From contig NZ_JBBYXK010000002.1 in assembly GCF_039655875.1 (NCBI RefSeq), forward strand, positions 186,001 through 250,000: 64,000 nucleotides of DNA. Reading direction: 5' to 3'. This DNA comes from Emcibacter sp. SYSU 3D8 (GTDB lineage Bacteria; Pseudomonadota; Alphaproteobacteria; SMXS01). Each line of letters begins with the position of its first letter. Positions within the stretch are counted from its first letter, which is position 1. The translations under genes were made by a program, and so were the position numbers. Below the pieces are notes generated by a model. The model worked only from the letters and a program-made list of their open reading frames with translations, searched no databases and was not told the origin of the DNA. Positions 1 through 64,000 of the stretch are shown here, piece after piece.

Positions 1-1124
1 TTGCGGTAGACATGGCTGCATCCCAGCCGCCGTGCCTCGCGGGCGTCGTCGGCCACCGCGTCGAGTCCCGCCACCGTGCGCCAGCCACTGCTGCGCAGCC
101 CTTCGGCCGCCTCGCGCGGCGTGCCGGCGGGCACGAACACCGCATTGGCCCGGCGCGGCTCGGGCAGCGCCCGAAGCAGCGAATCCACATAGACGGTGAA
201 ACCCACGGCCGGCTCGAGGCTGGCCGCGCCCTGCACCTGGTAGCGGCCGCCACGGCCCAGTTCGCGGCTGCCGTTGCGGTCGAACGCGGTGAAGCAGATA
301 CCGGTATGGTATTCGAAATTGCGGTATTCGCCGGGGTCGATGGTGAGCGTCAATGCCGGTGCTGCACCGCGCAGGGTGCCGACCATGGCGCGCAACTCCT
401 CGACCAGCGCCGCAGCCTCGCCGGGCAGATCGAGCCCTGTCAGTGCATCCAGAGCCTTGTCTGCCTCGCCGCCTGCCAGCAACAGGGTCTCGAACACTTC
501 GCGGACACGGCCGTCGAACACGGACAGGCCGGCCATGTCCTTTTCATCGAGCGCATCGCGGGCAATGGCAGCGCGTGCGGCGTCGAGGCCCAGCCCGGCA
601 GAGACAGCCGGCACCAACGTCGGCACGGTCAGGTCGATGGTGAAATCGACAGCGCCGACCGAATGGAGCGCCTCGGCCGCCAGCAGCAGCACTTCCGCCT
701 CGGCCCCGGTCGAGGCGGTGCCGATCAGCTCGATTCCCGCCTGGCCGAACTCACGCTCCGAGCGCAGCTTGCCGCTTTCGACGCGCAGCACCTGGCCGGC
801 ATAGCACAGCCGCAGCGGACGCGGCGCGGCAGCGAGGCGCGTGGTGGCGACGCGGGCGACCTGGGTGGTCATGTCGGTCCGTACGCCCATCATGCGGTGG
901 GAGGCCGGGTCCATCAGCCGGAACATGCGCCGGCCTTCGGCGGCGCCGACACCGGCCAGCAGGCTGTCCTCGAATTCGACCAGCGGCGGCGCCACCTGGT
1001 CGTAGCCGTGCGCCGAGAAGCAGGCCAGCAGGGCCACCACGGCACGGCTTTCCAACTCGGCGCGGGGCGCCAAGGTGTCGTGCAGGCCCTCCGGCAAGAG
1101 AGCGCGGGTCGCGGCGTCGTTCAT
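1..1124 (-). CDS. hisZ: ATP phosphoribosyltransferase regulatory subunit HisZ (3' end cut by window)
   Basis: HisZ is a catalytically inactive histidyl-tRNA-synthetase-like protein that forms a complex with short-form HisG and is needed for the first step of histidine synthesis. The minus frame opens with ATG at 1124 and runs open to the window edge, giving 374 residues; the family is usually near 380, so only the last few residues are missing. The class II synthetase core is visible: a motif-2-like stretch with RTDMTTQVARV, then CYAGQVLRVES, and a late ELGRGGRY segment. It lies 58 bases downstream of serA on the same strand, an order common in alphaproteobacteria, where purA often follows. 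A true HisS is less likely because of this context and the short C-terminus. Confidence 0.85.
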   Translation of the reverse strand, partial: MNDAATRALLPEGLHDTLAPRAELESRAVVALLACFSAHGYDQVAPPLVEFEDSLLAGVGAAEGRRMFRLMDPASHRMMGVRTDMTTQVARVATTRLAAAPRPLRLCYAGQVLRVESGKLRSEREFGQAGIELIGTASTGAEAEVLLLAAEALHSVGAVDFTIDLTVPTLVPAVSAGLGLDAARAAIARDALDEKDMAGLSVFDGRVREVFETLLLAGGEADKALDALTGLDLPGEAAALVEELRAMVGTLRGAAPALTLTIDPGEYRNFEYHTGICFTAFDRNGSRELGRGGRYQVQGAASLEPAVGFTVYVDSLLRALPEPRRANAVFVPAGTPREAAEGLRSSGWRTVAGLDAVADDAREARRLGCSHVYR

Positions 1125-1182
1125 GGTTCCGAACCTAGCCCAAAGGCAGGGCCGTCGTGAGTGTTAAAACGATGTCCGTCGC

Positions 1183-2766
1183 CTAGAACGACAGCGACTT
1201 GGCCTGGCGCATCTGCGGCAGCGCACAGATTTTCTTGAGCAGATCGTCGCCAATGGGCTGGTCCACGTCGATCAGCGCGAGTGCGCCCTGGCCCGGACCG
1301 ACGCGGCCCAGGTTGAAGTTGGCAATGTTCACCCCAGCGTCGCCCAGCAGGGTGCCCAACGCGCCGATGAAGCCCGGTTTGTCGTCGTTGCGCACGAACA
1401 GCAGGTGCTCGCCAAGCTGGGCATCGATATCGATGCCCAGAATATCGACGATGCGCGGCTGCCGGTCGGCGAACAGCGTGCCGGCGATGGTGTAGGTGTT
1501 GTTGTCCTGGGTACTCACCGACAGCCTGATCAGGGTGTGATAGTCGGCTTCCCAGTTCAGCTTCTTCTCGGTGACCTCGATGCCCTTTTCCTTGGCGATG
1601 ACCGGCGCATTCACCATGTTGACCGACAGGTCGAGGATCGGCGCCAGCAGGCTCTGCAGCACGATGGCGTTGAGCGGCCGCGTGTTCAGCGCGGTGGCGG
1701 CGCCCTGATATTCCACTTCGACGCAGGCGATATTGCCCTCGACGATCTGCCCCATGAAGGAACCGAGCTGCTCGGCCAGCTTCATGTAGGGGCGCAGGCG
1801 CGGCGCTTCCTCGGCGGTCACCGACGGCATGTTGAGCGCGTTGGTAACCGCGCCGTCCACCAGATAGTCGGCGATCTGCTCGGCAACCTGCAGCGCCACG
1901 TTCTCCTGCGCTTCCTCGGTCGAGGCGCCCAGGTGGGGTGTTGCGATCAGGTTTTCGCGACCGAACAGGATATTCTCCTTGGCCGGCTCGACCTCGAACA
2001 CGTCGAAGGCGGCGCCCGCCACCTTGCCACTGTCGAGCGCGTCGCGCAGGTCGGCCTCGACGACCAGGCCGCCGCGCGCGCAATTGATGATACGCACGCC
2101 GTCCTTCATCCGGGTGATGGCATCGGCATTGATGATCCCGCGCGTACCATCGGTCAGCGGCGTGTGCAGGGTGATGAAATCGGCGCGGGCGAACAATTCG
2201 TCCAGTTCGACCTTTTCGACGCCCAGATCCATGGCGCGCTCGGGCGACAGGTAGGGATCGAAGGCGACGACCTTCATCTTCAGGCCGATGGCGCGGTCGG
2301 CGACGATCGAGCCGATGTTGCCGCAGCCGATCAGGCCCAGGGTCTTGCCGGTCACCTCGACGCCCATGAAGCGGGACTTTTCCCACTTGCCGGCCTGGGT
2401 CGACCGGTCGGCGGCCGGAATGTCGCGGGCCAGCGCGAACATCATGGCGATGGCGTGCTCGGCGGTGGTGATCGAATTGCCGAACGGCGTGTTCATCACG
2501 ATCACGCCGCGCGAGGTAGCGAACGGAATGTCCACATTGTCGACGCCGATACCGGCGCGGCCGATCACTTTCAGGTTGGTGGCGGCTTCCAGCACCTTGG
2601 CGGTGACCTTGGTGTTGGAGCGGATCGCGAGGCCGTCGAACTCGCCGATGATGGCGATCAGTTCCTCGGGCTTCAGGCCGACCTTCTCGACCACTTCGAC
2701 GCCGCGCTCACGGAAAATCTCAGCCGCCCGCGGGCTCAGGCTGTCGGAAATCAGTACCTTGCTCAT
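1183..2766 (-). CDS. serA: D-3-phosphoglycerate dehydrogenase
   Basis: The 527-residue cytosolic enzyme oxidises 3-phosphoglycerate to 3-phosphohydroxypyruvate with NAD+, the first step of serine synthesis. The start [10 protein letters not shown] is preferred over an upstream in-frame ATG at 2802 because it overlaps the serC stop by one base (TGATG) and matches the family N-terminus. The order is the catalytic D-2-hydroxyacid dehydrogenase fold with an inserted NAD-binding domain (GLIGCGNIGSIVADRA near residues 146-161), a catalytic His in the TPHLGAST segment near residue 283, an intervening domain, and a C-terminal ACT domain from about 455. This is the long form, which typically carries extra C-terminal domains for serine feedback. 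It is translationally coupled to serC. Confidence 0.97.
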   Translation of the reverse strand: MSKVLISDSLSPRAAEIFRERGVEVVEKVGLKPEELIAIIGEFDGLAIRSNTKVTAKVLEAATNLKVIGRAGIGVDNVDIPFATSRGVIVMNTPFGNSITTAEHAIAMMFALARDIPAADRSTQAGKWEKSRFMGVEVTGKTLGLIGCGNIGSIVADRAIGLKMKVVAFDPYLSPERAMDLGVEKVELDELFARADFITLHTPLTDGTRGIINADAITRMKDGVRIINCARGGLVVEADLRDALDSGKVAGAAFDVFEVEPAKENILFGRENLIATPHLGASTEEAQENVALQVAEQIADYLVDGAVTNALNMPSVTAEEAPRLRPYMKLAEQLGSFMGQIVEGNIACVEVEYQGAATALNTRPLNAIVLQSLLAPILDLSVNMVNAPVIAKEKGIEVTEKKLNWEADYHTLIRLSVSTQDNNTYTIAGTLFADRQPRIVDILGIDIDAQLGEHLLFVRNDDKPGFIGALGTLLGDAGVNIANFNLGRVGPGQGALALIDVDQPIGDDLLKKICALPQMRQAKSLSF

Positions 2767-3914
2767 CAGCCCTTCACCTCGTTGAATGCCCAGTCCAGCC
2801 ACGGCGTCAGCGCCTTCAGGTCGCTGGCCTCGATCGTGGCGCCGGCCCAGATGCGCAGACCGGCGGGCGCATCGCGATAACCATTGATGTCGTAGGCGAC
2901 GCCTTCCTTTTCGAGCAGGGAGGCGATCTTCTTCGGCACGTCAGCCCGGGCGTCGTCACCGTCCAGACCATCGAACCACGGATCGACGATCTTGAAGCAC
3001 ACCGACGTGTTCGAGCGGATTGCCTTGTCCTCGGCGAGGAAACTGACCCAGTTCTTCGATGCGACCCAGTCCTCGAGCACGCCCAGATTGGCGTTCGAGC
3101 GCTTGATCAGCGCCGGCAGGCCGCCGATACCCTCGGCCCAGACCAGCGCGTCGATATAGTCCTCGACGCAGATCATGGACGGGGTGTTGATGGTTTCGCC
3201 CTTGAAGATGCCCTCGATCAGCTTGCCGCCAGAGGTCAGGCGGAAAATCTTCGGCAGCGGCCAGGCCGGCTTGTAGGTCAGCAGCCGCTCGACAGCGCGC
3301 GGGCTGAGGATCAGCATGCCGTGGCCGCCTTCGCCGCCCATCACCTTCTGCCAGGAATAGGTGACCACATCGAGCTTTTCCCACGGCATCTCCATGGCGA
3401 AGACGGCCGAGGTGGCGTCGCAGATGGTCAGGCCCTGCCGGTCGTCCTTGATCCAGCTGCCGTCGGGCACCTTGACGCCCGAGGTGGTGCCGTTCCAGGT
3501 GAAGACGACGTCACGGTCGGTATCGACCTTGGACAGGTCGACGATGTCGCCGTAACCGGCCTCCATGGTCCGCACGTCGGTCAGCTTCAGCTGCTTGACC
3601 ACGTCGGTTACCCAGCCGGCGCCGAAGCTTTCCCATGCCAGCATGTCGACGCCGCGCGCGCCCAGCATGGACCACAGCGCCATCTCGATAGCGCCGGTGT
3701 CCGAGGCCGGCACGATGCCGATGCGGTAGTCGTCCGGCACGCCCAGTACGGCGCGGGTGCGATCGATCGCTTCGGCAAGCTTGGCCTTGCCCGGTTTGGA
3801 CCGGTGCGACCGGCCAACGCAGGCGTCCTTCAACGCATCAACCGACCAGCCCGGCCGCTTGGCGCATGGTCCGGACGAGAAGAAGGGCGAACGGGGCCGT
3901 TCGGTCGGTTTCAT
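2766..3914 (-). CDS. serC: Phosphoserine aminotransferase
   Basis: This PLP enzyme (382 residues) transfers the amino group of glutamate to 3-phosphohydroxypyruvate, giving phosphoserine. The sequence is of the alphaproteobacterial/Methanosarcina type rather than the E. coli type. The Schiff-base lysine is probably the K of [13 protein letters not shown] near residue 190, the N-terminal [13 protein letters not shown] segment is typical, and [11 protein letters not shown] contributes to the active site. It is the first gene of serC-serA-hisZ and has a clear promoter about 70 bases upstream of the ATG. No phosphoserine phosphatase is seen nearby. Confidence 0.96.
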
Positions 3915-3983
3915 GATGATTTCCCGGTGAGGTTCAGGCTGTCTGGTTAGCGCGCATATTGAGCGGTCATCGGTTCGCGGCGG

Positions 3984-4011
3984 ATAATAGGGGCCGGCCT
4001 AATCATGTCAA
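3984..4011 (-). promoter_or_regulatory. Sigma70-type promoter of serC-serA-hisZ
   Basis: On the minus strand TTGACA (4006-4011) is followed after 16 bases by TATTAT (3984-3989). This is a near-consensus housekeeping promoter, predicting an RNA start near 3977 and a leader of about 63 bases. In alphaproteobacteria this leader is where the Rfam serC RNA motif is found; I could not recognise that motif by eye here. Confidence 0.7.
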
Positions 4012-4074
4012 CGTTGCAGTTCCGCGCGTGAGGGCTGCGGCAGGCGCATCAAACCGGCGGTAAACATTTCACAA

Positions 4075-4869
4075 TCAGGGGCCTAGAGGGTGTCCATGGT
4101 CGAGCGGCCCGTGGCCCTGCCCAAGCCCCGGCGCCGAGGCGATGGCGCGGTGTACGTATTCGCGGGCGCGGGCCACGGAATCCACCACCGTCATCCCTTG
4201 CGCAAGACCCGTGGCGATGGCGCTTGCGAGGGTGCAGCCGGTCCCGTGGGTGTGGCGCGTCTCGATGCGCCGGGACTCGAAAACATGCTCGCCGTCCCCG
4301 GTCAGCAACAGGTCGTGCAGCACCGGCCCATCGAGGTGTCCGCCCTTTACCAGCACCGCCTTCGCCCCCAGCTCCAGCAGCGCGGCGCCGGCCCGGCGCA
4401 TGCCACCCAGGTCGGCGACTTCCAGGCCGGTCAGCGCCGCCGCCTCGGGCAGGTTGGGTGTCAGCACGGTCGCCTTGGGCACCATGCGCGTGATCAGCGC
4501 ATGGGCGGCGCTGTCCTGCAGCAGCGCGGCGCCGCCCTTGGCCACCATCACCGGATCGACCACCAGTTTCACGCCGGCCGCGTCTTCCTCGATGGTGGCG
4601 GCGACCGCCTCGATGACCTCGGCGCTGTGCAGCATGCCGGTCTTCAGGCAATCGGCGCCGATGTCGCGCAGCACCACCTGCATCTGCTGGCGGATGAAGG
4701 CGGGATCGATGCCGAGGATGCCGTGGACGCCCAGAGTGTTCTGGGCGGTGAGCGCGGTGATCGCCGTGGCCGCGAAGCCGCCCAGCATGGTCACCGTCTT
4801 GATATCGGCCTGGATACCCGCGCCGCCGCCCGAATCCGAGCCGGCGATAATGAGAACCCGCCCGTTCAT
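4075..4869 (-). CDS. thiD: Hydroxymethylpyrimidine/phosphomethylpyrimidine kinase
   Basis: ThiD phosphorylates HMP and HMP-phosphate to HMP-diphosphate, the pyrimidine half of thiamine. The chosen start (MNGRVLIIAGSDSGGGAGIQ, 264 residues) places the family's first strand and the GSDSGGGAGIQADIKT substrate loop at the N-terminus; an upstream in-frame ATG at 4932 would lie inside glmM. Ribokinase-fold features are present: VVDPVMVAKGG near the middle, VLVKGGHLDG, and the C-terminal HTHGTGCTLASAIA anion-hole/catalytic motif. It sits 7 bases behind glmM at the end of the long minus-strand block. No TPP riboswitch is visible, so it is probably expressed with the upstream genes. Confidence 0.95.
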   Translation of the reverse strand: MNGRVLIIAGSDSGGGAGIQADIKTVTMLGGFAATAITALTAQNTLGVHGILGIDPAFIRQQMQVVLRDIGADCLKTGMLHSAEVIEAVAATIEEDAAGVKLVVDPVMVAKGGAALLQDSAAHALITRMVPKATVLTPNLPEAAALTGLEVADLGGMRRAGAALLELGAKAVLVKGGHLDGPVLHDLLLTGDGEHVFESRRIETRHTHGTGCTLASAIATGLAQGMTVVDSVARAREYVHRAIASAPGLGQGHGPLDHGHPLGP

Positions 4870-4876
4870 GGCAGCG

Positions 4877-6235
4877 TCACGAGGCTTTCGCCGCGCGCGA
4901 AATGGCGCCCGCAATGTCGTCGACCACGGCATTGACGAGCGCCTGGTCCTCGCCCTCCGCCATGACGCGAATCTTGGGCTCGGTGCCCGACGGGCGAATC
5001 AGCACGCGGCCGGTGCCTTTCAGCCGGGCCTCGCCGTCGGCGATGGCCGCCTTGACCGCGGCATCATCCAGCGGCGCGCCACCGGATACCGTCACGTTCT
5101 TCAGCACCTGCGGCAGCGGCGTGAATACCCGGCAGGTCTCGCTGGCCGGCTTGCCGGTCTCGAGTATCACCGCCATCACCTGCAGAGCCGCGATCAGTCC
5201 GTCGCCGGTCGTGGTGTAGTCGGTCATGACTATGTGGCCGGACTGCTCGCCGCCCAGATTGCAGCCGTGCGCGCGCATGTGTTCGACCACGTAGCGGTCG
5301 CCCACGGCGGTGCGCACCAGGCCGATGCCCTGGGCGTGCAGATAATTCTCCAGCCCCAGATTGGACATGACGGTGCTGACCAGGCAGCCGCCGCGCAGCC
5401 TGCCGGTGCGGTGCCAGTAGGCCGCGATCAGGCCCATGAGCTGGTCGCCGTCGAGGAGATTGCCGTTCTCGTCGGCCATCAGCACCCGGTCGGCGTCGCC
5501 ATCGAGCGCGATTCCCAGATGGGCGCCGCTCTCGCGCACGGTGCGCTGCATCAGCGCCGTGTCGGTAGAGCCGCAGCCCTTGTTGATGTTGACGCCATTC
5601 GGGCTGACGCCGATGGGCACGATCTCGGCGCCCAGCTCCGTCAGCACGATGGGCGCGAGCTTGTAGGCGGCGCCATTCGCGCAATCGATCACCACCTTGA
5701 GGCCATCCAGCGCCCGGCCGGTCGGGAACGTGCTCTTGACCACCTCGATGTAGCGGCCATGGCCGTTGTCATCGAGCCGGCGGGCGCGGCCGATGTCGCG
5801 CGAGGCGGCCACGTCCAGTTCCCTGCCGCTTTCCAGCCGCGCCTCGATTTCGGCCTCGATGGCGTCAGACAGCTTGAATCCGTCCGGACCGAACAGCTTG
5901 ATGCCGTTGTCCTCGAACAGGTTGTGCGAGGCCGAGATCATCACGCCCAGATCGGCGCGCATGGACTTGGTCAACATGGCAGCCGCCGGAGTCGGCATGG
6001 GACCGACCAGCACCACGTCCATTCCAACCGAAGTAAAGCCGGCGGTCATGGCCGCTTCCAGCATGTAGCCGGACAGCCGCGTATCCTTGGCGATGACAAC
6101 CCTGTGCCGGTGGTCGCCGCGGCGGAACTGGGCGCCCGCCGCCATGCCCACGCGTAGCGCCGCATCGGCGGTCATCGGCAACGTATTGGCGGTGCCGCGA
6201 ATGCCGTCGGTTCCGAAATACTGACGCTTGTTCAT
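4877..6235 (-). CDS. glmM: Phosphoglucosamine mutase
   Basis: GlmM converts glucosamine-6-phosphate to glucosamine-1-phosphate for UDP-GlcNAc, hence peptidoglycan and LPS. The 452-residue protein begins with the family signature YFGTDGIRG and carries the active-site phosphoserine in ISASHN (probably Ser103), the metal-binding DGDADR loop near residue 240, and the C-terminal phosphate-binding [11 protein letters not shown]. Its ATG overlaps the folP stop by four bases (ATGA), implying translational coupling. folP-glmM downstream of ftsH is the same order as in many proteobacteria, including E. coli. Confidence 0.98.
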
Positions 6236-7097
6236 GAATTCTCTGTCGCGGTGCCCTGGAATATCGCCTGCCAGACGTCGAGAGCCTGGCGAGTTTCGGC
6301 CACGTCATGGACCCGCAAAATATGCACGCCCTGGTGAATCGCCGCAAGCGCTGCCGCCAGCGAACCGGGCAGCCGCCCGTGAGCGGGAGCACCGCCGGAG
6401 AGCCGGCCGAGAAAGCTCTTGCGCGACACACCCAGCAGCACCGGGCATCCAAGATCGTGGAACCGGTGCAGGTTGCGCAACAACGCCAGATTGTGATCGA
6501 GCGTCTTGCCGAAGCCAATGCCCGGATCGACGATCAGTCGCCCGGCATCGATGCCGGCATCGGTGCAGGCCTGGATGCGGCGTTTCAGATATTCATGCAC
6601 CTCGTCCACCACGTCGGTATAGACGGGACTGTCCTGCATGGTCCGGGGATCGCCCTGCGCGTGCATCAAGATCACCGGCGCATCGGACGCCGCGGCCACG
6701 GCCAGGCTCTCCGGATCGCCGGTCAGCGCGGACACGTCGTTGATGATGGACGCGCCGGCGGCCAGCGCCGCCCGCATGACCGGCGCGTGCCGTGTATCGA
6801 TGGAGACCGGCACGCCGATGCCCAGCAGGGCCGAGATCACCGGAAGCACCCGGCGCAGCTCTTCCTCGACGGGCACCGGTTCGGCGCCGGGCCGGGTGGA
6901 TTCGCCTCCCACATCGATGATGTCGGCGCCACGCTCGATAAGACGCCGCGCGTGGGCGATGGCGGCATCCGGCTCGAGATAGCGGCCGCCGTCGGCAAAG
7001 CTGTCAGGCGTTACATTGAGCACACCCATGACCAGAGGCCGCCCGAATTCGAGCGGCCCCATCGGCGGATGTGAAATCCAGGCAGAGCGGGGCGTTT

Positions 7098-7101
<4 letters not shown>
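6232..7101 (-). CDS. folP: Dihydropteroate synthase
   Basis: FolP condenses p-aminobenzoate with dihydropterin diphosphate to dihydropteroate; it is the sulfonamide target. A TIM-barrel protein is visible with [17 protein letters not shown] (pterin/diphosphate loop), [35 protein letters not shown] and the late SRKSFLG motif. The 289-residue frame starts at a TTG that overlaps the ftsH stop by four bases. An ATG at 7062, 13 codons in, is a credible alternative start that would still leave 11 residues before the first motif. The 3' end overlaps the glmM start by four bases. Confidence 0.93.
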
Positions 7102-9044
<1,943 letters not shown>

Positions 9045-9122
9045 CGCGTGCCCGCCTGCCGGGCCGTCCGTCAAAGATAGGATGTTTGCCCGGGCAGACA
9101 AGCACCATGAACACGCAATAGG

Positions 9123-10442
9123 TCAGCGCGCGAATGCGGCCGCAGGCAGGTGGTGGCGGGGCAGGAAATCGATCGTCGCCGCAGGCGTCCCGGAACCCTG
9201 CCGGTGGAAACCGAAGGCCGGCACGGCAACCAGTCCGGCCTGGTCGTAGACAGCGGGGAGCGCCGGGCGCGCGGCAGCCGGCACGCGCTTCAGGACCGAT
9301 TCGGGCACCGCCGCGCGCAGCGCCGCCATGCCGCCGGGGCGCAGCCGGTCCAGGGTGACGCCGCGGCCCACGGCAATAAACCGTCCGTCCCAGATCTGCG
9401 GCGCGCCGCCAAGAGCCAGCGGCCCCTCGACGCCGCGCGTCTCGCGCACCAGCAGCAGCGTGTCCGCTGCCGGAATGATCCGGCATCCCGCCAGCGTCAT
9501 GGCCTCGTGCCCGCCGGCGCGCAGCCGCGCCCAAAGCCGCTCGAGACGATCGAGCCGGGGTGGATAGCCGCTGCCGCCCACGGCCATCAGCACCAGCGCC
9601 AGCGCGCGCAGACCCACTTCCTCGTGGGCCGCCACGAGAGCCGCGGGGCGAAGGCTGTACCAGCCGCCCACGCCGAATGTGCCGGCGCCGGCGATCAGCG
9701 CATGAGCCTCGGCATCCAGGGCCGCGCGGGCGCGGGCCATCTGGCGGGCGGTGCGGGCCAGCCGGTCGGGCGTGATGCCAAGCGGCGCCAGCACCGGCCA
9801 GACCGACCGGGCGCGGACACGGGCATAGGCCGGGTCGCGGTTGCTCGGATCCTCGATCCAATCCTGTCCCGCCGCACGCAGCGTGGCGACAAGCCGCGCC
9901 TTGGGCACTTCAAGCAGCGGACGGATGCGGGCGGGCGCGCCCGGCCAGACCGGCGCGGCCTCGGCGGCCATGCCTGCGAGACCATAGACGCCGCTGCCCC
10001 TGCCCAGCCGCAGCAGCACGGTCTCGGCCTGGTCCTCGAGATGATGGGCCAGAAGGAGCGCCGGCACCTGCCGCGCGGCGCACCAGTTTTCAAGCAGGCC
10101 ATACCGGGCGCGGCGGGCTTCGGCCTGCACATTGCCGTGCGGCCTGGAGCCCCATGCCAGGATATGATGGGAAATGCCCCGCGCCGCCATCCAGCCGCCG
10201 ACAGCAACCGCTTCGGCGGCCGATTCGGGCCTGAGACCATGGTCGACGGTCAGCGCCGTAAGAGTGATGCCGCGAGCCGCCGCCCAGGCCTGGGCAAGCA
10301 GGGCAAGCGCCATGCTGTCGGGGCCGCCGGACACCGCGACCGCGACATGAGAGGCGCTGTCCGTGCGGGGCAATGCCCGCATCAGCGAATCGAATTCCTG
10401 CCGGGAAAGGGGAGCGGCGTGATGCTGTGCGCCGGTCACCAT
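9123..10442 (-). CDS. tilS: tRNA(Ile)-lysidine synthase
   Basis: TilS attaches lysine to C34 of the CAU-anticodon tRNA-Ile2, changing its reading to AUA. The N-terminal PP-loop motif SGGPDSMAL near residue 39 binds ATP, and HHLEDQAETVLLRLGRGSG is the family's tRNA/lysine-binding region. The C-terminal half is divergent, as usual for this family. The start at 10442 (MVTGAQHH, 439 residues) lies 10 bases after the cpoB stop; the frame stays open upstream but would overlap cpoB with an atypical Arg-rich segment. The gene precedes ftsH, a widespread pairing. Confidence 0.94.
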   Translation of the reverse strand: MVTGAQHHAAPLSRQEFDSLMRALPRTDSASHVAVAVSGGPDSMALALLAQAWAAARGITLTALTVDHGLRPESAAEAVAVGGWMAARGISHHILAWGSRPHGNVQAEARRARYGLLENWCAARQVPALLLAHHLEDQAETVLLRLGRGSGVYGLAGMAAEAAPVWPGAPARIRPLLEVPKARLVATLRAAGQDWIEDPSNRDPAYARVRARSVWPVLAPLGITPDRLARTARQMARARAALDAEAHALIAGAGTFGVGGWYSLRPAALVAAHEEVGLRALALVLMAVGGSGYPPRLDRLERLWARLRAGGHEAMTLAGCRIIPAADTLLLVRETRGVEGPLALGGAPQIWDGRFIAVGRGVTLDRLRPGGMAALRAAVPESVLKRVPAAARPALPAVYDQAGLVAVPAFGFHRQGSGTPAATIDFLPRHHLPAAAFAR

Positions 10443-10452
10443 GTCATGGCTG

Positions 10453-11385
10453 TCAGTTGCAGCCGGTGGCTTGCTGCGCCGCTTCGGTCTTTTGCCGGAT
10501 CGACGGCGTCGCCTTGGGATAGCGGCGGCTGAGTTCGTCGAAGGTGGCGCATGCCTGGTCCTTCTGGCCAAGCTCCCGGAGGCTGAGGCCCAGGGTGAGC
10601 ATCATGTCCGGCCCCTTGTCGCTGTCGGCGAACTGCTTGAAGCCGTCCAGCAGCACCCGCGCCGCCTCGGCATAATTGCGCGTGGCGTAATAGGTCTTGC
10701 CCAGCCAGTACTTGGCATTCGGCGCGGCGCGATGATCGGGATTGAGCGCCAGGAACGCCCGGAAGGCTTCCTCGGCGCCCTGGAAATCATCCCGGCGAAG
10801 CAGCGAGAACGCATAGTTGAACTGGGCGTCGGGGCCATCGCCCTCCAGATACCGCTCAGGCGTTTCCTCGGGCGTGCCTTTCGGCGGCGGCGGGGTGCCG
10901 CCGGGCGAGTCGAGCTGGCCGCCAAGGGTGTCAGGCACCCGGCCGCCTGGGCCAGAACCGTCATCCTGCATGCCGGTCGGCGCGTCGCCGGCCATCCCCT
11001 GACCATAGTCCATGCCGTCATCGGCCGTACCGTCCGGCGGCATCATGGCGCCGGGCGCGCCGAAACCCTGAGCGTCCTGGCTTTCGCCATCCTGGGCCTG
11101 GCCCGATTGGGCCTGACCGCTGCGGACCGCGGCCAGCTGCTTCTCGAGGGTATCGATGCGAAACTGCATGTCTTCCAGCTGCTTCTCGAGCTGCTGGTTC
11201 AGCTGGGTCAGCCGGTACATGGCTTCTTCGTTGCCGCCCGTGAGCCTGCGGATATCGTTTTCGATCCGCGTCAGGCGCACTTCATTCTGGGCACGATAGG
11301 TATCGAGCTGCGGCTGAGCAACGGCAATGGTGGAGGTACCAAGAAGCGCGAATAGAGAGACGATGCCGAGAGACTGCCAGCGCAC
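10453..11385 (-). CDS. cpoB: Tol-Pal system coordinator CpoB/YbgF
   Basis: A 310-residue periplasmic protein with a signal peptide (MRWQSLGIVSLFALLGTSTIAVAQ, written here only as residues 1-23), a coiled-coil region of about 28-90 that in E. coli YbgF trimerises, a low-complexity Gly/Pro/Asp/Gln-rich linker (about 92-175), and a C-terminal TPR domain (about 185-300, NYAFSLLRRDDFQGAEEAF, then NAKYWLGKTYYATRNYAEA). In E. coli it links Tol-Pal constriction to PBP1B peptidoglycan synthesis. It follows pal, the standard place, but is separated from it by a strong hairpin. Confidence 0.93.
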   Translation of the reverse strand: MRWQSLGIVSLFALLGTSTIAVAQPQLDTYRAQNEVRLTRIENDIRRLTGGNEEAMYRLTQLNQQLEKQLEDMQFRIDTLEKQLAAVRSGQAQSGQAQDGESQDAQGFGAPGAMMPPDGTADDGMDYGQGMAGDAPTGMQDDGSGPGGRVPDTLGGQLDSPGGTPPPPKGTPEETPERYLEGDGPDAQFNYAFSLLRRDDFQGAEEAFRAFLALNPDHRAAPNAKYWLGKTYYATRNYAEAARVLLDGFKQFADSDKGPDMMLTLGLSLRELGQKDQACATFDELSRRYPKATPSIRQKTEAAQQATGCN

Positions 11386-11411
11386 GCTTCAACTTTCTGT
11401 ACTGCATGTGA

Positions 11412-11435
11412 TGCGCCGCGCTTTCGCGCGGCGCA
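11412..11435 (-). other. Strong intercistronic hairpin between pal and cpoB
   Basis: A perfect 10-bp inverted repeat (arms 11412-11421 and 11426-11435) encloses four bases. On the minus-strand transcript the loop reads GAAA, a stable GNRA tetraloop. No T-run follows, so it is not a standard intrinsic terminator. It lies 16 bases after the pal stop and may stabilise the pal message or reduce read-through into cpoB. Confidence 0.7.
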
Positions 11436-11451
11436 CGTCACAATGGGACGC

Positions 11452-11973
11452 TTACTGAACGACCGAGACGTCGCGGCGGTTCTGAGCCCAGGCGGACTCG
11501 TTGGAACCGGCAACTTCCGGGCGCTCCTTACCATAGGAAATGGTATTCAGACGGCCTTCCTCAATACCCAGGCCGACCATGTAGCGCTTGGCAGCTTCGG
11601 CACGGCGGGCGCCGAGAGCCAGGTTGTACTCGCGGGTGCCGCGCTCGTCGGCGTGACCCTCGATGGTGAACGACTTGTTCGGATAGCGCTTCAGCCACTG
11701 GGCCTGCTTGGACAGGGTGGCCTGGGCGCGATCATCGAGATTGTACTCGTCGTAACCGAAGTAGATACGGCTGCCGGCGTCGCGTTCGAGCTCTTCCTGC
11801 GAGCCAGGCAGAATGCCATCGCTCACGGGTCGACTGGGGGCGGCGGTGCCCGAAGGGCCGCTCGGGGCGGTGGCGATTGGAGCCTTCTCGTCCTTGTCGG
11901 AACAGCCGACGAGGGCGAGGGTTGAAGCAGCGGCCAGAACGATAAACTTCATTCTCAGCGCGTGGGAGAACAT
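11452..11973 (-). CDS. pal: Peptidoglycan-associated outer-membrane lipoprotein Pal
   Basis: Pal anchors the outer membrane to peptidoglycan and is the end partner of the Tol machine. The start at 11973 has a good ribosome site (AAGAAGGAAA, about 8 bases away) and gives a lipoprotein signal ending in the lipobox LVGC with Cys24. The OmpA-like domain (about 65-173) includes RIYFGYDEYNLD, TIEGHADERGTREYNLALGARRAEA and ISYGKERP. At 173 residues it is the normal size. The 135 bases upstream, after tolB, are long enough to hold a separate promoter, though only a weak candidate is visible. Confidence 0.97.
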   Translation of the reverse strand: MFSHALRMKFIVLAAASTLALVGCSDKDEKAPIATAPSGPSGTAAPSRPVSDGILPGSQEELERDAGSRIYFGYDEYNLDDRAQATLSKQAQWLKRYPNKSFTIEGHADERGTREYNLALGARRAEAAKRYMVGLGIEEGRLNTISYGKERPEVAGSNESAWAQNRRDVSVVQ

Positions 11974-12108
11974 TGGTGGCGTTTCCTTCTTAAGCGAGGC
12001 TATGGTTGATAACGTATAGGCTTGCAACGCACGAATCCAGACGCGTACTCGATCGTGCGCGCCCCCCGATACCGAGTTCTTCGGTGACGTCATTGTAATC
12101 TTTCCCCA

Positions 12109-13482
12109 TCACTTCAGCAAGGGAGACCATGCGGGATCCGATGCATCTCCTGCGGTCGGAACCTTGCGTTCATTCCGGCCGGTGAGATCGATTGAGCGGA
12201 GCTCGGCCTTGCCGGCCTGCCCGCTGCGCGACGGATATCCGCGGAAGAACATGATCACCCTGCCGTTGGGCGCCCAGGTGGGCCCCTCGTCAAGGAAACT
12301 TTCCGTCAGCATCCGTTCGCCGGAGCCGTCGGGCCGCATGACGCCGATCTTGAATTTGCCGCCCGAGGTGAAGGTGAAGGCGATCAGATCGCCGCGCGGC
12401 GACCAGACCGGTGTCTTGTAACGGCCCTTGCCGAAGCTGATTCGCTTCACGCCCGAACCGTCGGCTCGCATGACATAGATCTGCTGCCCGCCGCCGCGAT
12501 CGGATTCGAAGGTGATGAACTGGCCGTCGGGCGAGAAGCTGGGGGACGTGTCGATGTCCGGCGCGTCGGTGAGCCGCCGCATTTTCCGGGTGCGCAGATC
12601 CATGACGTAGATGTCGGTGTTGCCGTTCTTGGCCAGGCTCATCACCACCTGGTTGCCGTCGGGCGAGAAGCGCGGCGCAAACGTCATACCGTCGAAGTCG
12701 CCCAGCAATTCCTGCCTGCCGGTCTCCAGATTGTACATGTAGACGCGCGGCTTGTTGTTGAAATAGGACAGGTAGGTGATCTCCTGGCTGCTGGGCGAGA
12801 AGCGCGGCGTCAGCGCCAGGAAGTCGCCCTTGGTCAGGTAGGAATTGTTGGCGCCGTCCTGGTCCATGATGGCCAGCCGCTTGACGCGGGCCGTCGCCGA
12901 GCCGGATTCCGCCACATAGACGATGCGGGTGTCGAAATAGCCTTCCTCGCCGGTCAGCCGCTGGTAGATGGCGTCGGCGACGCGGTGCGATATCTGCCGC
13001 CAGTTGTCGGGGGTGGTCTGGTATTTCACCCCGGTCAACTGCTGCTGGCCGTAGACGTCCCACAGCCGGAACACGACCTCGACCCGGCCATCGGCCAGGA
13101 AGTTGACGCTGCCGACGACAAGGCCCTGGGCGCCGATCGCCTTCCAGTCGGGGAAGCGCGGCCGCCGCTCGGGCACCAGTCCCTGCTCGATGTAAGCCGC
13201 TTTCGACAGCGGCCGGAACAGGCCCGAGCGCTCGAGATCGGCGGCGATCACGCCAGCCATGTCGTCACCCAGCTTGGTCATTTCGGGCAGCCGCGACGGC
13301 ACCTGGCTCTGCGCCGAGAACACCGGAATGGCGACCGGAATCGGCTCCATGGTCGGATTGGTGATGTCGACCATAAGCTGGGCGCGGGCGTCCCCGGGCG
13401 CCGTGGCGATCCCGGCCGCGATCATCAGGGCGGCAAGCAGGCCGGTGGACAGCGTCCTGCGCCAGGCTAAGAGTGCGTTCAT
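12109..13482 (-). CDS. tolB: Tol-Pal system beta-propeller protein TolB
   Basis: TolB is the periplasmic partner of Pal in the outer-membrane constriction system. The 457-residue protein starts at an ATG with a strong GAGGAGG site 8 bases upstream. A signal peptide ends near ARA-Q (about residue 35), followed by the N-terminal alpha/beta domain and a six-bladed propeller built from repeated WD40-like units such as [45 protein letters not shown] and [14 protein letters not shown]. It follows tolA after 14 bases. Confidence 0.97.
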
Positions 13483-13496
13483 GGGCCGGTTCCTCC

Positions 13497-14351
13497 TCAG
13501 AGCATCTTGGGATCGAAATTCAGGATCACGTCCCGCCAGATATCGTAATAATCCGCCGGCAGCTTGAGCGGCGCGCAACGCTGGACGGCGCGCTTCGCAG
13601 CCTCGGCAGCCACCTTGTAGAGATTGTCAGACATCATCCGCCCTCTGTCGACGATGACGGGGTCATTCGCGAGCGACCCGTCCCTTCGAAGATAGATACG
13701 AATTCTGACAACCAAAGTTTCAGCGCCGGTCGCACCGACGGGCGCGGCCCAGCAGCGCGCGATCTGCGATGCGATGGCCGACTGGATGTTCGCGGTGGCC
13801 CGCGCCTGTTCCATCGGGTTCCGGCTGGGATCCTTGGCCTGTGACGGATCCGGGTCGGTCGGCTTCTTCGGCTTGTTGTCCTTGGTCTGCGGCGTCGTGG
13901 TGTCGCGCTTGTCGAGCAGCAGCTTCTCGATGGCCGCCATGTCGAATTTCTTCGGCGGCTTCGGCTTGTCGCGCGGCGTCACGTTGGGCAGGTCCTTGGT
14001 GACCCGGTCCGGCTTGGGCGGCTCTGGCGTCGGCTCGGGCGTGGGCGCGGGCTCGGGCGGCGGCGTTTCAGCCGCCTCGTCGACGCGCGGCGGCGTCGGC
14101 GACGCCTGATCCGGTTCGGGTTCGGGCGCCTTTTCGGCGGGCGGTTTCTCGTCCGGCTTTTGCGGCTTCGGCTCGTCCTTTGGCGTCGGAGTCGGGATCG
14201 CATCGGGCGTGATCAACGCCTCGGGCGGAACCATGACGACGGGAACGTTGTCGTCGATGATCTCCGGCTCGCCGAACCAGTTCCAGCTGACCAACGCCAT
14301 GGCGAGGATCAGCACATGGAACAGGCCTGAAAAAATGAGGGGCTTGCGCAC
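13497..14351 (-). CDS. tolA: Cell-envelope integrity protein TolA
   Basis: TolA is the inner-membrane-anchored arm that reaches through the periplasm, driven by TolQR. I place the start at a GTG (14351) four bases after the tolR stop, giving 284 residues; an upstream ATG at 14417 would overlap tolR and add an Arg-rich stretch before the membrane anchor. Features are one N-terminal helix (about 6-26), a Pro/Glu/Lys-rich extended linker (about 40-165) in place of the Ala-rich helix of E. coli TolA, and a compact C-terminal domain with ARCWAAPVG and [13 protein letters not shown]. The proline-rich linker is typical of alphaproteobacterial TolA/TonB-like proteins. Confidence 0.92.
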
Positions 14352-14355
14352 GTCT

Positions 14356-15524
<1,169 letters not shown>

Positions 15525-15527
15525 TGG

Positions 15528-15992
15528 TCAGGCCTTTGCGGTGTCGCGTGGTGGAAGCATGGTCTTGAGCCGGGCAATGAGATCGGTCGGCTGACGGCGC
15601 GGCTTGCCCTTGCCGTCCAGGCAGACGACGCGAATCCGCGCCTCGGCGATGGGAGTGTCGTTGCGCCAGATGTCCTGGCCGAAGTCGATATACGCCGCGC
15701 CGACGCCATTGTTCACGGTGCGGACCTGGAGCAGGTCGTCGAGCCGCGCAGGCGCGCGAAACTCGACGTGGCAGTTCTTGACCGCGAAGCCCAGGACGCT
15801 GCCGACGTCGCCCCGCATGGCGACGTACTGGCTGACACCCACGAGCCGCAGCAATTCGGTGCGCGCACGTTCCATATAGCGCAGATAATTGGCGTGATAG
15901 ACCATCTGTGCCGTGTCCGTGTCCTCAAAATACACGCGCACCGGAAAACGGTGCATACCCTCGCTGACCGTGCCGGACATCCAGTCAGACAT
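15528..15992 (-). CDS. ybgC: Tol-Pal-associated acyl-CoA thioesterase YbgC
   Basis: YbgC is a 154-residue single hot-dog-fold thioesterase acting on acyl-CoA or acyl-ACP and associated with phospholipid-synthesis proteins in E. coli. The signature [24 protein letters not shown] near residue 21 holds the catalytic Asp (given here by position, 24-26) and the YHANY motif. The ATG at 15992 overlaps the 3' end of ruvB by eight bases and has a GGGGGAAG site 5 bases upstream. It is the first gene of the canonical ybgC-tolQRAB-pal-cpoB series. Confidence 0.95.
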
Positions 15993-17043
15993 CCTCTTCC
16001 CCCGTGGGAAGGCTCATTTGCGCCGCGGGCAAGGCGGCAGGCGCGGCAAGGCCCAGATGCTTGTAGGCAGCCGGGGTCAGAATACGCCCTCGCGGTGTCC
16101 GCTGGATGAACGCCTGCTGCAGAAGATAGGGCTCGATTATGTCCTCAATGGCGTCGCGCGGTTCGGACAGCGAGGCGGCGATGGTTTCGATGCCGACCGG
16201 CCCACCGCCGAAGTCGACGCCGATGCAGCGCAGGTAGCGCCGGTCCATGGCGTCGAGGCCGCGGCCATCCACCTCCAGGCGGGTCAGCGCCATGTCGGCC
16301 ATGGCGGCGTCGACCATGCCGTGGCCGGCGACCTCGGAAAAGTCGCGCACCCGGCGCAGCAGGCGGCCGGCGACACGCGGGGTGCCGCGCGAGCGGCGGG
16401 CGATCTCGATGGCCCCATCGCGGCTCAGGCCAAAGTCCATCACCCGGGCGCCCCGTTCGACGATGGAGCACAGGTCATCCACGCCGTAGAATTCCAGCCG
16501 GACCGGGATACCGAAGCGGTCGCGCAGCGGCGTGGTCAGCAGGCCCGAACGGGTGGTGGCGCCGACCAGCGTGAAGCGCGGCAGGTCGATCCGCACCGAA
16601 CGCGCCGCCGGCCCTTCGCCGATGATCAGATCGAGTTGGAAGTCCTCCATGGCCGGATACAGGATTTCCTCGACGGCGGGCGCGAGCCGGTGAATCTCGT
16701 CGATGAACAGCAGGTCGTTTTCCTGGAGGTTGGTCAGCAGGGCGGCCAGTTCGCCCGCCCGGGCGATCACCGGCCCCGAGGTGGCGCGAAAATTGACGCC
16801 CATCTCGCGGGCGACGATCTGCGCCAAGGTGGTCTTGCCAAGGCCGGGCGGGCCGGCCAGCAGCACATGGTCGAGCGCCTCGCCCCGGCTGCGCGCAGCC
16901 TGGATGAACACCGTGAGGTTGTCGATCGCCTGGCGCTGGCCGATGAACTCGGCGAAGCGCCCGGGACGCAGGCTCGCTTCGTAGGCGTCCTCGTCGCGCT
17001 TCACGGCGCCGACCATGCGGTCGTCTCCGGCGGATGTGCTCAT
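15985..17043 (-). CDS. ruvB: Holliday-junction branch-migration ATPase RuvB
   Basis: RuvB (352 residues) is the AAA+ motor that, with RuvA, drives branch migration of Holliday junctions. The start [10 protein letters not shown] overlaps the ruvA stop by four bases (ATGA); the longer frame upstream lies within ruvA and is spurious. Visible are Walker A GPPGLGKT, Walker B FIDEIHRL, sensor 1 [19 protein letters not shown], the arginine finger in that segment, and the C-terminal winged helix with [12 protein letters not shown]. ruvC-ruvA-ruvB are chained by 4-base overlaps. Confidence 0.98.
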
Positions 17044-17645
17044 CCAGCCAGTTCCTTCAGCCCGCCGCGGATCAGAACGTCCAGCGACGCCGCACCGCCC
17101 TGCGCCCGGTTGACCCGCGCCACCGCGCCCATGGCGTCGGCCTGCCGGTAGCCGAGATTGACCAGTGCCGAGACCGCATCCGCCGCCGGGCTGCCACCGG
17201 GCGTGCCGCCGGCCGCGACCGACGAGGCGTCGAAGCCTTCGAAGGCCGGCACCTTGTCCTTCAGCTCGATCACGATGCGGGTGGCAAGCTTGGGCCCCAC
17301 GCCCGAGGCGCGGCCGATCATGGTCTTGTCCTGCCCGGCGATCGCCTGTGCGATCTCGCCCGGCGAGAGGATGGACAGGATCGCCAGCGCAACCCTGGCG
17401 CCCACACCCTGGACACTCTGCAGCCGCCCAAACCACTCTTTTTCGCCACCTGTCAGAAAACCGTAGAGGTGGATGTGGTCTTCGCGTACGTGGGTCTCAA
17501 TATGCAGAACGACAGATTCTCCAGTTTTTGGCAGGCCTTGCAGGGTTTTCCCGGGACAAAACACGAAGTAACCCACGCCCCCGACGTCGATAATCGCCCA
17601 ATCCTCGCCGATTTCATCGACCGTGCCCCTGAGCCGCGCGATCAT
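17040..17645 (-). CDS. ruvA: Holliday-junction DNA-binding protein RuvA
   Basis: RuvA (201 residues) binds the four-way junction as a tetramer and loads RuvB. It begins MIARLRGTV, the typical OB-fold start. The two helix-hairpin-helix motifs appear as [16 protein letters not shown] and [16 protein letters not shown] (about 77-125), and the C-terminal RuvB-binding domain (about 155-200, [18 protein letters not shown]) follows a Gly/Ala/Pro linker. Its ATG overlaps the ruvC stop by four bases. Confidence 0.98.
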
Positions 17646-18178
17646 GGCCGCACGCCTCCACCGAAAGACGAAGACACCCGCGATTCGATATTGGCGCCGC
17701 TGCGCACCAGATGCGCGTGGCAGATGGCAACGGCGAGCGCGTCTGCGGCGTCCGGCCCCGCCAGGTCCACGCCGGGCAGCAGGATGCCGACCATCATGCG
17801 GATCTGATCCTTGGCCGCGTGGCCAACGCCGACCACGGACTTCTTCACCTGATTGGTGGCATATTCAGCCACGGGGATACCGCGGATGGCCGGCACCAGC
17901 ATGGCGATGCCGCGCGCCTGGCCCAGCTTCAGGGTCGATCCGGGATTCTTGTTGACGAAGGTTTCTTCCACAGCGGCAAGGTCCGGCTGCCAGGCATCGA
18001 GAACCGCATTCAGACCGGCGAAAATCTCGGCGAGACGCTGCGCCAGACTACCGCTGTCGTCCGACCGCACGCTGCCGTTGGCCACGTGCCGCAAACGGCT
18101 TCCGGAGGCGTCAATGACGCCCCAGCCGGTGCACCGCAGGCCGGGATCGAGCCCGATAAGCCGGACGCTGTCTGCCAT
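17642..18178 (-). CDS. ruvC: Crossover-junction endonuclease RuvC
   Basis: RuvC (178 residues) is the RNase H-fold resolvase that cuts Holliday junctions. Four acidic catalytic positions are recognisable: Asp in [14 protein letters not shown] (about residue 11), Glu in [12 protein letters not shown] (about 71), and the Asp pair in [14 protein letters not shown] (about 144-147). It lies four bases after yebC and overlaps ruvA by four, the same order as in many proteobacteria. Confidence 0.98.
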
Positions 18179-18182
18179 TCTC

Positions 18183-18929
18183 CTAAGCGCTGAGCCCTTC
18201 CATCACCTCGTCGGACATCTCGAAATTCGCATAGACGTTCTGGACGTCGTCGTCATCGTCGAGCGCGCCCAGCATCTTCATCAATGTCGCCGCGTTGTCG
18301 CCGTCGACCTGGATGGTGGTCTGCGGCTTCCAGATCAGCCGCGCCTCCTCGGCCTCGCCCAACGCCGCCTCGAGCGCGTCACGGACGGCAGCGAACTCCT
18401 CCAGCGCGCAGATGATCTCATGGCCGTCCTCGTCGGACTGGCAATCGTCGGCGCCGGCCTCCAGCGCGGCCTCGAACACCGTCTCGGCCGACCCGGCCGC
18501 GACCGGATATTTCAGCATGCCGACCCGGTCGAACGCATGCGAGACGCTGCCGGACGCGCCCAGATTGCCGCCGTTCTTCGAAAACTTGGTGCGGACTTCC
18601 GAGGCGGTGCGGTTGCGGTTGTCGGTCAGCGCCTCGACAATGACCGAGACCCCGCCCGGGCCGAAGCCCTCGTACTGTACCTCTTCGTAGGTCTCCAGAT
18701 CTGACGCGGTCGAGCGCTTGATGGCCCGGTCGATATTGTCCTTGGGCATGCTCTGGGCCTTCGCCGCGGAGATCGCCGCACGCAGGCGGGCGTTCGACGC
18801 GGGGTCAGGACCGCCCATCTTCGCCGCCACCGTGACTTCCTTGGCCAGCTTGCTGAAAAGCTTGGACCGCTTGGCGTCCTGGGCGCCCTTGCGGAACATG
18901 ATGTTCTTGAATTTGGAATGACCCGCCAT
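18183..18929 (-). CDS. yebC: YebC/TACO1-family translation/transcription factor
   Basis: A 248-residue cytosolic protein of the YebC/PmpR/TACO1 family. It opens with the diagnostic [20 protein letters not shown] and contains [15 protein letters not shown] and [16 protein letters not shown]. The family has been described both as DNA-binding regulators and, more recently, as ribosome-associated factors that relieve stalling on proline runs. It stands directly before ruvCAB and is the first gene of the long minus-strand block, with its own probable promoter upstream. Confidence 0.96.
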
Positions 18930-19007
18930 CGTCTCTGCTCGACTCGTGTTTTTCTGGTGTTCAACCTGTTGCGACGGCCCTCGGGCCGCGCGGTGATCTG
19001 CCCTGAC

Positions 19008-19016
19008 TTATACCAG
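19008..19016 (-). promoter_or_regulatory. Extended -10 promoter candidate of yebC-ruvCAB
   Basis: On the minus strand TGGTATAAG (19008-19016) fits an extended -10 element; no good -35 is visible 16-18 bases upstream. It lies in the 186-base gap between the upstream ymdB stop and the yebC ATG, about 80 bases before that ATG. Confidence 0.4.
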
Positions 19017-19115
19017 ATATTGTGGGGTCAGGCAGCTAATTCACATTCGATTGAGCGTGCACGCAAACCCCGGATACCTTGGAATTGTGGCCTTGTTGTG
19101 AGACCGCAATAGCCT

Positions 19116-19925
19116 CTAGGGCCAGCTTTCGGCAAGTCTCCCGCCGATCCGGAGCGGCACGATGCGCTCCGCCTTCCCCGTCGTGTCGTTGCTTTCCACA
19201 TAGACACCGCAGAGCGTCGCCTCGCCGTTGGCCGGCACGAAGCGGCCGCCGCCGATCTTGGTGGTGAAACGCCGGAGCGGCTCTTCCTTGTCCATGCCGA
19301 TCACCGAATTGTAGTCGCCGCACATGCCGCCGTCGGTCTGATAGGCGGTGCCGCCGGGCAATATCTGCGCGTCGGCCGTGGGCACATGGCTGTGCGACCC
19401 CACCACCAGGCTGGCGCGCCCGTCGGCGAAGTGGCCCATGGCCATCTTTTCCGAGGTTGCCTCGGCGTGAATGTCGATCAGCACGAAATCCGCGCGTTTG
19501 CCCAGCGTGTATTCCATCAGCGCCTGGTCGACCACGCGGAACGGGTCATCGAGCGGATCCATGAAAATGCGCCCCATGACATTGATGATGGCGACCGTCT
19601 GGCCGCCCCGCGCCATGTACATGCCATGACCGTGCCCCGGCGTCCCTTCCGGGAAGTTGGCCGGGCGCAGCAGGCGCGGTTGCTGATCCATGATGTCGAC
19701 GATCTCGCGCTGGTCCCAGCTGTGGTTGCCGCCGGTGATCACGTCGACGCCGGTCTGGAGCAGCCGGTTGGCGATGTCCTGGCTGATGCCGAAGCCGCCG
19801 GCGGCGTTTTCGCCGTTGGCCACGACGAAATCCAGGTCGAGCCGTTCACGGATATCCGGCAGGCGCTGGAGCAGGGCATCGCGTCCGGCGCGGCCGACGA
19901 TATCCCCGAAATATGCAAGCTTCAC
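19116..19925 (-). CDS. YmdB-family metallophosphoesterase (2',3'-cyclic nucleotide phosphodiesterase type)
   Basis: A 269-residue calcineurin-like phosphoesterase of the TIGR00282/YmdB family. Metal-binding motifs are KLAYFGDIVGRAGR, VANGENAAGG, ITGGNHSWDQ and VVGSHSHVPTAD, matching the two-metal centre of family members; in Bacillus YmdB hydrolyses cyclic nucleotides. The start is a GTG overlapping the stop of the 5-FTHF cyclo-ligase gene by four bases (GTGA), so the two are probably translated together. The physiological substrate here is not known. Confidence 0.92.
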   Translation of the reverse strand: MKLAYFGDIVGRAGRDALLQRLPDIRERLDLDFVVANGENAAGGFGISQDIANRLLQTGVDVITGGNHSWDQREIVDIMDQQPRLLRPANFPEGTPGHGHGMYMARGGQTVAIINVMGRIFMDPLDDPFRVVDQALMEYTLGKRADFVLIDIHAEATSEKMAMGHFADGRASLVVGSHSHVPTADAQILPGGTAYQTDGGMCGDYNSVIGMDKEEPLRRFTTKIGGGRFVPANGEATLCGVYVESNDTTGKAERIVPLRIGGRLAESWP

Positions 19926-20500
19926 GAAACGGCCTTTCTGAAGTCCATGGCGCCCTCTTCCGTGACCACCATGTCAAGCGGTTCGTCGTGCGCCTGCGTC
20001 GGCACCGCGGCCACGCGCTGGCCGGCATAGGCGATGCCGACGGCAAGCACGGGCCCGGCGCGCCGCAGATTGGCGAGTGCCCGGTCGTAATAGCCGGCAC
20101 CGTATCCCAGGCGCCGACCGGCACCGTCATAGGCGAGAAGCGGGACGAGGACAATATCGGGCCGCAGGGCCTGGTTCGTTTCGGGCGGCTGCAGAATGCC
20201 GAAGCGGCCCGTCACCAGCGCCCCGCCGGGACGCCAGGCGCGGAAAACCAATCCATCCGGCGGGTCGACGGGCACCGGCAGCGCACATTCCCAGCCGGCC
20301 GCCGCCAGGAACCGCAACAGGGGCAACGGATCGGCCTCGTCGCGAAACGGGTGATAGCCGGCGATGGTCCCGCAGGGTTTGATCAGGATGGCGGATGCGA
20401 ACGACGTGACCAGCCGGGCGCCGATGTCGCCAGCGGCCCGCGCGAGGGTTTCTCGGGCTGCCGCCGCTTGCCGGCGGAGTTCGGGTTTGTTGGGCTGCAT
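19922..20500 (-). CDS. fau: 5-formyltetrahydrofolate cyclo-ligase
   Basis: The enzyme (192 residues) converts 5-formyl-THF with ATP to 5,10-methenyl-THF, returning a storage/inhibitory folate to the one-carbon pool. The start MQPNKPELRRQ is preferred over an in-frame ATG 18 codons upstream that would run into the 6S RNA. Typical features are the basic N-terminus, the middle VLVPLLAYDGAGRRLGYGAGYYDR block that binds the folate and ATP phosphates, and the C-terminal EEGAMDFR. The zapA - 6S RNA - cyclo-ligase order is conserved widely in proteobacteria. Confidence 0.95.
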   Translation of the reverse strand: MQPNKPELRRQAAAARETLARAAGDIGARLVTSFASAILIKPCGTIAGYHPFRDEADPLPLLRFLAAAGWECALPVPVDPPDGLVFRAWRPGGALVTGRFGILQPPETNQALRPDIVLVPLLAYDGAGRRLGYGAGYYDRALANLRRAGPVLAVGIAYAGQRVAAVPTQAHDEPLDMVVTEEGAMDFRKAVS

Positions 20501-20520
20501 GGTCACCGGTGCGCGGTCAA

Positions 20521-20692
20521 ATGTGCAGTGGGACCGCCGCAATCGTAGAACCAAGAAATTCCTCTGTGGCCTGTTTGTACAGGTGGGCGCCGTATAGCAG
20601 GACCAGGGTCACGCCAGGGACAGCTCCCGTCGAGGTTGGTATCGCCCCAGGGAATATGCACGTCTTCGAGAAGCGCAGTACCCACTGCCCCT
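20521..20692 (-). ncRNA. ssrS: 6S RNA (RNA polymerase-binding regulator)
   Basis: 6S RNA mimics an open promoter and sequesters sigma70 RNA polymerase. The call rests on position, exactly between zapA and the 5-FTHF cyclo-ligase gene on the same strand, and on structure. The ends close with a perfect 8-bp pair, GCAGTGGG (20681-20688 arm) with CCCACTGC (20525-20532 arm), and the interior holds typical alphaproteobacterial 6S pieces: TTCCCTGGGGCGAT in the 5' arm, CCCTGGCGTGACC near the apex and TTGGTTCTACGATTGCGG in the 3' arm. Exact ends are estimated to about 10 bases. No ORF of merit covers it. Confidence 0.85.
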
Positions 20693-20697
20693 CATAC

Positions 20698-21000
20698 TTA
20701 GGCGCTTTCCATGCGGGCGGCAATATGCTCGATTTGCGCGGCCAGCGTGTCCATATCGCCCAGATGGGACACGAGGTCGCCCCGCGACAGCTTGGCGCCG
20801 CCGCCTTCACTGAGTTCGTCGAGCAGGATGATCCCGGCCATCAGGATCAGCTTGGCCTCGCCCACCTGTCCGAGCGCGCCGGCAAGTTCCGTTACCCGGG
20901 CATCGAAAATCTGCGCCAGCTCGAGCAGGCGGTCCTGCTCGCCCTCGTTGCAGGTGAACTGATAGGGCGCGTTGTTGACGGTGAGCGTTACCTGGGGCAC
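20698..21000 (-). CDS. zapA: Cell-division protein ZapA
   Basis: ZapA (100 residues) binds FtsZ and bundles its filaments at mid-cell. The N-terminal part (VTLTVNNAPYQFTCNEGEQDRLLELA) is the typical beta-hairpin head, and the C-terminal half (about 45-100) is the coiled-coil dimerisation helix. It ends six bases before the 6S RNA 5' end and lies nine bases after a small coiled-coil gene. Confidence 0.93.
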   Translation of the reverse strand: MPQVTLTVNNAPYQFTCNEGEQDRLLELAQIFDARVTELAGALGQVGEAKLILMAGIILLDELSEGGGAKLSRGDLVSHLGDMDTLAAQIEHIAARMESA

Positions 21001-21009
21001 GGCCGACTC

Positions 21010-21300
21010 CTATCCTGCGATCGCGCGTCGCAGCGAGCCGATCACGTCATCGAGACGCCCGGCTGCCTGGGTGTTGCGCTCTTCCAGCGAGCGGTTCGTG
21101 GCCTCGGCCAGCGCCAGCCGCTGCTTGAGCGCGTTGTTTTCCGACCGGAGCTGATCGCATTCGCCGCGCAGCCGGTCCACATCCGCCGAGGACGGGGCGT
21201 CGCCGCGGGCGGCGACCGCCCGATTCAAACGGTCCAGCGCCGCCTTTAGCCGCGCTGTCGCTTCCGTGAGTGCTTCCACCGATTCCGGGTTGGTCGCCAT
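21010..21300 (-). CDS. Small coiled-coil protein upstream of zapA (DUF4164-like)
   Basis: A 96-residue protein starting [14 protein letters not shown]; the frame stays open upstream but has no family-like sequence there. Almost the whole length is predicted by eye to be helical with heptad patterning ([35 protein letters not shown]). Small coiled-coil proteins of this kind sit immediately before zapA in many alphaproteobacteria and are annotated DUF4164. A role with ZapA at the division ring, comparable to ZapB, is an inference from context only. Confidence 0.75.
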
Positions 21301-21417
21301 GGCGCCTGCCCTGCCTGTTCTACTGTTGTTCAATGGCTTATACCCTATTTCTCGCGTTAGATGATAGCCCCAAGCAACACCCGCTGTCATGCCCCTTACA
21401 GGCGGCCCGCTTCGCGG

Positions 21418-21445
21418 TTGACCTGAGGATGTTCCTGAGTATTGT
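21418..21445 (+). promoter_or_regulatory. Promoter candidate for tkt-gap-pgk-fba
   Basis: TTGACC (21418-21423), 16-base spacer, TATTGT (21440-21445). It lies in the 197-base divergent gap between the coiled-coil gene and tkt and would leave a leader of about 45 bases. Confidence 0.45.
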
Positions 21446-21497
21446 GGCGCCACCTGCGGGAACGGCAGATTCCCGCCCTCGGAGAACACACCGCACG

Positions 21498-23492
21498 ATG
21501 AACGAGACAGCCGTCCAGATGGTCACCAGCCGGGATATGGCCAACGCCATCCGGGCCCTATCGATGGACGCGGTTCAGGCCGCCAATTCCGGACATCCCG
21601 GCATGCCCATGGGCATGGCCGACGTCGCAACGGTACTGTTTACCCAGTTCCTGAAATACGACCCGCAGCATCCCGGCTGGGCCGACCGCGACCGCTTCGT
21701 GCTGTCGGCCGGCCACGGCTCCATGCTGCTCTACTCGCTGCTGCACCTGACCGGGTACGACAGCATCGGAATGGACGACATCCGCAATTTCCGCCAGCTC
21801 GGCAGCCCCTGCGCCGGCCACCCGGAATTCGGCCATGCCGCGGGCATCGAGACCACCACGGGTCCGCTGGGCCAGGGCATCGCCACCGCCGTCGGCATGG
21901 CGCTGGCCGAGCGGCTGCTGGCCGCCCGGTTCGGCGAACAGATCGTCGACCACCACACCTATGTGGTCGCGGGCGATGGCTGCCTGATGGAAGGCATCAG
22001 CCAGGAAGCGATCTCGCTGGCGGGTCACCTCAACCTGAACAAGCTGATCGTGCTGTGGGATGACAACCGCATCACCATCGACGGTCCCGTCGAATTGAGC
22101 AGCTCCGAGGATCAGGCCGCGCGCTTCCGCGCCGCCGGCTGGAACACCCTGGCCGTCGACGGCCACGACCAGGACGCGGTCGCCGAGGCGATCCGCACCG
22201 CCAGGGCATCGGACCGCCCGACCATGGTCGCCTGCCGGACCATCATCGGCTATGGCGCCCCGAACGTTCAGGGGACCTCGGCCACCCACGGCGCGGCGCT
22301 TGGCGACAAGGAAGTGGCGGCCGCCCGCGAGAATATGGGCTGGGCATCGCCGCCCTTCGAGATTCCCGCCGACATCATGTCGGCCTGGCGGTCCGCCGGC
22401 GCCCGCGGCGCCTCGGCGTTCCAGACCTGGCAAGGCCGTCTGGATGGCATCGAGGCCGGTCAGCGCGCCGAGTTCGAGCGGCGCCAGCGCGGCGCGTTGC
22501 CGCAGGACTTCGACGCCGCCATCAAGTCGTATATCGCCGACCTGATCGCCAAGCCCGCCAATGTGGCGACCCGCAAGTCGTCGGAAATGGCGCTCGAGAT
22601 CATCAACGGCGCGGTACCCGAGACGATCGGCGGCTCGGCCGACCTGACCGGCTCCAACAACACCAAGACCAAGGCCCAGGGCGTGGTCAAGCCGGGCGAC
22701 TTCACCGGCTCGTTCATCCATTACGGCATCCGCGAACACGGCATGGCCGCGGCCATGAACGGGATCGCGCTGCACGGTGGACTGATCCCCTACAGCGGCA
22801 CCTTCATGGTGTTCACCGATTATTGCCGGCCGGCAATCCGCCTGTCGGCGCTGATGTCGCTGCGGGTCATCTATGTCATGACCCATGATTCCATCGGCCT
22901 AGGCGAGGACGGCCCGACCCATCAGCCCGTCGAGCATCTGGCCAGCCTGCGCGCCATGCCGAACCTGAACGTGATGCGCCCGGCGGACGCGGTGGAAACC
23001 GCCGAATGCTGGCAGATTGCCCTGAAATCCTCGCACACGCCGTCGATTCTGGCGCTGAGCCGCCAGAATCTGCCGCAGCAGCGCCTGACTGTCGAAAGCG
23101 AAAATTTGTGCGCCCACGGCGCCTACGAATTGCTGCCGGCCGACGGTGCGGCGAAAGTCACCCTGTTCGCCAGCGGTTCGGAAGTGGCCATCGCCACCGA
23201 AGCCCGGACCAAATTGCAGGCCGAGGGCATTCCCACCCGCGTGGTGTCCGTGCCGTCTTTCGAGCTATTTGAGAGGCAATCGGATGTCTACCGCAAGCAG
23301 GTGCTGGGCGAAGGGACTGCCCGCGTCGCTGTCGAGGCGGGCGTGCGCCAGGGCTGGGAGCGGTTCATCGGCGACGGCGGCGGCTTCGTTGGCATGAGCA
23401 GCTTCGGCGCATCGGCGCCGATCAAGGCACTGTACGAGCATTTCGGCATCACCGCCGACAAGGTCGCCGCCGAGGCCAAGGCGCGTCTGTAA
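21498..23492 (+). CDS. tkt: Transketolase
   Basis: Transketolase (664 residues) moves two-carbon ketol units between sugar phosphates using thiamine diphosphate and links glycolysis to the pentose phosphate pathway. The start [19 protein letters not shown] is chosen on family grounds over an in-frame ATG 76 codons upstream. Visible are [14 protein letters not shown] near the N-terminus, the ThDP motif GDGCLMEG with the downstream DDNRITIDG, the pyrimidine-domain [11 protein letters not shown] containing the catalytic Glu, and [20 protein letters not shown]. It heads a plus-strand carbon-metabolism run with gap 29 bases downstream. Confidence 0.97.
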
Positions 23493-23521
23493 CAAGCATA
23501 TCAAGAGCGGAGAGAAGTAAT

Positions 23522-24535
23522 ATGACGGTTCGGGTTGCCATCAATGGTTTCGGCCGCATCGGCCGCCTCGTGCTGCGGGCGATCATCGAGAACAGCAAGA
23601 GCGATATCCAGGTCGTCGGCATCAACGACCTTGGCTCGGTCCAGGACAATGCGTTCCTGCTGAAATATGACAGCGTCCACGGCCCGTTCCCGGCGCCGAT
23701 CAATGTCGATGGCAACACCATGGACGTGGGCCAGGGCCCGATCCGCATCACCTCCGAGCGCGACCCCTCCAAGCTGCCGTGGAAGGAACTGAACGTCGAT
23801 ATCGCGTTCGAGTGCACCGGCATCTTCACCACCGGCGACAAGGCCGGCGCCCATCTCGCGGCCGGCGCCAGTAAGGTGCTGATCTCGGCGCCCGGCACCG
23901 ACATCGACCTGACCACGGTTTTTGGCGTGAACCACGACAAGATCCAGGCCGGGCACCGCATCATCTCCAACGCGTCGTGCACCACCAACTGCCTGGCGCC
24001 GGTCGCCAAGGTGCTGCATGAGGCGATCGGCATCGAGGCCGGCTTCATGACCACGGTGCACGCCTATACGGGCGACCAGAGCCTCGTCGACACCCTGCAC
24101 AAGGACCCGCGCCGCGCCCGTGCCGCCGCCATGTCGATGATCCCGTCGACCACCGGCGCGGCCAAGGCCGTCGGCCTGGTGCTGCCGGAGCTGGCCGGCA
24201 AGCTGGATGGCACCTCGATCCGCGTGCCGACGCCCAATGTCTCCATGATCGATCTGAAGTTCATCGCCAAGCGCGAGACCAGCGCCGAGGAGATCAACGA
24301 GGCGATCAAGCGGGCTGCCGGCGGCAACGACCCGCTGGGCCAGGTGCTGAACGCGGTCGACGAGCCCTGCGTCTCCATCGACTTCAACCACAACCCCGCC
24401 AGCTCCAGCTTCGACCTGACCCAGACCCAGGTGGTCTCGGGCAAGCTGGTGCGGGTGCTGAGCTGGTACGACAACGAATGGGGCTTCTCCAACCGTATGT
24501 CGGATACCGCCCGCATCATGGCCAGCCTGGGCTGA
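23522..24535 (+). CDS. gap: Glyceraldehyde-3-phosphate dehydrogenase
   Basis: GAPDH (337 residues) oxidises glyceraldehyde-3-phosphate to 1,3-bisphosphoglycerate with NAD+. The N-terminal [16 protein letters not shown] binds NAD; the catalytic nucleophile is Cys153 in SNASCTTN; the paired His lies in TVHAYTGDQ. Asp at VVGINDL (residue 36) suggests NAD rather than NADP preference. A good GGAGAGAAG site precedes the ATG, and pgk follows after four bases. Confidence 0.98.
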
Positions 24536-24539
24536 TCAG

Positions 24540-25739
24540 ATGGCCGATAGCGGTCTGAAGCGCTTCAAGACCCTCGACGACCTCGACGTCGCCGGCAAGA
24601 CGGTACTGGTCCGCGCCGACCTCAACGTCCCCATGCGGGACGGTGAGGTCGGCGACGACACCCGCATCCGTTCGGTGGTGCCGACCCTGAAGGCGATCCT
24701 TGCCAGGGGAGGCAAGGTCGTGGTGCTGTCCCATTTCGGCCGGCCCAAGGGCAAGCGGTTGCCGGAAGCCTCGTTGCGTCCGGTGGCCGAGCCGCTGTCG
24801 CGGGCCCTCGGCCGGCCGGTGGCGTTCGCCGAGGACTGCATCGGTCCCGAGGCCAAAAAGGTCGTGAAGGGTCACGATGTGGTGCTGCTGGAGAACCTGC
24901 GCTACCACGCCGGCGAGGAAGCCAACGGCGAGGCGTTCGCGTCCAAGCTGGCCGAACTGGGCGACGCCTACGTCAATGACGGCTTCTCGGTTTCGCACCG
25001 CGCCCATGCCAGCGTCGATGCGATCACAAGGCTGCTGCCGTCGGCCGCCGGCCTGTCCATGCAGGCCGAGCTGGAGGCGCTGGAGAAGGCGCTGCACAAC
25101 CCCGACAGGCCGGTTGCGGCCATCGTCGGCGGCTCGAAAGTCTCGAGCAAGCTGGAAGTGCTGGGCGCGCTGGTGAACACGATGGACTATCTGATCATCG
25201 GCGGCGGCATGGCCAACACGTTCCTCTACGCCAAGGGCGTCGACGTAGGCGCCTCGCTCTGCGAAAAGGATCTCAAGGAACGGGCGCTGGAAATCCTGGC
25301 CCGTGCCCGGACCACGGCCTGCAAGATTTTGCTGCCCATCGACGCCGTGGTCGCGCAGGAGCTGGCGGCCAATGTGCCGGTGCGCGAAGTGCCCGTGCGC
25401 GAGGTCGAAAGCGACGATATGATCCTCGATGTCGGCTCCGACACCATCGAGGAACTGAAGCACGTGCTGCGCCGCTGCAAGACATTGCTGTGGAACGGGC
25501 CGCTGGGCGCGTTCGAGGTCCGCGGTTTCGATGTGGGCACGGTGGCGCTGGCGCGCGAAGCGGCCCGGCTTACCCGCGAAGGCAACCTGTTGTCTGTCGC
25601 GGGCGGCGGCGATACGGTTTCGGCACTGAACAATGCCGGCGTGTCGCATGATTTCAGCTATATCTCCACCGCGGGCGGCGCCTTCCTCGAATGGGTAGAG
25701 GGCAAGGAGCTGCCTGGCGTGAAGGCGCTGCAGGTTTGA
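24540..25739 (+). CDS. pgk: Phosphoglycerate kinase
   Basis: PGK (399 residues) transfers phosphate from 1,3-bisphosphoglycerate to ADP. The family pattern is complete: VLVRADLNVPM, the substrate-binding VVVLSHFGRPKGKR, LLENLRYHAGEEAN, YVNDGFSVSHRAHAS, the hinge AIVGGSKVSSKL and C-terminal GGGDTVSAL. It begins four bases after the gap stop, so the two are coupled. Fructose-bisphosphate aldolase follows after 34 bases. Confidence 0.98.
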   Translation: MADSGLKRFKTLDDLDVAGKTVLVRADLNVPMRDGEVGDDTRIRSVVPTLKAILARGGKVVVLSHFGRPKGKRLPEASLRPVAEPLSRALGRPVAFAEDCIGPEAKKVVKGHDVVLLENLRYHAGEEANGEAFASKLAELGDAYVNDGFSVSHRAHASVDAITRLLPSAAGLSMQAELEALEKALHNPDRPVAAIVGGSKVSSKLEVLGALVNTMDYLIIGGGMANTFLYAKGVDVGASLCEKDLKERALEILARARTTACKILLPIDAVVAQELAANVPVREVPVREVESDDMILDVGSDTIEELKHVLRRCKTLLWNGPLGAFEVRGFDVGTVALAREAARLTREGNLLSVAGGGDTVSALNNAGVSHDFSYISTAGGAFLEWVEGKELPGVKALQV

Positions 25740-25773
25740 AATTCCGAGTACAATTGGGTCAGGGAAGACACCG

Positions 25774-26694
25774 ATGAAAAGCACCCGTATCGTCAAGCAG
25801 ATCCTGGGCCACTACGAGTCCGATAATCCGGGCACCAAGGCCAATCTCAACCGTATCCTGATGACCGGCAAGCTGGGCGGCACCGGCAAGCTGGTGATCC
25901 TGCCGGTCGACCAGGGCTTCGAGCACGGTCCCGCGCGTAGCTTCGCGCCGAATCCGCCCGCCTATGACCCACACTACCATTTCCAGCTTGCCATCGATGC
26001 AGGCCTCAACGCCTTCGCCACGCCGCTGGGCATGATGGAAGCGGGCGCCGACACCTTCGCCGGCCAGATCCCGACCATCCTGAAGGTCAATTCGTCCAAC
26101 TCGCTGGCCGACGCCAAGGACCAGGCCATCACCGGCAGCGTCAACGACGCGCTGCGGCTGGGCTGTTCGGCCATCGGCTTCACCATCTATCCCGGCTCGG
26201 AATATTGCTTCGAGATGATGGAAGAGATTCGCGAGATGGCCGACGAGGCCAAGTCGGTCGGCCTCGCCGTGGTGATCTGGTCCTATCCGCGCGGCGGCGA
26301 CATCTCCAAGGAAGGCGAAACCGCCATGGACATCTGCGCCTATGCGGCGCACATGGCCGCGCTTCTGGGCGCCCACATCATCAAGGTGAAGCTGCCCAGC
26401 GACCATCTGGAGCAGAAGGAAGCCCGCGCGGTCTACGAAAAGCAGAAGATCGACCTGTCGAGCATGGCGGCGCGCGTGAAGCACGTCATGCAGTCGTCGT
26501 TCAACGGCCGCCGCATCGTGGTGTTCTCGGGCGGCGCAGCCAAGGGTGCGGATTCGGTCTTTGACGACGCCCGCGCCATCCGCGACGGCGGCGGCAACGG
26601 CTCGATCATCGGCCGCAACACGTTCCAGCGGCCGCGCGACGAAGCCATCGCCATGCTGAGCACCATCATCCGCATCTATCAGGGCAAGGAATGA
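25774..26694 (+). CDS. fba: Class I fructose-bisphosphate aldolase (FbaB/DhnA type)
   Basis: The 306-residue protein belongs to the archaeal/DhnA-type class I aldolases, which use a Schiff-base lysine and no metal. The lysine is probably that of [10 protein letters not shown] (about residue 208). [31 protein letters not shown] and [10 protein letters not shown] (C-terminal phosphate-binding loop) fit the family. It shares its stop with the thiE start (ATGA overlap). Being placed with tkt, gap and pgk supports a role in glycolysis/gluconeogenesis. Confidence 0.95.
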
Positions 26695-27338
26695 GCGCCG
26701 CGGGACGAGAGCGTACGCGGCTGTATCTGATCACGCCGCCGCGGATCGACCCCGTCCCGTTTTCCGAAACCCTGGCGAAGGCGCTGGATGCCGGCGACGC
26801 CGCCTGCCTCCAGCTTCGCCTTAAGGAAGTGCCCGAAGACGAGGTGCGCCGGGCGGCGGATATCCTGCTGCCGGTCTGCCAGGCCTATGACGTGGCGCTG
26901 CTGATCAACGACGACCCGAGGATGGCCGCTGCGGTGGGGGCGGATGGCTGTCATGTCGGCCAGGAAGACATGTCCTACAGGGACGCGCGCAAGCTGCTGG
27001 GGCCGGATGCCATCATCGGCGTCACCTGCCACGACAGCCGGCATCTGGCCATGGAAGCGGGCGAGCAAGGCGCGGACTACGTGGCGTTCGGCGCGTTCTT
27101 TCCGACCGCCACCAAGACGCCCAAATCCACCGCCGGGCTCGATCTGCTGACCTGGTGGCAGGAACTGATGGAGATCCCCTGCGTCGCCATCGGCGGCATC
27201 ACGGCGGAGAACTGCCGCCCGCTCGTCGAGGCCGGCGCCGACTTCATCGCCGTCGCGGCCGGCGTCTGGGGTGACGAAGCGGGTCCGGCGGACGCCGTGA
27301 AGCGCTTCAACGCGATTTTCGACGAGATCACCGGCTGA
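26691..27338 (+). CDS. thiE: Thiamine-phosphate synthase family protein
   Basis: ThiE joins HMP-diphosphate with thiazole phosphate to give thiamine phosphate. The 215-residue TIM barrel shows LYLITPP, LQLRLKE (substrate phosphate), [37 protein letters not shown] and [10 protein letters not shown]. The usual ThiE loop differs slightly (GVTCHD in place of GVSTH), so a divergent ThiE or an alphaproteobacterial ThiE-like subfamily are both possible. It overlaps fba by four bases and is far from thiD in this window; no TPP riboswitch is visible. Confidence 0.8.
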
Positions 27339-27383
27339 ACCGACGCCGCCCGTCTGGCCATGGCAGCAACCGGAATCCCGGCA

Positions 27384-27412
27384 TTGCCTCCCCCTACCCA
27401 TGCTCCTATAGT
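27384..27412 (+). promoter_or_regulatory. Promoter candidate for efp
   Basis: TTGCCT (27384-27389), 17-base spacer, TATAGT (27407-27412), in the 115-base gap between thiE and efp. The predicted leader is about 35 bases. Confidence 0.5.
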
Positions 27413-27453
27413 CCGCGCCGCTCCGGGAACCCGTGCGAGGAACGCTTCAGGTC

Positions 27454-28014
27454 ATGAAAGTCAACGGCAACGCGATCAAGCCCGGCTACATCATCGAGCA
27501 CAATGGCGGGCTGTGGCGGGCGGTGAAGACCGAGCACACCCAGCCCGGCAAGGGCGGCGCCTATCTGCAGGTGGAACTGAAGAACATCCGCGACGGATCG
27601 AAGCTGAACGAGCGTTTCCGCGCCGCCGAGTCCGTCGACCGGGTTCAGCTTGAGCTGCGGCCGTTCCAGTATCTGTTCGGCGATGACGACAACCTGACCT
27701 TCATGAACACCGAGAACTACGAGCAGGTCACCGTCGCCCGCGAACTGGCCGGCGAACAGGTCGTGTTCCTGCAGGACGGCATGTCCGTCGAGATCGAGTT
27801 CTACGAAGACGAGCCGCTCTCCTTGCGCATGCCTGACAAGGTGACGCTGGAAGTGGCTCAGACCGAGCCGGTAGTCCGCGGCCAGACCGCCGCCAATTCC
27901 AACAAGCCGGCGATCCTGGAGAATGGCGTGCGCGTCTCCGTGCCGCCGTTCATCGGCATCGGCGACCGGGTCATCGTCAACACCGAAACCTTTTCCTACA
28001 GCGAAAGAGCATAA
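27454..28014 (+). CDS. efp: Translation elongation factor P
   Basis: EF-P (186 residues) relieves ribosomes stalled at consecutive prolines. The start MKVNGNAIKPG is chosen over one seven codons upstream to match the family. Domain I has the tip loop TQPGKGGAY with Lys33 at the position modified by EpmA/EpmB in E. coli; whether the modification enzymes exist in this genome cannot be seen here. The C-terminal signature region, PPFIGIGDRVIVNTETFSYSERA, written only partly in databases as the EF-P signature, closes the protein. suhB follows after eight bases. Confidence 0.97.
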   Translation: MKVNGNAIKPGYIIEHNGGLWRAVKTEHTQPGKGGAYLQVELKNIRDGSKLNERFRAAESVDRVQLELRPFQYLFGDDDNLTFMNTENYEQVTVARELAGEQVVFLQDGMSVEIEFYEDEPLSLRMPDKVTLEVAQTEPVVRGQTAANSNKPAILENGVRVSVPPFIGIGDRVIVNTETFSYSERA

Positions 28015-28022
28015 GCAAAAGA

Positions 28023-28856
28023 ATGGCCGTCAAATCCGCCATCATCAACGTCATGGTCGGCGCCGCCCTGAAGGCCGGCCCGCAACTCGCCCGCGACTTC
28101 GGCGAGGTCGAGCAGCTTCAGGTATCCAAGAAAGGCCCATCGGACTTCGTGTCCATGGCCGACCTGAAGGCCGAGAAGACCCTGCACCGCGAACTGAGCA
28201 AGGCGCGGCCCGACTTCGGCTTCCTGATGGAAGAACAGGGCGTGCGCGAAGGCGCCGACAGCACCCAGCGCTGGATCATCGATCCGCTCGACGGCACCAC
28301 CAATTTCCTGCACGGCATCCCGCATTTCGCCATCTCCATCGGCTACGAGAGCAACGGCGAGATTCTGGCCGGGGTGATCTATGACCCGATCAAGAACGAG
28401 ATGTTCTGGGCCGAACGCGGCCGCGGCGCGTGGATGAACGACAAGCGCCTGCGCGTCTCCAGCCGGTCCGACCTGTCGGAGGCGGTGCTGGCGACCGGCA
28501 TCCCTCATCATGGACGCGGCAACACCCGGGAGTTCCTTGCCATGTCCGAGATCTTCATGGCGCGCACCGCCGGTATCCGGCGCTTCGGCGCGGCGGCGCT
28601 CGACCTGGCCTATGTGGCCGCCGGGCGCTACGAGGGCTACTGGGAACTGGATCTGAAGCCGTGGGACGTGGCGGCGGGCGCGATCATCGTGAGGGAAGCA
28701 GGCGGCTTCATTACCGACTATGCCGGCCGCGACCGCGCAGTGCAGAGCGGTGAGGTTCTGGCGGCCAACGACCATCTTCACCCCGCGCTGGTCAAGCTGA
28801 TCTCGGACGCGCGGCGCGACGTTGCGGCACGCACCGCAAAGACGGCCTCGAATTAG
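28023..28856 (+). CDS. suhB: Inositol monophosphatase family protein SuhB
   Basis: The 277-residue protein is a Mg2+-dependent, lithium-sensitive-type phosphatase of the IMPase family. Metal-binding motifs are EEQG (residues about 71-74), IDPLDGTTNFLHG (about 88-100) and the C-terminal ELDLKPWDVAAGAIIVREAGG. In E. coli SuhB also joins the rRNA antitermination complex; that role cannot be inferred from sequence here. The start is eight bases after efp, and the next gene is an OmpA-like protein, an arrangement seen in other alphaproteobacteria. Confidence 0.94.
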   Translation: MAVKSAIINVMVGAALKAGPQLARDFGEVEQLQVSKKGPSDFVSMADLKAEKTLHRELSKARPDFGFLMEEQGVREGADSTQRWIIDPLDGTTNFLHGIPHFAISIGYESNGEILAGVIYDPIKNEMFWAERGRGAWMNDKRLRVSSRSDLSEAVLATGIPHHGRGNTREFLAMSEIFMARTAGIRRFGAAALDLAYVAAGRYEGYWELDLKPWDVAAGAIIVREAGGFITDYAGRDRAVQSGEVLAANDHLHPALVKLISDARRDVAARTAKTASN

Positions 28857-28871
28857 CCGGTTTCGCACCCT

Positions 28872-29393
28872 ATGTCCCGAGACATGACACATCATGTTTT
28901 CCGTTCGGGACTGCTGGCCCTCGCTCTCGCCGCCGCGCCGCTCGCTTGCGCCGCGGCGCAGGAAGGCGATGGCATCGACATCAACATGGATGCGCTGAAG
29001 AATCGCCCCACCGATACGCCGCCGCCGCAAGCCGCGCCGGCGACCGCAGCGCCGGAATCCACCAAGCCGGCCAAGGTGAAGACATTCACCGGCCGGTCGG
29101 TGATGGTGCTGTTCGAGCCCGGCAGCGCGGCGCTCGAGGCAGGCGCCACCAGGAGACTCGACGAGATCGCCGCCCAATCCGGCAGCCAGCGGCTGGAGCT
29201 GAAGGCCTATGCCGGCACGGAAAAGCAGTCGGCCAGCGATACCCGCCGCCTGGCGCTGCAGCGCGCCATCGCCGTGCGCGGCTACCTGATGGGCAAGGGC
29301 ATGGACGGCACCCGCATCGCCGTACGGCCGCAAGGCCCGGCCCATGACGGCCAGGCGCCCGAGCGGGTCGACGTCAGGTTCCTGCAGGAATAA
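28872..29393 (+). CDS. Secreted OmpA-domain-like protein
   Basis: A 173-residue exported protein: an N-terminal signal peptide ending near CAAAQ (about residue 30), a Pro/Ala-rich linker (about 48-70) and a C-terminal OmpA-like domain (about 73-173: VMVLFEPGSAALEAGATRRLDEIA, LELKAYAG, RRLALQRAIAVRGYLMGKGM, IAVRPQGP). The usual peptidoglycan-binding DxxG/NxxLSxxRA pattern is degenerate, so binding to diaminopimelate is uncertain. A second in-frame ATG at 28884 is an alternative start. It is 15 bases from suhB and ends the plus-strand run. Confidence 0.75.
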   Translation: MSRDMTHHVFRSGLLALALAAAPLACAAAQEGDGIDINMDALKNRPTDTPPPQAAPATAAPESTKPAKVKTFTGRSVMVLFEPGSAALEAGATRRLDEIAAQSGSQRLELKAYAGTEKQSASDTRRLALQRAIAVRGYLMGKGMDGTRIAVRPQGPAHDGQAPERVDVRFLQE

Positions 29394-29448
29394 CCCGGAA
29401 CGGCGCAGGCGCGGTTCACCGTGCCGGAAACGCCGGGATCAGGCCCCT

Positions 29449-31281
<1,833 letters not shown>

Positions 31282-31307
31282 GCGCTCACTTTCCGTTGCC
31301 GTGCCTC

Positions 31308-31337
31308 CCTATATCAGTAGTGTAGGTGAAACACCAA
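31308..31337 (-). promoter_or_regulatory. Promoter candidate for the ABC exporter
   Basis: Minus strand: TTGGTG (31332-31337), 18-base spacer, TATAGG (31308-31313), 27 bases before the exporter ATG. Moderate match only. Confidence 0.35.
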
Positions 31338-31370
31338 TGCGGCAGACCCTTGCGGCGCTGCACATCGGGG

Positions 31371-31399
31371 TTGCGGAGCCAGATTGGCTCGTCTATATA
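31371..31399 (+). promoter_or_regulatory. Promoter of rpmE
   Basis: TTGCGG (31371-31376), 17-base spacer, TATATA (31394-31399), giving a predicted start near 31406 and a leader of about 20 bases for the ribosomal-protein gene. Confidence 0.55.
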
Positions 31400-31427
31400 G
31401 CGCCCTCGACTTTTACCGGAGCTGACC

Positions 31428-31646
31428 ATGAAAACCGGCATTCACCCGGACTACCACACGATCAAGATCGTGATGACCGACGGCACCACCTTCAACACCC
31501 GTTCGACAATGGGTAGCGAGGGCGACACGCTGACGCTCGACATCGATCCCAAGTCGCATCCGGCCTGGACGGGTGGCGTACAGCGCGTGCTCGAAACCGG
31601 TCAGGTGGCGAAGTTCAACAAGCGTTTCGCGAATCTCGGCCTCTAA
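31428..31646 (+). CDS. rpmE: 50S ribosomal protein L31
   Basis: L31 bridges the ribosomal subunits. The 72-residue protein has the alphaproteobacterial pattern [18 protein letters not shown] and [13 protein letters not shown]. It contains no cysteine, so it is of the zinc-free (C-minus) kind; no zinc-binding paralogue is in the window. It is a single-gene transcript: its own promoter upstream and a strong intrinsic terminator 25 bases after the stop. Confidence 0.97.
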
Positions 31647-31671
31647 GCAGGTCAACATCACTGAATTTGGG

Positions 31672-31701
31672 AACGGCGCCGCAAGGTGCCGTTTCTTTTT
31701 T
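31672..31701 (+). terminator. Intrinsic terminator of rpmE
   Basis: A 9-bp stem with one G-T pair (arms 31672-31680 and 31685-31693), GCAA loop and a T-rich tail TCTTTTTT (31694-31701). This is the clearest intrinsic terminator in the window. Confidence 0.92.
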
Positions 31702-31776
31702 GTGCCGCACAGCCGGCTACCGCATACTACGGGGCATTGACGCCGGTTCGGGGAGAACCGGCCGGGAAAAGGGGAA

Positions 31777-33087
31777 GTGATGATGAATCGCCTTTTGGGC
31801 GCATTGCCCGTTCTCGCCTTTTTGCTGATTTTTTCCTTGTCCACCGGCGCCCTGGCAGCAGGCTTGCCTGCGGCGCCGCCCGCGCAACTGGGTTTCTCGC
31901 CCGAGCGGCTGAAGCGCATCGATGCGCTGATGCAGCGCTATACAGAACAACAGAAACTCGCCGGCATGACCATCGCCATCGCCCGCGACGGCAAGCTCGC
32001 CTATCTGCACTCCGAAGGGATGGCCGACATCGCGGCCGGGCGTCCGATCCGGCAGGACACCATCTTCCGCTTCTATTCCATGTCCAAGCCGATCACCGCG
32101 GTGGCCGCCCTCCAGCTTGTCGAGCAAGGCAAATTGCGGCTCGACGACGCGCTTGCCGAGCACCTGCCCGAGTTCAGGGACGTGAAGGTGTATGCCGGCG
32201 AGAATGCCGACGGCAGCATGAAGCTGGAGGCGCCCGCAAAGCCGATCCGTATCCGCGACCTGTTCACCCATACGTCGGGCTTCACCTATGCCGGGATGTT
32301 CGACCAGACGCCGGTTGGCGCCGCCTACGAAACGGCGGACATCATGCGCGCCGACCGCACGCTGCAAGAGTTCAGCAAGGTGATCGCCGGACTGCCGCTG
32401 ACCATCCAGCCGCAGACCACCTACAATTACGGCGTCTCGACCGACATATTGGGCCGTGTCATCGAGGTGGTGTCGGGCGAACCGTTCGATGCCTATCTCA
32501 GGGCGCATGTCTTCGAGCCGCTGGGCATGGCCGACACCGCTTTCACCGTGCCCGCCGACAAGCTGGAGCGCTTTGCCGAGATCTATGAGGCGAAGCCCGG
32601 CGGCGGCCTGCAGCCGGTCGCGGACGACGAGGTCCGCACACGGTTCCGTGCGGATGCAGGCGCCCGGCTCAATTCGGGCGGCGGCGGCCTCACCTCCACC
32701 GTCGGCGATTATCTGCGGTTCAGCCAGATGCTGCTCAATGGCGGCGAACTGGACGGCGTGCGCATCCTCGGCCCCAAGACCGTGGCGCTGATGACCGCCC
32801 CTGCGCTGCCCATGGACCGGATGGGCGCGATGGCCGCCTTCATGCCAGGCTATACCACGGGCCTCGGGGTCGCCGTGCTGGTCGACCTGGGGCGCTCGGA
32901 GTTGCCCGGCTCGGTCGGCGAGTTCAACTGGGCCGGGGCGGCCAGCACCTATTTCTTCATCGATCCGAAGGAAAAGCTGATCGCGATCCTGCTCACCCAG
33001 CACTTTCCCCCGACCCAGTATCCGCTGCGCGAGGAACTGAAGGCGATCACCTACCAGGCACTGGTGGAGGCGCGCGATGTGGACTAG
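31777..33087 (+). CDS. Serine hydrolase, beta-lactamase/family VIII esterase fold, paralogue 1
   Basis: A 436-residue exported protein with signal peptide (about 1-28). The nucleophile motif is S101-M-S-K104 (SxxK), the general-base Tyr lies in YNYGVSTDILGR, and NWAGAAST replaces the KTG triad of beta-lactamases, as in family VIII carboxylesterases. LNSGGGGLTSTVGDYLRFSQMLLNGGEL is typical of PF00144. An ester or amide hydrolase in the periplasm is likely; the substrate is unknown. It is the first of three tandem paralogues and overlaps the next by 11 bases. Confidence 0.88.
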   Translation: MMMNRLLGALPVLAFLLIFSLSTGALAAGLPAAPPAQLGFSPERLKRIDALMQRYTEQQKLAGMTIAIARDGKLAYLHSEGMADIAAGRPIRQDTIFRFYSMSKPITAVAALQLVEQGKLRLDDALAEHLPEFRDVKVYAGENADGSMKLEAPAKPIRIRDLFTHTSGFTYAGMFDQTPVGAAYETADIMRADRTLQEFSKVIAGLPLTIQPQTTYNYGVSTDILGRVIEVVSGEPFDAYLRAHVFEPLGMADTAFTVPADKLERFAEIYEAKPGGGLQPVADDEVRTRFRADAGARLNSGGGGLTSTVGDYLRFSQMLLNGGELDGVRILGPKTVALMTAPALPMDRMGAMAAFMPGYTTGLGVAVLVDLGRSELPGSVGEFNWAGAASTYFFIDPKEKLIAILLTQHFPPTQYPLREELKAITYQALVEARDVD

Positions 33088-34345
33088 GACCCTCGCCGCT
33101 CTCCTGTTGCTGCTGACGCCGGTTCCGGCGCTGGCGTCGGGGCTGCCGGCCGCGCCGCCCGAATCGCTGGGCTTCTCGCCCGACCGGCTGGCGCGCATCG
33201 ACGATGCCATGCAGCGCTGGGTGGACGACGGCAAGCTGGCCGGCGTCACCATTGCCATCGCCCGCGACGGCAAGGTCGCCTATCAGCATTCGGCGGGCAT
33301 GGCCGACATCGCCCGGCAGCGGCCCATGGCTGACAACACGCTGGTGCGCATCTACTCCATGACCAAGCCGATCACCGCCGTCGCCGTGATGATGCTGGTC
33401 GAGGAGGGCAAGCTGCGTCTCAACGACAAGCTGTCGGACCATCTGCCCGAATTCCTCGACATGAAGGTGGCTACCGGCGACGGACCGAACGGCATTGTCA
33501 CCGAACCGGCGAAACAGCCGATCCGCATCTTCCACCTGCTGACCCACACGTCGGGCATGACCTATGCCCTGTACGACACCACGCCCGTGGGCAAGCTCTA
33601 CGACGAGAACGATGTGATGAATGCGGGCCGCAGCACCGCCGAGTTCGTGAAGCTGGTCGCTTCGCTGCCGCTCATGGCGCAGCCGGGAACGCAGTACAAT
33701 TACGGCGTGTCCATCGACGTGCTCGGGCGGCTGGTCGAGGTCGTCTCCGGCCAGCCATTCGACGTGTTCGTGGAGCAACGGATCACCGGTCCGCTGCGCA
33801 TGGACGACACCAGCTTCGCGGCAAAGGACAAGACCAGCCGCCTTGCGGAACTGTATGGCCCCGGCCCCGACGGAGCGCCAGCGCCGCTGGTCAACGAGGT
33901 CTGGAACCCAGACTACATCGACGGCTCGCCGTTCAAGTCCGGCGGCGGCGGTATGGTGTCGACCGTGGGCGACTATTTGCGCTTTGCGCAAATGCTGCTG
34001 AATGGCGGCGAGCTGGACGGGGTGCGGCTGCTGTCGCCAAAGACGGTGCAACTGATGACCACGGGACAGATTTCCCACGAGCGCCGCGGCTACATGCTGG
34101 TGGGCCTGCCCGGCTACGACATGGGCCTGACCATGGCGGTGCTGGAGGACGTGGGCGAGTCGCACCTGCCGGGATCGGCGGGCGAGTTCAACTGGGCGGG
34201 CGCGGCCAGCACCCACTTCTTCGTCGATCCGAAGGAGAAAATCGTCGCCGTGCTGATAACCCAGATGTTCCCGGACCAGTACAAGATGCGCCAGGAGCTG
34301 AAAAATCTGACCTACCAGGCATTGGTGAAGTCCGGTGCAGATTAA
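33077..34345 (+). CDS. Serine hydrolase, beta-lactamase/family VIII esterase fold, paralogue 2
   Basis: A 422-residue homologue of its neighbours, with a signal peptide (about 1-21), S94-M-T-K97, YNYGVSIDVLGR, and NWAGAASTHFFVDPKEK near the C-terminus. The ATG lies inside the end of paralogue 1 (11-base overlap), and the gene overlaps paralogue 3 by another 11 bases, so all three are translated as one operon. An 80-base stretch (33173-33252) is identical to paralogue 3, far above the general similarity, suggesting recent gene conversion. Substrate unknown. Confidence 0.88.
   Translation: MWTRTLAALLLLLTPVPALASGLPAAPPESLGFSPDRLARIDDAMQRWVDDGKLAGVTIAIARDGKVAYQHSAGMADIARQRPMADNTLVRIYSMTKPITAVAVMMLVEEGKLRLNDKLSDHLPEFLDMKVATGDGPNGIVTEPAKQPIRIFHLLTHTSGMTYALYDTTPVGKLYDENDVMNAGRSTAEFVKLVASLPLMAQPGTQYNYGVSIDVLGRLVEVVSGQPFDVFVEQRITGPLRMDDTSFAAKDKTSRLAELYGPGPDGAPAPLVNEVWNPDYIDGSPFKSGGGGMVSTVGDYLRFAQMLLNGGELDGVRLLSPKTVQLMTTGQISHERRGYMLVGLPGYDMGLTMAVLEDVGESHLPGSAGEFNWAGAASTHFFVDPKEKIVAVLITQMFPDQYKMRQELKNLTYQALVKSGAD
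33173..33252 (+). repeat. 80-bp perfect repeat, copy A (in serine hydrolase 2)
   Basis: These 80 bases are identical to 34437-34516 in the next gene, offset 1264. The encoded stretch runs from FSPDRLARIDDAMQRW to LAGVTI, shortly before the SxxK motif. Flanking codons differ at synonymous sites, so the sharp edges point to gene conversion rather than simple recent duplication. Confidence 0.9.
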
Positions 34346-35612
34346 CCGTTTCGCAGCATTCCTGTTGGCGGGCTTGCTGGCACCGGCTGGCGGGCTTGCC
34401 GGGGGACTGCCTGAAGGCGATTCGGCAAGCCACGGTTTCTCGCCCGACCGGCTGGCGCGCATCGACGATGCCATGCAGCGCTGGGTGGACGACGGCAAGC
34501 TGGCCGGCGTCACCATCGCCGTCGCCCGCGACGGCAAGCTTGTCTACGACAGGTCGGTGGGGATGGCGGACATTGCGCGCGGCCTGCCCATGACCGGTGA
34601 CACACTGGTGCGCATCTATTCCATGACCAAGGCGGTGACCGTGGTCGCGGCGTTGATCCTGGTTGAGGAGGGCAAGCTGCGCCTGACCGATCCGGTCTCG
34701 TCCTACCTGCCCGAGTTCGCCGGCACCGGAATCTACGTCGATGGCGGACCGGATACGCCGAACACCCGTCCGCCGAAATCCCCGCCAAGGATATTCCACC
34801 TGATGACCCACACCTCGGGCCTGTCCTATCCGGGTGGCTACGATACGACCGCAGTGGGCACGATCTACGACCGCAAGGACGTATTCAACCCTCGCAACAC
34901 GCTGGCCGAGCTGTCGAAGAAGACGGCGAGCATCCCGCTGACCGACGAGCCCGGCAATTTTCACTATGGCGCGTCCATCGACATATTGGGCCGGGTGATC
35001 GAGGTGGCGTCGGGCAAGCCGCTCGATAAGTTCCTGAGGGAGCGCCTGTTCGCGCCGCTGAAGATGAACGACACCATGTTCACGGTGCCCGCGTCCCTGC
35101 GCGGCCGCTTCGCCGAACTCTATACCAGCGGCCCCGACGGCAAGCTGGCGGTCCTGAGGGACGGCGCGGGCCTTGGACTCTACGAGACCGATGCAAGGCT
35201 GCTGTCGGGCGGCGGCGGCCTGGTGTCCACCACCTATGATTACCTGCGCTTTTGCCAGATGATGCTGAACGGCGGCGAGCTTGATGGCGCACGCATCCTT
35301 GTGCCCAAGACAGTGCAATTGATGACCACGGGCCAAGTGTCGCCCGACCGCCGCGGCACGTTGAAGGACTTCTCGCCCGGTTACGACATGGGGCTGGGGT
35401 TCGGCGTACTGGAGGATCCGGGGGCGTCGGGCATGCCCGGATCGGCCGGCGAGTTCCGCTGGGGCGGCGCGGCCAGCACCGAATTCTTCATCGACCCGCA
35501 GGAGAAGATCGTCGCCGTGCTCAGCACCCAGTTCATGCCCAGCGACGCCCACAAGCTGCGCGAGGACATGAAGGCGCTGATCTATCAGGCGCTGACGGCG
35601 CCCGATCGATGA
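34335..35612 (+). CDS. Serine hydrolase, beta-lactamase/family VIII esterase fold, paralogue 3
   Basis: A 425-residue paralogue starting at GTG within the end of paralogue 2. It has an N-terminal secretion signal (about 1-22), S96-M-T-K99, and RWGGAASTEFF, the WGG motif classic for family VIII esterases. The Tyr region reads FHYGASIDILGR: the first Tyr of the YNY in the other copies is lost, while the second, probably the general base, is kept. It overlaps the following small membrane-protein gene by four bases (ATGA). Substrate unknown; divergence among copies suggests different specificities. Confidence 0.87.
   Translation: MQINRFAAFLLAGLLAPAGGLAGGLPEGDSASHGFSPDRLARIDDAMQRWVDDGKLAGVTIAVARDGKLVYDRSVGMADIARGLPMTGDTLVRIYSMTKAVTVVAALILVEEGKLRLTDPVSSYLPEFAGTGIYVDGGPDTPNTRPPKSPPRIFHLMTHTSGLSYPGGYDTTAVGTIYDRKDVFNPRNTLAELSKKTASIPLTDEPGNFHYGASIDILGRVIEVASGKPLDKFLRERLFAPLKMNDTMFTVPASLRGRFAELYTSGPDGKLAVLRDGAGLGLYETDARLLSGGGGLVSTTYDYLRFCQMMLNGGELDGARILVPKTVQLMTTGQVSPDRRGTLKDFSPGYDMGLGFGVLEDPGASGMPGSAGEFRWGGAASTEFFIDPQEKIVAVLSTQFMPSDAHKLREDMKALIYQALTAPDR
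34437..34516 (+). repeat. 80-bp perfect repeat, copy B (in serine hydrolase 3)
   Basis: Second copy of the identical tract, matching 33173-33252 base for base. It occupies the equivalent position of the paralogue. Confidence 0.9.
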
Positions 35613-35962
35613 CCACAGCCGGGGCCAACAAGACGGCAAGAATCGACAGGGCGCTGGGCGCCATCGTGCTGCTATGCCACGGGGCGACGGCGCTGGTCGC
35701 GGTGGCCATCGCGGTTTTCATCGGCAACATGATCTTCGGCTTCGGCCTGGACATCCCCCTGCTGGCTTTCGCGCCGCTAATCGTGGCGGTCGCCGTGATT
35801 TCGGGGGTCCGTGCCGGCGCGGCGCGCCTTCGGCAGGTGGTAAGGGACAGAATGGTGGGCGTGCCGGAAACCGGAAACCCTGCCGTAGCGCGACCCCAGC
35901 AACCAGCGCCCGGAGCGGATGGCAAATGGTGGCACGACCCGCCCACGGACCGGAACGCCTAG
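35609..35962 (+). CDS. Small two-helix membrane protein, function unknown
   Basis: I do not recognise this 117-residue protein. Two hydrophobic helices are visible (about 17-42 and 48-67), then a basic segment (VRAGAARLRQVVRDR) and a Pro-rich cytosolic tail. Its ATG overlaps the stop of serine hydrolase 3 (ATGA), so it belongs to that operon and might anchor or partner the hydrolases; this is inference from context. Confidence 0.65.
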   Translation: MTTAGANKTARIDRALGAIVLLCHGATALVAVAIAVFIGNMIFGFGLDIPLLAFAPLIVAVAVISGVRAGAARLRQVVRDRMVGVPETGNPAVARPQQPAPGADGKWWHDPPTDRNA

Positions 35963-35981
35963 CGGCGGCCAGGAGCACCCC

Positions 35982-36419
35982 ATGATCCGCCCGGCCGAGG
36001 CCGAAGACACCGACAGGATCCGCGCCTGCGTGCACGCCGCCTTCGCGCCCTTCGTCGAGCGGATCGGCCGCCCGCCCGCACCCATGCTCGCCGATTACGC
36101 CGCGCTGGTCGCGGCAGGAAAGGTACACGTGACCGCGCCCGACCTGGTCGGCCTGATCGTTCTTTATCCACGGGGCGCCGCGCTCCACGTGGAGAACGTG
36201 GCGGTCAGTCCCGAGGCGCGCGGGAAAGGCTTCGGGCGGGAGCTGATGGCGTTTGCGGAAGCCTCGGCCCGGCGGTTGCGGCTCGGCGCGGTCGAACTCT
36301 ACACCCACCAGAAGATGACCGAGAACATCACCTATTACAGCGCGCTCGGCTATCGCGAGATCCGCCGCGGCGTGGAAGATGGCTTCCCGCGAGTGTGGTT
36401 CCGCAAGCCGGTGGCGTGA
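35982..36419 (+). CDS. GNAT-family N-acetyltransferase
   Basis: A 145-residue single-domain GNAT enzyme. The acetyl-CoA loop appears as VAVSPEARGKGFGRELMAFAE (about 68-88), preceded by the beta4 strand ALHVEN, and the C-terminal YYSALGYREIRRGVEDGFPRVWFRK is typical. The start is set by an AGGAG site 7 bases before the ATG. The acyl acceptor is unknown. It lies 19 bases after the small membrane-protein gene. Confidence 0.85.
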   Translation: MIRPAEAEDTDRIRACVHAAFAPFVERIGRPPAPMLADYAALVAAGKVHVTAPDLVGLIVLYPRGAALHVENVAVSPEARGKGFGRELMAFAEASARRLRLGAVELYTHQKMTENITYYSALGYREIRRGVEDGFPRVWFRKPVA

Positions 36420-36453
36420 GCGCCCTGCCCGGTCGAATACCGCCGCATTCCCT

Positions 36454-36481
36454 CTTGAATGGCCCAAAACCCTTCCCAAAT
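36454..36481 (+). promoter_or_regulatory. RpoH (sigma32)-like heat-shock promoter of hsp20
   Basis: CTTGAA (36454-36459), 15 bases, CCCAAAT (36475-36481) resembles the sigma32 consensus CTTGAA / CCCCATNT. Its position predicts an RNA start near 36489, just upstream of the ROSE-like leader, and it precedes a small heat-shock gene. Confidence 0.6.
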
Positions 36482-36488
36482 GTCCATT

Positions 36489-36581
36489 CGTCGGGTGCCG
36501 ATGACGGGCCCGGCGACGGAAACCGGCCCGACCAGACGGTGGGCCACAAGCAACCCTTATTGCTCGATGGAGAGTAAGATG
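36489..36581 (+). promoter_or_regulatory. ROSE-like RNA thermometer in the hsp20 leader
   Basis: The last hairpin pairs 36556-36561 and 36563-36565 with 36570-36572 and 36573-36578, leaving G36562 bulged and a four-base loop. The 5' arm holds TTGCT, the UYGCU hallmark of ROSE elements, facing the ribosome site GGAGAG, which ends 4 bases before the ATG. A second, stable hairpin lies upstream (36506-36513 with 36523-36529). At low temperature the site would be masked; heating would open it. Confidence 0.75.
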
Positions 36582-37055
36582 CGTGTATTCGACACCAATC
36601 CCCTGATGCGTTCGGCCGTGGGCTTCGACAACCTCGTCCGCATGCTCGACAATGCCACCCGCCTCAACGGCGACGGCGGCTATCCCCCCTATGACATCGA
36701 GAAAGTCGGCGACGATAACTACCGCGTGACCATGGCCGTCGCGGGCTTCGGCGAGGACGAGCTCGACGTGACCGTGAAGGACGATGTGCTCGTGATCTCG
36801 GGCCGCGCCCAGAAGGCAGAGACCGCGGAAGACGAGACCGAGACACCGCAGCCGGTCTACCTGCACCGCGGTATCGCCAAGCGCGCCTTCGAGCGCCGCT
36901 TCCATCTGGCCGACACGATCAAGGTCACAGGCGCCTCGCTCGAGAACGGCTTGCTGCATGTGAGCCTGGTTCGCGAGGTTCCCGAGGAGCGCAAGCCGCG
37001 GCAGATCGCCATCAACGGCAAGGGCGCCAAGGTCATCGACCACGCGGCTGCCTGA
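36579..37055 (+). CDS. Small heat-shock protein, Hsp20/alpha-crystallin family
   Basis: A 158-residue holdase chaperone (IbpA/HspH type). The N-terminal MRVFDTNPLMRSAVGFDNLVRML is the class A pattern of rhizobial and enteric small heat-shock proteins. The alpha-crystallin domain (about 37-130) has YPPYDIEKVGDDNYRVTMAVAGF, VLVISGRAQ, YLHRGIAKRAFERRFHLADTIKV and the GLLHVSL segment; the usual I-x-I tail appears as QIAI. The start is fixed by the ROSE-masked GGAGAG site. Regulation is probably double: sigma32 promoter and RNA thermometer. Confidence 0.93.
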   Translation: MRVFDTNPLMRSAVGFDNLVRMLDNATRLNGDGGYPPYDIEKVGDDNYRVTMAVAGFGEDELDVTVKDDVLVISGRAQKAETAEDETETPQPVYLHRGIAKRAFERRFHLADTIKVTGASLENGLLHVSLVREVPEERKPRQIAINGKGAKVIDHAAA

Positions 37056-37074
37056 CCCTTCTTTGCCACTCACC

Positions 37075-37109
37075 GGGCCGTCCGCGAAAGCGGGCGGCCC
37101 GCTGTTTTT
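37075..37109 (+). terminator. Intrinsic terminator of hsp20
   Basis: An 11-bp stem (37075-37085 with 37090-37100, one G-T pair) with a GAAA loop, followed after GCTG by five Ts (37105-37109). It lies 20 bases beyond the hsp20 stop. Confidence 0.8.
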
Positions 37110-37145
37110 GCCGGGCGCCGCCAGCTGCCATGCGGATGGCGCAGG

Positions 37146-37174
37146 TTGTCGCCGACAGCCCACCATGCTAGACA
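37146..37174 (+). promoter_or_regulatory. Promoter candidate for the asd leader transcript
   Basis: TTGTCG (37146-37151), 17-base spacer, TAGACA (37169-37174). The predicted start, near 37181, would coincide with the ATG of the threonine-rich leader ORF, making it leaderless, as reported for trpL of Sinorhizobium meliloti. Match to consensus is modest. Confidence 0.35.
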
Positions 37175-37181
37175 CCGCGCC

Positions 37182-37256
37182 ATGTCGATGACCAAACTCA
37201 GCACCACGACGAAAACGACCGCTTCGGCGGGGCGTTCGCGGGTGCGCGCGGTTTAA
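37182..37256 (+). CDS. Threonine-rich leader peptide upstream of asd (candidate)
   Basis: A 24-codon ORF, MSMTKLSTTTKTTASAG followed by a basic tail, with six threonine codons, five of them in the run TTTKTT. It resembles the E. coli thr leader (which has an STTITTT-like run) in composition and in its place upstream of an aspartate-family gene. It ends 88 bases before asd. The threonine codons end at 37220, exactly where the first of a set of alternative hairpin arms begins. No separate ribosome site is obvious. It could still be a chance ORF. Confidence 0.55.
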   Translation: MSMTKLSTTTKTTASAGRSRVRAV

Positions 37257-37293
37257 GAAGCGGCATCAGGCGACCGGCCCCGGAGGCGGGGCC
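37219..37293 (+). promoter_or_regulatory. Candidate transcription attenuator of asd
   Basis: Four arms can pair alternatively. Arm 1 CCGC (37219-37222) pairs with arm 2 GCGG (37227-37230) around a TTCG loop. Arm 2 extended, CGGGGC (37228-37233), is complementary to GCCCCG (37277-37282) in arm 3. Arm 3 GGCCCCG (37276-37282) pairs perfectly with arm 4 CGGGGCC (37287-37293). A ribosome stalled on the Thr codons would cover arm 1 and favour 2:3 over 3:4. No T-run follows 3:4, so it may act through Rho or through translation rather than as an intrinsic terminator. Confidence 0.5.
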
Positions 37294-37312
37294 ACGCACG
37301 AAGAGCTGACCC

Positions 37313-37342
37313 TGTCTCTCCCACAACCGAGGAAGAGAGACA
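37313..37342 (+). promoter_or_regulatory. Hairpin flanking the asd ribosome-binding site
   Basis: TGTCTCTC (37313-37320) pairs perfectly with GAGAGACA (37335-37342); the 14-base loop holds the Shine-Dalgarno GAGGAAG on its 3' side and the stem ends three bases before the asd ATG. It may restrict ribosome access and could be part of the same control as the leader. Confidence 0.5.
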
Positions 37343-37344
37343 TC

Positions 37345-38388
37345 ATGCAGACCAACTCACCCCGTACCATCCAGTCCAGCGCGCCCGTCGTGGCCATCGT
37401 CGGCGCGACCGGCGCCGTCGGCGTCGAACTCATCCGCTGCCTGGAAAGCCGCGGCTTCCCGGTGGGCAGCCTGAAGCTGCTGGCCTCGGCCCGCTCGGCG
37501 GGCAAGGCGCTGCCGTTCCTGGGCAAGGACGTGACCGTCGAGGAACTGACCGAGCGCAGCTTCGAAGGCGTCGACGTGGCGCTGTTCTCGGCCGGCGCCA
37601 CCCTCTCGCGCCGCCACGCGCCGCATGCCTTGGGCGCCGGCGCCATCATGGTCGACAATTCGTCGGCGTTCCGCATGGATCCGGACGTGCCGCTGGTGGT
37701 GCCCGAGGTGAACGGCGACATGATCTCGCGCCACAACGGCATCGTCGCCAACCCGAACTGCGTCGCCGCCATCACCACCGTGGCGCTTGCGCCGCTGCAC
37801 AAGGCGCATCCGATCCGCCGCCTGCGCCTGACCACCTATCAGGCTGCATCCGGCGCCGGCGCCGCCGCCATGGAGGAATTGCGCGAGTCGACGGCGGCGC
37901 ATCTGCGCGGCGAATCGTTCGAGCCTACCGTGCTGCCGCATCCCTATGCCTTCAACCTGTTCAGCCACAATGCGGATGTGGACCCCGAGAGCGGCTATAA
38001 CGGCGAGGAGGAGAAGGTTGTCGCCGAGACCCGCCGCATCATGGGCGTTGACGACCTGCCCATCGGCATCACCTGCATCCGCGTGCCGGTGCTGCGCGCC
38101 CATGCCATGGCGATTTCCGTGGAGTTGGACCAGGTGGTGACGCCCGAGGACGCCCGCGCGCTGCTGGCGGACGCGCCGGGCCTGCGGCTGGTGGACGACC
38201 GCGCCGCCAACCACTTCCCCATGCCGTCGGAAGCCTCGGGACAGGACGACGTGCTGGTTGGCCGCATCCGTGTCGACACCGCCGATCCGTCCGGTAGGAC
38301 CCTGGCGATGTTCATCGCCGGTGACCAGCTGTTGAAGGGCGCCGCGCTCAATGCGGTCCAGATCGCCGAGCTGCTGCTGAAGCGCTGA
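37345..38388 (+). CDS. asd: Aspartate-semialdehyde dehydrogenase
   Basis: ASD (347 residues) reduces aspartyl-phosphate to aspartate semialdehyde with NADPH, the branch point to lysine/diaminopimelate, threonine and methionine. The N-terminal AIVGATGAVGVELIRCLESR binds NADP; Cys139 in NPNCVAA is the nucleophile; TYQAASGAGAAAMEEL and the late RIRVD segment fit the Gram-negative/leuB-type ASD. The short N-terminal extension before VVAIVG is unusual but harmless. The leader ORF and hairpins upstream suggest regulation by threonine supply. Confidence 0.96.
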   Translation: MQTNSPRTIQSSAPVVAIVGATGAVGVELIRCLESRGFPVGSLKLLASARSAGKALPFLGKDVTVEELTERSFEGVDVALFSAGATLSRRHAPHALGAGAIMVDNSSAFRMDPDVPLVVPEVNGDMISRHNGIVANPNCVAAITTVALAPLHKAHPIRRLRLTTYQAASGAGAAAMEELRESTAAHLRGESFEPTVLPHPYAFNLFSHNADVDPESGYNGEEEKVVAETRRIMGVDDLPIGITCIRVPVLRAHAMAISVELDQVVTPEDARALLADAPGLRLVDDRAANHFPMPSEASGQDDVLVGRIRVDTADPSGRTLAMFIAGDQLLKGAALNAVQIAELLLKR

Positions 38389-38401
38389 CGGCCGCCTGGA
38401 A

Positions 38402-38446
38402 CCGGCTGGCGGAAAACGAGGGATAATTGTCATTTCCGCCAACCGG
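38402..38446. repeat. Inverted repeat upstream of the GlxA-type regulator
   Basis: CCGGCTGGCGGAAA (38402-38415) is matched by TTTCCGCCAACCGG (38433-38446), 13 of 14 positions complementary, with a 17-base spacer. It lies 14 bases after asd and 36 bases before the regulator ATG. An operator for the regulator is likely; a factor-assisted terminator for asd is the alternative, since no T-run follows. Confidence 0.6.
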
Positions 38447-38482
38447 CCGCGGCCGTAAGATTCGGGCTGAAGGGAGAGCGGC

Positions 38483-39520
38483 ATGCTCCAGTCAGCCCGC
38501 AAGGCCAGGAACGTCGTCATGGTCTGCTTCGAGCAGGCCCAGATCCTCGATATCACCGGCCCCATGCAGCTTTTCTCGGCCGTGCGCGACGCGGGGTTAG
38601 CCGGCTATGCGATCACCCTCGCCGCGCCCGATCCGGGTTTCATCACCACCACCAGCGGCATGCGCCTGGGCATGGACCGGGCATTCGACGAGATCGGCGA
38701 TGACCTGCTGGCCGACCTCGACACCCTGGTTGTCGCGGGCGGCGACGGCACTGCCGACGCCCTGCGCGATCCACGGCAGATCGCCTTTATCCGGCGCGCG
38801 GCGCAACATGCCCGCCGAATCGTGTCCATCTGCAGCGGCATCGCCCTGATCGCCCAGGCCGGGCTGGCCAGGCATAAGCGGGTTGCCACTCACTGGAATG
38901 CCTGCGACCTGATCGGCGCGGCCTTTCCCGACCTGCGCATCGACCGGGACGCCATTTTCGTGCGCGACGGCAATCTGTGGTCCTCGGCGGGCATCACCGC
39001 GGGCATGGACCTTGCGCTGGCGGTGATCGAGGAGGACTGGGGGCATGACGTGGCCGTGCAGGTGGCACGCCGCCACGTGCTGTTCATGATTCGCCCGGGC
39101 GGCCAGTCCCAGTTCAGCGTGCAACTCGAGGCGCAGGCCGGACAGGATGGCAGGCTGGGCAAGCTGCTGACGTGGATCGCGGACCACCCCGGCGCGGACC
39201 TGAACGTGCCCGCCCTGGCGGCGCGCGCCTGCATGAGCGAGCGCACCCTGGCCCGGGTGTTTCGCGCCGAGACCGGCGTAACGCCGGCCGAGTTCGTCGA
39301 GCGCAGCCGCACCGAGGCGGCCCGCCGCGACCTGGAACACACCGCCCATTCCATCGACCGCATTGCCTTCGACTGCGGATTCGGCTCCATGGAGCGCATG
39401 CGCCGCACCTTTATCCGCCGCCTGGGCGTGGGCCCCAAGGCCTATCGCGACCGGTTCCGGCGGCTTCCCCATTCAGCCAGAAAGGAATTTTCCCATGAAT
39501 ATCGGCATCGTGGTCTTTGA
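38483..39520 (+). CDS. GlxA-family transcriptional regulator (DJ-1/PfpI domain + AraC HTH)
   Basis: A 345-residue regulator with an N-terminal class I glutamine-amidotransferase-like (DJ-1/PfpI) domain (about 9-190) and a C-terminal AraC DNA-binding domain (about 230-330: VPALAARACMSERTLARVFRAETGVTPAEFVERSR, then IAFDCGFGSMERMRRTFIRRLGVGPKAYRDRF). The nucleophile-elbow Cys117 (SICSGIALIAQAG) is retained, so the sensor domain may bind or react with a ligand. It overlaps the next gene, an isonitrile-hydratase-like enzyme, by 26 bases and probably controls it. Confidence 0.88.
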   Translation: MLQSARKARNVVMVCFEQAQILDITGPMQLFSAVRDAGLAGYAITLAAPDPGFITTTSGMRLGMDRAFDEIGDDLLADLDTLVVAGGDGTADALRDPRQIAFIRRAAQHARRIVSICSGIALIAQAGLARHKRVATHWNACDLIGAAFPDLRIDRDAIFVRDGNLWSSAGITAGMDLALAVIEEDWGHDVAVQVARRHVLFMIRPGGQSQFSVQLEAQAGQDGRLGKLLTWIADHPGADLNVPALAARACMSERTLARVFRAETGVTPAEFVERSRTEAARRDLEHTAHSIDRIAFDCGFGSMERMRRTFIRRLGVGPKAYRDRFRRLPHSARKEFSHEYRHRGL

Positions 39521-40100
39521 CGGCGCGGAGGAACTGGATTTCGTCGGTCCGTGGGAGGTGCTGACCAGCTCCAACGAAGTCTTCAAATGGCAGAAGAAGC
39601 CGGCGCCCGATCAGGTGTTCCTGATATCGCAGACCGGCCAGACCGTGCGCTGCGCCAAGGGGATGCGGGTCGAGGCGGACCATTCCTTCGCCACCTGCCC
39701 GGACCTGGACATCATCCTGCTCCCGGGCGGCCAGGGCACGCGGCGCGAGATGACCAACCCGGCCATGCTGAGCTTCGTGCACCGTCAGGCGCAGACCTGC
39801 GCCTGGGTCACCAGCGTCTGCACCGGATCGTTCGTGCTGGTGGCGGCAGGCCCTGCCAGCGGCAAACGCGTCACCACCCATTGGGCCGCGTTTCCCGAGC
39901 TGGCAACGATAGAAGGTGTCGGCGAGATGATCAGGGACAAGCGCCATGTGCGCGACGGCAATGTCGTGACCTCGGCCGGCGTCTCGGCGGGCATCGACAT
40001 GGCGTTGTGGCTGACCGGCGAACGCTTCGGCGCGGCGCATGGCGCGCTGGTGCAGAAATCCATCCAGTACGATCCGGAACCGCCATTCGCGGTGGTGTGA
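39495..40100 (+). CDS. DJ-1/PfpI-family enzyme, isonitrile hydratase-like
   Basis: A 201-residue single-domain protein. The nucleophile is Cys109 in TSVCTGSFVLVAAG; KRVTTHWAAFPEL, VRDGNVVTSAGVSAGIDMAL and the C-terminal YDPEPPF closely parallel Pseudomonas isonitrile hydratase InhA, which turns isonitriles into N-formamides. The acidic partner is probably in ELDFVGPWEVL (D15). The AAGGAA site 8 bases before the ATG supports this start inside the regulator gene. Other DJ-1-type activities cannot be excluded. Confidence 0.75.
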   Translation: MNIGIVVFDGAEELDFVGPWEVLTSSNEVFKWQKKPAPDQVFLISQTGQTVRCAKGMRVEADHSFATCPDLDIILLPGGQGTRREMTNPAMLSFVHRQAQTCAWVTSVCTGSFVLVAAGPASGKRVTTHWAAFPELATIEGVGEMIRDKRHVRDGNVVTSAGVSAGIDMALWLTGERFGAAHGALVQKSIQYDPEPPFAVV

Positions 40101-40137
40101 TCACGGCATCGGGGCTGGCGGGGTAGCCGGCCGCCGC

Positions 40138-40497
40138 TCAGTCCCGCTTCAGGCCTTTCCATTCCAGGGCCTGCAGGTATCTGGTCCACAGCTCGTCCTG
40201 CTTCGCGCCCAGCTCGTACAGGTAATCCCAGCTGTAGATGCCGGTATCGTGGCCGTCATCGAACTGGATGCGGATTGCATAATTGCCGGTCGGGACGACG
40301 CCGGCGACGCCGACCTGACGCTTGCCCGGCACGATGGTCTTCTGGCCGGCGCCATGCCCCTGCACCTCGGCCGAGGGACTTTCCACCCGCAGCAATTCAT
40401 AGGGCAGGCGGAACCTGCGGCCGTCCTCGAAATCGATTTCGAGCAGCCGTTCCGCCTGGTTGAAGCGGAGATCGGCGGGCCAGGGCTTGCCGGTCAT
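40138..40497 (-). CDS. DUF971 (gamma-butyrobetaine hydroxylase-like N-terminal) domain protein
   Basis: A 119-residue cytosolic protein consisting of one DUF971 domain: [43 protein letters not shown], written here by its ends (residues 7-48), then [23 protein letters not shown]. The family has been linked to Fe-S cluster or Mrp-related functions, but no activity is settled. It overlaps the Trm112-like gene by four bases and is last in a four-gene minus-strand operon. Confidence 0.88.
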
Positions 40498-40682
40498 TTG
40501 CCGTCGAGTTCGCGGGCTTCGTCGACCAGCATGATCGGGATGCCGTCGCGAATCGGAAAGGCCAGACGCGCCTTGCGGCTGATCAGTTCCTGCGCCTGCC
40601 GATCGTATTCCAGCGGCCCCTTGGTCAGCGGACAGACCAGAATCTCCAACAGCTTGGGATCGATATCGTTGGATGACGCCAT
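40494..40682 (-). CDS. Trm112/YcaR-family small protein
   Basis: A 62-residue protein of the UPF0434/Trm112-like family with the conserved [17 protein letters not shown] and [16 protein letters not shown] segments. Only one cysteine of the zinc-finger type remains. The start is set by a GAGGAA site upstream and by family length; longer in-frame ATGs exist at 40697 and 40754. The stop overlaps the DUF971 start. Its role is unknown; eukaryotic and archaeal Trm112 activates methyltransferases. Confidence 0.85.
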
Positions 40683-40728
40683 CCCGGGATTCCTCATGCT
40701 AACAGCCACCATCCGGCGGCCACGATGC

Positions 40729-41376
40729 CTATTGCAGCGAGCCGCCGGCCCCATGCGCCTGCGCGATGGCCATCTCGTAGAGCGCGATCAGCGTCTGGTA
40801 GCGGCGGTCGATATCGGCCGCCTCGAGCAGCGCCTGTTTCTCGCTGGGGGCCCAGGGCGCCAGCGTCGAGGACGCATGGATCAGGGTTTCCGTATCGGTA
40901 TTCTCGATCACGTCCCAGTCCACATGGTAGCCTTGGATATCGACATATTGCCGGATCAGCTTCAGGAAATAGTCCCGGTCGGCGCTGGCGGCTGTCTCGG
41001 GCTCGAAATCCTGCAGGAAGTCGGCATAGTTCACCCGAAACATCCGGTAGGGCGTGGTGCGCGCCATCTCCTCGACGATGCGGAAGCGGCGGATGCCGGT
41101 GAGGGTGATGATATAGCGGCCGTCTTCGAGTTCCTGGAAGGCGGTCAGGCGGCCGGCACAGCCAATGTCGTAGACCGGCGGTTCCTGGAGCTCGGCTTCA
41201 GGGTTCCGGGGCTGGACCATGCCAATGACGCGATTGCCCTTGAGGGCATCCTCGATCATGGCGCGGTAGCGTGCCTCGAAGATGTTGAGCGGCAAGGCGC
41301 CCCGCGGCAACAGCAGCGCGCCGGCCAGCGGGAACACCGGCAAGGTGCCGGGAAGATCTGTCCAGTCCTGGCTCAT
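40729..41376 (-). CDS. LON substrate-binding-domain protein (LonN-like)
   Basis: A 215-residue protein containing only the N-terminal LON domain (PUA-like), with [34 protein letters not shown] at residues 11-44, [29 protein letters not shown], and no ATPase or protease domain. Such stand-alone proteins are widespread in proteobacteria with unknown role, perhaps in protein quality control. It overlaps the thioredoxin-like chaperone gene by four bases (ATGA), which supports that idea. Confidence 0.88.
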
Positions 41377-42266
41377 GAAAACAGCAGTGAAGACAGCGAC
41401 TTGCGCGTCCGCACCGTCAGCGGATGGGTTGGCCCCCAGGCGTCGAACAGGGTGACGAGCTGCTTGCGTGCGCCGTCGTCGTTCCAGGCCCGGTCGTGGC
41501 GGACGATATGCAGCAACTCCGCCGCCGCGTCTTCGTTACGGCCCGCCCCCGACAGCGCCAACGCCAGATCAAAGCGGGCCTGGCTGTCGGCCGGATCAGC
41601 GTCAACCTTCGCGCGCAACTCGGCCACATCGCCCGCGTCGCCCGCCTGATCGGCAAGCTGGAACGCGGCGCGAATGCCGGCGAATTCGTTCTTGGACCGG
41701 GTATCGTCATCCAGCGAGGCGAACATCTGCCGGGCGGCATCCAGATCGCCCGACTTGATGCGGCCCTGGATCACCCCGGCAAAGGCGACCAAATTCTCGG
41801 GATCGGCGGCCAGCACCTCGGTGAAAATCGCTTCGGCGTTCTGGAAATCGCCGGCTTCCAGCGCCTCGGTGCCCGCCGTCACCATTTCCTCGATGGGACT
41901 GGGACCGCCCATGCCGGACACGCGGTCGATGAACTGCTTCACCTGGCTTTCGGGCAGCGCGCCCGTAAAGCCGTCGACCGGCTGGCCGTTGAAGAACGCG
42001 AACACGGCCGGGATGCTCTGGACCCGGAGCTGGCCGGCGAGCTGCTGATTCTCGTCCACATTGATCTTGACCAGCCGGACACGGCCGTTCGCGGCCATGA
42101 CCACCTTCTCGATCGCCGGGGTCAGCTGCTTGCACGGCCCGCACCACGGCGCCCAGAAATCCACGATCACCGGCACCGTGCGCGACGCCTCGATGACGTC
42201 GGCCATGAAATTAGCGGTATCCGAATCCTTGATCAGTTCGCCTTGCGGCGCCTGCAACGTGCTCAT
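41373..42266 (-). CDS. cnoX: CnoX/YbbN-type thioredoxin-domain chaperedoxin
   Basis: A 297-residue protein: an N-terminal thioredoxin fold (about 18-120) with active site WCGPC in IVDFWAPWCGPCKQLTP, and a C-terminal TPR region (about 135-290; EALEAGDFQNAEAIFTEVLAADPENL). E. coli CnoX (YbbN) lacks a redox-active CxxC but protects and hands clients to GroEL/DnaK; alphaproteobacterial homologues keep both Cys, as here, and show real thiol activity. The start MSTLQAPQ matches the family; a much longer open frame upstream is unlikely. Confidence 0.88.
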   Translation of the reverse strand: MSTLQAPQGELIKDSDTANFMADVIEASRTVPVIVDFWAPWCGPCKQLTPAIEKVVMAANGRVRLVKINVDENQQLAGQLRVQSIPAVFAFFNGQPVDGFTGALPESQVKQFIDRVSGMGGPSPIEEMVTAGTEALEAGDFQNAEAIFTEVLAADPENLVAFAGVIQGRIKSGDLDAARQMFASLDDDTRSKNEFAGIRAAFQLADQAGDAGDVAELRAKVDADPADSQARFDLALALSGAGRNEDAAAELLHIVRHDRAWNDDGARKQLVTLFDAWGPTHPLTVRTRKSLSSLLFS

Positions 42267-42427
42267 GCTTGCCTTCCGGTCTGTTAGGGGCCGACGCTGG
42301 CGCCGCCGGCCTGTATTTCGCCGTGGCGGTGGCCTAACACAATCAGGTGGTGAAATTAAGTGTTCCGTCAAGGCTGGGGGCTCAGGAAGCTCCAAACAGA
42401 CCCGGTATTTTTCCCTCAAGATTGGGG

Positions 42428-42455
42428 TTGCAAAGCCCAAGCCAATGCGTAATAT
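42428..42455 (+). promoter_or_regulatory. Promoter of tRNA-Gly
   Basis: TTGCAA (42428-42433), 16-base spacer, TAATAT (42450-42455), about 42 bases before the mature tRNA 5' end. The 231-base gap it lies in also holds the divergent cnoX upstream region. Confidence 0.55.
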
Positions 42456-42497
42456 CCGCCGCCTGCACCGGGGGACACCCCAGGACGCGGACGGAGC

Positions 42498-42572
42498 GCG
42501 GGCGTAGCTCAGGGGTAGAGCATAACCTTGCCAAGGTTAGGGTCGTGAGTTCGAATCTCATCGCCCGCTCCA
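42498..42572 (+). tRNA. tRNA-Gly (GCC)
   Basis: The cloverleaf is complete: acceptor GCGGGCG/CGCCCGC, D arm with GCTC, anticodon stem TAACC/GGTTA with loop TTGCCAA (anticodon GCC), T arm with GTTCGAATC, discriminator T and encoded CCA (42570-42572). It reads the GGC/GGT glycine codons. Confidence 0.98.
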
Positions 42573-42702
42573 ATATTTTCCTGCAATTCCACCATGATGC
42601 GGCGCCGGGGATCGGCGTCCCTGGCAGGGTGCGTCTTTTGGTTGCGCCGCGGCTCCCGGGCATAGGATGCTGGCGACGCGCAACTGAGTCGGGGGTGGGG
42701 GA

Positions 42703-43608
42703 GTGTCTGCCGCATCGTTTCTATTCCAGAGGCGGTTAAGCCAGCTGGTCAAGTCCGAGCGCCTGCGGACGCTGTACATCCTGCTGGTGGTGTACCCTGC
42801 CGCATGGATCGATTATTTCGCGCACCGCCGGCTGTTCGAAAACATTCGAGCTTACGTCACCTTCATCGGCTACCCCAGAAGCGGGCATTCGCTGGTCGGC
42901 GCCTTGCTGAACGCACACCCGCAGGCGCTGATCGCCCATGAACTGTTCGCCACCCGGTATTTCAGACTGGGGTTCCGGCGGCAGCAAGTTCTGGCGCTGC
43001 TGTTGCGCCGCGACGTGGATTTCACTGAACGGGGACGCGTGAATGCGGGCTATTCTTATGATGTGCCGGGCGGCTTCCAGGGCGTGCATGACTGTCTGCT
43101 TGTCGTCGGCGACAAGAAGGCCGGCGGCACCATCTGGAGTTTGAGGGAGCGGCCGGGCCTGCTCGGCGTCATGCGCCGCCGCATGGCCATGCCCATGCGG
43201 TTCGTCCACAGCGTGCGCAACCCCTACGACAACATCGCCACCATGTCCCGGCGGGAACAACGATCCGTGGCTTACACGATCAATCGCTATCGCAAGCTGG
43301 CCGTCACGTGCCAGCAGGTGATGGAACGGCTGGAGCCCGAGGAACTGCTGCAGCAATGGCACGAGGACTTCGTCGAGGACGTGGAAGGGCATATGAGCCA
43401 GCTCTGCGCCTTCGTGGGACTGGAGGCCGACCCGGCGTTTCTGGCCGCGTGCGACGCCGTGGTGTTCGAATCCCCCAAATTGTCGCGCGACAGCGTGATC
43501 TGGACTGCCGAGGACGTGGAACAGGTCGAGGCCCTGTGCCGGGAATTGCCGTTCCTGGCCCGCTATGCCGGATCGCCGGTCACCATCGGCAGGCAAGCCG
43601 CCGCCTGA
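42703..43608 (+). CDS. Sulfotransferase-family (PAPS-dependent) protein
   Basis: A 301-residue P-loop protein. GYPRSGHSLVGALLNAHP (residues 56-73) fits the 5'-PSB loop that binds the PAPS 5'-phosphosulfate, and RFVHSVRNPYDNIATM (about 165-180) fits the 3'-phosphate site of sulfotransferases. The start is GTG with a purine-rich GGGGGTGGGGGA upstream. An N-terminal hydrophobic stretch (about 22-40) might associate with the membrane. It stands alone with no sulfation genes nearby; the acceptor is unknown. Confidence 0.8.
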   Translation: MSAASFLFQRRLSQLVKSERLRTLYILLVVYPAAWIDYFAHRRLFENIRAYVTFIGYPRSGHSLVGALLNAHPQALIAHELFATRYFRLGFRRQQVLALLLRRDVDFTERGRVNAGYSYDVPGGFQGVHDCLLVVGDKKAGGTIWSLRERPGLLGVMRRRMAMPMRFVHSVRNPYDNIATMSRREQRSVAYTINRYRKLAVTCQQVMERLEPEELLQQWHEDFVEDVEGHMSQLCAFVGLEADPAFLAACDAVVFESPKLSRDSVIWTAEDVEQVEALCRELPFLARYAGSPVTIGRQAAA

Positions 43609-43627
43609 CGCCGCAAAGCCGGGCGAT

Positions 43628-43656
43628 TTGGATCCTGTCGGCCGCCGGCGTATAAT
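43628..43656 (+). promoter_or_regulatory. Promoter upstream of the TPR-protein gene
   Basis: TTGGAT (43628-43633), 17-base spacer, perfect TATAAT (43651-43656). The predicted leader is about 130 bases; no convincing structure was found within it. Confidence 0.6.
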
Positions 43657-43793
43657 GCAGGGCGACGCCCGAGTCCGATTTAGAACACCCGTTACCAAAC
43701 GATATCTATTCGCCGACCCTTTTCACCGATGCGCCCTGCACGAATGTTGCGGGCTGACTGGCGAATAGGCCCCTTGGTCTAGGGAGACCGGCA

Positions 43794-44360
43794 ATGAACG
43801 TCAGACTATTGATGACGTTGACTGTTCTGCTCTGCACCACCGCAGCGCCTGCCTGGGCTGGCGCGATCACCATTCTTGGCGATTCGAAGGCCGCGCATTG
43901 CTCGCGGGCCGCGCTGTTCGGCCGCGCCGATGACACGTCGCTGTCGACCTGCGACGTCGCGCTGACGCACGAAACCCTCGACCAGTTCCGCCGGGCCAGC
44001 ACCTTCATCAACCGCGGCATCATTCACATGCGCCGGCGCGACTGGGACCGGGCCCACAGCGACTTCGACAGCGCGCTCCAGCGCAAGCCCGAGATGGGCG
44101 AAGGCTGGGTCAACCGCGGCGCGCTGCTGATCGGCACACGGCGGTTCGCCGAAGGCCTGGCCGACACCAACAAGGGGCTGGAGCTTGGCCTCGATGAGCC
44201 CGAAAAGGCGTATTACAACCGGGCCATCGCCCACGAGGGACTGGGCGACCTCACATCGGCCTATTACGACTACCAGCAGGCGCTGGCGCTCAACCCCGAA
44301 TGGGAACTGCCCAGGAAGGAATTGACGCGCTTTACGGTCACCCGCCGGCCGGCACGTTGA
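43794..44360 (+). CDS. Secreted TPR-repeat protein
   Basis: A 188-residue exported protein with signal peptide (about 1-22, ending PAWA) and roughly three tetratricopeptide repeats (FINRGIIHMRRRDWDRAHSDFDSAL, GWVNRGALLIGTRRFAEGLADTNKGL, YYNRAIAHEGLGDLTSAYYDYQQAL, given by repeat). A Cys pair (about C36 and C53) in the mature N-terminus could form a disulfide. The function is unknown; a protein-binding periplasmic role is likely. A strong promoter lies 138 bases upstream. Confidence 0.8.
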   Translation: MNVRLLMTLTVLLCTTAAPAWAGAITILGDSKAAHCSRAALFGRADDTSLSTCDVALTHETLDQFRRASTFINRGIIHMRRRDWDRAHSDFDSALQRKPEMGEGWVNRGALLIGTRRFAEGLADTNKGLELGLDEPEKAYYNRAIAHEGLGDLTSAYYDYQQALALNPEWELPRKELTRFTVTRRPAR

Positions 44361-44428
44361 ATCGGCTTGGAATCGGGTGCGGCCTTGCGGCAATGTGCCC
44401 GCCTGACACTCAGCCGAAAGCCCACCTC

Positions 44429-44692
44429 ATGACCGACACCCTTCCCGACCGCCTGTCCACCAATCCTAAGAGCCCGCATTACGACGAGGATCTCCTGCGG
44501 CGCGGCATCGGCATTCGCTTCAAGGGCGTCGAAAAGCACAACGTCGACGAGTACTGCGTGAGCGAGGGATGGATCAAGGTGAGTGTCGCCAGTTCGCTGG
44601 ACCGCCACGGCAATCCCATGCTGGTCAAGCTGAAGGGCACGGTCGAAGCCTATTTTCGCGACCCGGAAGCCGAGGAAGCGCCGTCCGAATAG
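44429..44692 (+). CDS. DUF3297-family small protein
   Basis: An 87-residue acidic protein, MTDTLPDRLSTNPKSPHYDE at its start, then RRGIGIRFKGVEKHNVDEYC and LVKLKGTVEAYFRD. The family is widespread in proteobacteria and of unknown function; it has a predicted compact alpha/beta fold. An upstream in-frame ATG at 44300 lies in the TPR gene and is rejected. It is convergent with the second ftsH, 11 bases away. Confidence 0.85.
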   Translation: MTDTLPDRLSTNPKSPHYDEDLLRRGIGIRFKGVEKHNVDEYCVSEGWIKVSVASSLDRHGNPMLVKLKGTVEAYFRDPEAEEAPSE

Positions 44693-44703
44693 GACGCGGC
44701 GCG

Positions 44704-46545
<1,842 letters not shown>

Positions 46546-46648
46546 TGCTCCAACTCCTTGCCGCAAGCGGCCTGATCCACAGCCTCAAGCCTACATCAGC
46601 CCGGTCCGCCGTGCGATTCAGCGATTGTGCGGCAACGGCAGCGGCGGC

Positions 46649-47860
46649 TCAGATGACGCCACCCCGGCGAAGCGCGGCGATCTCCGCCGCCGTCAGGCCC
46701 AGCATGTCGCCGTAGATCTCGTCGTTGTGCTGGCCCAGCAGCGGGCTCGGCACCGTCGCCGGACGCTCGGCGCCGTGGATGCGCAGCGGGCTGGTCGGCA
46801 GCACCACAGGGCCCAGTTCGGGATGATCGACCCGTTCCAGCATGCCACGCTCGTGCATGTGCGGGTCGTTCATCACTTCCTCCAGGTCGCGTACCGGCGC
46901 GCAGGGGATGCGGAACTGCTTGATGGCGGCGAAGATTTCCGCCCGCGTCCGTGCCGCCGTCCACGCCTCGACGACCTGGTCCGTCGCTTCAAGGTTGCGG
47001 ACGCGCAGCGCGTTGGTGGAAAAGCGCGGGTCGCCGGCCAGGTCGTCGCGCCCCATGGCACGCAACAGGTTGCTCCAGTGCGCCTCCTTGATGCACAGGA
47101 TGGCGACGTGGCCGTCGCCGGCCGGATAGACATTGTATGGCGCGATGGCGAGGCCGCCATGCCGGTTGCCGGTGCGCGTGGTGACCGCGCCCGCAGCGCC
47201 ATGGAGCAGGCTCAGATTCGAGGCCAGTGCCGGATAGACGGTCTCGATCATCGCCACCTCGACCAGCCTGCCCTTGCCGGTCCGCGTCCGCTCGAACAGG
47301 GCGGTCAGCACCGCGCCGTAGAGGTGTGTGCCGCTGAGGAAGTCGACAAAGGCGGGCCCGGACTTGAGCGGCGGGCCGTCGGGAAAGCCGGTGACGCTCA
47401 TGGCGCCCGACACTGCCTGCACCGTCAGGTCCATGGCCAGCGTCTCACGGTCCGGGCCGGACAGGCCGAAGCCGCTTCCCGAGGCGTAGATCAGCCGCGG
47501 ATTGACTGCATGGAGCGCTTCCCAGCCGACGCCCAGGCCATTCATGACGCCCGGCGCAAAGTTCTCCAGAAGCACGTCGGCGCGCGCCGCCAGCTTTAAC
47601 AACAGCCTGCGCCCTTCCGACGATTTCAGGTTGAGGGTGATGCCGCGCTTGTTGGCATTGAGCATGGCGAGCGGCAGCATGGCGCCCTTCGACACCGCCG
47701 AGCGGCGCCGCACCGGCTCGCCGTCGACCGGCTCGACCTTGATCACGTCTGCCCCGGCCCGCGCCATCAGCATGGTCGCATAGGGTCCCTGGTAGACCTG
47801 CCCCAGATCCAGCACGGTGATGCCGGAAAGCGGCATGTTGGCTGATGCGTCGTCGGCCAT
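46649..47860 (-). CDS. Class III (CaiB/BaiF) CoA-transferase
   Basis: A 403-residue family III CoA-transferase of the formyl-CoA:oxalate/CaiB type, which moves CoA between acids through an aspartyl intermediate. The N-terminal GITVLDLGQVYQGPYATMLMARAGADVIKVE is typical (residues 13-43), and the nucleophile is probably the Asp of AMDLTVQAVSG (about residue 151). The start is fixed by GGGGAGA 5 bases upstream. No acyl-CoA dehydrogenase or hydratase is nearby, so the substrate cannot be named. Confidence 0.9.
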   Translation of the reverse strand: MADDASANMPLSGITVLDLGQVYQGPYATMLMARAGADVIKVEPVDGEPVRRRSAVSKGAMLPLAMLNANKRGITLNLKSSEGRRLLLKLAARADVLLENFAPGVMNGLGVGWEALHAVNPRLIYASGSGFGLSGPDRETLAMDLTVQAVSGAMSVTGFPDGPPLKSGPAFVDFLSGTHLYGAVLTALFERTRTGKGRLVEVAMIETVYPALASNLSLLHGAAGAVTTRTGNRHGGLAIAPYNVYPAGDGHVAILCIKEAHWSNLLRAMGRDDLAGDPRFSTNALRVRNLEATDQVVEAWTAARTRAEIFAAIKQFRIPCAPVRDLEEVMNDPHMHERGMLERVDHPELGPVVLPTSPLRIHGAERPATVPSPLLGQHNDEIYGDMLGLTAAEIAALRRGGVI

Positions 47861-47921
47861 GGAATCTCCCCGGGTCACGGTGGAACATTCACCGTGGATC
47901 CGCCAGCGAAACCGGCACGGG

Positions 47922-48140
47922 TCACGCCTCCGGTCCGGCGTCCTCCAGCACGCGGAGCCGGCGAACCGTCAGTTCGTCCACTTCCAGCGAGCGGATGCGC
48001 ACCTTGCCGATCGCCAGGGCCCCGATGGCCAAGGCGCCGATCGCCAGGGCGCCGATGGCGGTCGCGCCAAGGGCGGCTGCACCGAGGGCGAGGGCTGACA
48101 TCTTGCCCGCGCGATAACGATCGATCGATTTTCGGGTCAT
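47922..48140 (-). CDS. Small pentad-repeat protein (putative beta-helix), function unknown
   Basis: A 72-residue protein made almost entirely of ten consecutive five-residue units from about residue 16 to 65: six small-residue pentads of the form ALAIG, then KVRIR, SLEVD, ELTVR and RLRVL. The second and fourth positions are mostly L, I or V. This periodicity suggests a short quadrilateral beta-helix of the pentapeptide-repeat kind, though the consensus is not the usual A(D/N)LXX. The DNA shows matching 15-base near-repeats around 48007-48070. It is divergent from the GNAT genes. Confidence 0.7.
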   Translation of the reverse strand: MTRKSIDRYRAGKMSALALGAAALGATAIGALAIGALAIGALAIGKVRIRSLEVDELTVRRLRVLEDAGPEA

Positions 48141-48235
48141 CTTGCGCCCCCATAGGGAAAGCCCGCATTGTAGCCGAAATCGACCTTATGCGCCGCGATA
48201 TGGAATTCAACTGACAGGTGTTCCGCCAAATTCAG

Positions 48236-48265
48236 AGGGACCATGCATATAGGGACCATGCATAT
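48236..48265 (+). repeat. 15-bp tandem duplication spanning ribosome site and start codon
   Basis: The unit agggaccatgcatat occurs twice head-to-tail (48236-48250 and 48251-48265). Each copy has a GGGA motif and an ATG; since 15 is a multiple of three, both ATGs (48243 and 48258) are in frame with the GNAT gene. Confidence 0.9.
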
Positions 48266-48740
48266 ACGGCCAGCCACCCGGGATGACGCATCCGCCATAT
48301 GGGCGATCATCGGTCCCACCATCAGGGCCGGGGAAACCTACACGATTGAACCGGGCATTGCCGAGGAGGCCGGCATCGAACGGTGGCTGGGCCGCGATCG
48401 CGAAACCTTCGTCGCCCTGGACGGCGATCAGGTCGTCGGCACCTACTATCTCCGGCCCAACCAGCAAGGCGGGGGCAGCCACGTAGCGAATTGCGGCTAC
48501 ATGACGCTGCAGGCCGCCGGCGGCCGGGGCATCGCGCGCCTGATGTGCGAGCATTCGATGGTGGCGGCGCGGCGACAGGGCTTTCGCGCCATGCAGTTCA
48601 ACTTCGTCGTCAGCACCAACGAGCGTGCCGTCGCTCTCTGGCGGTCACTGGGTTTCGATATCGTCGGGCGGTTGCCGGGCGCATTCCGCCATCCGGCGCT
48701 GGGCTATGTGGACGCCTTCGTCATGTTCAGAAACCTGTAA
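48243..48740 (+). CDS. GNAT-family N-acetyltransferase
   Basis: A 165-residue GNAT protein (160 if translation begins at the second ATG, 48258). MHIRPATRDDASAIWAIIGPTIRAG is the common N-terminus; MTLQAAGGRGIARLMCEHS (about 88-106) is the acetyl-CoA loop, and VSTNERAVALWRSLGFDIVGRLPGAFRH the C-terminal part with the usual Asn-x-x-Ala-x-x-x-Tyr/Trp pattern. It resembles PhnO/PAT-like enzymes of unknown acceptor. It is followed by a second GNAT gene after five bases and may belong to the amide-ligase cluster. Confidence 0.88.
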   Translation: MHIGTMHIRPATRDDASAIWAIIGPTIRAGETYTIEPGIAEEAGIERWLGRDRETFVALDGDQVVGTYYLRPNQQGGGSHVANCGYMTLQAAGGRGIARLMCEHSMVAARRQGFRAMQFNFVVSTNERAVALWRSLGFDIVGRLPGAFRHPALGYVDAFVMFRNL

Positions 48741-48745
48741 TCGCG

Positions 48746-49207
48746 ATGACACACCGGATCCGCCCCGCCACGCTCGCCGACATCCCGGCCATGGTGCGGC
48801 TGGAGCAGATTTCATTCCCCGGCGACCGGTTGTCGGTACGCTCATTGCGGCGTCTGGTGCGCGAGGGCCGCGCCATCTGCCTGGTCGCCGAAGTGGAGGA
48901 GCACGTGGTCGGCGACGCGGTGGTGCTGCTGCGCCGGGGCAGCCGGTCGGCGCGGCTCTACTCCGTCGCCGTCGATCCAGCCCGGCGCAAGGCGGGAATC
49001 GGCACTGCGCTGATGGCCGAGGCGGAACGGCTGGCGGTATCGTCGGGCCGTGATGTGATGCGGCTGGAGGTGCGCGAGGACAACGTGGCGGCGCATCGCC
49101 GCTACCTGGCGACCGGCTACGTGACGGTCGGCAGCAAGCCGGGTTTCTATGACGACGGCGCGGCGGCGATCTCCATGAAAAAGCGCCTCGCGGGACTACC
49201 GGTCTAG
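48746..49207 (+). CDS. GNAT-family N-acetyltransferase (RimI-like)
   Basis: A 153-residue GNAT with MTHRIRPATLADIPAMVRLEQISFPGDRLS at the start, the acetyl-CoA loop VAVDPARRKAGIGTALMAEAERLA (about 74-97), and VREDNVAAHRRYLATGYVTVG. The pattern is close to RimI-type protein acetyltransferases and to the GNAT enzymes reported beside RimK-like ATP-grasp proteins in amidoligase gene neighbourhoods. It ends 146 bases before the ATP-grasp gene. Confidence 0.88.
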   Translation: MTHRIRPATLADIPAMVRLEQISFPGDRLSVRSLRRLVREGRAICLVAEVEEHVVGDAVVLLRRGSRSARLYSVAVDPARRKAGIGTALMAEAERLAVSSGRDVMRLEVREDNVAAHRRYLATGYVTVGSKPGFYDDGAAAISMKKRLAGLPV

Positions 49208-49353
49208 CCGTCAAACGCCATCTTTACTGAACCAATAGCGGCGCGCATCATGGCACGCGGCGGGGTTCAAACGGGGGGATGCGCCCGCGACGGCCATACC
49301 GCCCCGAACGGCGCTCCAGACACAAGTCAACCAGTTCCAACCACGAAGGCCCC

Positions 49354-50814
49354 ATGGCGCGTCATATCATCATTGTCGACTCCCAGGCCGACTGCGAATG
49401 GGCCCGGAAGGCGGGCAAGGCCGTGACCCTGCAGCAATATGTCGGATCGCCCGATGGCCTGTCGAGCAAGAGCGCGCGCGTCATCAATCTGAGCGGCGAC
49501 CTGGAATATCTCGATCTGGGCTATTACTGCTCGCTGCTGGCCGAGGCGCGTGGCCAGAAGGTGGTGCCGACGGTCGAGACCATTCTCAACCTGTCGCGCA
49601 AGCAGCTCTACAGCGTCCAGCTGCCCGACCTGAACTACACCCTGCGCGACGAGATCGGGAAGCTGTCAAATCCGCCGCAGGCCGCGTTCACGCTGACGGT
49701 CTATTTCGGCCAGACCCCGGGCAACCGGTTCCGCACCTTCGCCCGCCAGTTGTTCGACCGGTTCCGGTGCCCGTTGCTGAGGGTCGAGGTGGCGCTCGAC
49801 GAGCGCTGGAGCGTCAAGACGCTGCAGGCGATCGCGCCGCGCGCGCTCAGCCCCGAGGAGTTCGATTTCTTCCTGGCGCGGCTGGAGCACTATACCCGTG
49901 CCGACTGGCGCGCGCCCAAGGCGCGGCCCACGTCGCGCTTTGCGCTCGGCGTGCTGTACGACGCCTCGGCCAAGCTGCCGCCGTCCTCGCCAGAGACGAT
50001 CAGGAAGTTCGTCTCCATCGGCGCCCAGATGGGCATCGACGTCGAGACCATCGAGCGCAAGGACTATCTGCGCCTCGCGGAATACGACGCCCTGTTCATC
50101 CGCGAGACCACCACGCTGGAGAATCACACCTTCCGTTTTGCCCAGAAGGCCGTGTTCGAGGGCCTGCCCGTGATCGACGATCCGGTGTCGATCCTGCGCT
50201 GTACCAACAAGGTCTACCTGGCCGAATTGCTGCAGACCCACAAGGTGGCGGCGCCCAGGACCGTCATCGTCGACCGCCTGAACCTTCTCAACGCCGAGGC
50301 GCAGCTGTCCTATCCGCTGGTGCTGAAAATTCCCGACGGCTCGTTCTCGCGCGGCGTGGTCAAGGTGGAGAACCGCTCGGACCTGCTGGAGCATGGCAAG
50401 CGCCTGTTCCGTCATTCGGCCGTGATCCTGGCCCAGGAATTCATGTTCACCGAGTTTGACTGGCGGGTCGGGGTGCTGAATCGCAAGCCGCTCTTCGTGT
50501 CGCAATACTTCATGTCGCGCCGGCACTGGCAGATCATCAACCACAAGCCGGGCGGCGGATTCGCCGAAGGCGCGTTCAAATCCGTGGCCGTCGAGGACGC
50601 GCCGAAAGAGGTCGTCGAGGCAGGCGTGCGCGCCGCCAACCTGGTCGGAGACGGCCTGTACGGCGTCGACCTGAAACAGCGTGACGACGGCGTTTTCGTC
50701 ATCGAAATCAACGATAACCCCAATATTGACCGGGGCGTTGAAGACGGCATCCTGAAGGACGAATTGTACAAAAGCGTGCTTGCCGACTTCGTGCGCCGCA
50801 TCGAGAGCCGATAA
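49354..50814 (+). CDS. RimK-family ATP-grasp ligase with RLAN-type N-terminal domain
   Basis: A 486-residue protein. The N-terminal half (about 1-200, MARHIIIVDSQADCEWARKA) is the RimK-like ATP-grasp N-terminal (RLAN) domain found in a large uncharacterised family; the C-terminal half is the ATP-grasp fold with LVLKIPDGSFSRGVVKV (glycine-rich loop), AQEFMFTEFDWRVGVLN and the metal-binding EINDNPNIDRG (451-461). RimK-type enzymes form peptide or amide bonds through acyl phosphates. Earlier comparative work placed such genes with GNATs and C39 peptidases. The gene lies between two GNATs and three asparagine-synthetase-like genes. Confidence 0.9.
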   Translation: MARHIIIVDSQADCEWARKAGKAVTLQQYVGSPDGLSSKSARVINLSGDLEYLDLGYYCSLLAEARGQKVVPTVETILNLSRKQLYSVQLPDLNYTLRDEIGKLSNPPQAAFTLTVYFGQTPGNRFRTFARQLFDRFRCPLLRVEVALDERWSVKTLQAIAPRALSPEEFDFFLARLEHYTRADWRAPKARPTSRFALGVLYDASAKLPPSSPETIRKFVSIGAQMGIDVETIERKDYLRLAEYDALFIRETTTLENHTFRFAQKAVFEGLPVIDDPVSILRCTNKVYLAELLQTHKVAAPRTVIVDRLNLLNAEAQLSYPLVLKIPDGSFSRGVVKVENRSDLLEHGKRLFRHSAVILAQEFMFTEFDWRVGVLNRKPLFVSQYFMSRRHWQIINHKPGGGFAEGAFKSVAVEDAPKEVVEAGVRAANLVGDGLYGVDLKQRDDGVFVIEINDNPNIDRGVEDGILKDELYKSVLADFVRRIESR

Positions 50815-50893
50815 GACCGTCCCCTGCTTTCCTTTTCCTCCGGCGACGCACTACTATGCGCCATGGGGCCAAAATGAATTTGGGGTGGTCGCG

Positions 50894-52693
50894 TTGAGCG
50901 AACCAGTGTTTGTGGCAGTCGTGAATTGCGGTGATGCCGACAAGGCCGCGCAATACATCGCCACCGCGATGGCGCCGCGAGACATCACGGAAATCCCGCT
51001 GCAACGCGGCCGCATGCTGTTGTGCACCTGGGCTGTGGCGCCAGCGAGACCGGACCGAGGCATCCTCGCCGTCGTCGACGGCACCGCCGGATCGCCGGAA
51101 GTGGCCGTGCCGACGGCGCTGATCGACACGGACGGAATTCCCGCCGGCCTGCTGAACCGGATTTCGCAGGACCGCAGCTACCTGTATCTGGACGAGGCGC
51201 GGTCTCTCGCGTTCCTGACCGATCATATCGGCACGTCGCGCATCTATCATGTGCAGGCCGCCGGCTGCGATGTCTTTTCCGACAATCTTGCCGTGTTGGC
51301 GCGGCTGGCGCCGGAACCGGACGAGGATTGTCTCGCCTTCTTCCTGACCAATGGCGCCACGTTCATGGACCGCACGCTACATGCGGGACTGAGCGCGTTG
51401 CCCGTGGCCAGCATCGTGACCCTTGCGGATACCGGACCCGCCGCGCGCCGCTACTGGAACTTCCGGCCGGGCCAGGACGCGGATCCGGACACCGACGCCG
51501 TGTCGCGCGGCCTGTGGGACCGGATCGAGTCCGCCGTCGCCGCGCACACCGCAGGACGGCAGATCGTCTTGCCGCTGTCGGGCGGCCATGATTCCACCAC
51601 GCTGCTCGGCATCCTGCACCGGTCGGGCGCGGCAATCACCGCGTTCTCCTACGTCAATGGTGAACCTCAACCCCATTCCGACGCGGCCGTCGCCCGCGAA
51701 CAGGCCCGCAGGCTCGGCGTCGCGCACACCACCTACCGGATTGACGGCACCGACACACTCAGCCTGATCCGGCAGAATCTGGCTCAGGGATTGCGTCTTC
51801 GAGGCTGCTGCAACGAGATCGGCGCCTATCGCGATGCGGCAGCGGCGGCGCGGGAGAAATTCGCGGACCCGCTGTTCGTATTCGGCGACCACCTTTTCGG
51901 TCAGCGTACGCTGCGGTTGAAGACGGCAACGGACATGCTGGGCGGCGCCGCCGTCAAGCATCCGGACACGTTGCTGGCCTACGTGCCGCTGCTGGGTGCG
52001 GAACGGGTTTCCGGTCTCCAGCGAACATTGGCAGCCGACTACCGCCGCCTGCTGGATGCCGCACCACCATTTGAACATCCGGACGATCTCAAGGATTATC
52101 TCTATTCGTCGGTATCGGCGACCTGGGATCTGCTTCCCATGCGCGTCCATACGGCGGGCACTCAATTGCCGTACACCACGCCGCTCTACGACATCGCCAT
52201 GCTCGATTTCCTGAAGCACCTGCATTTCAGCCACCGGCTGGACAAACGATTGTTCCGGCAGGTGTGCGAACGAAAATTGCCCGAATTGTTCAGCCAGCCC
52301 CGGTCCAGAGACCGGCAAGGCGTTTCCGACGTCGCATCGGCGCTACGCCGCGACGCGCCGGCGATCCGGGAAGTGTCTTCCACGCTCGACGGCGTGATCC
52401 CCGGTCTGGCGCTGCCGGGTGGCTTCGACGCCATGCTGGACACGGTGCTGGCGTCACGGCCGCCACCGCCGGGCGGTCCGTTGCTGTCGCGTCCCGAGGC
52501 CTTCGGCCTGCAGTTCTTCCGCAACCTCACCCGGCTGCAGGTCCTGCCGCTGCACTGGCTGCAACCGATCAAGCGGCGGTTCTGGAACACCCACCAGATT
52601 CTGCTGGATCCGGCCTACATGTTCCGCAGGGTGCTGCATCTGGCCATGGGCTTCCAGCAGCTCGGTCCTCCGATTCGGCCCCCCGAACCATGA
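50894..52693 (+). CDS. Asparagine-synthetase-like amide ligase, paralogue 1
   Basis: A 599-residue protein with the asparagine synthetase B two-domain plan. I place the start at TTG 50894 (SEPVFVAVVN), behind a GGGGTGG site and aligned with the paralogues; the frame opens upstream to an ATG at 50780 inside the ATP-grasp gene. The N-terminal Ntn-like domain keeps a TDHIGTSRIY motif but has no Cys at position 2. The synthetase domain has the PP-loop SGGHDS (229-234), FGDHLFG (330-336) and DKRLFRQVCERKLPELF near 450. It probably adenylates a carboxylate for amide formation. It overlaps paralogue 2 by four bases. Confidence 0.85.
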   Translation: MSEPVFVAVVNCGDADKAAQYIATAMAPRDITEIPLQRGRMLLCTWAVAPARPDRGILAVVDGTAGSPEVAVPTALIDTDGIPAGLLNRISQDRSYLYLDEARSLAFLTDHIGTSRIYHVQAAGCDVFSDNLAVLARLAPEPDEDCLAFFLTNGATFMDRTLHAGLSALPVASIVTLADTGPAARRYWNFRPGQDADPDTDAVSRGLWDRIESAVAAHTAGRQIVLPLSGGHDSTTLLGILHRSGAAITAFSYVNGEPQPHSDAAVAREQARRLGVAHTTYRIDGTDTLSLIRQNLAQGLRLRGCCNEIGAYRDAAAAAREKFADPLFVFGDHLFGQRTLRLKTATDMLGGAAVKHPDTLLAYVPLLGAERVSGLQRTLAADYRRLLDAAPPFEHPDDLKDYLYSSVSATWDLLPMRVHTAGTQLPYTTPLYDIAMLDFLKHLHFSHRLDKRLFRQVCERKLPELFSQPRSRDRQGVSDVASALRRDAPAIREVSSTLDGVIPGLALPGGFDAMLDTVLASRPPPPGGPLLSRPEAFGLQFFRNLTRLQVLPLHWLQPIKRRFWNTHQILLDPAYMFRRVLHLAMGFQQLGPPIRPPEP

Positions 52694-54528
52694 CAGCCGC
52701 GCCGGGTTTCGTGGCGTTCATCCATGATGATGCCGCGTCGCCAGCGGTCGACACGGCTGTTGCCGCCCTGGGCCTGTCGGGAGCGCGGCGCGTGCCGACA
52801 GCAGATGGATGGCTGACCTTGTGGCGCGGCGAAGACGGCAACAGCGGCGACATGCTGGTCATCGCCGATGGCACGGGCGGTGCGCCCTCGGTGGCCGTGC
52901 CTCGTGACGTCGTGCAGGAAGTGCCTGCGGAGCTGTCCGTACAGATCGCGCAGCACCGCAGCTATCTGTGGCTCGATCGGGAACGGCGGGTGCGGGTCTG
53001 GACCGACCATACCGGCGTCTCGCGCCTGTATGCCGCCGCGTTCCAGGGCTGTCTGGCAATATCCGACTGCCCATCGCCGCTGGCCGCGCTGGCGCCAGAG
53101 CTTGACCAGGCGATGGTTGCAAGCTTCGTGGTCAATCGCTGGCTTCTGGCCGACCGTACTCTGCACCAGGGCGTGCGCGCCCTCCCCGTGGCCAGTACCG
53201 GCGCGCTGAATCAGGACGGCATGTCGATCGAGGCCTACTGGCGCTTCCAGCCCGGTGGCCAGGCGTGGGAAGACGAGAGGGAACTGGAGGAGGAATTCTG
53301 GCGCCGCATCCGGACAGCGGTGGTCGCCCATGCGGGCCAGCGGGAAATCATGCTGCCATTGTCGGGCGGTTACGATTCATCGACGCTGCTGGGCGTGCTG
53401 CGCGCCGAAGACCTGCCGTTTCAGACCTTCTCATTCTGCGATGGCACGCCCAAGGCCGGTTCGGATGCCGAGGTCGCCGCCCGGCAGGCGGCCGCTCTTG
53501 GCGTATCCCATCACCTCTATCGCATGGACGGCATCGACACGGTCGCATTGCTGCGAGGCAATCTGGAGAATGGCCTGCGCAACCGGGCGCTGTGCTTCGA
53601 GCTTCCGGTTTACGAAAGGGCTGCGGCGGATGCGCACCGGGCGTTCGGCAATCCCCTGTTCATGTTCGGCGAACAGGGTTTCGGCATGGGTGCGTTCCGC
53701 CTCGACAGCGACACCGACATGCTTGGCATCGGAGCCATGCGTACGCCCGAGACCCTGAATGGCTGCGAAGTGCTGCTGGGCACCGCGCGAACCACGGCGC
53801 TGAAGGGCGCGCTGGGCGCGGCGTACGCGGACATGCTCCAGTCCATCCCCGCCCTGGCCTGCCCGGATGACGCCAAGGACTGGTTCTATTACACGAACCT
53901 GTTCCGCGCCGACACCGGCCCGCTGCGGGTGCACACTGCCGCGCCCTACCTTCCGTTCGCCCAGCCGTTTCTTGATCTGTCACTGATGGATTTCGTCAAG
54001 CATCTCGGTGCAGGACACCGGATCGGCAAGGCGATGTTCAAGCGGGTGTCGGCCCGTCACCTGCCGGAAATTTTTGCCCTCGAGCGCGCGCGCAATACCC
54101 AGGCGGCTGTGAATGTCGGCGCCATGCTCGAACGGGATGAGGCAAGCATTCGGGACGTCATCAGGACATTGTCTCCCAGGATCCCGGGACTGGGAGAGAC
54201 GGACGGCTTCGATCGCCTGCTTTCAGCCGCCATCGCCGAGCACACCGCCCCTGTTACCATGGATCGCGTACGGGAGAATGGCCGCGCGGCAGCCGGCACC
54301 TTCTACCGGGTCCTGTCCTATTGCAGAGTGCTGCCGAAACCGGCGGCGCAGATGCTGCGGCGGAAGCTGCTCAACCGCTACGGCTGGCGGACATCGCGCC
54401 CGGTCCTGTTTCTGCGGACGCTGCAACTGGCGATGATCCTGGATGACCAATTCGGTCCGGCCGTCGCCGCCTCCCGCCCGCAGCCCAAGGCAGCGGGTGA
54501 AAATGGCAGGACTTTGATTCCCCGCTGA
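52690..54528 (+). CDS. Asparagine-synthetase-like amide ligase, paralogue 2
   Basis: A 612-residue paralogue beginning MTAAPGFVAF with its ATG inside the stop of paralogue 1 (ATGA). It has a degenerate Ntn-like domain without the N-terminal Cys, TDHTGVSRLY, PP-loop SGGYDS (225-230), FGEQGFG (326-332) and the GKAMFKRVSARHLPEIF segment corresponding to the lysine region of AsnB. The C-terminal helix set (CRVLPKPAAQMLRRKLLNRYGWRTSRPVLF by position 533-562) is shared with the other copies and is not part of standard AsnB. Glutamine-independent amide or peptide-bond formation is likely; substrate unknown. Confidence 0.85.
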   Translation: MTAAPGFVAFIHDDAASPAVDTAVAALGLSGARRVPTADGWLTLWRGEDGNSGDMLVIADGTGGAPSVAVPRDVVQEVPAELSVQIAQHRSYLWLDRERRVRVWTDHTGVSRLYAAAFQGCLAISDCPSPLAALAPELDQAMVASFVVNRWLLADRTLHQGVRALPVASTGALNQDGMSIEAYWRFQPGGQAWEDERELEEEFWRRIRTAVVAHAGQREIMLPLSGGYDSSTLLGVLRAEDLPFQTFSFCDGTPKAGSDAEVAARQAAALGVSHHLYRMDGIDTVALLRGNLENGLRNRALCFELPVYERAAADAHRAFGNPLFMFGEQGFGMGAFRLDSDTDMLGIGAMRTPETLNGCEVLLGTARTTALKGALGAAYADMLQSIPALACPDDAKDWFYYTNLFRADTGPLRVHTAAPYLPFAQPFLDLSLMDFVKHLGAGHRIGKAMFKRVSARHLPEIFALERARNTQAAVNVGAMLERDEASIRDVIRTLSPRIPGLGETDGFDRLLSAAIAEHTAPVTMDRVRENGRAAAGTFYRVLSYCRVLPKPAAQMLRRKLLNRYGWRTSRPVLFLRTLQLAMILDDQFGPAVAASRPQPKAAGENGRTLIPR

Positions 54529-54584
54529 GCTGAAGCGGCATATCATCAGCCCCGCGCCGCTGTCGCGGCGAGGGGGACTGTCGA

Positions 54585-56396
54585 TTGCGCTTGCCTGAAT
54601 TCCTGGCGGTTATCCACGCGGAAGGCGGCGAAGCCGCGGCGCTGGCGCTTGCAGACCGGCACGCGCCGTCGTCGGTTACCCGGCTTCGCCTTGCCGAAGG
54701 CGGCCTGCTGCTCTGCCGCTGGGACGACAGGCCGGTTCCGCCGCACGGTGCGATCGCGGTCGTCGACGGCACCGGCGGCGCACCGGAAAGGGCGCTGCCC
54801 CGCGCCCTGATCGATACGGACGGCGCACCCGCCGGGCTGGTGGCGGCGGCCAGCCAGCACCGCAGCTATCTGTGGCTCGGCGACGACCGCCGTCTGGCCT
54901 GCTGGACCGATCATCTCGGCACCTCCCGCGTCTACCGGACCTACGCGGATGGGTGCCAGCTGCTGAGCGACGATCCCGTTTTGCTCGCCGGCGCCGATGC
55001 CGTGCCCGACCTGTCCGCCATCGGCAGCTTCCTGGTCAACGGACACCTGGTAAGGAACCGCACGCTGTTCGCCGCGGTAGATTGTCTTCCCCTGGCCAGC
55101 TGCGTGAGCCTTTCCGTGCAGGAAAGCGCCTCCAGGCCGTACTGGCGCCATCGCCCCGGATCGGACATCGGGGCCGACATGCGGGAAGCGGCGCGCGAGA
55201 TGTGGAGCCGGATCACCGCCGCCACTCTTGGATATGCCGAGGGACGGCATGTCGTGATCTCGCTGTCCGGCGGCAACGACTCCACCTCCCTGCTCGGGAT
55301 CCTCCATGGCGCGGGACATCCGGTCAGCGCCTTCTCGTTCGCCGTGGGCGAGCCACGGCCCGGATCGGATGCCGATGTCGCGCGGCGGCGTGCCGCGTTC
55401 CTTGGCATTGAACACAAGATTCACCGCTTCGATCAGGATTTCGATATTGCCGGCATGCTGCGCTCGCACGTGCAGGACGGCCTGATTATGAGAAAGCCCT
55501 GCTTCGAGGTCAGCGCCTATGAGCGCGCCGGCGCCGATGCCGCGGCGCATAGTGGCGGCGCAGTCATGTATTTCGGCGACGAGGCATTCGGCCAGGGCGC
55601 CTTTTGCGTCGGCACCGAACACGAGCTGCTGGGCTCGGCCGCGCTGAAGTCGCCGGACATCCTGTCCCGGTTCGCGCCGCATCTCTCCGCCGACATCAGG
55701 TCGCAGCTCGCCGCGTCGTTATGGGAGGACTATGCCCAGATCCTCGCCCAGCCGCGAATGCGCGCGAACGAGGACACCAAGGACATGCTGTTCCTCGACA
55801 CCTATCTGCGCGCCAATATGGTCGAGATGCGGCGCCAGGCGGCGGCGCGCCGTTCGCCTGTCGCGTTGCCATTCCTGGACCTGTCGGTGATCGACATGGC
55901 GCGGCATATTCCGGCCGGTCTGCGTATCGGCAAGCGCCTGTTCAATGAGGTGGTGCAGGGGAAGTTGCCCGATCTTTTCCGGATCCAGGGCGCGCGGAAC
56001 CCGCAGGGTCAGCCGGTCATCGGCGACGAAATCCGGCGGCAGAAGGCCTTGCTGCACACGGCAATCGGCCAGCTGGACCGCGGTATTCCGGGCGTGATCT
56101 CGCCGGCCGAAATGTCGGCTGCGCTCGACACGATCTGCGACACGCCGGCGGCACCGCTGTCACGGCCCCGAACGGTCGGCAGGTCGGCGCTGCGTATTGT
56201 CATCAAGAGCGGCCTGCTCCCGCGCAGCGTGGTCAATGCATTGCGCCGGCGGTACTGGAACCGATTCAACGCGGGTGCCGACCGCGCCGTGCTGCTGATG
56301 CGCGCGCTGCACCTCGCCATGACTTTCGACGGACTGCCTGCGCGGCACGAGGCTGCGGCGCCCAGACCTAGGCGGGCCGGGAGTCTTTCGGCCTGA
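54585..56396 (+). CDS. Asparagine-synthetase-like amide ligase, paralogue 3
   Basis: A 603-residue paralogue starting at TTG 54585 (RLPEFLAVIH) behind a GAGGGGG site. It carries TDHLGTSRVY, PP-loop SGGNDS (228-233), FGDEAFG (330-336), GKRLFNEVVQGKLPDLF and the family-specific C-terminal region. The N-terminal glutaminase cysteine is absent. It starts 56 bases after paralogue 2 and its 3' end overlaps the convergent antiporter gene by 29 bases, so the cluster ends here. Lasso-peptide cyclases and beta-lactam synthetase are the closest known mechanistic analogues. Confidence 0.85.
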   Translation: MRLPEFLAVIHAEGGEAAALALADRHAPSSVTRLRLAEGGLLLCRWDDRPVPPHGAIAVVDGTGGAPERALPRALIDTDGAPAGLVAAASQHRSYLWLGDDRRLACWTDHLGTSRVYRTYADGCQLLSDDPVLLAGADAVPDLSAIGSFLVNGHLVRNRTLFAAVDCLPLASCVSLSVQESASRPYWRHRPGSDIGADMREAAREMWSRITAATLGYAEGRHVVISLSGGNDSTSLLGILHGAGHPVSAFSFAVGEPRPGSDADVARRRAAFLGIEHKIHRFDQDFDIAGMLRSHVQDGLIMRKPCFEVSAYERAGADAAAHSGGAVMYFGDEAFGQGAFCVGTEHELLGSAALKSPDILSRFAPHLSADIRSQLAASLWEDYAQILAQPRMRANEDTKDMLFLDTYLRANMVEMRRQAAARRSPVALPFLDLSVIDMARHIPAGLRIGKRLFNEVVQGKLPDLFRIQGARNPQGQPVIGDEIRRQKALLHTAIGQLDRGIPGVISPAEMSAALDTICDTPAAPLSRPRTVGRSALRIVIKSGLLPRSVVNALRRRYWNRFNAGADRAVLLMRALHLAMTFDGLPARHEAAAPRPRRAGSLSA

Positions 56397-58104
56397 TGTC
56401 GTCATAGACCTGGCCGCGGACCTGCTCGACCAGCGGCGTCACCGCGTCGGCCGGAATACCCCTGTCGAGCAGCACCTCGGCGGCGAGTTGCAAGCTGGAC
56501 TCGATCATTTCGGGCACCGCCTGGCACGCGCCGCCGGCCATCAACTCACGCGCATGTTCCGTATCCCTGGCGCGCACGAAAATGCGGAGGCGCGGCCAGT
56601 GCTGATGCGCCGCCGCGAGCGTCTCCTGCACGCTACGAGGATCGTCGAGGGTGATAACCAGCGCCGATGCCTGGCTGGCGCGCACCGCCTCGAGCACCTC
56701 AGGCCGCCGCGCATCGCCCAGGAACACCGGCAAGCCTGTCCGGTGCAGCGCCGAAACGCTTTCCGGATTCGAGTCGAGCGCCACATAGGGCACCTTGCGG
56801 TCGGCCAGCAGTCCCGCGACCGTACGGCCAACGCGGCCAAAGCCGGCGATCACCACATGGTCCTCGAGATCCGCCAGTTCACCCGGTGCGGCGCCGGCCG
56901 GGTCGGGCGAACCGCCCTCGGCGGCCTTGCGCGTGATCCATTCCCCAAGCAGTCCGGCGAACGGCGTCACGGCAATGCTGAGTCCCGTCACCACCAGCAT
57001 GAACTGTGCGGTCTCCGGGGCGATGACGGCGCCCGCAAGGGCCGCCGCGATGACGACGAACGCGAATTCACCGCCCTGCCCCAGATTGAAACCGACCTGC
57101 AGCGCCTGCGGCAGGGTGTGCCGCCAGGCCAGCGCCAGCGCCGTGATCACCGCCGCCTTGACGGCATAGAGCCCCACGACCGCAGCGCCAATCCTGCCCC
57201 AGTCGTCGACGATCATCGACAAATCGATCCGCATGCCGACCGAGATGAAGAACAGGCCGAGCAGCAGGCCTTTGAACGGCTGGATGTTGGCGTCGATCTG
57301 ATGGCGGAATTCGCTTTCGGCGAGCAACATGCCGGCGAGAAACGCACCCAGCGCCATGGACAGCCCGGCATGAAAGGTGGCGACCGCTGTGCCCAGAATG
57401 GCGAGCAGGGTCAGGGCCATGAACAGTTCCGGGCTTCGTAGCGCGGCCACACGCCGGAACAATGGCCGCACCAGCAGCCGTCCAAGCACCAGGATGCTCG
57501 CAACGGCCAGCGCCGCCTTGCCCATCGCGAGGGCGAATCCGGAAAAGTCCGACACGCCGCCCCGGGCGCTGAGAAGCCCGGCCAGGAACAGGATCGGCAC
57601 CACCGCAAGATCCTGGAACAACAGGATCGCAAAGCTGGTACGGCCGGCGCGGGACGAAAGTTGCCCCCGCTCGATCAGCAGCTGCATCACCATGGCGGTC
57701 GATGACAACCCCATGCTCAATCCCAGCAGCACGCTGGCGCCCCAGGAATTCCCCCACATGAAGGCCAGTCCGCCGATCACTGTGGCGCAACCGAACAGCT
57801 GCAATGCACCCATGCCGAACACATAGCGGCGCGCCTTCCACAGCCGCTCCAGCGACAGATCGAGGCCGATGGTGAACATCAGGAACACGACACCCAGTTC
57901 GGCCAGCGCCTCGATCCGCTCGGCATCGCGGGCGATTCCCAGTGCCGAAGGACCAACCAGAACGCCCACCCCCAGGAAGCCGATGATCGGGCTGATCCTG
58001 AGCATCCGCGAGACGGGCACGACGACGATGGCGGTCACGAGAAACGTCAGCAGCTCGGTCAGAAACGGCAGGCCGGTCTCGTGAACAGCGGGCATGTCTG
58101 GCAT
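56368..58104 (-). CDS. CPA2-family K+/H+ antiporter with TrkA-N domain (KefB/KefC-like)
   Basis: A 578-residue inner-membrane transporter with about 12-13 helices (residues about 12-400), including SPIIGFLGVGVLVGPSALG and the conserved FMFTIGLDLSLERLW, and a C-terminal RCK/TrkA-N domain (about 425-545) with the dinucleotide motif GFGRVGRTVAGLL. Kef proteins exchange K+ for H+ during electrophile stress, but the glutathione-adduct site cannot be confirmed by eye. The start MPDMPAVHET follows an AGAGGA site; MPAVHET three codons later is an alternative. Divergent from gdhB, convergent with the amide-ligase cluster. Confidence 0.9.
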   Translation of the reverse strand: MPDMPAVHETGLPFLTELLTFLVTAIVVVPVSRMLRISPIIGFLGVGVLVGPSALGIARDAERIEALAELGVVFLMFTIGLDLSLERLWKARRYVFGMGALQLFGCATVIGGLAFMWGNSWGASVLLGLSMGLSSTAMVMQLLIERGQLSSRAGRTSFAILLFQDLAVVPILFLAGLLSARGGVSDFSGFALAMGKAALAVASILVLGRLLVRPLFRRVAALRSPELFMALTLLAILGTAVATFHAGLSMALGAFLAGMLLAESEFRHQIDANIQPFKGLLLGLFFISVGMRIDLSMIVDDWGRIGAAVVGLYAVKAAVITALALAWRHTLPQALQVGFNLGQGGEFAFVVIAAALAGAVIAPETAQFMLVVTGLSIAVTPFAGLLGEWITRKAAEGGSPDPAGAAPGELADLEDHVVIAGFGRVGRTVAGLLADRKVPYVALDSNPESVSALHRTGLPVFLGDARRPEVLEAVRASQASALVITLDDPRSVQETLAAAHQHWPRLRIFVRARDTEHARELMAGGACQAVPEMIESSLQLAAEVLLDRGIPADAVTPLVEQVRGQVYDDIRPKDSRPA

Positions 58105-58144
58105 CGACGGGTCCTCTCTTGCGGCGAGCGCGGTGTGGTGCGGC

Positions 58145-58174
58145 TTCGCCAAAACGCCACACAGCCTCTATATT
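58145..58174 (+). promoter_or_regulatory. Promoter candidate for NAD-glutamate dehydrogenase
   Basis: TTCGCC (58145-58150), 18-base spacer, TATATT (58169-58174), in the 129-base divergent gap. The -35 is weak. Confidence 0.35.
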
Positions 58175-58233
58175 GTACCAGACGCAATGCCCGGCGGCCC
58201 AAGCGCCAAGTGCCCGGGGTAAAGGGGAACACG

Positions 58234-61200
58234 ATGGACAACCGTTGGGACCGGAAGCAGCAGCATCTGGACCGCATCGGCGACCTGGCCAGGGATGGCC
58301 TGGACGACGCCGAGGCGGCGCCCTTTCTTGACTTCATGTCGCGCTTTTTCGCGGGCGTTACGCCAGAAGACCTGCTGGACCGGCGTCCCGAGAGCCTGTT
58401 CGCGCTCGCTCTGTCGCTGTGGCGCTTCGCCGCCACCCGCGCGCCCGGCGTCGCCAAGGTGCAGGCGTTCAATCCGTCCATGGAGGAGTCCGGCTGGCAG
58501 GATCGCCACACCGTTGTCGAGATCGTCAACGATGACATGCCCTTTCTGGTCGACTCGGTCACCGCCGAACTGGCGCGCCAGGGCCGGGAGATCACCCTGC
58601 TGGTGCATCCGGTGATCACGGTAGAGCGTGACGTGGCCGGCCAGCGCACGCCGAACGGCCTGGGCTACATGGAATCCTACATCTATCTCGAGATCGACCA
58701 GCAGACGTCCCCCGAGTCGATCCAGGCGATCGAGACGGGCGTCAGCGCGGTGCTGGCCGACGCCCGCACCACCTTCGAGGACTGGCAGCCCATGCTCGCC
58801 AGGCTCAGGGCGGCGATCGACGACCTGCAGGCCCGGCCCGGCCCGGCCCCGAAGGAAGAGGTCCAGGAAGCGGTGGACTTCCTCAACTGGCTGGCCGACG
58901 ACAATTTCACCTTTCTGGGCTTTCGCGAATACGACTTCGCCGACCGCAACGGCGAATGGCACGCGATCACCGATCCGCAGGAAGGGCTGGGGCTGATTCG
59001 CGATCCCGAATTCCCGATGCTGCGCGAGCACGGCGCGGATTCACTGCTGCCGCGCACCGCCCGTGCGTTTCTCGACCATCCCGTGCCGCTGATCATCGGC
59101 AAGGCGCACCAGCGATCGACGGTGCATCGGCCGGTGCAGCTCGATTACGTCGGCGTGAAGCGCTACGACGATGATGGCAAGCTGATCGGCGAGCGGCGCT
59201 TCATCGGCATGTTCACCTCGCTTGCCTACACCATGTCGCCCAAGTCGATCCCGGTGCTGCGCCGCAAGGCGGCGATCGTCACCCAGCGTGCCGGGTTCAG
59301 CCGGTATAGCCACGATGGCAAGATTTTCGCCAACATCCTGCATGCCTATCCGCGCGATGAACTCTTCCAGATCGAGCCGGACGAGCTTTACGAGACGGCG
59401 ATCGGCATCCTGCGCCTGCTGGAGCGGCCGCACGCCAAATCGTTCATCCGCATGGACCCCTATGGCGGCTTCGCGTCGGTACAGGTGTTCATTCCCAAGG
59501 ACGCCTTCACGGACGACCGCCGCCGCCGCATCGCGGCGCTGTTCGCTGACGCACTGGGGGGCGAAATCGCCTCGGAAAACCTGCAGATCGGCGATTCCCC
59601 GCTGGCGCGCCTGCATCTCCTGGTCAGCCTTGCCCCTGGGCCGATGCCCAAGGTCGAGGTGGACGACCTCGATGATCAGGTTACCCAGATCATCCGTACC
59701 TGGCGGGACCAGCTGAAGGACAGCCTGCGCGATCACTTCGGCGACGAGCGCGGCAATCTGCTCTGGAACCGGTACGCCGACGGCGTCAGCCTGGCCTATT
59801 GCGACGCCTACGAGCCCGAGCTGGCGGTCCACGACATCGAGAAGCTGGACCAGCTGACCGGCCCCGAATCCCGTGGCTTCAACGTCTATCGTCGCGTTGG
59901 CGACCACGCGAACGTGCTGCGGGTGAAAATCTACCACGCCAGCCACCTCGTGCCGCTGAGCGACGTCCTGCCCAAGCTGGAGAATCTGGGCCTGCGGGTC
60001 ATGGAGGAACAGGCCTATCCGGTCAGCCCAAGCGGCGAAGACCGCGAGGCCTGGATTCACGACATCCTGCTGCAGGACGCAGCCGGCACGGAGCATCGCC
60101 TGCGCAGCGTCAAGCAGCCGCTCGAGGAGGCGCTGGTCGAGATGTGGGATGGCTCGGTGGAGGACGACAGCCTCAACCAGCTGATGCTGCATACCGATCT
60201 GGGCTGGCGCCAGATCGTGGTCCTGCGCGCCTACCTGAAATATATGCGGCAGGCAGGCACCAACTTCACGCAAACCTATCTGCGCAAATCGCTGACCGCC
60301 AATCCCGAGATCGTCGGTAACCTGGTGGCCCTGTTCGCCGCCCGCTTCGATCCCGCCGCCGACCATTCAGAAGCCGGCGCCATCGCCCGCCGGATCGAGC
60401 TGCAGCTGGAGGCGGTACAGAGCCTGGACGAAGACCGCATCATCCGGCGCATCGTCAACCTGATCCGGTCGACCTTGCGCACCAACTATTACCAGCTCGG
60501 CACCGATGGAAAGCACAAGCCCTATCTGTCGCTGAAGCTGGACAGCCAGATGGTCGAGGGATTGCCCAAGCCAAGACCGATGGTGGAGGTCTTCGTCTAT
60601 GCGCCGTGGACGGAAGGTGTCCACCTTCGCGGCGGCAACGTCGCGCGCGGCGGTATCCGCTGGTCGGATCGGCCGGAGGATTTCCGCACCGAAATCCTCG
60701 GCCTGATGAAAGCCCAGATGGTGAAGAATTCGGTGATCGTGCCGGATGGCGCCAAGGGCGGATTCGTCCCCAAACGCCTGCCGGAGGCCGGTACGCGCGA
60801 GGAAATCCAGGCCGAGGGGATTCGCTGCTACCGTACGCTGATGGCAGGCCTGCTGGACATTACCGACAACATCGTCGGCGGACAGGTGGTCCCGCCCGAC
60901 CATGTCGTGCGCTATGACGAGGACGATCCCTATCTCGTCGTCGCCGCCGATAAGGGCACGGCCAGCTTCTCGGACATCGCCAACGAGATCTCGGTCCAAT
61001 ATGGCTTCTGGCTTGGCGACGCTTTCGCCTCGGGCGGCAGCAACGGCTATGACCACAAGAAGATGGGCATCACCGCCCGCGGCGCCTGGATCAGCGTCCA
61101 GCGCCACTTTCGCGAACTCGGCATCGACGTGCAGACCCAGCCGGTCAGCGTGGTTGGAATCGGCGACATGTCAGGCGACGTGTTCGGCAATGGCCTGTTG

Positions 61201-63018
61201 TTGTCCCGGGCCGTGAAACTGGTGGCTGCGTTCGACCACCGGCACGTCTTCATCGACCCCGCGCCCGATCCCGAGACCAGCTTCGAGGAGCGCAGGCGCC
61301 TGTTCGACCTGCCCCGGTCGAGCTGGGCCGACTACAATGCCGCACTGATCTCGGAAGGCGGAGGCATTTTCGCCCGGTCGGTCAAGGCAATCGCGCTGAC
61401 ACCCCAGATCAAGGCGCTGACCGGCCTCGACGCCGACACCGCCACCCCCGCAGAGTTGATCCATGCGCTGCTCAAGGCCGACGCCGACCTGCTCTGGGTG
61501 GGCGGCATCGGAACGTACGTCAAGGCAAGCGATGAGACCAGTAGCGAGGTTGGCGACCGTGCCAATGACACGATCAGGATCAACGGCCGGGATCTCCGCT
61601 TCAAGGTTGTCGGCGAAGGCGGCAATCTGGGTTTTACCCAGCGCGGGCGCATCGAATATGCCCAGAAGGGCGGGCGGCTGAACACTGACGCAGTCGACAA
61701 CTCGGCCGGCGTGAACTGCTCGGACTACGAGGTCAACATCAAGATCCTGCTGAACGCGGTGGTCGCCGACGGCGACATGACCGGAAAGCAGCGCAACGCC
61801 CTGCTGGTCGAGATGACCGGGGACGTGGCCTCACTGGTCCTGGCCACCAACTACCGGCAGACCGAGACGCTTTCCACCACGGTGGCCCGCGCCGCCGAAC
61901 AGCTCGACGCCCAGGCGCGGTTCATGCACCGGCTGGAGCACGAGGGTTCGCTGGAGCGGCCGGTGGAGTTCCTGCCCGACGACGAGGAGATCGCGCGGCG
62001 TCATGCCACCGGCGAGGGACTGACCCGGCCCGAACTGGCGGTGCTGATGGCCTATGCCAAGAACTCGCTGAAGCGGCGCCTCGCCCGCAGCGACCTGCCC
62101 GACGATCCCTGGATCTGCAACGACCTGATCGCCTATTTCCCGCCCGCCATGCGCGAGCGTTTCACCGACAGGATCAAGGAGCATCAGCTCCGGCGGAACA
62201 TCATCGCCATGACGGTCGGCAACGAGATCGTCAACCGGGCCGGCATCACCTTCGTCACCCGGGTGGCCGAGGAAAGCGGCGCGCCGGTCGACCAGATCGC
62301 CACTGCCTACATCGTCGCCCGCGAGGTGATGGGCCTGCAGGCGCTGTGGGACGACATCGACCGGCTGGACAACACCGTGCCGGCCGATGTGCAGACCGGC
62401 ATGATCATCGAGGTCAAGGAGCTGCTGCACCGCATGTCCAGCTGGTTCCTGACGCATCTGGGCCTGCCGCTCGACATCCGCACCGTGGTCGAGCGCTTCC
62501 AGCCCGGCGTACAGGCATTGCTGGCCTCGAAAGCATTGCTGGAGTTGAGCAGCGGCGACGCCATTGCCGAGCAGGTCAGCCTGCTGGCCGCCAAGGGCGT
62601 GCCGGCCGACCTGGCGCACCGGATCGCCAGCCTCGAGCCCATGCTCTCGGCGCCCGACATCGTTCTGCTGAAGGAACGCGATACGGTCCCGCTGGACGAA
62701 ATCGCCAGCGCCTATTTCGCCGTCGGGGCGCGCACCGGACTGGACTGGCTGCGCGGCGCCACCGACATGGTCGTCACGAGTGACCATTGGGACCGGCTGG
62801 CGCTGGGCAGCATCGTCGACGACCTTTACGACCAGCAGCGCGAGCTGACTGGCATGGCGCTCGCCGAAGGCGGCCTCGAGCCGTGGGCCGACCACCATGC
62901 CAAGGCGCTTGACCGCGCCCGGGAACTGATCGCCGAGATGCAATCGAGCGGCAGCATCACCGTCGGCAAGCTGGGTTATGTGGCCCGCCAGATCAGGGGC
63001 GTGTTCGCGTCGATCTGA
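58234..63018 (+). CDS. gdhB: NAD-specific glutamate dehydrogenase, large (180-kDa) type
   Basis: A 1594-residue enzyme that deaminates glutamate to 2-oxoglutarate, typical of proteobacteria and actinobacteria. The start MDNRWDRKQQ is chosen for the family N-terminus and an AAGGGG site. Long N-terminal regions with ACT-like folds (about 1-700) precede the catalytic domain, where GGNVARGGIRWSDR, KAQMVKNSVIVPDGAKGGF (about 800-845) bind glutamate and VVGIGDMSGDVFGNG (about 972-986) binds NAD. The C-terminal region (about 1250-1594) is family-specific. Monocistronic; its stop is 12 bases from the convergent purH. Confidence 0.96.
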   Translation: MDNRWDRKQQHLDRIGDLARDGLDDAEAAPFLDFMSRFFAGVTPEDLLDRRPESLFALALSLWRFAATRAPGVAKVQAFNPSMEESGWQDRHTVVEIVNDDMPFLVDSVTAELARQGREITLLVHPVITVERDVAGQRTPNGLGYMESYIYLEIDQQTSPESIQAIETGVSAVLADARTTFEDWQPMLARLRAAIDDLQARPGPAPKEEVQEAVDFLNWLADDNFTFLGFREYDFADRNGEWHAITDPQEGLGLIRDPEFPMLREHGADSLLPRTARAFLDHPVPLIIGKAHQRSTVHRPVQLDYVGVKRYDDDGKLIGERRFIGMFTSLAYTMSPKSIPVLRRKAAIVTQRAGFSRYSHDGKIFANILHAYPRDELFQIEPDELYETAIGILRLLERPHAKSFIRMDPYGGFASVQVFIPKDAFTDDRRRRIAALFADALGGEIASENLQIGDSPLARLHLLVSLAPGPMPKVEVDDLDDQVTQIIRTWRDQLKDSLRDHFGDERGNLLWNRYADGVSLAYCDAYEPELAVHDIEKLDQLTGPESRGFNVYRRVGDHANVLRVKIYHASHLVPLSDVLPKLENLGLRVMEEQAYPVSPSGEDREAWIHDILLQDAAGTEHRLRSVKQPLEEALVEMWDGSVEDDSLNQLMLHTDLGWRQIVVLRAYLKYMRQAGTNFTQTYLRKSLTANPEIVGNLVALFAARFDPAADHSEAGAIARRIELQLEAVQSLDEDRIIRRIVNLIRSTLRTNYYQLGTDGKHKPYLSLKLDSQMVEGLPKPRPMVEVFVYAPWTEGVHLRGGNVARGGIRWSDRPEDFRTEILGLMKAQMVKNSVIVPDGAKGGFVPKRLPEAGTREEIQAEGIRCYRTLMAGLLDITDNIVGGQVVPPDHVVRYDEDDPYLVVAADKGTASFSDIANEISVQYGFWLGDAFASGGSNGYDHKKMGITARGAWISVQRHFRELGIDVQTQPVSVVGIGDMSGDVFGNGLLLSRAVKLVAAFDHRHVFIDPAPDPETSFEERRRLFDLPRSSWADYNAALISEGGGIFARSVKAIALTPQIKALTGLDADTATPAELIHALLKADADLLWVGGIGTYVKASDETSSEVGDRANDTIRINGRDLRFKVVGEGGNLGFTQRGRIEYAQKGGRLNTDAVDNSAGVNCSDYEVNIKILLNAVVADGDMTGKQRNALLVEMTGDVASLVLATNYRQTETLSTTVARAAEQLDAQARFMHRLEHEGSLERPVEFLPDDEEIARRHATGEGLTRPELAVLMAYAKNSLKRRLARSDLPDDPWICNDLIAYFPPAMRERFTDRIKEHQLRRNIIAMTVGNEIVNRAGITFVTRVAEESGAPVDQIATAYIVAREVMGLQALWDDIDRLDNTVPADVQTGMIIEVKELLHRMSSWFLTHLGLPLDIRTVVERFQPGVQALLASKALLELSSGDAIAEQVSLLAAKGVPADLAHRIASLEPMLSAPDIVLLKERDTVPLDEIASAYFAVGARTGLDWLRGATDMVVTSDHWDRLALGSIVDDLYDQQRELTGMALAEGGLEPWADHHAKALDRARELIAEMQSSGSITVGKLGYVARQIRGVFASI

Positions 63019-63030
63019 GCGTCTCCCGGC

Positions 63031-64000
63031 CTAATGGCGGAAGTGCCGCATCCCGGTCAGGACCATCGCCAGGCCGGCAGCGTCGGCCGCATCGATCACT
63101 TCCTGGTCGCGCATGGAGCCGCCCGGCTGGATCACCGCCGTCGCGCCCGCCTCGGCGGCGGCCAGCAGGCCGTCGGCGAAGGGGAAGAAGGCGTCGGAGG
63201 CGACCACCGAACCCCTGGTGCGGGGCTCGGCCAGACCTTCGGCCTCGGCAACGTCCTGCGCTTTCCTGGCAGCGATCCGGGCTGAATCGACCCGGCTCAT
63301 CTGGCCGGCGCCGACGCCGACCGTGGCGCCGTCCTTCGCATAGACGATCGTGTTCGACTTGACGTGCTTGCAGACGCGAAAGGCGAACAGCAGGTCGGTC
63401 AGCTCCTGCTCGGTCGGCGCGCGCTTCGTGACCACCTTCAGGCCGTCACGGAACACCCGGCCGTTGTCGCGGTTCTGCAGCAGGTACCCGCCGGCCACCG
63501 ACTTCACCGTCATGCCCGGCGCCGCCGGATCTGGCAGGCCGCCGGTCAGCAACAGGCGCAGGTTCTTCTTGCCGGCGATGATCTCGCGCGCCTGGTCCGT
63601 CGCGTCGGGGGCGATGATCACCTCGGTGAAGATCTTGGCGATCTCGGCCGCGGTCTCGCCGTCGAGCGTGTTGTTGAGGGCGATGATGCCGCCGAACGCG
63701 CTGACCGGATCGCAGGCGAGCGCCCGGCGATAGGCCTCGGCCATGCTGCCGGCGATGGCGACACCGCAGGGATTGGCGTGCTTGACGATGACCACGGCGG
63801 GCGATTCGGCCGGGTCGAACTCGGCCACCGCCTCAAAGGCGGCGTCGGTGTCGTTGAGGTTGTTGTAGCTGAGTTCCTTGCCCTGAAGCTGACGCGCGGA
63901 GGCAACGCCGGGCCGTGTGTCGCCGGTGACATAGAAGGCGGCCTGCTGGTGCGGATTCTCGCCGTAGCGCAGGGTCTGCTGCAGCGTGCCGGCGATCGTC
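63031..64000 (-). CDS. purH: Bifunctional AICAR transformylase/IMP cyclohydrolase (5' end cut by window)
   Basis: The last 322 residues of PurH, which catalyses the final two steps of IMP synthesis; the N-terminal IMP-cyclohydrolase part lies beyond the window. Diagnostic segments are [29 protein letters not shown], the catalytic [10 protein letters not shown] (Lys-His of the transformylase), and the C-terminal [18 protein letters not shown] and [12 protein letters not shown]. The frame is open to the right edge. Confidence 0.97.

Follow-up and report, generated by a model that had tools for sequence, protein, structure and literature searches.

We analysed the locus at 48243-56396 of a window from Emcibacter sp. 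SYSU 3D8 (the window is the whole stretch of DNA analysed, 64,000 nucleotides long). Six consecutive open reading frames, all on the plus strand, occupy this locus and are referred to below as GNAT1, GNAT2, RLAN, Asn1, Asn2 and Asn3. An earlier note on this DNA had described two GNATs, an RLAN/RimK-type ATP-grasp ligase and three asparagine-synthetase-like proteins, encoded on the plus strand with short gaps or overlaps; the ORF coordinates bear out this layout, and Pfam the domain calls. The features are listed below.

48243 or 48261 (ATG) to 48740, plus strand: GNAT1, N-acetyltransferase (Pfam Acetyltransf_1, E = 2e-12)
48746-49207, plus strand: GNAT2, orthologue of the GNAT that accompanies RLAN (Pfam Acetyltransf_1, E = 4e-14)
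49208-49353, plus strand: intergenic region upstream of RLAN, with the putative promoter-like element ATCTTTAC...CGCGCATCAT
49354-50814, plus strand: RLAN, an RLAN N-terminal domain plus a RimK-type ATP-grasp ligase (Pfam RLAN, E = 7e-43; RimK, 1.5e-5)
50815-50893, plus strand: intergenic region with the element TTTCNTTT-(15/16)-TA(G/C)TATG, a possible promoter of the Asn genes
50894-52693, plus strand: Asn1, TTG start, AsnB superfamily, lineage A (Pfam Asn_synthase, 6e-10)
52690-54528, plus strand: Asn2, AsnB superfamily, present only in the Emcibacter sp. SYSU 3D8 genome (Pfam Asn_synthase, 9e-11)
54585-56396, plus strand: Asn3, TTG start, AsnB superfamily, lineage B (Pfam Asn_synthase, 1.5e-11)

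The gaps along the series from GNAT1 to Asn3 are 5, 146, 79, -4 and 56 bp, and the ATG of Asn2 overlaps the stop codon of Asn1 (ATGA). Asn3 is followed by a KefC-type antiporter gene in convergent orientation, and the two overlap at the end of Asn3. In the window genome we found exactly three genes of the Asn clade, all of them at this locus. Elsewhere in the window we noted a Sulfotransfer_3 family protein (42703-43608, plus strand; 4e-11), which is also found upstream of the same region in the genomes G005 and G007, and two FtsH-type proteins on the minus strand, one at 44704-46566, recognised from sequence, and the other at 7098-9101, confirmed by Pfam through its Peptidase_M41 domain.

The two longer gaps were compared among the seven genomes of our genus sample, namely the window genome and G002-G007. 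The ATCTTTAC...CGCGCATCAT element of the 146-bp gap is conserved in all seven, and conservation of this gap is limited to the promoter-like blocks. The element in the 79-bp gap before Asn1 is conserved in the window genome, G005, G006 and G007, and is looser in G004. A generic promoter-consensus scan reported neither gap element; from their sequences we infer that both look like promoters. As both gaps carry such conserved elements, separate transcription is plausible, and the six genes need not share one transcript.

The GNAT-RLAN pair in the class

We found RLAN in 45 of 385 sampled genomes of the class, the identity of the full-length matches being 41-67% outside the genus and 90-94% within it. 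The EINDNPN metal-binding motif is present in its translation, and its match to the rimK_fam model TIGR00768 stays below the cutoff. We examined 36 RLAN loci from other class genera, and in every one a GNAT adjoins RLAN or is fused to it: it lies directly upstream in 34 loci, and in the remaining two it shares one ORF with RLAN. These fusion ORFs (L114 and L117, from two distant class genomes) are ∼660 aa long and start ∼540–570 bp before the RLAN match, and they support the view that the two proteins are linked, physically or in function. The RLAN-adjacent GNAT also carries a C39-like peptidase domain (DUF3335) in at least 21 of the 36 loci, confirmed by Pfam on one of them, the homologue at L085.

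At our locus, it is GNAT2 that stands adjacent upstream of RLAN, and its match to the profile built from ORFs upstream of class-wide RLAN reached 4e-56, as compared with only 5e-8 for GNAT1. GNAT1 is a different GNAT; in BLAST searches it matched within the genus only in G003 (73% identical), with no match in the remaining genus loci. We conclude that GNAT2-RLAN is a widespread, strongly conserved pair.

We know of no substrate assigned to the GNAT-RLAN pair. The work of Iyer et al. 2009 on amidoligases reportedly included neighbourhoods of GNAT (with or without C39/DUF3335) and RLAN ATP-grasp genes. GNAT2 and RLAN are clear members of these neighbourhoods, which differ from the present locus in that here the peptidase half is absent from GNAT2 and Asn genes are added downstream. 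Linked ATP-grasp and GNAT genes have been discussed as peptide-ligating and capping systems (PMC4431377). The pair, being common in the class, is the better target for a general question; the interest of this particular locus lies chiefly in its divergent Asn clade.

Fold and catalytic motifs of the Asn proteins

The three Asn proteins score 40–45 bits against PF00733, where the Pfam gathering threshold is 21, and this, together with the two-domain fold of Asn3, places them in the AsnB superfamily. Asn3, the sole paralogue modelled, gave an AlphaFold model with pLDDT 84 and pTM 0.87 from a shallow, 12-sequence alignment. Over residues 4-587 it matched TsnB9 (Z 21.7), carbapenam synthetase (18.5), beta-lactam synthetase (18.0) and E. 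coli AsnB (17.1). The hydroxyamidotransferase TsnB9 (PDB 7YLZ) is thus the best match in fold and also in sequence (E = 1e-7), but the identity over the fold is 13%, and no trichostatin-type or hydroxylamine gene was identified beside the Asn genes. The likeness to beta-lactam and carbapenam synthetases extends over the full-length fold, including a dead Ntn-like N-terminal domain, and over the retained PP-loop and Lys; however, the identity is 12–16% and the Asn motif described below is shortened. For intramolecular lactam closure, the likeness is one of fold only. None of the identified neighbouring ORFs is a beta-lactam pathway gene.

In none of the 11 proteins of the clade (ten from the genus and the G191 relative described below) is a Cys aligned to Cys2 of E. 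coli AsnB, and the N-terminal Ntn-type domain is predicted on this alignment to be glutaminase-dead. On the other hand, all of them retain the PP-loop core SGGxD and a Lys corresponding to AsnB Lys449, the PP-loop of Asn1 (LSGGHDST) being intact, and Cys306, Glu308, Arg447, Lys450 and Gln474 are invariant in the 11-protein alignment. The SGEGSDEVFGGY (SGEGxDExFGGY) motif is shortened in the clade to FGDEAFGQ, FGDHLFGQ or FGEQGFGM (hhalign alignment); its Tyr is lost in all members and its Glu in Asn1 and Asn2.

A 2026 preprint (PMC13060819) found a Glu363-Tyr368 dyad conserved in the five AS-like enzymes that it compared, including PesC, and reported that Tyr368Phe kills activity. Mapped by its spacing, this dyad would correspond to the DE...GY (DExFxGY) of the Asn motif, and at the position so mapped the Asn clade does not carry the carboxylate-activating Glu-Tyr dyad. 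Beta-lactam synthetase also differs at this position.

Glutamine-dependent formation of asparagine is unlikely because the N-terminal Cys is absent and the activation motif degenerate. Scores against TIGR01536 (34–52 bits, cutoff 267) likewise rule against asparagine synthesis by Asn1-3; that the three only make asparagine, a possibility which the earlier note had set against its own proposal, is therefore not expected to hold. As the Cys is lost, SGGxDS and the C-terminal Lys are kept and SGEGxDExFGGY is shortened, the Asn paralogues are most likely glutaminase-free, AMP-forming ligases.

We also compared them with the cyclases of lasso peptides (NF033535) and of ikarugamycin-albusnodin-type macrolactams (NF033561). 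A weak similarity runs over the end of the N-terminal domain and the PP-loop, but the Asn proteins score 15–47 bits against cutoffs of 525 and 300 (15–28 bits for the lasso cyclase model, cutoff 525). Among the annotated neighbours and in the gaps we saw neither a leader peptidase (B protein) nor a precursor; the 79-bp and 56-bp gaps contain no precursor-sized gene, and the 146-bp gap is conserved only in its promoter-like blocks. On these neighbours and gaps, a lasso peptide or graspetide cluster was set aside.

Distribution and divergence of the Asn genes

Between RLAN and KefC, we counted three Asn copies in the window genome, two each in G002, G005, G006 and G007, one in G004 and none in G003; in G005, KefC gave no match in the stretch of the locus examined. 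G003 keeps GNAT1-GNAT2-RLAN, and its RLAN stop codon (L039, G003:C21, 7854-7860) abuts the convergent KefC gene. All six genus genomes with Asn genes keep RLAN and Asn adjacent, even G002 and G004, whose RLAN is ∼10% diverged. Such adjacency could reflect function. However, KefC, GDH and purH downstream are also mostly kept across the genus, and hence retention alone is not a sign of a common function. The RLAN gene tree gives no resolution within the genus; loss of the Asn genes in G003 is suggested by their presence in G002 and G004.

Outside the genus, neither RLAN nor Asn was detected in the three genomes of two further genera of the family. The earlier note had looked to co-occurrence of RLAN with AsnB-like paralogues in other genomes; none of the 36 RLAN loci of other class genera contains a member of the Asn clade (tblastn and a profile search of ORFs within 6 kb), and one of them (L098, G387) has a canonical asnB ∼3.3 kb upstream of RLAN. 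With the Asn-clade profile, six of the 385 class genomes gave matches at E<1e-20. Four belong to the same genus, and the match in G298 is a canonical enzyme with the N-terminal Cys. In the phylum sample, the remaining profile matches were weak, and those that we read were mostly canonical Cys-bearing proteins; a wider peptide-pattern scan is insensitive for a family that evolves as fast as Asn. The Asn genes are thus an almost genus-restricted, tandemly duplicated clade.

The sixth genome, G191, encodes a true Asn-clade relative, the closest one outside the genus (37% identical to Asn1), and gave no RLAN match. The protein sits in an exopolysaccharide locus, among glycosyltransferases, a Wzx flippase, a WcaJ-type sugar phosphotransferase and a Sulfotransfer_3 protein. 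This setting raises the possibility that the Asn proteins modify a cell-surface polysaccharide or the envelope, for example as enzymes that attach an amine to a uronic acid, with their position beside RLAN being incidental. A Sulfotransfer_3 gene is also found 5 kb upstream in the window, as well as in G005 and G007. Yet G191 is a single example outside the genus, and no glycosyltransferases were recognised beside the Asn copies of the genus loci or the orphan ones, and we regard such a role as rather unlikely.

Our tree resolves two old Asn lineages in a constant order, with A adjoining RLAN and B distal. Moderate support places Asn2 in lineage A; the orphan copies, located elsewhere in the genomes of G004 and G005, fall in lineage B. 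The orphan copy of G004 (L026, 9445-12616) lies ∼430 bp downstream of an apparent class I glutamine amidotransferase and beside an apparent cytochrome P450, as judged by eye. We observed no sign of recent horizontal import of the Asn genes: their GC content (0.66–0.68) equals that of the window (0.66), and GC3 is only slightly lower.

The Asn proteins evolve ∼3–5 times faster than RLAN. Orthologues of Asn1 and Asn3 are 62–77% identical to the window proteins where RLAN is 94% identical, with dN/dS of 0.21–0.32 for Asn1/Asn3 as against 0.05–0.10 for RLAN. With values of 0.2–0.3, the Asn1 and Asn3 ORFs are seen to be under purifying selection and hence to be real genes; the Asn genes are, nevertheless, far less constrained than RLAN.

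The fast divergence, together with the loss of the activation dyad and of all copies in G003, could be read as decay, with Asn1-3 being degenerate, non-catalytic or decaying duplicates; the three proteins could be pseudo-enzymes. In G007, a metagenome-assembled genome, the lineage-A copy (L041, 8339-9874) has an in-frame deletion of ∼78 residues in its N-terminal domain, while the near-identical copy of G006 is intact. But the frames are open, the dN/dS values are those of selected genes, and the PP-loop and Lys of lineages A and B, as well as the five residues from Cys306 to Gln474 named above, are invariant. We consider decay very unlikely.

Two probable modules and the case for one pathway

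The comparative evidence favours two neighbouring modules over the one amide-forming cluster that had been proposed. In our judgement, the locus probably consists of the GNAT2-RLAN pair and, adjacent to it, the genus-level Asn1-3, likely AMP-forming ligases. The independence of the first module is supported by the GNAT standing beside or fused to RLAN in all 36 class loci, and by the G003 locus, which lacks Asn. That of the second is supported by the copy number of 0–3, the orphan copies in G004 and G005 and the G191 relative found without RLAN. We also counted the contrasting dN/dS values of RLAN and Asn in favour of two modules.

In the mechanism that we propose for the two modules, GNAT2-RLAN would use an acyl phosphate, formed as ATP goes to ADP, to ligate an amino acid or peptide, and would also acylate the product. 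Each Asn paralogue would adenylate a carboxylate substrate of its own, and the adenylate would be attacked by a dedicated amine or other nucleophile and not by glutamine-derived ammonia. Such chemistry would resemble that of beta-lactam and carbapenam synthetases and of lasso cyclases, in contrast to glutamine-dependent amidation.

Alternatively, the six genes may serve one pathway, in which Asn1-3 would tailor an N-acyl peptide or amino-acid conjugate supplied by GNAT-RLAN (through amidation, lactam formation or conjugation). The genes are adjacent and co-oriented with short gaps, Asn1 and Asn2 are coupled through ATGA, and RLAN-Asn adjacency is kept in six genus genomes. Such a pathway would be NAGGN-like in outline. 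In the N-acetylglutaminylglutamine amide (NAGGN) pathway, GNAT and ATP-grasp functions are followed by an AsnB-like amidotransferase; these are the same part types as here, and GNAT2 and the Asn proteins weakly match its models TIGR03103 and TIGR03104. These matches, however, are far below the cutoffs (20.6 bits against 569 for GNAT2; 20–36 bits against 570 for the Asn proteins), the RLAN protein has no TIGR03103 match, and the Asn proteins lack the glutaminase Cys, unlike in AsnO-type amidation. We thus rejected a NAGGN osmolyte locus. The earlier note knew of no described pathway that combines an RLAN ligase with three AsnB-like paralogues; NAGGN provides, in outline, a described pathway with a GNAT, an ATP-grasp and an AsnB-like part, but the present genes are not members of it.

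Several observations speak against a single pathway: the RLAN-Asn association is absent outside the genus, G003 has GNAT-RLAN but no Asn, and a promoter-like element is conserved between RLAN and Asn1. Of the proposal of one cluster, the gene content and order hold, whereas the Asn association is limited to the genus and separate transcription is plausible. The note itself had named a neighbourhood confined to very close relatives and separate transcription of the genes as findings that would tell against it; the former is what we observed, and the latter is plausible only, from the conserved gap elements. Altogether, we find one common pathway unlikely. It is similarly doubtful that GNAT-RLAN and the dyad-less Asn clade with its predicted dead glutaminase constitute an undescribed genus pathway for a variable peptide- or amide-conjugated metabolite, in which the Asn paralogues would diversify the product between species through carboxylate activation without the usual Glu-Tyr dyad.

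If the Asn proteins are active, they would be AsnB-superfamily ligases that do without the glutaminase nucleophile as well as the usual dyad, and would thereby broaden the range of reactions known for this fold. Their quick turnover (0–3 copies) beside a nearly invariant ligase would then also offer a natural set for tracing changes in substrate choice. Apart from this clade, we noted a second, distinct AsnB-like family in the genus, whose members start with MGQFLI and have no N-terminal Cys (L029, 7078-8808, in G004, and L031, 7717-9540, in G002).
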